Below the pieces are notes generated by a model that worked only from the letters and a program-made list of their open reading frames with translations, was not told the DNA's origin and ran no database searches. Positions 1-44,614 of a stretch of DNA of 44,614 nucleotides are shown one piece after another (within the stretch, counting starts at the first letter, position 1; the number at the start of each line of letters is the position of its first letter). The DNA is from an uncultured Myxococcales bacterium (lineage in GTDB: Bacteria > Myxococcota_A > UBA9042): contig CAJBNH010000180.1 in the NCBI GenBank assembly GCA_903955385.1, positions 1-44,614 of the forward strand. The letters are read 5' to 3'. The translations under genes and the position numbers were made by a program.

Positions 1-370
1 ACGCACAGCTATTGGTGCCGGGTCCGGTCTTGGTGCACGTCGCGTTGGCGTCGCAGCCGCCGTTTTCCGTCTGGCAGGCGTCGACCTCGGCACACGTCTT
101 GCCGTCACCCTCGTAACCCGTCTTGCAGGCGCAGCTATTGGTGCCGGGTCCGGTCTTGGTGCACGTCGCGTTGGCGTCGCAGCCGCCGTTTTCCGTCTGG
201 CAGGCGTCGACCTCGGCACACGTCTTGCCGTCACCCTCGTAACCCGTCTTGCACGCGCAGCTATTGGTGCCGGGTCCGGTCTTGGTGCACGTCGCGTTGG
301 CGTCGCACCCGCCGTTTTCCGTCTGGCAGGCGTCGATCTCGGTACACGTCTTGCCGTCACCCTCGTAGCC
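1..370 (-). repeat. 126-bp tandem repeats encoding EGF-like modules
   Basis: The landmark 'agctattggtgccgg' recurs at positions 7, 133 and 259, an exact 126-bp (42-codon) period. The two leftmost units are almost identical at DNA level, including synonymous sites; the unit nearest 370 differs at a few bases. The array continues beyond the window. Each unit encodes an EGF-like module with six cysteines. The near-identity suggests recent duplication or gene conversion rather than ancient repeats kept by selection on the protein. Confidence 0.9.
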
Positions 371-3300
371 GGTGGGACACGGGCCGCACTCGACAGCGCC
401 GGACGTGACCGTGCACTTGACGAGTAGGCTGCATCCGCCGTTCTTTGTCGCACACGGGTCGGTGATGGTCAGGGCGAACTTCGCGGTGGTCGTGCCGTTC
501 GCAACGCTTGCGACGACATCAAAGCCCCCGACGAGGTCGTTGGCTGTGACCATTGTGGCCGCCGTTCCGTCTGCGCCAGTCGTCGCGATCGGCGTGCTCG
601 GGGTGCCTGACGGGCCGCTGGCGGGTGCCGTGAATTTCACTGCTGCATCGGCGACCACGTTTCCGAATGCGTCGGTGACCTTCACAACCAAGGGATTGGC
701 GAATTCGGTTCCGGCGCCGACGGACTGTCCGCCACCGGAGACGGCCGTCACGTTCTTGGCGACGCCTGCGTCATTGGTCAGCAGGAACGACACCGGCGAT
801 GCATCCTGGGTGGACGCCGAGACGACGTAGCTTCCCGCCGCGCTGTTGGCGACCGGCGCCGTGGTCTCTGCAATGCCATCGACCGTTGTCGTGATGGTCT
901 TGGTCACAACGGTGGCAGAGGCTCCACTCGCAGGGAACGTGAAGGTGACGGTGGCGCCCTCAATCGCGTCGCCGTTGCTGTCGGTCAGCTGGACCGCCAG
1001 CGTTCGCGGAAACGCCGTTCCGACCGCGGTGTGCATGGCGTCCAGACCGGCGATCGACAGCACGCTCGCTCCCAGATTCGTCAGGCGGAATCGGCCGCTG
1101 TCGACCACGCCAACGATGGCTGCCGTGACATCGTACGTGCCGATGGTCGCGTTGGCCGTGACGGTGATCGACGCCAGACCGTTGCTGTCGGTGATGGCCG
1201 TCTTGGCCGAGAGCGTCGCGCTTGCGCCACTGGCCGGAGCCGCAAACGTCACCGTCACGCCGCTCAACGGATTGCCCGCCACATCGGCCACAGCCACGAC
1301 CAGCGCCTTGGCAAACGCCGCCGAGGCCGGTGCGCCCTGCGGCGTGCCGCTGACGACGAAGACCGTTGCCGGTTCCTTGGGCAGGTTCTCCATCTCGAAC
1401 AGAACGGCCGCCAGGCTGCCGGTGGTCGCCTTGGCACTCCACTTGCCGGCCGTAGTGTTGGCGGTCGCGGTCATCGTCGCGTAGCCAGACGCATCGCTCA
1501 CCGCGCTTGGGGACGTCATCGTGCCGCTTGCGCCAGAGGCTGCTCCCGCAAAGTTCACGGTCACCCCGACCACGGGGCTGCCGGCTGCGTCGACCGCACG
1601 AACCGTCAGCGGCACGTTGAACGCGCTGCCGATCGGGGCCTGATTGAGGTCGGGCGCCTTGCCGCCGGTCACATAGACCAGCGAGGCGACCGGACCGACG
1701 TTGGTCAGCGCGAACTGTGCGCTGCCGATGACGTTGGCCGTCGTCGCGGTGACCTTGTAGGTTCCGGCGGTGCCGTTCGCCGTCACAGTCACGACCGCGA
1801 TGCCCTGCGCGTTGGTCGTGGCAGAGTTCGCAGAAAGGCCCGCGCTGGCTCCGCTGGCGGGCGCACTGAAAGCGACGGACTTGCCGCTTACCGGAGTTCC
1901 CACGTCGTCGACAACAAGCACAGAGATCTGCTGCGCAAACTGCTTCGTGGTCGCCGCGGACTGCGGCGAGCCCGAGAACGCGTACAGGCTCTTGGCCACG
2001 TTGGCGGTCACGGCGGCGAACGTCGCGGTGACGTTCATGCTGGATCCCGTCATGGTCAAGGTGCAGATCGGGATGGTGCCGCACGCCAGAGCCGCACCAG
2101 TCCAACCGACGAACTTGTTCCCAGCGGTGGGATCCGCCACCAACTGCACCTTGTAGGTCGTGGCGTAGTCGTACTTCGTGCTGCCGCAGCTGGTACCGCA
2201 AACGAGGCCGGCCGGGCTGGCGGAAACCACGCCAAGGCTGTTGCCCCCCGACTTGGTCAGGTTGATCGTCGTGCGGGCAGAGCCGATCGTCTGCACGATG
2301 CTGCGTGCGTTGTTCGACGAATCGATGTCGAGGTAGCCAGCGGGCTGCTTGGTGCTGGATGCCGTCGTCAAGAGATCGACCCCGGACCCCGACACGACGT
2401 CGGCCCAAATGAGGTAACTGCGCACGGTGTCGGCGTCGATCTGCTGTTGGTGAGAGAAGCTGCCTGAGCCCTTCGACTTCTTCGAGCATCCGGAGGTGCT
2501 GGTCGCATCGGTTCCCTGCAGCCTGCACCACTTGACGTTGGTGAGCTTGTTGGGCGCGATGTAGGACGTGACTGCGTTGATGTCGAACGCACCCTGATTG
2601 CGAATCCGTACGACCCAGTCGGCACCGCTCTGCCCCCAGAGCAATGACTGATGGGACGCCACGATCTCGTACATGTTCAGGTCGGTCAGCGCGTCGGCGT
2701 TCGGCGCAGCCTCGATCGGCGTTTCCAACGTGGATCCGAGCATGTAGGCGGCGTTGACGGCTTGGGTTGCGTAGTTGCCGTTGACGACCGAACCCTTGGC
2801 CGAAGCCGCAACCTTGACCCGCACCTGGAAGTCACCGCTCTGGTCCGCCGCGAGTGTCCCCAACGGACACACGATCACGCCTGCCGCACCGTTTGCGGGG
2901 CCCGTGCAGCCCGTCGGCAGCGCGACGCTGTTGTCCCACGTGGTTCCCGGAGGCGTGGTAAACGACAGCTTCGCGCCCACGGCCGATGCGCTGCCGCCGT
3001 TGTGGTAGTGGAAGGTGTAGGTGAGTGAAGAGCCCGCAGCCACGCTCGCCTTGTCCGCCGTCGCCCACGCGAACAGGCCCGGAATCGCGCTGCCGAAGCC
3101 GTCTACATAGACCCGGCCGAAGTGGCCTCCCAAGGAGCAGCCTGAGGCGACGACACGCAGCCGCAGCTGGTCACCCACTTGCACCTTGGATCCCGTCTTG
3201 ATGTCCACGAGCTGCCACTCGGTCCACTGCGTCGTGGTCCCTGTCAGGGTGCTGGTGGTGGTGATCCAGGGCACGCCCACCTGTCCGGCCGTGTTGAAGT

Positions 3301-3889
3301 CGGTGTAGAGGACCGCGCCGGACGTCACATTGTCGACCTGAACGTAGTAGTACGGCTGTTGCGCGTAGCTGTGCGCCGGATTCTCCAGCACGGGCGCAAT
3401 CGCAAAGCGCACGTGGATCTCGCCGTCGGCGGGGTCGATGTCGCTTTCCGTCGCCACGGCGGTCTGGGTCAGCTCGTTCGCATTCTTGTTCTTGCCCGTG
3501 ACCGCCGGTCCACCGTAGTTGACCCGCGCCCCCCGGCTGCCGAACAAGGGAAACCGGAACGCTTGCCCTGCCCCCAGATCCGGGTCCACCTGCGAGGCGG
3601 CCGCGCCCCCCACGACGGAGGTGATGGTCTTGCCTGCTCCCGGCGAACCGAGCCGCAGTGCCGCATAGGTTGTCGGCGGGGCCGTTGCGGTGCCCAACAC
3701 GCCGGTGCTGTTCAGGTAGGCGAGGACCGTCCAGCCCGTGGGCGGCGTGGTCCCGATGGCATCCGTCTCGAAATCGCCATTGACGAACGGTCCCGCTTGG
3801 GCGGAAACGCTGACGGCAAGCAGACCGAGGACGAACGCGGCCGTCATTGCAGGCTTGGCAAACAGGACGTGCGATGGATTGCGGTTCAT
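1..3889 (-). CDS. Large secreted surface protein with Ig-like and EGF-like repeats (3' end beyond the window)
   Basis: One frame stays open from an ATG at 3889 to base 1, giving 1296 visible codons; the stop lies off the left edge. Residues 1-32 form a signal peptide ending in AQA. Next come a lectin-like N-terminal region (starting FVNGDFE), a DUF11-like beta domain near residues 265-390, and a 'FVGWTG' bacterial repeat near 548-622. Five Ig-like (Big_1/invasin-type) domains of about 100 residues follow (about 630-1145), each with a 'G.PV.G..V.F' strand. EGF-like repeats begin near 1146; the last ones are 42 residues long with the core NGGCDANATC and GYEGDGKTC. The architecture suggests an exported, probably surface-exposed adhesin or matrix protein. 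I see no catalytic motif. A cell-anchoring signal, if any, would be in the missing C-terminus. It is transcribed divergently from the RlmN-like gene. Confidence 0.85.
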   Translation of the reverse strand, partial: MNRNPSHVLFAKPAMTAAFVLGLLAVSVSAQAGPFVNGDFETDAIGTTPPTGWTVLAYLNSTGVLGTATAPPTTYAALRLGSPGAGKTITSVVGGAAASQVDPDLGAGQAFRFPLFGSRGARVNYGGPAVTGKNKNANELTQTAVATESDIDPADGEIHVRFAIAPVLENPAHSYAQQPYYYVQVDNVTSGAVLYTDFNTAGQVGVPWITTTSTLTGTTTQWTEWQLVDIKTGSKVQVGDQLRLRVVASGCSLGGHFGRVYVDGFGSAIPGLFAWATADKASVAAGSSLTYTFHYHNGGSASAVGAKLSFTTPPGTTWDNSVALPTGCTGPANGAAGVIVCPLGTLAADQSGDFQVRVKVAASAKGSVVNGNYATQAVNAAYMLGSTLETPIEAAPNADALTDLNMYEIVASHQSLLWGQSGADWVVRIRNQGAFDINAVTSYIAPNKLTNVKWCRLQGTDATSTSGCSKKSKGSGSFSHQQQIDADTVRSYLIWADVVSGSGVDLLTTASSTKQPAGYLDIDSSNNARSIVQTIGSARTTINLTKSGGNSLGVVSASPAGLVCGTSCGSTKYDYATTYKVQLVADPTAGNKFVGWTGAALACGTIPICTLTMTGSSMNVTATFAAVTANVAKSLYAFSGSPQSAATTKQFAQQISVLVVDDVGTPVSGKSVAFSAPASGASAGLSANSATTNAQGIAVVTVTANGTAGTYKVTATTANVIGSAQFALTNVGPVASLVYVTGGKAPDLNQAPIGSAFNVPLTVRAVDAAGSPVVGVTVNFAGAASGASGTMTSPSAVSDASGYATMTATANTTAGKWSAKATTGSLAAVLFEMENLPKEPATVFVVSGTPQGAPASAAFAKALVVAVADVAGNPLSGVTVTFAAPASGASATLSAKTAITDSNGLASITVTANATIGTYDVTAAIVGVVDSGRFRLTNLGASVLSIAGLDAMHTAVGTAFPRTLAVQLTDSNGDAIEGATVTFTFPASGASATVVTKTITTTVDGIAETTAPVANSAAGSYVVSASTQDASPVSFLLTNDAGVAKNVTAVSGGGQSVGAGTEFANPLVVKVTDAFGNVVADAAVKFTAPASGPSGTPSTPIATTGADGTAATMVTANDLVGGFDVVASVANGTTTAKFALTITDPCATKNGGCSLLVKCTVTSGAVECGPCPTGYEGDGKTCTEIDACQTENGGCDANATCTKTGPGTNSCACKTGYEGDGKTCAEVDACQTENGGCDANATCTKTGPGTNSCACKTGYEGDGKTCAEVDACQTENGGCDANATCTKTGPGTNSCA

Positions 3890-3972
3890 GTCGGTCCGAG
3901 AGTAGAAAGTTGGCGGGCAACGCGATGGAAACGCGGCCACCTTTTGGCGTGGCTACGCCGGAAGGGGTGACT

Positions 3973-4000
3973 ACTGTACGGATAGATGTTGGCCCGTCAA
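3973..4000 (-). promoter_or_regulatory. Candidate sigma70-type promoter for the surface-protein gene
   Basis: On the minus strand TTGACG (4000-3995) and TACAGT (3978-3973) are separated by 16 bp and lie about 84 bp upstream of the ATG at 3889. This is the best promoter-like pair I see in the 326-bp divergent gap 3890-4215. On the plus strand a perfect TTGACA occurs at 4079-4084, but I find no convincing -10 for the RlmN-like gene. Read by eye, not scored. Confidence 0.4.
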
Positions 4001-4215
4001 CGGCAATAGACTGGGCACCATTGAAATAGGACTCCACTGACCCACATTCAGGCTTGACGGCTGTCTGGGTCGGATGCCTTGACATTGCGAGTGCAAAGCG
4101 TGACCCAGACGGTGTGAGGCGACCTTGTTTGTGACGCTTCGCCCAGTCCCTTTTGCCCGGAAGCTGGCGGTGTCACCGGCTTCTGCCACTGCCCACGCCG
4201 CCGGATCAACCACCC

Positions 4216-5268
4216 ATGACCCTTCCGCATTTGCTGGGCCTGCTGCCGGAAGACCTCGAGGCGTTGCTGGTGCACGCAGGGGTCGCGGTCCGTGCGGCAG
4301 AAACCCGGCGAATGCTCGCGCACGCGGTCTCGCACGGTTTGCTGGGGTTTCCGATCGCCCGACCTCTGCCCGCGCGCCTGATGGCCGAAATCGCCGCGCG
4401 CTTCGATCGTCAGCTGCCGGAAGTGATCGATCGTGCGACGGATCCTCAGGACGGCTTCGTCAAGCTGCTGCTGCGCCTGCCCGATGGAGCGCTGTGCGAG
4501 GCGGTACGCATCCCGCTGGAGGCCCAAGGTCGCTACTCCGTGTGCCTGTCGACCCAAGTCGGCTGCGCGATGCAGTGCGCGTTCTGTGCGACGGGGCGGC
4601 TGGGGCTACGGCGGAATCTGCAGGCGTGGGAGATGGTTGCGGCCTTTCTGGCCGTACGCGCCGAGGCTCCGGGCCGCGTGACGGGTGCGGTGTTCATGGG
4701 CCAGGGCGAGCCGTTCGCGAACTACGACGCCGTCATTCAAGCCGCGCGGGTCCTGTCGCACCCGTGCGGTGGACGGATTTCCGCCGAAGCGATCTCGATC
4801 TCCACGGTCGGTCTGGTTCCGCAGATCCGCCGCTACACCGCAGAAAAGCATCCGTATCGCTTGGTGATCTCGCTGACGTCGACGGTCCCGGAGCGGCGGG
4901 CCCGGCTGCTGCCCGTTGCGGCCCGCCACGATCTGGAGCAGCTGGCCCACGCCATCGCCGACCACGCGCAAGACCGCGGCGGTCGCGTGATGGTCGCTTG
5001 GGTGATGATGTCCGGCGTCAACATGGACGCGAGAGAGGTCGAGGGACTGCAGCGCCTGCTGGGGGGCGTGCCACTGCGTCTGAGCCTGATCGACGTGAAC
5101 GACCCACGCCCCGACGGCTTCCGACCGCCCGACGCAGCCGAGCTGGGGCAGTTTCGCGATGCGCTGCGCGCCCTTGGCGTTCCGGTGGTGCGGCGATACT
5201 CAGGCGGCGCCGGACGGGACGCAGCGTGCGGGATGCTGGCAGCGAAAGTGACGGGCGGTGCCTGCTGA
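4216..5268 (+). CDS. RlmN/Cfr-family radical SAM RNA methyltransferase-like protein
   Basis: A 350-aa protein. The ATG at 4216 starts the part that resembles RlmN; an in-frame ATG at 4153 would add 21 unrelated residues. The [4Fe-4S]-binding CxxxCxxC is C117, C121, C124 in 'GCAMQCAFCATG'. 'MGQGEPFANYD' is the SAM-binding GEP motif, 'STVGLVPQIRR' matches the family, and C338 in 'AACGML' corresponds to the methyl-carrying Cys355 of E. coli RlmN. C110 sits seven residues before the cluster, as Cys118 does in E. coli. All parts needed for C2/C8 adenosine methylation are therefore present. Family members act on 23S rRNA A2503 and some tRNA A37. The sequence is divergent (for example 'LIDVNDPRPDG' where RlmN usually has 'NLIPYNP'), so this may be a paralogue with another target. 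It appears monocistronic. Confidence 0.8.
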   Translation: MTLPHLLGLLPEDLEALLVHAGVAVRAAETRRMLAHAVSHGLLGFPIARPLPARLMAEIAARFDRQLPEVIDRATDPQDGFVKLLLRLPDGALCEAVRIPLEAQGRYSVCLSTQVGCAMQCAFCATGRLGLRRNLQAWEMVAAFLAVRAEAPGRVTGAVFMGQGEPFANYDAVIQAARVLSHPCGGRISAEAISISTVGLVPQIRRYTAEKHPYRLVISLTSTVPERRARLLPVAARHDLEQLAHAIADHAQDRGGRVMVAWVMMSGVNMDAREVEGLQRLLGGVPLRLSLIDVNDPRPDGFRPPDAAELGQFRDALRALGVPVVRRYSGGAGRDAACGMLAAKVTGGAC

Positions 5269-5433
5269 CACTGAAGGCGTTTCTCCCTGCTGTGGAGTGC
5301 CGGACCCGCCCCCACCTTGCCGCAGGCCGCCTCACCTTGACCCCCTGCGGGCCCGGGGGCATCGTGCCGCAAGGGCTGTTCGGTTCGCGCCGCGCTGCCC
5401 TGCCCCCCAAGCTGGACGAGTCGGAGGTCGTGG

Positions 5434-7590
5434 ATGATGGTGCAGGCACGAAGTCAAGGAGTGCCCGGAGTTCCGGTCGTGTGTGCGCTGCTGGCCTGGC
5501 TTGCCCTTGGGTGCGCTGCCCCGGTTCAAGGTGACGAGTCGCTGACGGACACCGACCCGGTTTCGGATGTCGCCGACACAACCGATGCCGTCGTTCCTGA
5601 CGTGCCGGACACGGTTGTCGACGTTCTTGCCGATGCTGTCGATGTGCCTGACGCGACGGACCTTTCCGACCTGACGGATACTGCGGACGGCGAGGATGTG
5701 ACGACCGACACGGTCGAGCCCGATGCGCAACCCGACGTCACGCCGACGTGCCTGCCGGAAGAGAAGCACTGCGCGCACACCTTCAGCTATGCGGGTACCG
5801 GAAGTGAGACGACCGTTCAGGTCGCCGGCAGCTGGAACAATTGGAAGGGCGTCGAGATGACCTTGGGCGACGGCGGGTTGTGGTCGGTGGCCCTGACGCT
5901 GCCGCAGAACCTGGCCCTGCACTACAAGTTCGTGGTCGACGGCACCTGGAAGCCCGACCCGTCCAGCCCCGAGACCCGCGTCGACGACGGCTATGGCGGC
6001 AAGAACAGCGTGGTCGGTCCCTTGAGCTGTCCCGACGACGGCACCTGCCCGCCCCCCACCACGGTCTGCGGCATCCCGGCCAAGACCGACGCCTTCGACT
6101 GGCGCAACGGGGTGATGTACTTCGTGTTCGTCGATCGCTTCTTCAACGGCGACCCGAGCAACGACCAGAAGAACGCGACAGAAGGGTTGCCCGAGATCTC
6201 CAACTGGTACGGCGGCGACTGGAAGGGCGTGACGCAGAAGATTCAGGAGGGCTGGTTCACCGACTTGGGCGTCAACGTCCTGTGGCTGACCGTGCCCATG
6301 GACACCACCGACGCGGCCGAGTTCGGCGAGGACGGCAAGCTCTACACGGCCTATCACGGCTACTGGCCACGCGACGTCGACAAGCCCGAGGCGCGCTTCG
6401 GCACCATGGCCGACTTGCAGGCGCTGGTGGCCACCGCACATGGCAAAGGCATTCAGGTGGTGCTCGACTATGCGATGAACCATGTCCACAAGGACTCGCC
6501 GGTCTTCCAGCAGCACCCGGACTGGTTCTTCAAGCTCAACGGCGGCGGCGGCGACTGCATCTGCGGCTCGAACGTCTGCCCCTGGGACGGCCCGTCGGGC
6601 ATCTGGTGCTGGTTCCGCGACTACCTGCCCGACTTCGACTTCAGCAAGGCCGACGCGCGCAAGGCCTCGATCGACAACGTGATGTGGTGGATGAAGCAGA
6701 GCGGTGCCGACGGCCTGCGTCTGGACGCCATCAAGCACATCGACGGCAGCTGGCTGACCGACCTGCGCAAGCGCCTGAATGAGGAGTTGGAGCCCGAACG
6801 CGCCCAGCACATCTGGTTGGTCGGCGAGACCTACACGGGCGACAAGGGCCTGATCAAGTCGTTCGTCGATCCTTGCGCCAAGCTGGACGGACAGTTCGAC
6901 TTTCCGCTGCGGGCCGTTCTGGACGAGGTGCTGCTGCTGCGGACGGGCAAGTTGGGCGACCTCGAGAAGTTCATGAACGAAAACGACTCGTTCTATGGGC
7001 CAAACGCCCTGATGTCGACCTTTGCCGGCAACCACGACCTGCCGCGCATGATCCACTACGCCACCGACCCGCCGCTGTTCGGCAGCGTGTGGGACGCGGG
7101 CAAGGGCTCGGCGTGGAACAATCCGCCCGGCATCGTGCAGGAAGAGGCGGCGTACGAGCGGCTGGTGGTCGCGATGGCCGTGCTGATGACCAACCGCGGC
7201 GTACCCATGATCTATTACGGCGACGAGGTCGGCCTGCCCGGTGCTGGCGACCCGGACAACCGCCGTCCGATGCAGTGGAGCGGCTGGACCGACCCGCAGA
7301 AGAACCTGCTGGACCAGATGCGCAAGCTGGGCAAAATCCGCAAGGAGCACAAGGCGTTGCGACTGGGTACGCGGACGACCGAGTGGGTCGGCGCCGATGC
7401 TTGGGTCTATCGCATGGTGAGTGGCGACGAGACGGTCTACGTGGCGCTGAACCGCAGCGACGCCGTCGTCGAGGCGTCGGGACTGCCCGCGACCGGGACT
7501 TGGCAAGACGCGCTGACGGCCGAGAGTGTCGCGGGCCCTACCGCTGCGCTTGCCCCGCGCTCGGTGCGGATCCTGACCTCAAAGCCCTGA
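5434..7590 (+). CDS. GH13 alpha-amylase-type lipoprotein with N-terminal starch/glycogen-binding-like domain
   Basis: A 718-aa protein. ATG 5434 follows GGAG (5423-5426). The N-terminal signal ends in the lipobox LALGC (C27). Residues about 33-100 are an Asp/Thr/Val-rich linker, and about 108-200 an E-set/CBM48-like domain ('AGSWNNWKGVEMTL', 'YKFVVDGTWKPDP'). The GH13 barrel follows with all four signature regions: DYAMNH (D345), GLRLDAIKH (nucleophile D431), VGETY (acid/base E465) and FAGNHD (H534, D535). It probably hydrolyses alpha-1,4-glucans at the cell surface or in the periplasm; exact specificity (amylase, neopullulanase or cyclodextrinase type) cannot be read off. Its 3' end overlaps the next, convergent gene by 12 bp. 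A glycogen phosphorylase lies about 28 kb away, with no operon link. Confidence 0.9.
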   Translation: MMVQARSQGVPGVPVVCALLAWLALGCAAPVQGDESLTDTDPVSDVADTTDAVVPDVPDTVVDVLADAVDVPDATDLSDLTDTADGEDVTTDTVEPDAQPDVTPTCLPEEKHCAHTFSYAGTGSETTVQVAGSWNNWKGVEMTLGDGGLWSVALTLPQNLALHYKFVVDGTWKPDPSSPETRVDDGYGGKNSVVGPLSCPDDGTCPPPTTVCGIPAKTDAFDWRNGVMYFVFVDRFFNGDPSNDQKNATEGLPEISNWYGGDWKGVTQKIQEGWFTDLGVNVLWLTVPMDTTDAAEFGEDGKLYTAYHGYWPRDVDKPEARFGTMADLQALVATAHGKGIQVVLDYAMNHVHKDSPVFQQHPDWFFKLNGGGGDCICGSNVCPWDGPSGIWCWFRDYLPDFDFSKADARKASIDNVMWWMKQSGADGLRLDAIKHIDGSWLTDLRKRLNEELEPERAQHIWLVGETYTGDKGLIKSFVDPCAKLDGQFDFPLRAVLDEVLLLRTGKLGDLEKFMNENDSFYGPNALMSTFAGNHDLPRMIHYATDPPLFGSVWDAGKGSAWNNPPGIVQEEAAYERLVVAMAVLMTNRGVPMIYYGDEVGLPGAGDPDNRRPMQWSGWTDPQKNLLDQMRKLGKIRKEHKALRLGTRTTEWVGADAWVYRMVSGDETVYVALNRSDAVVEASGLPATGTWQDALTAESVAGPTAALAPRSVRILTSKP

Positions 7591-9351
7591 AGCGGCCGGC
7601 GGCGTGACGATGCGGGTCAGGTACAGCAGCACGCCCGGTCGCTCTGCCCGCAGCAGCAACGGAGTGCGCGCAACGGGCAGCACCCAGTAGCGCCCCTGAC
7701 GCTGCTCATCTTCGGCGTACATCGCCACCAGGTCGGCGGCCGGCGCGTCGTCGCCCTCGCCCTGCCGCACGCGGTGCCACGCCCAACCCTTCTTCGTCAG
7801 CGCCGACGCCCGCCCCACCGACTCATCCTGAAACGGCGTGGTGCCGGTCGTGTTCAGGTGCTCGAACACCTCGCGGCTGAGGACCAGTGACGTGCGGTCG
7901 ACGGACTGCCCCTGCCGCGTGGTGTGGACATCGGAGTGTTGGTGCGCAGAGGCCAGCACAGAGGCGGGGACCGTGCGCGTACCCGTGCGCCCCTCTGAGG
8001 CCTCCCAGCGATACACGAGGTCGGGGCCCATCGACTCCATCGTGATCACCAACGGTTGCGGCGGCACCACGCCATAGTCCCCCGCCTCGGGGTCGACACC
8101 GCCGTGGGGAACCAACGTGTACTCCAGCCGCGTGCCCGCGCGCAGCCACCTCGCATCGGTTGGCGTGGGCGGCAGCGCAGGCAGGGCAACCGTTGCCCCC
8201 ATCGGCACTTGCCACAGCTGACGCTGGCCCTGGGCCGTCAAGAGCAGCGAGGCCTCGGCGGACGTCAGCTCCAGATGCTCCAGCTCCTGCCCCTTGCCCG
8301 CCGCGGCACCGGTCAGCAGCTGCCCGTCCGACGACCGCAGGGCCAGCCAGCCATCGTGTGAGGCGTACAACGTGACCCCGTTCACCTCATCGATGGCGGT
8401 CGGCAGCGAGGCAAAGGGCCACGCCCGCTCCCAGCGAATCGTGCGCCACAGGGGGTCCACCGAGCCGACGTACGCTGTTCCATCCAGTCGGCGACCGCTG
8501 ACGGCGGCGTGCGTGCGGCCGAACGAGGTGTTGGGTTCGATGGACGACGGCTCTGCCCAGCGCGGATGGCCGGTCGTCGCGTCGCGCGCCACCAGCAGTC
8601 CCTCGCGCGGCATGCCGACAACCAGATGGCCGGTCGGGCGCAGCTCGTAAGACCAGCCTGCGTAGGGCTTGCGCCACAGCGGAGACAGAGGCTCGGCGAC
8701 CAGCGGGGACGCGCCACCGCCGTCGATTGGTTGCGCAAGGATGGCGCGGGGTTCGCCGTTGCCGACCAGCAGTGCCAGCGGCCGACCGTCTTCGGTCAAG
8801 GTCGTGGCCTCCAGCACGTGGTCGATCGGGGCAAACCGCCTCAGTGGCTTGCCGGTGGCGCCGTCCAGCACGACCAGCGCGCGATTGGCCTCGCTGACGG
8901 CGATGCGATCTGCCGCAAAAGCTGTGATGTACAGGCGTTGGTCGCTGGTCCACGTCCAAGCGGCCGCACCATCCTGCGGCTTCACGGCGACGATTCGGTA
9001 GTCGACCTTGCACACCAACAGCCCCGCGACGGTATCGACCGTCTCGAGTCCGCGAAAATCCGGGCAAGGATGCCAGCGCACCCACTCGCCACGGCCGCCG
9101 GGACCGACGGCGTACCAGCGCGCACCGGGCGACCCGTCACCGCCCGTCGCCTTGACCGCGACAAAGGTGCGGTCGCCCAAGGTGAACAGCTTGGCCTCGC
9201 GCTCTGCCGGGTCCCCCAGGTCCAGACCGGTGACCTGCCGTGGCTGGGGCAGCGCGGCTGGCGCCTGCACGACCGGTGCGGTGGCGGCGCCACAAGCCGA
9301 GATCAGCGAGACGACCACAAGCTGCCGTGCAACCGACCACGTCCTTTTCAC
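7579..9351 (-). CDS. Beta-propeller (PQQ/BamB-like) lipoprotein of unknown role
   Basis: A 590-aa protein. I chose GTG 9351 because GAGG lies 5 bp upstream and it places a clean signal peptide with lipobox LISAC (C20) at the N-terminus; the longer open frame to 9483 would run into crtC. Residues about 50-400 read as repeated beta-propeller blades ('GLLVCKVDYRIVAVKPQDGA', 'LVVLDGATGKPLRR', 'VARDATTGHPRW', 'LYASHDGWLALRSSDGQLL') typical of PQQ-repeat/BamB-like proteins. The C-terminal 190 residues match nothing I recognise. No catalytic residues are visible. It is most likely a periplasm-facing lipid-anchored scaffold or reporter-like protein. It lies 112 bp downstream of crtC in the same direction, so co-transcription is possible, but nothing in the sequence ties it to pigment synthesis. 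Confidence 0.7.
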   Translation of the reverse strand: MKRTWSVARQLVVVSLISACGAATAPVVQAPAALPQPRQVTGLDLGDPAEREAKLFTLGDRTFVAVKATGGDGSPGARWYAVGPGGRGEWVRWHPCPDFRGLETVDTVAGLLVCKVDYRIVAVKPQDGAAAWTWTSDQRLYITAFAADRIAVSEANRALVVLDGATGKPLRRFAPIDHVLEATTLTEDGRPLALLVGNGEPRAILAQPIDGGGASPLVAEPLSPLWRKPYAGWSYELRPTGHLVVGMPREGLLVARDATTGHPRWAEPSSIEPNTSFGRTHAAVSGRRLDGTAYVGSVDPLWRTIRWERAWPFASLPTAIDEVNGVTLYASHDGWLALRSSDGQLLTGAAAGKGQELEHLELTSAEASLLLTAQGQRQLWQVPMGATVALPALPPTPTDARWLRAGTRLEYTLVPHGGVDPEAGDYGVVPPQPLVITMESMGPDLVYRWEASEGRTGTRTVPASVLASAHQHSDVHTTRQGQSVDRTSLVLSREVFEHLNTTGTTPFQDESVGRASALTKKGWAWHRVRQGEGDDAPAADLVAMYAEDEQRQGRYWVLPVARTPLLLRAERPGVLLYLTRIVTPPAASGL

Positions 9352-9463
9352 GTTGACCTCGCCGTGGGAGCCAAGGCCCGAACCCGGACCGACCGTGGAC
9401 ATTCCACAGGACGCCAGCGCGATCAAGCGGTCTTGAGGGAAAAGCACACCACGGCCGGGAGAC

Positions 9464-10600
9464 TCACGCGCTCGGCCCGCCAACAGACCGCCCCTGACTC
9501 GCTGGCCTGTGCCCCGACAAGTGCTTCAACAGGCGCGACCAGCGGTCCCCGCGCCAACCGTCGAACAGGGGCAGCCACGGGGAGTTGCCGTGTCCGGTGT
9601 CCACCCGCATCCGCACAAACGGCCGGTGCAGACCCAGATCGACCCGCGACGGCACGATGATCTCCGCGCTCGCGCCAAGCGCTGCGGTCTCGCCGGCCCG
9701 AGCCTCAGGCAAGTACCGAAGATAGAACGGTCCGTGGTCGACCCTCCGGGACAGGTCGAGGTGCAACCACTCGCGGTCGCCCTGCCGCAAGGTGACGGAT
9801 CGGGCGCCGGTCATGCCGAATGCGGTGCGGTGGGCGCCCCCAAGCTCGACGGCAAGGTCCCGAACCACGGTCACATGGCCCTTGCTGTCCACCTCGATGC
9901 CGCGCACGACAGGTCCTCCGCCTTCCTGAGGCCACAAGCCGTAGAAGATGCGGTCGCGGTCCGGCAGTGCCGCTCTGCCCCAGAGCCAGGTCGCGATGCC
10001 CAGCCGGTCCAGACCCACCGAGCTGACGTTGCGGTCGTGGTAGACACGGCCATGCGTCCGCAACTTGAAGTCCCCGGCGCGAAGGGCCACGCAGCCCCAG
10101 GCCACGCCGAGCTGGGGCGTCCAAGCGTGAGGCGAATCGCCCAACTCGAGGTCTGCCCCGTTGCGTTGCGGCACCGGTCCGGTCACGACGACTGTACCCG
10201 CGATAGGGTTGTCGCTGCCGCTGACGGGACACGAGATCTCCAGCCGGACCGAGCGGGTGGCTCCGTTGTCCACTTGCGTGATGTGGGTGTCGCCAAACGT
10301 CCAGGCGCCGGCGCCGTCCCAGTGCGCCTCGTCGGCTGAGAACTCGCGCAGGCAGTAGCCAACAAGGCGGCCGCGGTCGTAGAGGCACAAGTTCAAGCTG
10401 GGGCGGCGGTCGGGTAGCTGAGCCTCATCGCGCCGAACCGACTGGGCCTGTCCAGGCAGGAAGGGCAGGCCGAACGACCAGATCGCGATCAGGCCGCTGG
10501 TCGTGTCGTCCAGCAACTCCAGATACCACCAAGCGAAACCGCCCGGGGACCGCCACTGGGCTGGTGTGGGCGCATAGCGGGCGTCGTCCAGCACAATCAC
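9464..10600 (-). CDS. crtC: CrtC-like carotenoid 1,2-hydratase
   Basis: A 378-aa protein starting at GTG 10600, with GGGAG about 10-14 bp upstream. The family signature includes 'GFAWWYLELLDD' near the N-terminus, 'LNLCLYDRGRLVGY', 'HWDGAGAWTFGD' and, centrally, 'YHDRNVSSVGLDRLGIATW' followed by WGRA, matching the 'YHDRNWG...W.WGRA' block of CrtC/hydroxyneurosporene synthases (AttH/lipocalin-like fold). CrtC adds water across the terminal C1-C2 double bond of acyclic carotenoids such as neurosporene or lycopene. It diverges from crtI-crtB across a 438-bp gap, which supports a pigment role. The 3,4-desaturase CrtD that usually works with it is not in the window. The family call is good; the exact substrate is inferred. 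Confidence 0.8.
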   Translation of the reverse strand: MIVLDDARYAPTPAQWRSPGGFAWWYLELLDDTTSGLIAIWSFGLPFLPGQAQSVRRDEAQLPDRRPSLNLCLYDRGRLVGYCLREFSADEAHWDGAGAWTFGDTHITQVDNGATRSVRLEISCPVSGSDNPIAGTVVVTGPVPQRNGADLELGDSPHAWTPQLGVAWGCVALRAGDFKLRTHGRVYHDRNVSSVGLDRLGIATWLWGRAALPDRDRIFYGLWPQEGGGPVVRGIEVDSKGHVTVVRDLAVELGGAHRTAFGMTGARSVTLRQGDREWLHLDLSRRVDHGPFYLRYLPEARAGETAALGASAEIIVPSRVDLGLHRPFVRMRVDTGHGNSPWLPLFDGWRGDRWSRLLKHLSGHRPASQGRSVGGPSA

Positions 10601-11038
10601 GAGGCTCTTCTCCCTTCAGCTGGGTTGCCGTGTCCGACGGCCACCTTGCGGCGCGCATGGTTGCACGGGTTCTCCCGACACCGCGAACATTTCGATGATC
10701 GTCGGCGCGCCAAAGATGCGCCGAACAATCGTGCGGGCCGCAAAGACCGTTGCGCCGCATCTTCGCCCCGGGACGGCTCATCCAACGGTGAAGCGAAGCC
10801 CGTCGCGGTCGTCGCCACGGGAAACAGGCCTACAAGACCGGAGAATTGGACGGCGACTTGGCGACCACGGGTGCAGAACGTTGCGGTTTCAGGCTATCCT
10901 GCGGCGGCCGACTTGGTCCGCGTAGCGGACGACCCGTGTGCCCACGACACGCTTGCGACCTGCCCACCTCCCGCTCCTCGCAATCCCTCGTATTCTGAAG
11001 GGATCCGCCAGACTCCCCCCGATTCGGAGAGCCAGCCC
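10601..11038. promoter_or_regulatory. 438-bp divergent intergenic region between crtC and crtI
   Basis: This gap must hold the promoters of crtC (leftward) and crtI-crtB (rightward). The crtI frame stays open upstream to 10625, but the extra residues look non-coding and the family N-terminus begins at 11039. I see no convincing sigma70 -35/-10 pair on either strand, which would fit promoters that need an alternative sigma such as the ECF factor at 14485-15060. GAAC-containing half-sites occur (for example 10685 and 10723) without regular spacing. No RNA gene is evident. Confidence 0.4.
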
Positions 11039-12568
11039 ATGCCCCGCATTTCGCGAGCCGTCGTCATCGGTGCCGGACTGGGAGGATTGGCAGCGGCCCT
11101 GCGCCTGCGCGCCCGAGGCTATGCCGTCACCGTGCTGGAGGCTCGCGATCAGGCGGGTGGCCGGGCCGGTGTCTTTCGCCAGGACGGTTTCCAGTTTGAC
11201 GCGGGGCCAACGGTCGTCACGGCGCCCTACCTGTTCGACGAGCTGTGGCAGCTGTTCGGAGAGCGCCGCGAAGACCACCTGACCTTCACGCCGGTCGACC
11301 CCTTCTACCGCGTGCAATTCACGACGGGCGAGCACTTCGACTACGTGGGCGACGAGGAGCGGATCCTCGAAGAGATTCGCAAATTCAACCCGGCCGACGT
11401 CGACGGCTACCGCCGGATGGTCGAGCACGCGAAGAAGATCTTCGAGATCGGCTACCTCAAGCTCGCCGACGTCCCCTTCGAGCGCCTTTCCGACATGCTT
11501 CGGGTCGTCCCCGCCATGCTCAGGCTGAAGAGCCACCGCAGCGTGTACCAGCTGGTATCGTCCTACATTCAGGATGATCGGCTGCGGCAGGTGTTCACGT
11601 TCCAACCGCTGCTGGTCGGGGGCAATCCGTTCGACACCTCGTCGATCTACATGCTGATCCACTACCTGGAGCGCAAGTGGGGTGTGCATTGGGCGCGAGG
11701 CGGCACCGCGGCGATCGTTCAGGCGATGGTCGACCTGCTGATCCGCCAAGGCGGTGAGCTGCACCTGAACACCCCGGTGGCCGAGGTCGAGATCCAGGGC
11801 GATCATGCGGTGGCCGTCAACGACGTGACGGGCAAGTCGTGGCCGTGTGACCTGGTGGTCGCCAACGCAGATCCTTCCGTCGTCTACACCCGTATGATCT
11901 CAGCGCGTTATCGCGCAAAGCACAACGACGCTCGCGTGGCCGGGATACGCCAGAGCATGAGCGCGTTCGTGACCTACTTCGGCACCAAGAAGACGTACCC
12001 GGACCTCAAGCACCACACGATCGTGCTTGGCCCACGCTACAAGGGGCTCTTGGACGACGTCTTCAATCGCAAGGTGCTGGCGGACGATTTTTCGCTGTAC
12101 TTGCACGCGCCGACCCGCAGCGACCCGTCGATGGCCCCGCCCGGACACGAGGCGTTCTACGCACTGTCCCCCATCCCCAACAACCGCAGCGGGATTCGGT
12201 GGGACCGGCAGGGCGAGGCCTATCAGGAGAAGATTCTCGAGTCGCTGGAGGCACGTCTGCTGCCTGGCCTGCGGGACAACATCGTGACCAAGTCGTTCAT
12301 CGACGCACGGTTTTTCGCCAAGGACCTCCGGTCGTACGACGGTGCGGCGTTTGGTCCGCAGCCGCTGCTGACCCAGTCCGCATGGTTCCGCTACCACAAC
12401 CGGTCCGAGGACGTGGGCGGCCTTTACTTCGTCGGTGCCGGCACCCACCCGGGCGCCGGCATACCGGGCGTGCTGTCGTCGGCCAAGGTACTGGACCGCG
12501 TGATTCCTGAACCCGATACGGCGGACGTCGTGCATGTCGAGACGCATAAGTATCGGAGTGCGATGTGA
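11039..12568 (+). CDS. crtI: Phytoene desaturase (CrtI family)
   Basis: A 509-aa protein. ATG 11039 follows GGAGA (11026-11030) and starts the FAD-binding region directly: 'AVVIGAGLGGLAAALRLRA' with GxGxxG, then 'VLEARDQAGGRAG'. The C-terminal signature 'GLYFVGAGTHPGAGIPGVL' is typical of CrtI-type carotenoid desaturases. The family introduces double bonds into 15-cis-phytoene to give neurosporene or lycopene, using FAD at the membrane surface. Length is normal (about 490-520). It overlaps crtB by 4 bp, indicating translational coupling. Myxococcus has two CrtI paralogues, a dehydrogenase and an isomerase-like one; I cannot tell which this resembles more. Pairing with crtB favours the main phytoene desaturase. 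Confidence 0.92.
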   Translation: MPRISRAVVIGAGLGGLAAALRLRARGYAVTVLEARDQAGGRAGVFRQDGFQFDAGPTVVTAPYLFDELWQLFGERREDHLTFTPVDPFYRVQFTTGEHFDYVGDEERILEEIRKFNPADVDGYRRMVEHAKKIFEIGYLKLADVPFERLSDMLRVVPAMLRLKSHRSVYQLVSSYIQDDRLRQVFTFQPLLVGGNPFDTSSIYMLIHYLERKWGVHWARGGTAAIVQAMVDLLIRQGGELHLNTPVAEVEIQGDHAVAVNDVTGKSWPCDLVVANADPSVVYTRMISARYRAKHNDARVAGIRQSMSAFVTYFGTKKTYPDLKHHTIVLGPRYKGLLDDVFNRKVLADDFSLYLHAPTRSDPSMAPPGHEAFYALSPIPNNRSGIRWDRQGEAYQEKILESLEARLLPGLRDNIVTKSFIDARFFAKDLRSYDGAAFGPQPLLTQSAWFRYHNRSEDVGGLYFVGAGTHPGAGIPGVLSSAKVLDRVIPEPDTADVVHVETHKYRSAM

Positions 12569-13497
12569 CCTCGCAGCTCCAGCTCGATGCCCGTGCCGTC
12601 CTCGGCCGGCACGCCAAGACCTTCCGTTTCGCAGCCCGGTGGCTTCCCTCCGACGTCCACGATGACGTCGCGGTCGTGTACGCGTTTTGCCGCTGGCTGG
12701 ACGACGTGGCGGACGAGACGCCTGACCGCGACGAAGCCGACCGCCTGCTCCGTGCGGTGCGAAGTCAGGTAGAGACCGGCGTTTCGACCGACCCTTTGAC
12801 CCTTGCCTACTTTGAAGTGGCGACGCGCCGGAACCTGCCGCCCCAAGCCGTGCTGGGCCTCATTGACGGCATGCGGCAAGACCTGCACCCGGTGCGGCTG
12901 GCCGACGACCGCGAGCTCGTGCGCTATGGCTGGCACGTCGCGGGCACGGTCGGGGTCCTGCTGTGCGGTCTGTTGGGTGTCCGAGACCCGGCCGGCCGTG
13001 CGTTCGCCATCGATCTGGGCGTGGCGATGCAGCTCAGCAACATCGCTCGGGACGTGGCCGAGGATGCCCGGCGTGGCCGTGTCTACCTGCCGCGGACTCG
13101 TCTGCAAGCCGCTGGAACAACACCAGAAGCTGTGCTTGCCGGGACTGCTCCCTTGGAGGCTGTGGCCCACGGGGTGCTGGGAGTCTTGACGTTGGCAGAT
13201 CGATACTATGCAAGTGCTTTCACGGGCTTGCGCTACATCCCGTGGCGCGGTCGGGTCGCGATTGCGGCGGCCGGATGGCTGTATCGCCGCATCGGCGCTC
13301 GGCTGCGGGAGCGGGCCGGTCACGCCTTGTTTGGGCGCGTCTACGTCTCGACCTGGCGCAAGGTGCTGGGACTGGTGCCGGCGGTGGGGCTGTCGATCAA
13401 GGCGTCGTTCTCGTCGCGGCCCCATGACGCGGACTTGCACGTCGCGCTCACGGGCTTGTACGGCATCGATGCTCGTGCAAGTGCGGATGAGTCCTAG
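12565..13497 (+). CDS. crtB: Phytoene synthase (CrtB)
   Basis: A 310-aa protein. GTG 12565 overlaps the crtI stop as GTGA, so it is probably translated by coupling. Both Asp-rich, Mg-diphosphate-binding motifs of squalene/phytoene synthases are present: DDVAD (D46-D50) in 'YAFCRWLDDVADE', and NIARDVAED (D163, D167) followed by GRVYLP. The enzyme condenses two geranylgeranyl diphosphates to phytoene, the committed step of carotenoid synthesis. Length is normal. No crtE (GGPP synthase) lies nearby, so precursor must come from elsewhere in the genome. The gene ends in a TAG that overlaps the stop codon of the convergent carH-like gene. Confidence 0.92.
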   Translation: MTSQLQLDARAVLGRHAKTFRFAARWLPSDVHDDVAVVYAFCRWLDDVADETPDRDEADRLLRAVRSQVETGVSTDPLTLAYFEVATRRNLPPQAVLGLIDGMRQDLHPVRLADDRELVRYGWHVAGTVGVLLCGLLGVRDPAGRAFAIDLGVAMQLSNIARDVAEDARRGRVYLPRTRLQAAGTTPEAVLAGTAPLEAVAHGVLGVLTLADRYYASAFTGLRYIPWRGRVAIAAAGWLYRRIGARLRERAGHALFGRVYVSTWRKVLGLVPAVGLSIKASFSSRPHDADLHVALTGLYGIDARASADES

Positions 13498-14453
13498 TGT
13501 GCGTGCGCCAGCGTCGCGGCCCAACCGCTCAGGCCTTCCAAACCGCCCGGGTCCACGACGCCGGGAACGGCTCGGGGAGCTCCGCCGCCGCCGACGACGA
13601 GGTCGACATCCGTCGGCAGTACCCGGCGCAGCTCTGCCAGACGCGCACGAGCGAGCTGCACGGGCATCCACGCCGCAAGACTGACGGCGACGGCGGTCGC
13701 CTTGGACTGCGTCGCAGCCTTGGCCATGTCGGCGTAGGGCACGTTGGCGCCCAGGAACACCAGCCGCAAGCCAGCCAGTGCGAGGACCAGCGCGACCATG
13801 TGCAGGCCCAACACGTGCTCCTCTCCCGGCAGATTGCCCAGCACGACGACAGGACCGCGGTTGTCAGCCGCCAACGGCATCCAGGTGCGGGCCAGCTGCT
13901 CGCGCACCCGCTCGGTCGCAAAGTGCTCGTGGGCAACGGAGAGCCGCCGGTCGGCCCACTGACGTCCCAGTTCTTGCAGGAACGGCGCCAGCCGCTGGGT
14001 CAGGCAAAGCACCACCCCCATCTGGCCCAGAGCGCGGTTCATCTCGCGGTCGAGCGCGTGTGCATCCAACCGATGGACGGCGACCATCCAGACGCGCAAC
14101 CAAGCGTTCTCGTGCGTATCGTGGGAGATGTCCTCGTCTTTCGGGGTATCCGGGGCCGCCACGGCGGTGCGGTCCCCGAGCATCTTCTGCAGCTGATCTT
14201 GGGGCAGCGGAACGACCAGTGAGGCGCGGTGACCAGCCTCCAGCGCTTGTCGAACCCAATTGAGCCGCTCGAGGGTGTCGGGGGTGTACTCCCGCTGGCC
14301 GGACGCGGACCGCTCAGGCGAGGGAAAGCCGTACCGGCGCTCCCAAGTCCGCAGCGTCTCTACTGGAACGCCGGCGGCACGCGCCAGGGCTCCGATCGAC
14401 AGCCGTGCCGAGCCGTCGGCGGGGACATCGGGGACGGACATCGCGCGAGTCAT
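13494..14453 (-). CDS. carH: CarH/LitR-like MerR regulator with B12-binding photoreceptor domain
   Basis: A 319-aa protein; ATG 14453 has GAGG 5 bp upstream. An N-terminal MerR winged helix (about 18-70: 'LSIGALARAAGVPVETLRTW', 'RRYGFPSPERSASGQREY') is followed by a linker, a helical bundle (about 115-195) and a Rossmann-like cobalamin domain (about 200-319). The lower-axial motif ExHxxG is E211-x-H213-x-x-G216. The Wx9EH motif associated with adenosylcobalamin light sensing is W166 with E176-H177. CarH proteins bind AdoCbl as tetramers in the dark, repress carotenoid promoters, and fall apart on illumination. The gene lies 31 bp downstream of an ECF sigma gene in the same direction and is convergent to crtB, strong context for light control of carotenogenesis. 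The position right after W166 is Ala; from memory it is His132 in Thermus CarH. Confidence 0.85.
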   Translation of the reverse strand: MTRAMSVPDVPADGSARLSIGALARAAGVPVETLRTWERRYGFPSPERSASGQREYTPDTLERLNWVRQALEAGHRASLVVPLPQDQLQKMLGDRTAVAAPDTPKDEDISHDTHENAWLRVWMVAVHRLDAHALDREMNRALGQMGVVLCLTQRLAPFLQELGRQWADRRLSVAHEHFATERVREQLARTWMPLAADNRGPVVVLGNLPGEEHVLGLHMVALVLALAGLRLVFLGANVPYADMAKAATQSKATAVAVSLAAWMPVQLARARLAELRRVLPTDVDLVVGGGGAPRAVPGVVDPGGLEGLSGWAATLAHAH

Positions 14454-14484
14454 GAAACCTCAAGTCATTGCGGCGAAGTGCAGC

Positions 14485-15060
14485 CTAGGCAAACGACAGC
14501 TCGCACTCCGTGCGAAGCATGTGGCGCACCCTGTGAAGGCGCGCCTTGACGGCGGCCAGCGACAGTCCGGTGTCGACCGAGTACTCGTGCGCGGTCTCTC
14601 CGTCGACGCCCACACGCATCAGGATGTCGCGGTTCACCGGGTCCAGCTGATCCAGCGCCGTCTCGAAGCGTCGGGCCAGCTGACGATGCTGGAAGTTGAT
14701 TTCGGGCCGCAGCGAAGTCGGGTCATCGCTGCCGTCGAGGATCGCCCGCTCGAGTGCCTCGCCTTCGGTCGGAATCGGAACGCGCTTGCGCTTGCGAAGC
14801 AGCATCTTGGCGCTGTTGTGGGTGACGCGGTACAGCCAGGTCGAAAACTGAGAGTCGCCGCGAAAGCTGTCCGCCTTGCGCACGACGGTCCAAATCACAT
14901 CCTGCAGCACCTCTTCGGCATCCCAGTCGTCTCGCACGATGGGCATCGCAATCGCGAGGATGCGGTGACGGTACTGCGTGTAGAACGCTTGCACGGCGGC
15001 TGCGTCATGCCGGGCGAGGCCGGCGAGCAGGACTTCTTCAGAGCGGGGGGCGGTCGACAT
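14485..15060 (-). CDS. ECF-type RNA polymerase sigma factor, probably LitS/CarQ-like
   Basis: A 191-aa protein. I chose ATG 15060, which has GGAGG 11 bp upstream and lies about 28 bp inside the predicted transcript; the open frame to 15123 would overlap the -35. Sigma region 2 is at about residues 10-95 ('DAEEVLQDVIWTVV', 'DSFRGDSQFSTWLYRVTHNS', then the basic RKRKR) and region 4 at about 130-185 ('LDQLDPVNRDILMR', 'GLSLAAVKARLHRVRHML'). No region 3, so it is an ECF-type factor. No anti-sigma gene adjoins it; control is more likely transcriptional, through the co-directional carH-like gene. It would direct RNA polymerase to light-inducible promoters, possibly crtI-crtB and crtC. This mirrors Streptomyces litR-litS-crt. 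The sigma identity is sure; the target genes are inferred. Confidence 0.85.
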   Translation of the reverse strand: MSTAPRSEEVLLAGLARHDAAAVQAFYTQYRHRILAIAMPIVRDDWDAEEVLQDVIWTVVRKADSFRGDSQFSTWLYRVTHNSAKMLLRKRKRVPIPTEGEALERAILDGSDDPTSLRPEINFQHRQLARRFETALDQLDPVNRDILMRVGVDGETAHEYSVDTGLSLAAVKARLHRVRHMLRTECELSFA

Positions 15061-15080
15061 GTTCAAAGTGGCCTCCGGGG

Positions 15081-15116
15081 TGTTCACGAAGCACAATGTA
15101 TGAACAGCTATTGAAC
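15081..15116. promoter_or_regulatory. Putative operator: GTTCA half-sites over the sigma-carH promoter
   Basis: TGTTCA (15081-15086) and TGAACA (15101-15106) form a 6-bp inverted repeat with a 14-bp gap spanning the -10. A further TTGAAC (15111-15116) lies 11 bp from the second, within the spacer. Direct repeats 11 bp apart are what I recall for tetrameric CarH DNA contacts, so this is a plausible autoregulatory operator. More GAAC sites follow at 15127, 15147 and 15168. The operator role is inference. Confidence 0.35.
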
Positions 15117-15123
15117 GGGTCAA
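15095..15123 (-). promoter_or_regulatory. Sigma70-like promoter of the ECF sigma-carH operon
   Basis: On the minus strand TTGACC (15123-15118) and TACATT (15100-15095) are separated by exactly 17 bp, with the ATG at 15060. The expected transcription start is near 15088, giving a leader of about 28 nt. This is the cleanest housekeeping-type promoter I see in the window. It suggests that the operon is transcribed by the main sigma factor and controlled by a repressor. Confidence 0.6.
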
Positions 15124-15202
15124 GGGGAACCTTTAGACCGAAACAAGAACAGTTTGTTTACCCACACGAACAATCCGGCCTGATTGGGGCAGGAGAAGGC
15201 CG

Positions 15203-15237
15203 CTGTTCCTGGCGATTCGTTCTCCCGGAGAGAACAG
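15203..15237. promoter_or_regulatory. Nested inverted repeats upstream of the dioxygenase gene
   Basis: GTTCTC (15219-15224) and GAGAAC (15230-15235) form a perfect 6-bp inverted repeat with a 5-nt loop. An outer pair, CTGTTC (15203-15208) and GAACAG (15232-15237), shares the right arm. They lie 55-90 bp upstream of ATG 15292, where a promoter or operator is expected. They could also form a 5'-leader hairpin. They share the GAACA core with the sites near the sigma promoter. Confidence 0.35.
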
Positions 15238-15291
15238 TGCGTCCTTTCAACCCCATCTGGCGGCCTGCTTGGGAAACGCTAACTTGAAGAC

Positions 15292-16227
15292 ATGAACAGC
15301 CTCCCCCAGCTGAGCCGACGACGACTGATTGCCCTGCTGGGCCTGGCCGCCTGCTCGCCCGCCCGCCCGCGGCCGGAGAACCCGATGCCCCCTCTTTTGC
15401 CCACGGTCTCCGCTCCTGCGTCCGTTGCCCCCTCTGGCGCCGCGGGGCAGCGGATGCCCGCCGTCTTCTTTGGCCACGGCGCCCCGACGCGCGTGCTGGA
15501 CGCCCAAGCCGGGCACGACTTCATCCAGTGGGGCAAGGTCTTGCCGCGACCGCGAGCGGTGCTGGTGGTGTCAGCGCATTGGGAGAGCGGTGCGGTGCAG
15601 ATCGGCACCACCACCACACGAGAATTAATCTATGACTTCTACCGGTTCCCGGACGAAATGTATCGCGTGCGCTACGACGCGCCGGTGGCCGCCGATCTCG
15701 CCCCGCGGGTGCAGGCGCTGCTGAGGGCGATGCCGCAGGTCGGCCCGTCGGGCGTGACCCGTGCGGACTCGCGCGGTTGGGATCACGGCGTGTGGACCGC
15801 CCTGATGCCCTTGTTTCCGCAAGCCGATGTGCCCGTGCTGCAGATCTCGCTGCCATCCTGGAGTGCCGACGCGCTGCTGCGATTGGGCCGCGAGCTGGCG
15901 CCGCTGCGCGACGAGGGCGTCCTGATCCTCGCGTCCGGCAACGCGACGCACAACTTGGGCAGGGTCGACTTCCAGGGGCGCACGCCGCCGCCGTCTTGGG
16001 CTGTCGAATTCGACACTTGGCTTGCCGAGACCAGTGCCCGCCGCGACTGGGACACGCTGGCCGACGCCCCCAACAAGGCGCCCGCCTTCCGCACCAACCA
16101 CCCGTCGGTCGAGCACTGGACACCGATGCTGGTGGCAGCCGGCGCGGGCGGCGACGCGCCCGTCACCTTTCCGGTCACGGGTTGGGAGTTCGGCAGCTTG
16201 TCCCGGCGGTCGCTGCAGCTCGGCTAG
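15292..16227 (+). CDS. Class III extradiol dioxygenase (YgiD/DODA-like) lipoprotein with Tat-type signal
   Basis: A 311-aa protein. Residues 1-21 form a twin-arginine-like lipoprotein signal (SRRRLIALL, lipobox LAAC, C21), followed by a Pro/Ala-rich linker. The domain from about residue 55 matches LigB-fold dioxygenases related to E. coli YgiD and plant DOPA 4,5-dioxygenase: 'AVFFGHGAPTRVL' (H62), 'VVSAHWES' (H96), 'GWDHGVWTAL' (H165), 'SGNATHNLG' (H220) and a C-terminal NHPSVEHW. These supply the usual metal and catalytic histidines. The family cleaves catechol-type rings; the substrate here is unknown. A Tat lipoprotein signal is unusual, since YgiD is cytoplasmic, and implies folding with metal before export. 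It diverges from the ECF sigma gene across 231 bp, so light control is possible. The nearest gene downstream (pabC) is convergent. Confidence 0.75.
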   Translation: MNSLPQLSRRRLIALLGLAACSPARPRPENPMPPLLPTVSAPASVAPSGAAGQRMPAVFFGHGAPTRVLDAQAGHDFIQWGKVLPRPRAVLVVSAHWESGAVQIGTTTTRELIYDFYRFPDEMYRVRYDAPVAADLAPRVQALLRAMPQVGPSGVTRADSRGWDHGVWTALMPLFPQADVPVLQISLPSWSADALLRLGRELAPLRDEGVLILASGNATHNLGRVDFQGRTPPPSWAVEFDTWLAETSARRDWDTLADAPNKAPAFRTNHPSVEHWTPMLVAAGAGGDAPVTFPVTGWEFGSLSRRSLQLG

Positions 16228-16242
16228 GCCCCGCAACAGTGT

Positions 16243-16947
16243 CTACTGCAAGAGGATCCGGTTCAGCCTCGCCCACGTCGGCAGGTCCGCGACAAGCGCA
16301 TGGCCTTGCAGGGCCACCACAGGCCGCGCTCCTCGCAACACATTGATCGCAAAGGCGTGGTCCCATTCGTGCAAGCGGTCGGGACGCACCTCGGCGGTTG
16401 CCAGCTCTGCGCCCAGGACGTCCACCAGCACCGCTTCGGCCACGGACGGCAGCCGGTCGCCGCTCGCCATGCGAAACAGCCGCCCGTCCCGCTGAAACAG
16501 CAGTGCGGCCGTCGTCGTCTCGGTCAGACGGCCTGCGGCGTCCAGAAGCGCCACGTCCTCCCAGCCGCCCTGCCGTGCGTCGGCGCGCAGCCGTACCCAC
16601 TCAGCGGCGTGCAGAATCTTGTGGCGCGTGTGCAGGGGGTTCCGCACGTCGCTCGCAAGCGTCAGCCGCAGCGGGCCGTCATCGGCCGGGTCGTGCCGGG
16701 ACGCGGCCACCTCCCACCCGTCGTCGATCGACCGCGCACCGAAGCGAATGAACAGGTTCACCCGCGCCACGCCATCCTGCAGTCCGCCGCCGTGGACCGC
16801 CTGACGGGCTCGGTCGGCCAGATCGAGGGGCGGCGGCGCTCGGTCCCAGACCCGCAGGCCGGCCGCAAGCCGCTCAAGGTGGCGGTCCATGTGTCGCAGC
16901 TCGCCGTTTCGCCAAGCGATCGTCTCGTACAGGCCGGGAATCGTCAT
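16243..16947 (-). CDS. pabC: Class IV aminotransferase-fold protein, probable aminodeoxychorismate lyase
   Basis: A 234-aa protein. ATG 16947 overlaps the pabB stop as ATGA, so the two are coupled; the longer open frame to 17142 lies inside pabB and is rejected. Class IV PLP-enzyme features are 'YETIAWRNGEL' at the N-terminus, 'NPLHTRHKILHAAEW' with the probable PLP lysine, and 'ALLDAAGRLTETTTAALLF' with the conserved Glu. Members include 4-amino-4-deoxychorismate lyase, branched-chain aminotransferase and D-amino acid transaminase. The pabA-pabB context favours the lyase, which releases pyruvate from aminodeoxychorismate to give p-aminobenzoate for folate. It is slightly shorter than E. coli PabC (269 aa). 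Confidence 0.78.
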   Translation of the reverse strand: MTIPGLYETIAWRNGELRHMDRHLERLAAGLRVWDRAPPPLDLADRARQAVHGGGLQDGVARVNLFIRFGARSIDDGWEVAASRHDPADDGPLRLTLASDVRNPLHTRHKILHAAEWVRLRADARQGGWEDVALLDAAGRLTETTTAALLFQRDGRLFRMASGDRLPSVAEAVLVDVLGAELATAEVRPDRLHEWDHAFAINVLRGARPVVALQGHALVADLPTWARLNRILLQ

Positions 16948-18242
16948 CGCTTCGCCCACTGCAAGAACGGCCGCGCCTTGGCCATCGTCTCCAGATACTC
17001 CCGCGCCGGATCCGAGTCGACCACAATGCCGCTGCCGGCCCCGTAGCTCAGCTCGCGCCGGTCTTCGTGCCAGACAGCGGTGCGAATCGCGACCGAGCTG
17101 TCCAGCTCCCGCGGCCCCCGCAGCGCCAGCACCGTGCCGCAATACACCCCGCGGTCATGGGGTTCCAGCGCGTCGATCAGCTCGAGTGCGGTCGACTTCG
17201 GGCATCCCGTCACCGACCCGCCCGGCAGCGCGTCCAGCAGCAGGTCCAGCGCATCGCGGTCCGGCCGCAGCTCGCCCACCACGTCGCTGTACAGGTGCAA
17301 CAAGTGCCCGACGCGAAACCATGCCTTGTGCCGCTCGACCTTGACCGACCCGTAAGTGCAGTGCGGCGACAGGTCGTTGCGCAGCAGGTCGACGATCATC
17401 GACAACTCCGCGTCCTCCTTGGGAGAATCGCGCAGCCGCTCGACCAGTCCCGCGGCAAACCGCTCAAACGCCAGCGTGCCCTTGATCGGCTGGGTCAGCA
17501 CGCGGCCGTCGCGCACCTGCAGAAACCGCTCTGGCGAGCTGGACACCACCGCCATACCGGGCGGCCGGTACAACGCCTGAAAGCCGGCCGGCCGCTGCCG
17601 CGTGAGGTGCTGAAACAGCGCGGCCGGGTCCACGGCAGGGACGGGCATGCGCAGCAAAGTCGAAAGGTTCAGCTGATACACGTCGCCCGCGCGGATGTGC
17701 GCCAGCGTCTCGGCCACCGCCGCCTCGTAGGCCTCGCGCCCCAGCGACGCCGTCACCGGTCCGGTCGGCCCCTGCAGCAGCGGCCCCAACGGCCCGGTTC
17801 GCTGGTCGGCCTGCGCAAGGGCCCGCTGCACTTCAGCTGCCAGCGCGGGTTCGTCTGCCGACCACTCCAGCCGCCCGGCGACCGGATCAAACCGCACCGA
17901 CGCCGCATAGCGCCGCAGATGGCCCAGCCGCTCGCGCGTCGACCCGACCGACCGCACGCCGCGCAGGTGCAAGCCAAAGCCGTAGCCCAGAAAGCCCAGC
18001 ACCAATCCGGGCTTGTCGAAAGCGAAGTGCTTCAGGTCGTCAGGTGTGGTGGCGGCGGTAACTTCCAACTCGTCCGTCGGAGCAAACGCCGCCCATCCCG
18101 CAGACCACGCGGGTCCGCTGCCGCCCGGCAACAGCACGTCGGCGTCGCAGCGGCGGGCAAGGCAGCCGGCGACGCGGGCGAACCGCGCTGCGTCAGCGCA
18201 GACCGAGGAGGCAAAGGGCGCTGTGGACAAGGGAACCGCCAT
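16944..18242 (-). CDS. pabB: Aminodeoxychorismate synthase component I
   Basis: A 432-aa protein. ATG 18242 lies inside the 3' end of pabA (50-bp overlap); a later start is possible but the N-terminus looks native. The chorismate-binding domain fills the C-terminal two thirds: 'AGDVYQLNLST', 'VVSSSPERFLQVRDG', 'TQPIKGTLAFERF', 'DLLRNDLSPHC', 'GGSVTGCPKSTALELID' and 'YGAGSGIVVDSDP'. The PIKGT lysine is the nucleophile typical of PabB, whereas anthranilate synthase TrpE has PIAGT. With ammonia from PabA it converts chorismate to 4-amino-4-deoxychorismate. It is coupled to pabC downstream by a 4-bp overlap. Confidence 0.88.
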   Translation of the reverse strand: MAVPLSTAPFASSVCADAARFARVAGCLARRCDADVLLPGGSGPAWSAGWAAFAPTDELEVTAATTPDDLKHFAFDKPGLVLGFLGYGFGLHLRGVRSVGSTRERLGHLRRYAASVRFDPVAGRLEWSADEPALAAEVQRALAQADQRTGPLGPLLQGPTGPVTASLGREAYEAAVAETLAHIRAGDVYQLNLSTLLRMPVPAVDPAALFQHLTRQRPAGFQALYRPPGMAVVSSSPERFLQVRDGRVLTQPIKGTLAFERFAAGLVERLRDSPKEDAELSMIVDLLRNDLSPHCTYGSVKVERHKAWFRVGHLLHLYSDVVGELRPDRDALDLLLDALPGGSVTGCPKSTALELIDALEPHDRGVYCGTVLALRGPRELDSSVAIRTAVWHEDRRELSYGAGSGIVVDSDPAREYLETMAKARPFLQWAKR

Positions 18243-18729
18243 CTTCCGTCAGGAACGACTCGGGGTGGAACTGAAAGCCCAGCAGTGGTCGTTCTGTGTG
18301 CCGCAGGGCCATGACGATGCCCGATCGGGTGCGGGCCAGCACCTCGAGGCCGCTGCCGACCGTAGCCGCGTGCAGTGAATGGTAGCGGGCGACGCGCAGG
18401 GTCCGCCCCAGAAACTCGACCGGTTCAGCGCGGCCGTGCACACAACCGGGCAAGGGCTCGGTGGTGCCGCCAAAGTGCTCGTTGAGGATCTGCATCCCCA
18501 GGCAGACCCCCAGCAAAGGCGTGCCGCCGTCGATCCAGGGGCCGTAACCGGGGTGGTCGCAAGGGCGCCCAGGTCCCGGCGAGATCACGACCAAGTCCCA
18601 ACGCTGCGCGGCAACGTCGGCCGCCTGCGGATGCGCAGAGATCGTCACGTCGGCACCTGCCGCGGCCACCAGCAGGTGTTCGAGGTTGCGCGTGAAGCTG
18701 TCGCGGTTGTCCAGAAGCAGCACGCGCAC
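18193..18729 (-). CDS. pabA: Glutamine amidotransferase, aminodeoxychorismate synthase component II
   Basis: A 178-aa protein. GTG 18729 has a strong GGAGG 6 bp upstream (18740-18736) and starts directly with the class I amidotransferase N-terminus 'VRVLLLDNRDSFTRNLEHLL'. The catalytic triad motifs are 'GVCLGMQIL' (nucleophile Cys) and 'GFQFHPESFLTEDG' (His, Glu), with 'VVISPGPGRP' for the oxyanion strand. It supplies ammonia from glutamine to PabB. TrpG is nearly identical in sequence; the PabB- and PabC-type neighbours decide the name. It is the first gene of a tight pabA-pabB-pabC operon and diverges from the esterase lipoprotein across 150 bp. Confidence 0.85.
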   Translation of the reverse strand: MRVLLLDNRDSFTRNLEHLLVAAAGADVTISAHPQAADVAAQRWDLVVISPGPGRPCDHPGYGPWIDGGTPLLGVCLGMQILNEHFGGTTEPLPGCVHGRAEPVEFLGRTLRVARYHSLHAATVGSGLEVLARTRSGIVMALRHTERPLLGFQFHPESFLTEDGGSLVHSALCLLGLR

Positions 18730-18879
18730 CGGGTTCCTCCGTCGCGGCGGGATGCTGGGGCCCGCGCCTGCGGTCGTCAACGGCGCCGGGCCTTGGCTGC
18801 ACCGGTTTGCTCTCGACGACGTCGAACTGTAGGCTATTGCCCTCCCCCCCACAGCAGCTTGACTCTTGCCGGAGGCTAC

Positions 18880-20343
18880 ATGTCCTTGCGTTCCCTGCGT
18901 TCTTGGTGGCTCGTCCTCTCCATTGTCCTCTCTCTGGGCCTGACCGCCTGCGGGGGAAGCGACGACGAAACGAAGACGACCGACACCGCCGACACCCTTG
19001 GTGACTCCGCCGGCACGACCGACGAGGACACGATCGCCGGCGATGTCGCTGCAGACACGATCGCCCCCGACACCGCGGCAGACACCGTGGCCGACACTGC
19101 CCCAGACACCGGCGAGTGCGTCCCGACCACACCTGTCTATGAAGGCACGCCCTGGATCATGGGCGCCCAGATCGCTCCCGTCGGCTGCATCAAGCTGACG
19201 ATGGTGCTCGAGGTCAAGGGCGAGCTCGCCGCCGGCAAGACGCTGCAGTGGGTGCGCCTGCACTCCGTCTCCAAGTGCGGCGTCAGCAATTCTCTGATGC
19301 AGCTGGACAACGTGGCCATCAGCGCCGACGGCAAGGCCACGCTCGTGTTCCAAGGCCTGAAGTTCCCGGCCGCCTACTCGCCGACCGGCTCCGACGTCGA
19401 GATCGACCTGACCTTGAACGGCTCGGTGAAGTCGGCCGACCTGTTCTGCGGCAACGCCACGGGCTATCTGGCCATGTTCGCTGCGGATCTGGCCGGCTCT
19501 GAGTTCGCTGCCCAGCCCGCCGACAAGGCGACCGACCCGCCGCTCAGCTCCTGCTCGGGTGAGGGCTGCCCTGTCGCGCTCGAGCACATCGATGCCGCCA
19601 AGTGCCCGACCATGACCGACGGCGACGGCGAGATCGAGAGCGCCGGCCTGAAGCGCACCTTCCGCGTCTTCACTCCGGAGGGCCTGGACAAGACCAAGCC
19701 CGCCCCGCTGGTCTTCCTCTGGCACGGCATTGGCGACTCGATCGACGTGATCTTGCAGCAGTCCGAGTTCGACAAGCAGGTGCAGACCGGTCAGTTCATT
19801 CTGGTGGTGCCGCAAGGCCAGTCGACCGACAAGGTGCCGACGCAGTGGTCGTACGTGTCCAGCAGCGAGTCGCCCGACAGCTACCTGTTCGACGACCTGC
19901 TGACCTGCGCCGGCAAGGCGTACAGCATCGACGCCAAGCGCGTGTACTCGGTGGGCTTCTCGGGCGGCGCGATGTGGACGTCGTGGCTCAGCTCGTTCCG
20001 CTCCGACAAGTTCGCAGCGGTGGCCATCTTCTCAGGCGGCCTGATCGACGGTGTCAAGTACTCGAATCCACAGCGCAAGTTCCCGACCATCGTGGTGCAG
20101 GGTGGCGCGGAGGACAAGGCATTCGGTGTTGACCTGGGCGCGCTGGCCAAGCAGCTCGTCGGCGTCTTCGTCTCCAACGGCCAGTACACCGTCTCGTGCG
20201 AGCACGCACTGGGCCACAAGTTCCCCCAGGAAATGAGTGCGGCCGTGCGCAAGCTGTTCAACGACGTCACGTTTGACGGTCCCGCCGCGCCCTACGCCCA
20301 ATTGCCGGTCGAGTTCCCCGCCTGGTGTACGATCGCGAAGTAG
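18880..20343 (+). CDS. Esterase/depolymerase-type alpha/beta-hydrolase lipoprotein with Asp/Thr-rich linker
   Basis: A 487-aa protein. ATG 18880 follows GGAGG (18871-18875). The signal ends at lipobox LTAC (C24); residues about 28-85 are an Asp/Thr/Ala-rich linker. A domain of about 150 residues with paired cysteines follows (unrecognised), then an alpha/beta-hydrolase like LpqC/PHB-depolymerase and feruloyl esterases from about 245: 'RTFRVFTPEGLD', 'LVFLWHGIGDS', nucleophile elbow GFSGG (S361), acid D412 in 'GGAEDKAFG', base H446 in 'ALGHKFP'. The triad is complete. It probably cleaves ester polymers or plant-type esters outside the cytoplasm; the substrate is unknown. The next gene is also a lipoprotein on the same strand after 201 bp, so they may or may not be co-transcribed. 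Confidence 0.8.
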   Translation: MSLRSLRSWWLVLSIVLSLGLTACGGSDDETKTTDTADTLGDSAGTTDEDTIAGDVAADTIAPDTAADTVADTAPDTGECVPTTPVYEGTPWIMGAQIAPVGCIKLTMVLEVKGELAAGKTLQWVRLHSVSKCGVSNSLMQLDNVAISADGKATLVFQGLKFPAAYSPTGSDVEIDLTLNGSVKSADLFCGNATGYLAMFAADLAGSEFAAQPADKATDPPLSSCSGEGCPVALEHIDAAKCPTMTDGDGEIESAGLKRTFRVFTPEGLDKTKPAPLVFLWHGIGDSIDVILQQSEFDKQVQTGQFILVVPQGQSTDKVPTQWSYVSSSESPDSYLFDDLLTCAGKAYSIDAKRVYSVGFSGGAMWTSWLSSFRSDKFAAVAIFSGGLIDGVKYSNPQRKFPTIVVQGGAEDKAFGVDLGALAKQLVGVFVSNGQYTVSCEHALGHKFPQEMSAAVRKLFNDVTFDGPAAPYAQLPVEFPAWCTIAK

Positions 20344-20544
20344 TGCCCTCAGCTTCGCGCCGCCTTCCTTTCCTCCGCCCCGCCCAGTCATCCCTCACGG
20401 CCAACCAAACTGCGTCGACACGGCTTCGGGCTGTGGCCGGGACAGCATTTTGCTCGACCGCTTGAGGTCGCCCGGCTGGCCTGCGACACTCTTCGCCCCC
20501 GCCCCCCCATCCCCAGAGGTGCGGGGCCACTCCCAGGAGGTTCC

Positions 20545-22059
20545 ATGTTCTTGCGCCCGCTCACTTTCCTTGCCATCCCCGTGCTGCTTTTCGCGACCGC
20601 GTGCGGTAGCTCAGACGACACCGGCACCACCACCACCCCCGACACGACCTCGGCCGATACGAGCGACACCAGCTTGGACACCGCCACCGACACCGTTGCC
20701 GGCGACACGATCGGCAGCGACATCCAGACGGACACGACGACCGACGCCGCGACCGACACCACGCCGGGCGACACGATCGACGACTCCAATACCGACACCA
20801 ACCCTGAAGCCAGCTTCGACAACGCCGTCGAACTGGTGTTGGGCGAGGCGATCGATGGCGACCTCTTCACCACGGGCCAGGTCGACTACTACAAGTTCAC
20901 TGGCACCCAAGGTCAGGGCATCGCGATCATCGTTCAGGCTCAAGAGACTGCGTTCGACCCCGAGGCCATCGACACCGTCGTGACCGTGTACGACGCCGAC
21001 AAGAACGTCATCGCCCGCAACGACGACATGGAGCCGCGCGTCACCAACGACAGCCAGGTCTTCATGTTCCTGCCCGCCGACGGCGACTACTACGTCACGG
21101 TCGAAGAGTGCTGGACCTGGATCGAGAACAACGCCGTCAACGCCTCGTGCGCCGACCCGAAGGACAAGGTCACCACCGCGTACCAGCTGCTGGTCGGTGA
21201 GATCTCGACCACGGCCGACACGTTCTTCAAGGACGAGGAGAAGGGCGACACCGCCGCAGATGCAACCGCGATCAAGTTCATCAAGGGCACCAACGGCTTC
21301 TACCAGATGACGGTGCTGTGGGGCTTCTTCGAGGGCATCACGGACCTCGACGTCTTCGCCATCTCGGTGCCTGACGACTTTTCGGCAGACGTGGGTGAGC
21401 GCGGCATCCTGTACTACGCAGCCATGGCGGCCGGTGCGGATGGCAACGGCTCGACGACCCCGATCGGTGTGGTGTCCCTGGCCTCAGCCGCGACGCCCGA
21501 CGCCATCCTGGCAGAGACCGACTTCGCCGCCGGTGGCGAGCTGACCCCGCCGATTCAGGCTGGTGAGGACTACCTGCTGTTCGTCCGCCACCCGGGCAAG
21601 GACAAGGGCGACAATGACTTCTACTTCTCGTATGCCTACATCTCAGGGTCGAACCCGGTCGAGACCGGCGACAACGAGACCGTCGCGAAAGCCCAGGTGC
21701 TGAGCCCCAGCGAGACCCAAGCCGCGCTGGCCGGCTACTTCGTCGAAGGCGACCTCAACCCCGACGGCGATCTGGACTTCTACTCGTTCGACCTTCCGTC
21801 GGGCGCCGTCTCTGTCTCGGCGACCTGCAGTGCCCAGCGCATCGGCTCGGGCCTGCGTCAGTTCCAGCTCAATCTGGTCAACGAGGCCGGCGCGGCCGTC
21901 GCCAACGGCGCGGCGTCCGAGAGCCTGACCAAGAACGCGTCGCTCACCGAAGTTCCGGTGCCGAACGGCGCAACCAAGCTGCTTCTGAAGGTGCAGGCGG
22001 GCTCGGTCGATGCCAAGATCGCCGGCCGCTACTACCGCTGCGGCGTCTACGTGCAGTAG
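20545..22059 (+). CDS. Lipoprotein with Asp/Thr-rich linker and PPC-type beta domains
   Basis: A 504-aa protein. ATG 20545 follows AGGAGG with 5-bp spacing. Lipobox ATAC gives an N-terminal cysteine at position 20, followed by about 65 residues rich in Asp-Thr. The rest resembles repeated bacterial pre-peptidase C-terminal (PPC) domains: 'GEAIDGDLFTTGQVDYYKFT', 'TVYDADKNVIARNDD', 'LPADGDYYVTVEE', and a second set 'GYFVEGDLNPDGDLDFYSFD'. PPC domains usually sit beside secreted proteases as folding or binding modules. No peptidase is fused here, so it is probably a surface binding or structural protein. The 201-bp gap 20344-20544 shows no clear promoter. Confidence 0.7.
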   Translation: MFLRPLTFLAIPVLLFATACGSSDDTGTTTTPDTTSADTSDTSLDTATDTVAGDTIGSDIQTDTTTDAATDTTPGDTIDDSNTDTNPEASFDNAVELVLGEAIDGDLFTTGQVDYYKFTGTQGQGIAIIVQAQETAFDPEAIDTVVTVYDADKNVIARNDDMEPRVTNDSQVFMFLPADGDYYVTVEECWTWIENNAVNASCADPKDKVTTAYQLLVGEISTTADTFFKDEEKGDTAADATAIKFIKGTNGFYQMTVLWGFFEGITDLDVFAISVPDDFSADVGERGILYYAAMAAGADGNGSTTPIGVVSLASAATPDAILAETDFAAGGELTPPIQAGEDYLLFVRHPGKDKGDNDFYFSYAYISGSNPVETGDNETVAKAQVLSPSETQAALAGYFVEGDLNPDGDLDFYSFDLPSGAVSVSATCSAQRIGSGLRQFQLNLVNEAGAAVANGAASESLTKNASLTEVPVPNGATKLLLKVQAGSVDAKIAGRYYRCGVYVQ

Positions 22060-22124
22060 GTCCCCAACGACCGACCGGCCGGGTGCTTCCAGACACTGGG
22101 GAGCGCCCGGCCGATGTCGGGGAC
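22060..22124. terminator. Large hairpin between convergent genes, probable bidirectional terminator
   Basis: GTCCCC (22060-22065) pairs with GGGGAC (22119-22124), and inside it GGCCGGGTGCT (22077-22087) pairs with AGCGCCCGGCC (22102-22112) with one G-T type mismatch. It lies right after the stop of the PPC lipoprotein gene and 38 bp from the end of the convergent P-domain gene. There is no clear U-run, so factor-independent termination is uncertain. Confidence 0.5.
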
Positions 22125-22162
22125 CCCTGCCGGACTGAACCGCTTCCCCCCAACCTCAAGCC

Positions 22163-24508
22163 CTACATGCAACAGGCGTAGCCGTAACCGGCGGCGGGGT
22201 TGATGTCGTTGCCGACGCTGCCGAGGCCGGCGTGACCCGAGCTGTAGCCGTCTGCATCGGTCATGCCTGCGGTCCAGTTGCCGGACACGGTCAGGACGCC
22301 AGCCTTGCGGAGCACCGTGCTCTCCGACACCGAGCAAATGTGGGCACCAAGGGCGCCGCAGTCCTTCGCGGCGTTGCTCCAGTTCACCGTGGCCGTGTTG
22401 ACGACCTTGAGCGTGCAGACGCCAGAGGTCTCAGTGGCGCCGGTCGGGCAAACGGCCGCGGAAGACCGCTCGCCCGCGCAGCACGCAAAGCCATAGGGCT
22501 GGTGGAACGTGAGGTCGTTGGCCAAGCCACCCGTGCCGTACTCCGCATAGCCGTCGGTGTCCTGGCCGTCGTTGGGCCAAGTCTGCGCCGACGGGATCTT
22601 GCCCGCGGTCCTGAGGTAGACGAGGTCGGACTTGGTGCACAAGTCGGAGTTCAGCCACGCGCAATAGGCTGCGGCATACTGAAACGGCGCATCTTTCGTG
22701 GGATGGATGTAGGTGACGCGGATGCCCTTCTCGCCGGCGCCGACCTTGATGATCTGGTCGGTGTCGCGCGCGGGCGTGGAGTTGTAGCAGCACGGGGCCG
22801 CCCACCGCTCGCCGGGGCTGTGGTCGTCGCCAATGCTGCCGGTCGCCTCGTTGTGCACGCCGGAATCGTTGTCGGCATACGAGTTTGTCCAGTTGCCGTA
22901 GGTCGTGTAGTTGCCCAGCAGGCCATAGCGCCGCAAGACCAAAGCCTGTGCGTCTGAGCAGAGGTCCGCCTTCTTGGACGCGCAGAACGCCACGGCCTCG
23001 TCCCAAGTCATGTTCGTGCCCACGCCAGGCGTGCAGATGCCGCCCACCACCATCGACCTCGCTCCGCCGGGCTGCGTCGGGCACCACGAATTCTCAAACG
23101 TCACGAGGTCCTGGAAGGTCGCCTGCCCCACCAGCTTCTTGCCCGCCGCAAGCTCAACGTTGCCCGAGAGCAACAGGTCACCCGCGACTTGCACCTTCTT
23201 GCTGGACAGCGTCGAGATCGAAATCGACCACGACGTGACCTGGCCGTCGAAGCCATTGTTCAGGTAGGCGCCGTCGACGACCTTGAGAAACCACTTGCCC
23301 TTGGGGTTCTTGCCCAGCCACGTGGACAGGTCGCCCTTGACGGTCTTGGTCGGGTCCGGCCAGCTGGTCTTCAGGATCGAGCCCACCGCCGCCTTGTCGT
23401 GCAGCACGTACTCGACCGCGTTGGGGTCGTACAAGCTCACGGTCACCGACGCGAGGTTCGAGTTGGCCATGTCGATCGAGATCGTCAGCTTCTGCGCCAC
23501 ACCGATGTCCGGGAAGTCGATGAAGTCCGACACGCCGACCGGGTTGTTGTCCAGCAGCTTCAGCCCCGGGGTGCCGGTGCGCGTGTCCGAAAACTGGTTG
23601 GTCAACAGGTTGTTCGAGATCTCGTTGAGTCCGTCGGGAGGCAGCGAGCTCGCGTCCATCGAAGCCACGCACTCGTAGCTGCCGTCCGCCTTCAGCCCCT
23701 TGACGACCAGACCGGTGCCGCACGACACGCCCAGCTTGGCCAGCGCCGGCGGGTTGCTCAGGTCCCCGTACGACCCGGTGAAGGCCACCTTGGACAGCTG
23801 CGGCGTCCCCGACAGATCGGCATACGCGCCCGAAAGTGCAACGGTGGCAAGCGCGGAAGTCTTCGGGTACTTGGTCAAGTCCGGTGCGCCGGCAAGGTCG
23901 AAGTAAGAGCCTGAGAATGCGACCTTGGCGAAGTCTTCGCTTTTTGCAAACGTGGCCAGATCGGGGGCGTCCAACAGGTCGGCAAACAGCCCCGTGGTCG
24001 CCACCTTGGCCAGCGCCGAGGCCTTGGCGTAGGGCGTGAGCAGCTGGGCGTCGATCTGGGCAAGGCCGATGCAACCGGAGCAGTCGAGCCCCTCTGCCGT
24101 GGCAGCGCGCAGGGCGAACGGCACCGACAGGGTCGGCCGCCGCGTGATCTCGGGGTCGCTGCCGATCTGGATGCCCAGCCAGGCCGAGCCGCTGAAGCCT
24201 CCCAACACCGCGGCCGTCAAAGGCGTCTTGCTGCCCAGCTCGTGCGTGAACATGCCGCCCTTGACGTAGACGGTCACGGGGCCCTCGCTCCACACCGCCA
24301 CGCCGCCCGCCGGGACCTTGTACAGGGCAAAGGTGATGGCGTAGTTGCCGTCCGACGCGGGACCACCGCCGGTCGACTGCATGTAGCCCTCGATCGACAC
24401 CTGGGAGGGGATCGCGGCGTGGGCCGGAAGCGCGACAGTCAGCGCCATCGCGGCGACCAAACCTGCCAGCCAATTCATCAGGTTGTGTGTATCAGGCACG
24501 TGCAGCAT
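22163..24508 (-). CDS. Secreted P-domain protein with tail-fibre-like repeats and three novel Cys-rich repeats
   Basis: A 781-aa protein. ATG 24508 has GAGG 5 bp upstream; an alternative ATG is 24478. The signal peptide ends near ALPAHA. An N-terminal domain of about 130 residues ('IEGYMQSTGGGP', 'FALYKVPAGG') resembles the head region of many secreted repeat proteins. Then come short repeats of the type 'VAFSGSYFDLAGAPDL' (about 24010-23730), as in phage tail fibres and collagen-like spikes, and a proprotein-convertase P-domain-like beta sandwich (about 23600-23200: 'FPDIGVAQKLTISIDM', 'GKWFLKVVDGA', 'GQVTSWSISI'). The C-terminus has three units of about 75 residues spaced about 100 apart, each with W..A...C, DLC/HIC and a terminal CC. 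Function unknown; probably a surface binding protein. Confidence 0.7.
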   Translation of the reverse strand: MLHVPDTHNLMNWLAGLVAAMALTVALPAHAAIPSQVSIEGYMQSTGGGPASDGNYAITFALYKVPAGGVAVWSEGPVTVYVKGGMFTHELGSKTPLTAAVLGGFSGSAWLGIQIGSDPEITRRPTLSVPFALRAATAEGLDCSGCIGLAQIDAQLLTPYAKASALAKVATTGLFADLLDAPDLATFAKSEDFAKVAFSGSYFDLAGAPDLTKYPKTSALATVALSGAYADLSGTPQLSKVAFTGSYGDLSNPPALAKLGVSCGTGLVVKGLKADGSYECVASMDASSLPPDGLNEISNNLLTNQFSDTRTGTPGLKLLDNNPVGVSDFIDFPDIGVAQKLTISIDMANSNLASVTVSLYDPNAVEYVLHDKAAVGSILKTSWPDPTKTVKGDLSTWLGKNPKGKWFLKVVDGAYLNNGFDGQVTSWSISISTLSSKKVQVAGDLLLSGNVELAAGKKLVGQATFQDLVTFENSWCPTQPGGARSMVVGGICTPGVGTNMTWDEAVAFCASKKADLCSDAQALVLRRYGLLGNYTTYGNWTNSYADNDSGVHNEATGSIGDDHSPGERWAAPCCYNSTPARDTDQIIKVGAGEKGIRVTYIHPTKDAPFQYAAAYCAWLNSDLCTKSDLVYLRTAGKIPSAQTWPNDGQDTDGYAEYGTGGLANDLTFHQPYGFACCAGERSSAAVCPTGATETSGVCTLKVVNTATVNWSNAAKDCGALGAHICSVSESTVLRKAGVLTVSGNWTAGMTDADGYSSGHAGLGSVGNDINPAAGYGYACCM

Positions 24509-25036
24509 GTCGGCCTCGACCAAGCGAGAAGGGGGGAGGCGAGCCGCAAACGGGATACCGTGGGCGAGTCGCAGCGTACCTGCCATGCTGTCGCGCACGC
24601 ACGGCGGCGTCAAATGCGATTCGCACTGCGCGGTTGGATTGGGCAGACGGGGGTTCGGCGCGGCGTTGGCCCGAAACACGAACGGCCGCTGACCCTCCCC
24701 CCGGATGGTCAGCGGCCGCTGTGGCAGGGTCAACCCGAGCGCGAGTGGGATAATCCGGGTTCAGCGCTCAAGAGCTGACCGACGCCTGTCGCGCACGGTC
24801 TACGAACCTGCCAAAGAGCAAGCCCGTAAGGTTCAGACTGTACCGCCCACAGGAACGGGCGTCGAGGGGGTGGTCGGGTTGCGGTGGTGTTTCCACACAC
24901 TTCTTCACACAAAGGGTGCGGAGGGGCCCCAAAGCGTGCACCACAACGTCCTTGTCGCAGCTGGGTCTGGCCGAATCGCCGATCCCAGCCTACAGTCCGC
25001 CTGCTCGCCCGACGAGCCCCGCACACAGGCCCCGAG
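24509..25036. other. 528-bp divergent gap upstream of the topoisomerase operon
   Basis: The gap separates the P-domain gene (leftward) from the parC-like gene (rightward). Open frames extend into it from both sides, but neither extension shows family similarity. It contains one strong inverted repeat (24683-24718, listed separately). I find no convincing -35/-10 pair and no recognisable RNA gene. It presumably contains the promoters of both flanking genes. Confidence 0.4.
24683..24718. repeat. Perfect 12-bp inverted repeat (GC-rich hairpin)
   Basis: CGGCCGCTGACC (24683-24694) and GGTCAGCGGCCG (24707-24718) are exact reverse complements around a 12-nt pyrimidine-rich loop. It lies 175 bp upstream of the P-domain gene start and 319 bp upstream of the parC-like start, so it is not at the end of either gene. 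On the minus strand it is followed by a mildly T-rich stretch. It may be a 5'-leader attenuator, a protein-binding site, or the terminator of an unannotated short transcript. Confidence 0.5.
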
Positions 25037-29562
<4,526 letters not shown>

Positions 29563-29571
29563 GGGCGAGGG

Positions 29572-31680
29572 TCAGGGCGGCGCCGACTTCAGCTGACGCG
29601 CCAGAATCAGGCCCTTCTGCGCTTCGACCGACGTCGGGTCGATGCGAAGCGCCATGCGGAACTGCTCGGCCGAGGCATCGGCGTTGCCAGAAAAGCCAAG
29701 TACTTTTGCATACTTCTCGTGAAGATCGGCGCGTTGGGGCGCCAGCTCGCACGCGTGTCGCAGGTGCAGGGCGGCGCGCTCGGGCAGCTGCTGCCTCATC
29801 CACGCCAGCGCAGCGAATTCGAGCAATCCCAAGTCGTCGGGCAGCTGCACCAGTGCGGCCTCGAAATGACGCGCGGCTTGGTCGGGCTTGCCCAGCTGCA
29901 GCAGCACGGTCCCCAGGTTGCCCTGCACGCCGCCGTCCCGGGGAGCCAGCTGCTCGGCCCGTTGCAGCACCTGCAGCGCCTCGGTCAGGCGTCCGGACTC
30001 GGCCAGAACGGCACCCATCGTTCGCATCCCCTCGACGTTGCTCGGGTCCAGGGCGAGCACCTTGCGGTAGCGCGCCAAGGCGTCTTCGCGATTGCCCAGC
30101 TTGCGCGCGGTCTCGCCTGCCCGCAGATACGACTCTTGATCGGCGAAACGCTCCCGGATCGAGCGCAGCGCGTCGGCGGGAAGGGCCACGAATTCCGGAA
30201 TGTTCGCAGCGCGTTCTGGCTCGGTCAGCGCGTCCAGCAGCACCGGCGGGGCATCCCGTCCGTCCCGGTCCACGTGCGTCAGCCACAGCTGCGTAGACGG
30301 GCCATTGGCCTTGGACGAGAACACCAGCCAACGTCCGTTGGGCGACCAGCTGTGCCACGAGTTCATCTGGCGGGTATTGCACGTCATTCGCCGCGCCACG
30401 CCCCCCTGCGCCGGAACCAGATGCAAGAGACTGTCGGGCTGCAGCAGCATGAAGCTGTCGGACTGGGTGAACGCGATCCAGCGGCCGTCGGGCGAATAGC
30501 GACCGAAGTAGTTGGACTTGCCGTTGTTCGCCGCCCCCGACAGCGGTTGCGCCACCCCGCCGCGTCCCTCGTTGAAGGCAATCGTGTACAGGTCGAAGCG
30601 GAACTTCTTGCCCTGCTTGAGGAACGGCGCCAGCTCTTCCGGGTCCAGCAACGCGCGGTCGTGGCGCAGGGCGAGGTCGTACTTCGGCGCGCGGGCAAAC
30701 ACCAGCGTGCGGCCGTCGGGGCTCCAGGAGGCGTTGCTCTGCACGAAGTCGGGGTTGTCGGCACCGGGCAGCGCGGCGAACGTGCGGGTCTGGCGGTCGT
30801 AAACCGCAAGGATGCCCTGCACCGGGAAGAACAGCTGGCTAAAGGCGAGGTTCGGCATCGGCACGAACACCGACCGGTCCTTGACCGTCGACACCACCCA
30901 GCGGCCGTCGGGCGAGACCTGCGACAGCAGGCCGTAGGTGGGCTTCTTGTCCTCGCGCCGGTAGTCGGACCACGTGATGATGCGGTCCGGCGTCAGGTCG
31001 ATCTGGGTGGCCGTCTCTGCCAATGCGTACGAGCCCTTGTCGTTGGCGTAGTCGATGTCCAAGCCCAAGGTCTTGCCGTCCTTGGAGAACGAGTGGCAGT
31101 TGCCGCACACGGGCAGCCCCGTCAGCACGATGGGCGGGGGCTTGCGGCTGGCGACCGAACCGAACCGCCAACGGATCTGGCTGGGGTCGGCGACGGCGCG
31201 GACAAACGGCAGGTTGACCTCACGGTAGAAGAGCGAGCCGTCCACGGGGTCTCTGGAGGTCGTCCAGTCCGTGCCGCCGGTCGACAGGATCTGCGTGGGG
31301 TTGTCGGCGTTGACCCCGATGAAGGTGGCTCGGCCCGGGGTGACCTGGGTCGCGCGGCGCATCGCCGCCCACTCGGACTCGGTTGGCCGCCAATGCGGGG
31401 TGCGGACCGAGTGCACCAGCGGCTGGGCCAGACCCGGCAGCGTGACGCGAACGACCCAAGCATTGGCGCTGCCTTGGGCATCGGCCCACACAAACTGGGG
31501 TGGCGCGAGGTCGGGCGGAAACACCGTGCCGGTCAGCGGATAGGTCACCTCGAGACGGGCGTAGCGTCCCGCGGGACTCCAGGTCGATAGCGTCTGGTCC
31601 TCGATCCGGCCCTGACAGGCAACAAGGACCAGCAACGGCAGCAGGATCGGCGCGCATCGCATGGTTTTCAACGGATGCAT
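29572..31680 (-). CDS. Lipoprotein combining a CxxCH heme motif, a TolB-like propeller and TPRs
   Basis: A 702-aa protein. I chose ATG 31680 because GAGGG lies 8 bp upstream; the GTG at 31695 is part of that ribosome-binding site. The signal ends at lipobox LVAC. Residues about 30-180 are a beta domain of unknown type. A single CxxCH (C192, C195, H196 in 'GLPVCGNCHSFSKDGKTLG') could bind one c-type heme. A PD40/TolB-like propeller follows (blades 'QVSPDGRWVVSTV', 'SWSPDGRTLVFARAP', 'RYSPDGRWIAFTQSD', 'SWSPNGRWLVFSSKA'). From about 500 there are four or five TPRs ('ALARYRKVLALDPSNVEGM', 'ALQVLQRAEQLAPRDGGV', 'FRMALRIDPTSVEAQ'). I do not recognise a named function. If heme is attached it would need export to a c-type cytochrome maturation compartment, consistent with the lipoprotein signal. 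Confidence 0.75.
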   Translation of the reverse strand: MHPLKTMRCAPILLPLLVLVACQGRIEDQTLSTWSPAGRYARLEVTYPLTGTVFPPDLAPPQFVWADAQGSANAWVVRVTLPGLAQPLVHSVRTPHWRPTESEWAAMRRATQVTPGRATFIGVNADNPTQILSTGGTDWTTSRDPVDGSLFYREVNLPFVRAVADPSQIRWRFGSVASRKPPPIVLTGLPVCGNCHSFSKDGKTLGLDIDYANDKGSYALAETATQIDLTPDRIITWSDYRREDKKPTYGLLSQVSPDGRWVVSTVKDRSVFVPMPNLAFSQLFFPVQGILAVYDRQTRTFAALPGADNPDFVQSNASWSPDGRTLVFARAPKYDLALRHDRALLDPEELAPFLKQGKKFRFDLYTIAFNEGRGGVAQPLSGAANNGKSNYFGRYSPDGRWIAFTQSDSFMLLQPDSLLHLVPAQGGVARRMTCNTRQMNSWHSWSPNGRWLVFSSKANGPSTQLWLTHVDRDGRDAPPVLLDALTEPERAANIPEFVALPADALRSIRERFADQESYLRAGETARKLGNREDALARYRKVLALDPSNVEGMRTMGAVLAESGRLTEALQVLQRAEQLAPRDGGVQGNLGTVLLQLGKPDQAARHFEAALVQLPDDLGLLEFAALAWMRQQLPERAALHLRHACELAPQRADLHEKYAKVLGFSGNADASAEQFRMALRIDPTSVEAQKGLILARQLKSAPP

Positions 31681-31893
31681 GGCTCGAACCCTCACTCACC
31701 GAATCGCCGAAGGGGCCCCGTCGTGTACGCCACCCGCCAAAGGACCGTCAAGGCAGTTGTTTCCTGCCATCGGCAGACCGCAGCGGCCCTGCCCTGTGCC
31801 TCGACAACTCCGCAAGCTGTCGGCATTCTGCCCGCTTCGGCGCAACCGCTGCGGCGCCGGCACGCCCGACCCGTTTGCCACCCAGAGGTCTTT

Positions 31894-33012
31894 GTGAACC
31901 ACCCCCGACTCCTCGCGATGGCCGCCCTGATGCTGGCCGCCTGTTCGTCGAACGCAAGCTTGGGCGGCGGTGGCTACTACCCCGGCGACGCACAACTTGC
32001 GGACGGCGCGGTGGGAGACGTCACGCAGGGCTCGGACACTGCCGCCGACACCGCCCCCGACACCACCAAACCCGACGTCACGGCGGACACGACGGTGCCC
32101 CCCAGCGAGCTGACGGTGCCCGGCTGCCCCGACGGCGACTACACCGAAACCGCTGCGGATCCCAAGGGCGACCTGTCCGCAGCGCAGGCAGGCTACAGCG
32201 CGGCCGACGCCATCCCCGCAATGCTCAAGGCTCTGGAAGCACGCTATCCGTTTGGCAAAACGCTGGTCCTCGAGGGCGACAAGGTCGCGCTGGGCGGCGG
32301 CAAGACGTGCACGCAGGCGTTCTTCAACGCAGCGAAGGCGTCGACGCTTGCTGGGGCCCTGGGACAGGCCTCGGTCGTGGTGCACGAGTGCGGACACATG
32401 CTGGGCTGGGGCACCTACGGCAGTCACAAGTACTGGATCGCCAAGGATCTTGTGGCGACCTGTCAGGGCATGAGCTACCAAGGCACCGACGCCTCGTTTG
32501 CCCGCAGCCTGATCCACGACGACGCGTTTGCCGCCGCTTGGCCGGGTTGCGCCAGCTTCGGGATGCAGGGCTGCGACGGTTATGCGCCCATCTACCTGGA
32601 CGGCGACCCCAAGGACGGCAAATTCGACAGCGGCGACCAGGGTTACGACATGGTGCTGGAGGAGGTGATGCAGTACGTCAACTCTCTGGCCGTGGACTAC
32701 GCCTTTGCCGACCAGTCGTCGTACAGCACCAGCGCCGAAGACGGGCTGCTGACGTTTCTGTGGTACATGCAGCGCTATCTGCACATGGCCAGACTGGACT
32801 ATCCCAGTGTTTACAAGTCGTTGAGCGAGAGTTCCTGCTGGCGCCGCACCACCCTGCAGCTGTGGGGACGCGGTTGGTTCTACCTGCAGCGCAGCGCGTC
32901 GAACCCGAAGCTGAATCTCAAGGGCAAGTTCCTGCGCGGTCTGGTGCAGGATCCTGCGCTGCTGGACGAGATCGCTCGGCTGCGGCAGCTGGAAGGTTGT
33001 GTCGGGGGATAA
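31894..33012 (+). CDS. HExxH metallopeptidase-like lipoprotein with Asp/Thr-rich linker
   Basis: A 372-aa protein. GTG 31894 has AGAGG 5 bp upstream and gives a short signal with lipobox LAAC (C17); the open frame back to 31675 has no signal-like start. Residues about 40-70 form an Asp/Thr linker. The domain contains VVVHECGHMLGW, a gluzincin-type zinc motif (H164, E165, H168), with a likely third ligand in 'MVLEEVMQYVNSLAVDYAF' (E256 or E257). Five or more cysteines suggest disulphides outside the cytoplasm. I recognise no peptidase family beyond the motif. It lacks neighbours that would name a substrate. The 213-bp divergent gap upstream shows nothing distinctive. Confidence 0.65.
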   Translation: MNHPRLLAMAALMLAACSSNASLGGGGYYPGDAQLADGAVGDVTQGSDTAADTAPDTTKPDVTADTTVPPSELTVPGCPDGDYTETAADPKGDLSAAQAGYSAADAIPAMLKALEARYPFGKTLVLEGDKVALGGGKTCTQAFFNAAKASTLAGALGQASVVVHECGHMLGWGTYGSHKYWIAKDLVATCQGMSYQGTDASFARSLIHDDAFAAAWPGCASFGMQGCDGYAPIYLDGDPKDGKFDSGDQGYDMVLEEVMQYVNSLAVDYAFADQSSYSTSAEDGLLTFLWYMQRYLHMARLDYPSVYKSLSESSCWRRTTLQLWGRGWFYLQRSASNPKLNLKGKFLRGLVQDPALLDEIARLRQLEGCVGG

Positions 33013-33106
33013 GCACCGCAACGCCGCCGGACACCGCGGCTTGACGCCGCCCGGTCGCCCCCTCACATTGCGGCGATATCGGCGGTTTCCGCTAGAGAGG
33101 TTTCCC

Positions 33107-33613
33107 ATGCCAGAGGTGCGCAACGTGGCGTCGTGGTTGGTGTTCTTTGTGCTCTCCGCTTGGGGTGGGCTGGGGTGCGAGAACAGCGACGGCACCGGAA
33201 CCCTGGTCGGCAACGACACCACGGCCGTCACCGACACGGTGGCTGGCGATGCAACGGCGCTGCAAGACACCGCCGGACAGGACATCGTCGCGGACACGGT
33301 TGGCCAGACCTGCAACGCGGCAGGACTCGTGGGCAAGTGGGTCGGGACGATGGTCACGTTTACCCTGAATGGCGACGGGACCTTCCACGCGGTCGGCGCC
33401 AATCAGGCCATGTACGACGTCACCGGCACCTACACCGTCACGGACTGCCAGCTGAGCCTGACCGACCTGACCGGAACCAACGCCTGCCCGGCAAGCCAAG
33501 TCGGTGTCTACACATTCGCGGTGACGGGGGCGCAGATGACGCTCACGCTGGTCAGCGACGCGTGTCAGGGTCGCGTGATGGGCGCCGGCGGCAAGACGTA
33601 CACAAAGTCCTGA
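33107..33613 (+). CDS. Small lipoprotein with Asp/Thr-rich linker and lipocalin-like domain
   Basis: A 168-aa protein. ATG 33107 follows AGAGAGG (33094-33100). The signal ends at lipobox GLGC, then an Asp/Thr/Ala linker of about 40 residues. The C-terminal 100 residues form a predicted small beta-barrel: 'LVGKWVGTMVTFTLNGDGTF' opens it and 'GTYTVTDCQLSLTDLTG' and 'VYTFAVTGAQMTLTLV' follow, a pattern of lipocalin-like/DUF domains with one probable disulphide. Function unknown. It may be co-transcribed with the metallopeptidase-like gene 94 bp upstream. Confidence 0.65.
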   Translation: MPEVRNVASWLVFFVLSAWGGLGCENSDGTGTLVGNDTTAVTDTVAGDATALQDTAGQDIVADTVGQTCNAAGLVGKWVGTMVTFTLNGDGTFHAVGANQAMYDVTGTYTVTDCQLSLTDLTGTNACPASQVGVYTFAVTGAQMTLTLVSDACQGRVMGAGGKTYTKS

Positions 33614-33656
33614 CGCGACGGGCGAACCGGCCGCAAGGGGCGTCGCCAGAGGCGGG

Positions 33657-34232
33657 TCAGCGCACGGTGGGCTGCCACGGACGCCAGTCCCAGCGCAGGC
33701 CGGCCATCACGAAGGGCAGGCCGTAGCCGTCGGCGAAGCGGCCCTCCCAGCCGCCGTCGTCGCGCAATGCAAAAATCAGGGGAAACGAGAGGCCCAGCCA
33801 CGGCGTAAAGACGATGGGCGACGGGTCGCCGAACCGAAAGCCGACGCGTACCCCGGGCCGGACATCGACGTACACATCTGCGATGGCGTTCTGCCCCAAC
33901 GCCATCGCCGAAGCGTCCACGTGGGCTGCCAGAAAGCCGCGGTTCTGGAACAAACGACGCGCCTCGACAGACACCTGCACGCCTGGAGCAAGGGGAGCAA
34001 ACGCCCCGGCGAGCACCGCGATGACCCCAGCACGAATGCCGACTTGCGAGTGCGGACCGGTCGCCGATTCGCGACTGACGGCGACCCCAACTTCGAGCCC
34101 TGCGGTCTCCTCCGCGAGGCCGACAAGCAAGCTGCTTGGCGTCGGCGGCGCAACGTCGGCAAGGACTGAGGCGGGCGCGCTGATGGCCGGCACCACGACG
34201 AACAGGACGCTGAGGATGCACGGGCAGCGCAT
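33657..34232 (-). CDS. Probable outer-membrane beta-barrel protein
   Basis: A 191-aa protein. ATG 34232 has GGAGG 4 bp upstream (GGAGGCCCCATG); the longer open frame to 34547 is rejected. The signal peptide probably ends at SVLA. The mature part alternates hydrophobic and polar residues in short strands ending in aromatics ('VGVAVSRESA', 'VGIRAGVIAVLAG', 'GVRVGFRFGDP', 'PFVMAGLRWDWRPW'), as in small 8-strand outer-membrane proteins. No family name is recognised. It is convergent to the small lipoprotein (43-bp gap) and divergent from the next lipoprotein. Confidence 0.55.
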   Translation of the reverse strand: MRCPCILSVLFVVVPAISAPASVLADVAPPTPSSLLVGLAEETAGLEVGVAVSRESATGPHSQVGIRAGVIAVLAGAFAPLAPGVQVSVEARRLFQNRGFLAAHVDASAMALGQNAIADVYVDVRPGVRVGFRFGDPSPIVFTPWLGLSFPLIFALRDDGGWEGRFADGYGLPFVMAGLRWDWRPWQPTVR

Positions 34233-34346
34233 GGGGCCTCCGTCAGAGACGTGGACCCGCACACGCTGGCCCGACGGGCGCGAAAGGTCAAGGCGACGGT
34301 CGGGACCGGTTGGCGACCGAAGCCGGGCATGTGGTATCGTCGCCTC

Positions 34347-34871
34347 ATGAAACAGCTGCACCATGCCATTGTGGCGCTGTCGGTCGTTGGCCTGTCGCAA
34401 GGGTGTCTGGGTGCCGTCGGTCCAGTGGTCGGCTGGTCGCCCACACGGGGCGGGACGTATGGCTGGGAGGTCAGCGCTGGCCACCTGTTCCTTCACGCCG
34501 CCCTGGGGCAGTCCGTGCGGACGGCTGAGTCTGCCCCGAGACCCCAAGAGGAAGCCGCCACGGATCTGAGCGCAGCACAGGCAACCTCAGGCGTGGGCCG
34601 AAGAACTACGGCAACGCCGTGGGTGCGGGTGACGGCGGACGAGACCGTGACCTACTTCGCCGCAGAGCCTTGGTACTTCGGCGGCGCCACCCTAGGGTTC
34701 ACCACATCGTCGGCGGACGACGACATCGGTTTCGCCGGGGGGACTTGGGCCGGAGTGGCGATGGCGGACACAACACCGGGACCCTTTGCCTCCCTGTCCG
34801 TGGGTGTCCGTTGGCTTCACGGCGCTGCCGAGCTCTACCTGACGCCCAAATTCGGCTGGTTTGGGGGCTGA
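34347..34871 (+). CDS. Small lipoprotein, possible beta-barrel or surface protein
   Basis: A 174-aa protein. ATG 34347 gives a short signal with lipobox-like LSQGC (C20); an in-frame ATG at 34329 is an alternative, and neither has a strong ribosome-binding site. The mature protein is rich in Gly, Trp and aromatic residues with strand-like segments ('YGWEVSAGHLFLHAALGQS', 'TYFAAEPWYFGGATLGFT', 'FASLSVGVRWLHGAAELYLT'). No family recognised. It ends 6 bp before the transglutaminase-like gene, so the two are probably co-transcribed. Confidence 0.5.
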   Translation: MKQLHHAIVALSVVGLSQGCLGAVGPVVGWSPTRGGTYGWEVSAGHLFLHAALGQSVRTAESAPRPQEEAATDLSAAQATSGVGRRTTATPWVRVTADETVTYFAAEPWYFGGATLGFTTSSADDDIGFAGGTWAGVAMADTTPGPFASLSVGVRWLHGAAELYLTPKFGWFGG

Positions 34872-34877
34872 TCCGCA

Positions 34878-35549
34878 ATGACCGAGCCTGCCCGCGAGTT
34901 CCTTGCGCCGAACTTCTTCGTCGATTCGGACCACCCCCGCATTCAGGCGTTTGCCGAGTCATTTCGCTCGGAACGGGGCCCTGTCGAGACCGCCGTCGCG
35001 CTGTACTACGCGGTGCGCGACGGTTATCGCTACGACCCTTGGAACCTCGAATTGCAGCCCGAGGCGTTCCGGGCCAGCGAGGTCGTCGACCGGACCTATG
35101 ACCGCGGTGGCCACTGCATCGACAAGGCGCTGGTGCTCGCGGCGTGCGCGCGCGCGTTGGGGATCCCCAGTCGGCTGCACTTCGCCAATGTGCGCAACCA
35201 CATCGGGACTGCCAAGCTGGAGCAGATGCTCGGCACCGATCTGCTGGTCTTTCACGGCTACGCAGAGCTGTACCTGGAGGGGCGTTGGGTCGCGGCGACC
35301 CCGGCGTTCAACAAGGAGCTCTGTGATTACCTCAAGGTCCCGCCACTGGAGTGGGACGGCCGGAGCCACGCGATTCTCCAAGCGTTCTCTACCGACGGCG
35401 GTCGATTCATGGAGTACGTGCAGGACCACGGAACGTACGCCGATGTGCCCCACGCCTTCATGATGGCGCAGTGGCACGAGCACTATCCGGCCGTGCGCAA
35501 CGGGACCTGGCTCCGTCGCGTGGGCGGTGGCGGCGGTGAGGGTCAGTAA
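34878..35549 (+). CDS. Transglutaminase-like superfamily protein
   Basis: A 223-aa protein starting at ATG 34878, 6 bp after the previous stop. It has no signal peptide. The papain-like transglutaminase core is recognisable: 'ETAVALYYAVRDGYRYDPW', then 'RGGHCIDKALVLAACARALG' with the nucleophilic cysteine, 'HGYAELYLEGRWVAATPAFN' with the catalytic histidine and, less certainly, the acid position in the ATPAFN stretch where Asp-Pro is usual. Bacterial members act as peptidases or amidases, or are inactive scaffolds. The missing clear Asp leaves activity uncertain. It is convergent to glgP, with a 12-bp gap. Confidence 0.75.
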   Translation: MTEPAREFLAPNFFVDSDHPRIQAFAESFRSERGPVETAVALYYAVRDGYRYDPWNLELQPEAFRASEVVDRTYDRGGHCIDKALVLAACARALGIPSRLHFANVRNHIGTAKLEQMLGTDLLVFHGYAELYLEGRWVAATPAFNKELCDYLKVPPLEWDGRSHAILQAFSTDGGRFMEYVQDHGTYADVPHAFMMAQWHEHYPAVRNGTWLRRVGGGGGEGQ

Positions 35550-35561
35550 GGGCGCAGACAG

Positions 35562-38069
<2,508 letters not shown>

Positions 38070-38119
38070 GGAAACCTCCGAGGGGGGGAGCAGCGGTCAT
38101 CCTTGGGGCACCCGAGACG

Positions 38120-38299
38120 TCAGCGTCGGCGCAGTGCGACGGCCAACACGCCCAGCGCGGCGAATGCGGCGGCGCCCAGCGGGAAGACCGTGCCGGCACC
38201 AGCGACCTGACAGCCGCAACGGGGACCTGGCGCGATGTCGGCCAACACGGGCGTCGCCCACAACAGACCAAGGATCACGAGGCAGAAAGCGCGCTTCAT
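38120..38299 (-). CDS. 59-aa mini-protein: signal peptide plus MYXO-CTERM-like sorting tail
   Basis: ATG 38299 has AGGAG 6 bp upstream. The protein has a signal peptide (MKRAFCLVILGLLW, ending VLA), a short spacer DIAPGP, a CGC cysteine pair, one hydrophobic helix ('LGAAAFAALGVLAVAL') and a terminal RRR. The Cys, transmembrane and Arg-cluster arrangement is that of MYXO-CTERM sorting signals, which normally end large surface proteins of Myxococcota. Here almost nothing lies between the two signals. It may be a sorting by-product, a small membrane peptide or a decayed gene. It is too short for most automatic callers. Confidence 0.6.
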   Translation of the reverse strand: MKRAFCLVILGLLWATPVLADIAPGPRCGCQVAGAGTVFPLGAAAFAALGVLAVALRRR

Positions 38300-38321
38300 C
38301 AGGGCTCCTTATTCGGCGGGA

Positions 38322-38339
38322 GGGCAATTGCCCGGGCAA
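38322..38339. repeat. Overlapping palindromes (possible terminator/attenuator)
   Basis: GGGCAATTGCCC (38322-38333) and TTGCCCGGGCAA (38328-38339) are both perfect 12-bp palindromes and overlap by 6 bp. They lie between the stop of the 72-aa membrane protein gene and the start of the 59-aa gene on the minus strand. They could end transcription of the first or bind a regulator. There is no T-run. Confidence 0.3.
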
Positions 38340-38350
38340 CTGTAGCGCAG

Positions 38351-38569
38351 TCACCGTCCCGTGTAGAGCAATAGCCCCAGCACGACCACCAATGCGCCGC
38401 ACACGCCGACCATCACGGCCGTCGTCGCGCAGAACCATGGAGCGATCATGAGCGTCAGGCCCCCGACGACGTGCAGCAGCCGCGCTTGCGAGCGGGCCCA
38501 GGTGAACAGGGCGAGACCCAGTGTGCCGAAGGCGAAGCTGACCAGCAGGTAGGTGGGGTCGAAGTTCAC
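38351..38569 (-). CDS. 72-aa membrane protein with three predicted helices
   Basis: GTG 38569 gives the N-terminus VNFDPTYLLVSF, with GGAGA about 9 bp upstream. Hydrophobic segments are at about residues 5-23, 28-47 and 50-70 ('YLLVSFAFGTLGLALFTWA', 'LLHVVGGLTLMIAPWF', 'AVMVGVCGALVVVLGLLL'). The pattern (short loop, G..LM..PWF, then a last helix) resembles a widespread family of about 70-residue proteobacterial membrane proteins of unknown function. It may be co-transcribed with the small gene downstream. Confidence 0.55.
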   Translation of the reverse strand: MNFDPTYLLVSFAFGTLGLALFTWARSQARLLHVVGGLTLMIAPWFCATTAVMVGVCGALVVVLGLLLYTGR

Positions 38570-38694
38570 GAGACGCTCTCCCCCGGTGCAGCGGGACCGG
38601 CGCCCGTTGCTTCGCAACCCCGGATGGCTTGGGGATGTTCCGTGACTGGTTCCGGGACGATGAACCGACGTCGCGGCTTCCCCTCAGACGAGTC

Positions 38695-40284
38695 TCAGGT
38701 TGGCGAGCGACGCAGCCGCAACACAGCCTTGCGAAGCACCAAGCGAGTGGCAACGTCGAGTTCCTTGTCCATCCGCAGCATCAGGAAGGGGTAGGGAACC
38801 ATCGCGAGCAGGACGGTGGAGACGCTGACGACGACCGGAAGCCCCCACACATGTCGGGTCAATACACCAGCCACAATGGCTGGCGCCAGGAAGGAAAGGT
38901 GCAGGGCGATATGGCGCAACACAGGAACCACGCTGGCTCCGGCGGCCTTGAGCAAGTGCGATAGGCGCCACAAGATCGCCAGCGACGATGTGACGCTGTA
39001 GAGCAGGAGCGTAGACTTGACGTCGCCCCAGACCAGCGCACCGACGACAATCGTTCCGACGAACGCGAGGAACAGCAGCACCTCGCTGATCAGGTTGAAG
39101 CGGTGCAGCTCCAGAACCGGGAAGAGGACGGTGATGGGCGAAGAGAAGAACATCGCGAAGACCTGCGGCGCCAGCAGCATCGTGTAAGAGCCGGCCTCGG
39201 CCCATTTCGCCCCGAAGACGACCTCGAAGACCAGAGGACCGATCAGCGCGATGGCCACGATAGGCATCAACCCGACCGCGACCAAGCGCTTGCACACGGA
39301 CAGGACCAAAGGTCCCAGGTCGCCCCCCTCGGACCGCGATGCGGCAGCCCGCTCGAACAGCACCTCGCTGATCGCCCCCGCGACAAACGTGCCGGGAATG
39401 TAGAGAAGCCGACGCGACAGTGCGTAGTAGCCCGCCACCGCCGGACCGAAGTAGCCGGCCAAGACAAGACCGGGCGCCTCACGCCCCAGGATGTCGAGCA
39501 GCGAGGCCACCGTGTTCAAGCGCGGAAACCCGCGATAGCGGATGGCAACCGCCCGGAGCCGCTGCCAAGTGCAGTTGCGCACGATGAAGCGGAGGTCTGT
39601 GGACCAGCCCAGCGCGAGCATCAAGAGTGGCGCCAAAAGGAAGCCGCTGAAGACACGTGCATAGATCAGGTGAATGCCCAATCCCAGCCCTGCCGCGCCG
39701 GTTGCGAGCGTGCCCATCGTGTTCGCCAACGAAGACGTGATGCGAACGCCGGTCAATCGATCGAAATTGCGCAGCCGTTGGTTCCATGCGGTCAGCGGCA
39801 GCGCTGCGACCATCAGGAACTGGCCCAACGGAATGATCCACGCGTCGGCATAGAGGGAGTCTGCGTGCATCGTCGCAAGCAGCGGGCGGCCCCCGAACCA
39901 GCACACCACGCCGACCAACACGGTCATCGCCACGGCGATGAGGCCGCTCAAGCCGACCAGGCTCGCCGCGTCCTCGTCTTCTCGAGGCAACAGGATGGCC
40001 GCGTCGTACCGCAGGCAGCCCACCATCGCGGCAATGCCCGTGATCGACCCGAAGATCCCTGCGATACCAAAGGCTTCCGGCGAAAACAGACGAGAGACTA
40101 GCGGTGTCGAGACGACGCCGATGACCTGAACGGCCAACGCCGCGGTGCCGACGGAGGCCGCGTGGCGCATGAAGCCACCTGCGGCCCGCTCCATCCGCGC
40201 GGACGGCGGAATGGCCGCGTCGCTTGGAAGCGCATCGGCAGGCAAGTCCGGCTCGGCAGCGGTGGTTCCACGGTCTTCGCTCAC
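38695..40284 (-). CDS. Wzx-like polysaccharide flippase (MOP/MATE superfamily)
   Basis: A 529-aa protein. GTG 40284 is the longest plausible start; ATG 40194 or 40170 would remove a polar N-terminal tail of 30-38 residues. The rest is a chain of about 12-14 hydrophobic helices beginning 'VGTAALAVQVIGVVSTPLVS' and 'RLFSPEAFGIAGIFGSI', the typical opening of O-antigen/capsule lipid-carrier flippases; 'GREAPGLVLAGYFGPAVAGY' and 'YALSRRLLYIPGTF' are mid-protein family features. It should flip undecaprenyl-linked oligosaccharides across the inner membrane. No glycosyltransferase, polymerase or ligase gene lies within the window, so it looks orphaned. Confidence 0.85.
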   Translation of the reverse strand: MSEDRGTTAAEPDLPADALPSDAAIPPSARMERAAGGFMRHAASVGTAALAVQVIGVVSTPLVSRLFSPEAFGIAGIFGSITGIAAMVGCLRYDAAILLPREDEDAASLVGLSGLIAVAMTVLVGVVCWFGGRPLLATMHADSLYADAWIIPLGQFLMVAALPLTAWNQRLRNFDRLTGVRITSSLANTMGTLATGAAGLGLGIHLIYARVFSGFLLAPLLMLALGWSTDLRFIVRNCTWQRLRAVAIRYRGFPRLNTVASLLDILGREAPGLVLAGYFGPAVAGYYALSRRLLYIPGTFVAGAISEVLFERAAASRSEGGDLGPLVLSVCKRLVAVGLMPIVAIALIGPLVFEVVFGAKWAEAGSYTMLLAPQVFAMFFSSPITVLFPVLELHRFNLISEVLLFLAFVGTIVVGALVWGDVKSTLLLYSVTSSLAILWRLSHLLKAAGASVVPVLRHIALHLSFLAPAIVAGVLTRHVWGLPVVVSVSTVLLAMVPYPFLMLRMDKELDVATRLVLRKAVLRLRRSPT

Positions 40285-40370
40285 GCTCTTCTCGACTCCT
40301 GCACCAGAACACGTGCCAACATTCGCCAGGCGGCGAGCGCCATGACGATGCGAACGCCCGCAGCGTCCGC

Positions 40371-40422
40371 AAAAAAGCGAGTCCGGACCTTGCCCCTAGT
40401 GGGACCCGGGGTCAAGTCCGAC
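40371..40422 (-). terminator. Rho-independent terminator after the M15 peptidase gene
   Basis: On the minus strand an imperfect stem of about 15 bp (40422-40408 with 40396-40381, 11-nt loop) is followed 4 nt later by TTTTTT (40376-40371). It lies about 70 bp past the peptidase stop and 87 bp before the flippase start, so it separates the M15/DUF4846 pair from the flippase gene. Confidence 0.65.
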
Positions 40423-40492
40423 CCATCATCTGCCGTGACGGTCGTTCGCCCGGGCAAGTAGTCCGGCATCGGCCCGGAGGAATGGCCGGGAC

Positions 40493-41269
40493 CTACTGCC
40501 GCACCGTGTTGCCCCCGACACACGCAGGGTGCAGAAGCTCTGGCCGGAACTCGAAGTGCATGGTGTCGTAGTGGTACCAGCGCCCACCCCAGACGAAGCC
40601 GTGCTTCTCGAACACCCGCACGACCTCGATGGGCATCCGGTTGCGGAATGCGAGCTTGCCTTGGGCATCCGGCGCGTGCCACTGCCAGTAGTCGCTGACG
40701 GGGACCCCCACGTCGATGGCCATCGCGTACGCGTGCGCGCTGCGCCGCGTGGTGCCGCGGATGGTGCGCCAGACCAGCGTACCCTCGGTCTGGAAGGCCG
40801 GTGCGGCCACCTTGCCCGGCAGCGTGCGCAGCTCGTCTCGCACCGCCGCAAGACGCTGGTCGATGCCGAAGCGAGTGGTGACGCGCAGGATCTTGCCGTC
40901 CAGCCAGGTCAATCGCGTCGTGTGCGCCAGAACTTCCGCCTTGGTGTTGCCGTACAGCTTGGCAAAGAAGGCTTCGTTGCGGATCCGTCCCGGCTCCTGG
41001 TCCACCGCAGGCGGCGTCGCGGGGACGAACGGCGTGTAGGTCTGCCGCATCTGGTCCGCCAGATCGCCGTTGGCCAGACGCTCGGCGTGGGTGGTCCGCT
41101 CCGGGCCGGTGCGATACGGCATCCGCGTCCCGTCGCACCACACCAGCTCCGTCGCCGTGGCGCTGCACAGCGCGCCCGGATAGCTCTCGACCAGACACTT
41201 GAGCTGCGGTGGCACGTCGGGCAGCGTCGCGATGGGCAACAGGGCGAGCAGCAGCAGCAGGACGGTCAT
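40493..41269 (-). CDS. M15-family D-alanyl peptidase (VanY/L-Ala-D-Glu type)
   Basis: A 258-aa protein. ATG 41269 has GAGG about 9 bp upstream, inside the end of the previous gene. The N-terminus is a short signal. The zinc site of M15 peptidases is present: H179 and D186 in 'SAHAYAMAIDVGVP' and H238 in 'YHYDTMHFEFRPEL', with WGGRW just before it. It should cut peptidoglycan stem peptides in the periplasm, as a D,D-carboxypeptidase or L-alanyl-D-glutamate endopeptidase. The 100-residue region before the catalytic domain is unfamiliar. It is co-transcribed with the DUF4846 gene upstream (6-bp gap). Confidence 0.8.
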   Translation of the reverse strand: MTVLLLLLALLPIATLPDVPPQLKCLVESYPGALCSATATELVWCDGTRMPYRTGPERTTHAERLANGDLADQMRQTYTPFVPATPPAVDQEPGRIRNEAFFAKLYGNTKAEVLAHTTRLTWLDGKILRVTTRFGIDQRLAAVRDELRTLPGKVAAPAFQTEGTLVWRTIRGTTRRSAHAYAMAIDVGVPVSDYWQWHAPDAQGKLAFRNRMPIEVVRVFEKHGFVWGGRWYHYDTMHFEFRPELLHPACVGGNTVRQ

Positions 41270-41275
41270 CGTCGG

Positions 41276-42118
41276 CTACCTCGCCCGCTTCGCGACCGGG
41301 GCCGGGAACCGCCGCACATCGGCGCGCTGGAATGCCGGCCACTCCGGCGTCTGCAGGCCCAGCGAACCGTCGATGGCGGTGGCGCGGTACCACGGGGAAA
41401 GGCCAGCATCCAGAGGATTCCTGAGCACTTGGAACTGCTGCGCCGGCATGTAGCTCTGGCCGATCAGCACGACGCGATGCCCTTGGGCGTCCTCGGCGGC
41501 ATCCAGAACCAGCACGGCGTGGCCCGGCGACCCTCCGCGCACCAGCACGTCGCCCGGCTGCAGCACCGCGTCGGCGGGCGGCTTGGGAATGCGCTTGGAC
41601 ACCGACAGCGTGCCGGCGTAGATGAACACGCCCCGCAGATAGCGGGCAAAGGCCGCGCGATCGCCCCCATGCCACTGCAGGAACTTGCCGTCGGTGCGGT
41701 GAAAGCCGATCTCCGTCTTGCGGCCGGCCGCCCACAGGTGCTCAGCGCGCAACCGGATCACGGCGTCCGCACACTGCTGCAGGTCCTGCTTGCCCACGTC
41801 CAGGTCCACGACGGCCACATGCGCCAGCTGGTTGACCTTCAGGCGCCCGTCGTACAGGTGCACCAAAGTCCCCGCGGGCAGCAGTGGCAGACCGCGCAGC
41901 CACGCGCCGAACCCTTGACTGTCCAAGGCGATCCGCTTGTAGCCCGCCGGGGGTGCCAGCGCCGACTCGACCGTGCGTGTTGGCTTGGCGCCAACCAGCC
42001 AGGGGTAGTCGGCCGCAGTCCCCGCCGCCGGGGTCGCCAGCAGGACCAGTACCATCGCGCGAATCGCCCAAATCGCCGCGCCCATGTTCCCCCGCATCCC
42101 GCTCGTCAGCCAAGGCAT
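41276..42118 (-). CDS. DUF4846-family exported protein
   Basis: A 280-aa protein from ATG 42118; starts at 42097 or 42085 are possible, as no ribosome-binding site is decisive. The hydrophobic stretch 'AIRAMVLVLLATPAAG' looks like a signal peptide. The rest matches what I know as DUF4846: 'FGAWLRGLPLLPAGTLVHLY', 'VVDLDVGKQDLQQCADAVIR', 'FARYLRGVFIYAGTLSVSKR', 'LQPGDVLVRGGSPGHAVLVL' and 'GQSYMPAQQFQVLRNP'. The conserved Cys, His and polar residues hint at an NlpC/P60-like hydrolase fold, but the reaction is unknown. Pairing with an M15 peptidoglycan peptidase suggests a cell-wall role. Confidence 0.75.
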   Translation of the reverse strand: MPWLTSGMRGNMGAAIWAIRAMVLVLLATPAAGTAADYPWLVGAKPTRTVESALAPPAGYKRIALDSQGFGAWLRGLPLLPAGTLVHLYDGRLKVNQLAHVAVVDLDVGKQDLQQCADAVIRLRAEHLWAAGRKTEIGFHRTDGKFLQWHGGDRAAFARYLRGVFIYAGTLSVSKRIPKPPADAVLQPGDVLVRGGSPGHAVLVLDAAEDAQGHRVVLIGQSYMPAQQFQVLRNPLDAGLSPWYRATAIDGSLGLQTPEWPAFQRADVRRFPAPVAKRAR

Positions 42119-42272
42119 CCTGTGGCGTTTATCCTCCGGACGGGACGCGGTCAACGGCTTGCGACGCCGACGCCGGGCGAAGTCATGGGGCGGTTGAAGC
42201 CTGACTTGACCACGGCTTTTTGAATATCATGTTTTCATTGCTGTTTTGAGCAGTGTGTAGTGCAAACAGCGC
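42119..42272. other. Gap between the DUF4846 gene and the transposase, containing the IS left end
   Basis: The stretch 42213-42255 is clearly more AT-rich than its surroundings ('tttttgaatatcatgttttc'). It holds the presumed left end of the insertion sequence and the upstream region of the DUF4846 gene. No gene is visible. Confidence 0.4.
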
Positions 42273-44538
42273 TTACCGTCCGACGTTGTGGAGTCTTTCG
42301 CCGACCCTCCTCTGGTCGAGTGCCCAGCTCACGTCAAGAGCCTTGGCCAAGCCGAGGGCCGCCGCGCCCGGCGTGGTGACCACGAAGGCGCGTTGCTTGG
42401 TCTGGGTCAGCATGAGCTCGTTGAGTTCCACCTGGCGCAGGGTGGCGAGTGCTCGCTGTGCGGTCTGCGCCTGCCCGGCGGAGGCGAGCCGTTGTTCCAG
42501 CAGGCGCTCGATTGCCAGCGCCAGCACGCACAGCGTCACATGCGCGCGCACCTTGTCGTCGGCGCTGTGCCTTAGCGGCCGCAGTTCCAGCACCGACTTG
42601 ATCTCGCGAAAGTCACGTTCGATCAGCGCCTTGGAGCGGTATAGCCGGACCAGTTCCTCGCCAGTCCGGTCCAACCCGGGCGCCGCAGCAATGACCAGCA
42701 GGCCATCGCAGCCGCGCTGCTTCGCCCATGCCGTCGCGTTGAGTTCGAGGCCGACCTCAGCCGCTTTGCCTGGTTGAGCCGGCTGTAGTCGCACCCGGTA
42801 CATGTCCGCCAGCCTGTGCTCCGCCAGAAGGGCCGCCGCCTGCGCCTGCAGTTCTTCGGTCGAGGCGCCGGCAGTCGCGGCCGCCTGCACCTTGCGGATC
42901 GCCGCGTGCACCTTGCCGGCCTTGGCCTTCGCATGCCGTGACTTCTGCTGCCAGATCAGTGGATTGAACGCCACGACGACCCGCACGCACGGGGTCTCGA
43001 CCGGCTTGCGTTTGCCGCAAGACGACAGCTTGCCGACCGCCGGTGCGACGGCCAGTTCCTGCGCAAAGGCCGCACGTTGCTCTTCGCACGTGCTCTGTTT
43101 CGCGATGCGCACCAAGGCGATCAGGCTGAGCCGATCCGCGTTTCCCGCCTCGATCTCGGCTTGAAGGTCGACAGGCAAGTCCAGCACGCGCATGCGCTGC
43201 AGCAGTCCGGTGTGCTTGAGCCCCAATCCGCGCGCCAGCGCCGTCTTGCTCCGAACGGTCCCTGCGTCGATCTGCTCTTGCCATGCACGGGCTTGCAGCA
43301 GCACCTGGCGGGCGCGGTCGGTGGCCTGCGACAGATCCGGGTTGAGCGCCTCGGGCTCGTCAGCCAGCGCGAAGTTGGCCTCCACACGTTCGGCACTGCC
43401 ACGACGTACCAGCCCAAGGTCTCGAATGAACAGGTCTTCCGCGATGCGCACCATGCCCCATTGCTCGGCGATCCGCTCGGCGCGTGCGATGGCATCGGCG
43501 GCGTCGGGATCGATGGCCGCCAGCAACTCGCCCGGAAACTCGACGCTGTAGGCTCCATGCTCGGCAGCACACATGGCCGTCACGAATTGCAGGCCCATCT
43601 TCCTCATCGCAAGGAAATCACTGGTGTTGCCCACAGCCCGGTCGAGCATCAGTGGCACCGAGCCCAGCCACCCCTGGCTGCCCATTTTGGTCAACAGCCC
43701 CAGCATGGCCACGCCGTCGTCGATGTTGCCTTCGTGCACGCTGAAACGCAGCGGCAGGCCTCGCTGGTCGCACAGCAGCACGATGTTGATCTTCTTGCGT
43801 AGCATGCCCTCCTTGGTCTTGCCGGTAATCGCGAACGACGGACCGTCCCCGAAGAACCACGTGTCGGTCACGTCCATGAACAACGCCACCAGCGGACCGT
43901 GGGGCTGGGACAGGCAGAACTCCCCCATGGCGGCCTGCAGTTCGGTGTCGGCCAGATCGAGCCGGCTCATCACCCGATGGATGCGCGAGTTGTTGAGGCT
44001 GGCCGGAGCAATGTCGAGCAATTCCGGCAAGGCAGTACTGGCAAACCACTGGACCGCTGCGAGTTTGGAGTCCGGCGCCACGCAGCGCTGCAACACCAGC
44101 GCGGTGATCACATCGACCGCAGCCACCGCGTCGGCGTGATTCCCCAGCGCCGCCTGGACCACTTCGCGCAGACCCGACGACCGAAACACCTCCAGCGCCG
44201 CGACCACGTCGAGCCAAGCGCGATTAGCCACCACTTCGGGCACGGCCGCGCCGAGGTCGCCCTGGGCCAGAGCGACGACCTGTGCGCCGACCTTATTGGC
44301 ATCAAAGGCGATTTTGAGGTTCTGTGCCTGGACGTCGGACACCCTGCCCAAGCTGGCGAGGACATGATGCACCGGGTGCTCGTGGCCCTCGCGTCGGACG
44401 CTCTCGACCAACTGCGCGTACTGATAGGTCTTTCCTGACCGGGTCACGCGGGAGAGGCGGATGAACATGGCAGCATCGTGACTACCGGACCATACCGGCA
44501 CTTCGATGTATGTAGCTTCAATTCAACCCGCGGTCAAG
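42205..44538 (-). mobile_element. IS1634-type insertion sequence (ends tentative)
   Basis: The transposase gene is flanked by two candidate inverted-repeat pairs in the right orientation. CTTGACC-A-CGG at 42205-42215 matches CTTGACC-G-CGG read inward from 44538 on the minus strand. Inside it, TGTAGT at 42256 matches TGTAGT read inward from 44559, with partial extension. I see no clear target-site duplication for either pair, so boundaries are uncertain by about 50 bp. The transposase frame is intact. Confidence 0.5.
42273..44468 (-). CDS. IS1634-family DDE transposase
   Basis: A 731-aa protein. ATG 44468 starts the family N-terminus 'MFIRLSRVTRSGKTYQYAQL'; an upstream GTG at 44501 would add 11 residues. 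'VLASLGRVSDV' is also typical. DDE-type catalytic positions are in 'LFMDVTDTWFFGDG', 'VPLMLDRAVGNT' and 'RSKALIERDFREIKSVLE' (the Y..R.IE..FR motif). 'LRHSADDKVRAHVTLCVLAL' is the usual C-terminal block. It is longer than the 500-600 residues I expect, with extra sequence around residues 340-560. It shows no frameshift and may be active. Confidence 0.85.
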   Translation of the reverse strand: MFIRLSRVTRSGKTYQYAQLVESVRREGHEHPVHHVLASLGRVSDVQAQNLKIAFDANKVGAQVVALAQGDLGAAVPEVVANRAWLDVVAALEVFRSSGLREVVQAALGNHADAVAAVDVITALVLQRCVAPDSKLAAVQWFASTALPELLDIAPASLNNSRIHRVMSRLDLADTELQAAMGEFCLSQPHGPLVALFMDVTDTWFFGDGPSFAITGKTKEGMLRKKINIVLLCDQRGLPLRFSVHEGNIDDGVAMLGLLTKMGSQGWLGSVPLMLDRAVGNTSDFLAMRKMGLQFVTAMCAAEHGAYSVEFPGELLAAIDPDAADAIARAERIAEQWGMVRIAEDLFIRDLGLVRRGSAERVEANFALADEPEALNPDLSQATDRARQVLLQARAWQEQIDAGTVRSKTALARGLGLKHTGLLQRMRVLDLPVDLQAEIEAGNADRLSLIALVRIAKQSTCEEQRAAFAQELAVAPAVGKLSSCGKRKPVETPCVRVVVAFNPLIWQQKSRHAKAKAGKVHAAIRKVQAAATAGASTEELQAQAAALLAEHRLADMYRVRLQPAQPGKAAEVGLELNATAWAKQRGCDGLLVIAAAPGLDRTGEELVRLYRSKALIERDFREIKSVLELRPLRHSADDKVRAHVTLCVLALAIERLLEQRLASAGQAQTAQRALATLRQVELNELMLTQTKQRAFVVTTPGAAALGLAKALDVSWALDQRRVGERLHNVGR

Positions 44539-44614
44539 CCCGTGCCAGTTGTTACTACATTTGAAATCTGGTTGAGGAAATTCAGTTGGTTACGCAGGCG
44601 GCGATCAACTTGAG
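44539..44614. other. Right edge of window, no gene visible
   Basis: This 76-bp stretch to the right of the presumed IS end is relatively AT-rich and has no open frame, hairpin or recognisable site. It may be host DNA or part of the IS end if the outer boundary is further right. Confidence 0.4.

Follow-up and report, generated by a model that had tools for sequence, protein, structure and literature searches.

The substrates of the MYXO-CTERM sorting pathway are usually viewed as tailed surface proteins. In M. xanthus, the protease MrtX removes the tails and is also sufficient for tail cleavage in E. coli, and its cleavage of TraA needs the adjacent Cys pair of that protein (PMC11980579). That the Cys is lipidated ahead of cleavage is a proposal of the same authors, who describe the acyl-transferase as unidentified and the dependence of cleavage on lipidation as still to be determined (PMC11980579). 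TraA and MXAN_4924, both sorted by MrtX, have a signal peptide, a Cys motif, a hydrophobic helix and an Arg-rich end (PMC11980579), and all these elements recur in the small gene described here, which also matches the MYXO-CTERM model TIGR03901 and has a myxosortase-family protease in its genome. What this mini-gene lacks in comparison is an ectodomain: about 8-10 residues replace the folded receptor, adhesin or enzyme. It differs also in its conserved AD-x(2,3)-PG-x(2)-CxC motif and in that two of its relatives stay just under the cut-off of the model and one has no match.

The window, which is the whole stretch of 44,614 nucleotides that was analysed, comes from an uncultured Myxococcales bacterium, the genome of which (G000) comprises 5.3 Mb on 201 contigs and is 95.6% complete. 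On the minus strand, at 38120..38299 including the stop codon, an open reading frame with an ATG start encodes a protein of 59 aa (MKRAFCLVILGLLWATPVLADIAPGPRCGCQVAGAGTVFPLGAAAFAALGVLAVALRRR), in which a signal peptide, the core DIAPGPRCGC and a MYXO-CTERM tail directly follow each other. The predicted signal peptide (MKRAFCLVILGLLWATPVLA; residues 1-20, 38240..38299, minus strand) comprises MKR, a hydrophobic stretch and VLA before the cut, and charge, hydrophobic core and cut site are present as judged by simple measures (hydropathy, the residues at -3 and -1). The predicted cut between A20 and D21 leaves seven residues before C28 and nine before C30, and the predicted mature peptide DIAPGPRCGC corresponds to residues 21-30 (38210..38239, minus strand). 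The tail (QVAGAGTVFPLGAAAFAALGVLAVALRRR) is tripartite, with CGC, a hydrophobic stretch (mean hydropathy up to 2.24 for 17 residues) and a terminal RRR; residues 31-59 (38123..38209, minus strand), which hold a linker, the tail helix and RRR, are the part that the myxosortase is predicted to cleave off, in keeping with the match to TIGR03901 over residues 25-59 and with an alignment of the genome's own tails, in which C30 falls on the Cys that is invariant in the other MYXO-CTERM tails. A Shine-Dalgarno-like AAGGAG lies at 38305..38310 (minus strand), 5 nt before the ATG (AAGGAG-CCCTG-ATG).

Against a cut-off of 20 bits, the protein reaches 28.5 with TIGR03901 (E 1.5e-6), and together with the reading frame and the ribosome-binding site this bears out the original prediction, which had described a 59-aa product with a signal peptide nearly fused to a MYXO-CTERM-like tail and had proposed a check against the MYXO-CTERM model. 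There is no Pfam match, no NCBIfam match besides TIGR03901, and none in Rfam or PHROGs. None of 14 named control genomes has a match over the TIGR03901 cut-off (weaker matches, with an E of at most 10, occur in seven of them), and the source genome has 27 such places, the open frames of which range from 62 residues, the mini-gene, over 150 for the next shortest to 3134. Four short frames below the cut-off in the same genome were rejected as mini-genes on reading by eye. An HMM made from 25 of the other tails in the genome, trimmed since some of the proteins continue beyond the tail, gave the mini-gene 15.9-16.0 bits, the top score in a six-frame reading of the window. One of 60 random windows held a frame with a score at or above that of the mini-gene, and because of this the match to the genome's own tails is not overwhelming and is by itself no proof of a mini-gene. 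The genome has seven CPBP proteins, six of which were scanned against NCBIfam, and among them is a myxosortase-family protease (L071, G000:C32:61772-62074) that barely passes the Mrt_core cut-off (101.6 versus 100) and is closest to MrtP, under the equivalog cut-off of which it stays (186 versus 250). Model match, tripartite tail, signal peptide and a myxosortase in the genome, taken together, place the window copy among the predicted MYXO-CTERM proteins.

A small homologue was found by whole-protein search in one of the 51 other genomes of the class, the MAG of uncultured Myxococcales bacterium ErkenSummer_bin-0937 (G017, contig CAIXGW010000322.1), where it encodes 62 aa and aligns with residues 3-58 of the 59 (E 1.2e-6 in a 7-Mb genome); it thus supplies the conserved reading frame in a relative that the original prediction had called for. 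The other matches of this search, in three genomes, all belong to reading frames that are 744 to 1574 residues long. The mini-gene is thus carried by two of 52 genomes of the class and absent from 50. The homologue scores 19.3 bits with TIGR03901, just under the cut-off of 20, and is identical to the window copy at 28 of 56 aligned positions, yet these identities are spread unevenly: the core ADxAPGPRCGCQ differs only by I/M, i.e. 11 of 12 residues are identical, against 17 of 44 in the rest of the alignment (p 0.001 by Fisher's test, for a block that was picked after seeing the alignment). The 12 codons of the core show 0/0/7 differences at positions 1/2/3, and six of the seven changed codons are silent; over all 56 codons, the NG86 method gives a dN of 0.52 and a dS of 1.40. 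With a homologue of this significance and mostly silent changes in the core, a chance reading fails and the reading frame is, as far as sequences can tell, a real gene. The part between the predicted cuts appears to be under stricter selection than the parts that would be discarded, and the core to be conserved between two genera, which is the main reason for supposing that the peptide matters. Signal peptides and membrane helices change fast in any protein, and a genuine precursor that carries its product in the middle can therefore be expected to show this contrast between core and rest.

Two further mini-genes, both complete and of 54 aa, come from genomes of a different class in the same phylum. 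The first, MTWMRALPLTLLFVPLTALA-DVAPGGGCRC-DLTSATLAPSVVVVAIALVAFCRR in genome G046, was found with a loose DNA pattern, and the second, MHRLLPLALLLLPVTALA-DVPPPGGGCRC-DVVSDPNLAWIALAMGLVVMVSRRR in genome G298 of the same family (G298:C531), with a profile from three mini-proteins. In the shared PGGGCRCD, these two differ by 0/0/4 at the codon positions, all silent. All four mini-proteins have AD-x(2,3)-PG-x(2)-CxC in common, with A-D, P-G, both Cys and the terminal Arg invariant, and in each of them the predicted cut is at the same place and preceded by [AV]-x-A, as the -3/-1 rule for signal-peptidase sites demands. The copy of G298 reaches 18.4 bits with TIGR03901 and that of G046 has no match, and only the window copy exceeds the cut-off. 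The window protein finds that of G046 with an E of 1e-4 and that of G298 with an E of 0.026. As only the similarity of the core region connects the two pairs, their common descent is likely rather than certain, and convergence is less likely. In another genome, G068, a similar core (DVAPGGGCRC) stands without a helix, without RRR or other Arg cluster and without an A-x-A cut site; this copy has probably decayed, as genes of this kind apparently can.

As to the reach of these searches, the exact core motif occurred without mismatch only in G000 and G017 among 377 genomes of the phylum; three matches with one mismatch were due to chance on reading, and a reversed control pattern hit seven genomes when one mismatch was allowed. 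The looser DNA pattern matched in 79 of the 377 genomes, its reversed control also hit many, and the matches listed were read by eye, whereby four were followed up and one, that of G046, was kept. Of three profile searches, A1 covered 377 genomes with up to 16 candidates scored in each, and A2, which yielded G298, 349 genomes with up to 18 each; seven matches of A2 were read, which were not all of the short-frame ones, and only G298:C531 was a complete mini-gene, with that of G068 lacking the tail. A3 covered 63 genomes of the order of G046 with all candidates scored except in five genomes, and in this set no further complete mini-gene was found, with one short frame of 99 aa not otherwise explained (G239, which by the length of its locus ends some 200 bases short of a contig end). 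Absences in A1 and A2 are weak, and those in the 52 genomes of the class and in A3 are better. A script that was run over 195 loci found the mini-gene layout in four places only. TIGR03901 matches over the cut-off are present in all 21 genomes of the family that were searched; eight further frames of 62-157 aa outside the source genome, among the matches listed down to an E of about 0.002, were rejected as mini-genes: five run off contig ends, L098 follows an in-frame TAG, and on reading by eye L095 does not start with a signal peptide and L097 is chance-like. A pattern search of viral contigs gave 67 stretches, none of them a relative, and among the paper titles listed by literature searches none concerned minimal MYXO-CTERM substrates.

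The explanation that fits best, in which we have about even confidence, is that the gene encodes a minimal MYXO-CTERM precursor, which cuts at both ends would turn into a peptide of some 8-10 residues anchored by a lipid; its processing and function are inferred. The precursor would be exported by Sec and cut by signal peptidase I after VLA, with Asp21 as new N-terminus, and the C-terminal helix with RRR would hold it in the inner membrane. If the model published for TraA applies, one Cys in CGC would then receive a lipid, most probably Cys30 as the counterpart of the invariant Cys in the alignment, whereupon the myxosortase-family protease of the genome could cut just behind the lipidated Cys and thereby remove helix and RRR. 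The end product would be a lipid-held DIAPGPRCGC if the cut is behind Cys30, or DIAPGPRC if it is behind Cys28. As indicated by the gene anatomy, the model match, the protease in the genome, the conservation of the core and a layout shared by four genomes, the peptide itself would most likely be the product, a lipopeptide of the cell envelope that may signal or may act on membranes or, via CxC, on metals. Against this explanation count the three mini-proteins under the TIGR03901 cut-off, the borderline protease and the probable decay in G068. Whatever the mini-gene does, it is dispensable for most of the class, as only two of the 52 genomes carry it. A peptide of 8-10 residues is unlikely to be a folded substrate of type II secretion, and surface delivery as for TraA may therefore not apply. 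A substrate with little beyond a conserved ten-residue core would extend the known output of the pathway to tiny lipopeptides, and without its signal peptide the protein has 39 residues and thus fits intact mass spectrometry, which could reveal the lipidated Cys, the type of lipid and the cut site of the myxosortase.

The a-factor of yeast is a lipopeptide pheromone that is processed by the CAAX/Rce1 pathway. By analogy, the mini-protein would resemble it as a short precursor that is trimmed at both ends to a Cys-lipidated peptide of about ten residues, with the C-terminal cut made by a protease of the CPBP family; unlike the mini-protein with its predicted Sec export, a-factor uses an ABC transporter, no relation by descent is claimed, and lipidation, cut and signalling are putative for the mini-protein. 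A bolder idea, speculative and in our own estimate unlikely, is that the mini-genes represent a class of bacterial lipopeptide signals of the type D-x(2,3)-PG-x(2)-CxC, the N-end of which would be freed by signal peptidase and the C-end by a CPBP-family myxosortase after Cys lipidation, a counterpart of a-factor and Rce1 in logic. If this is true, the sorting machinery is used for making peptides, not for anchoring proteins.

The strongest competing explanation, which we regard as rather unlikely, is that of a small membrane protein that is not processed at all, with two helices flanking a periplasmic D..PGxxCxC loop for metal binding or a disulfide, with RRR setting only the topology, and with a merely compositional resemblance to MYXO-CTERM. 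That three of the four mini-proteins are below the cut-off, including one without any match, is in its favour, as is the presence of CxC in all four, whereas 23 of the 25 other aligned tails of the source genome have a motif with a single Cys. Yet CxC is present also in two full-size MYXO-CTERM tails of that genome (L004 and L006), the window copy is clearly over the cut-off, and all four mini-proteins have a signal-peptidase site by the -3/-1 rule at the same place.

That the gene is a remnant, formed when an internal deletion in a larger MYXO-CTERM protein of the SP-ADVAPP... type fused both ends, appears improbable as an explanation of what it is today. Candidates for such a parent exist: L027 in the source genome, a MYXO-CTERM protein in a 150-aa frame with the start SP-ADVAPPNTYGC, is weakly found with the mini-protein as query (E 0.053) and with two- and three-row profiles (E 0.009 and 0.038), and in G017 a MYXO-CTERM protein (L098) starts with ADVPPP. 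Both resemble the mini-protein in the mature start ADV-A/P-P and the tail and differ from it by about 90 or more residues in between, and any relation by descent would be putative; a search with the L027 protein in six genomes gave only weak matches outside the source genome (best E 0.0017), too weak to define an L027 family. The core without tail in G068 would also agree with a remnant. The core of the mini-gene, however, is under apparent selection between two genera, and mini-genes of this layout, with 54-62 aa, are found in two classes, unlike what fresh remnants would do. It is plausible that the gene arose when an ADVAPP-type protein, for instance L027, suffered a deletion, and such an origin would be compatible with a present function. 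L098 itself (G017:C291, about 7080-7590; ADVPPPEGYV... type) has an in-frame TAG shortly into the mature part, and is either a pseudogene or affected by a sequence error.

Quite improbable is a role as competitor or tracer, in which the tail would tune the display of other substrates by occupying lipidating enzyme and myxosortase. The mini-protein consists of two processing signals and little else, and the source genome has 26 other matches over the cut-off, but a competitor needs the tail alone, which does not explain why four genomes keep AD-x(2,3)-PG, and the mini-gene is absent from 50 of 52 genomes of the class even though all 21 family genomes searched have MYXO-CTERM matches over the cut-off. 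The AD-x(2,3)-PG part is not known to be needed by a MYXO-CTERM tail, which points to a selected product rather than to a leftover or an arbitrary decoy. Competitor, tracer and remnant, the interpretations offered by the original prediction, are thus less likely than a minimal precursor, whereas the model match and the conserved frame, by which that prediction was to be checked, were both found, and the link to glgP was not supported. A chance reading frame without any gene is hardly conceivable, as the equally good tail-only match in one of 60 random windows and the failure to find a sigma-70-like promoter are outweighed by a nearly full-length homologue, silent core changes and a ribosome-binding site.

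The gene glgP (glycogen/starch phosphorylase; 35562..38069, minus strand) lies 50 nt downstream of the mini-gene on the same strand, and it had been suggested that relatives might have the mini-gene beside it. This partnership was rejected: in G017, glgP and the mini-gene are on different contigs, and no mini-gene is among the reading frames just upstream of glgP. The two glgP products are 82% identical over the 240 N-terminal residues and 79% over 812. It is observed aside from this that a close glgP orthologue (82%) and the mini-gene are each confined to the same two of 22 family genomes, G000 and G017, which by our own arithmetic is an event of about 1 in 21, the genome of the window being fixed by choice; phosphorylases of about 50% identity are found in G002 and at a second place in G000. 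About 50 bases upstream of the mini-gene, on the same strand, a small membrane protein of 72 aa is encoded (38351..38569, minus strand, likely GTG start), which can also be read from an earlier TTG as 88 aa and the Pfam matches of which are all below the cut-off. Co-transcription of the mini-gene with its same-strand neighbours is possible; within 37900-38800, no sigma-70-like promoter and no terminator were found. Two overlapping perfect palindromes of 12 bases, GGGCAATTGCCC and TTGCCCGGGCAA, are located just upstream of the ribosome-binding site at 38322-38339 and constitute a possible operator.

In G046, the mini-gene overlaps by four bases with the gene of a 341-aa membrane protein (L139:5294-6319) that has no match in Pfam or PHROGs and only a meaningless 9-bit match in NCBIfam. 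A relative of this protein (L175:2355-2969, 35% identity over 214 residues) follows the decayed core in G068, and the membrane protein is thus a possible partner of the mini-protein in these genomes; the short contig of G298 has no such gene. As neither glgP nor the 341-aa type of gene is shared across the mini-gene loci, there is no general neighbour.

A side observation concerns the full-size tails of the source genome, in six of 25 of which the reading frame continues past the MYXO-CTERM motif, which is therefore internal (L010, L014, L020, L021, L022 and L025); in five of these six, the motif is followed by repeats of the type D-x-D-x-D-G...CP, as read by eye. In M. xanthus, MXAN_5598 has an internal motif ahead of beta-barrel and OmpA domains (PMC11980579), and the source genome may be rich in MYXO-CTERM fusions with such internal motifs.
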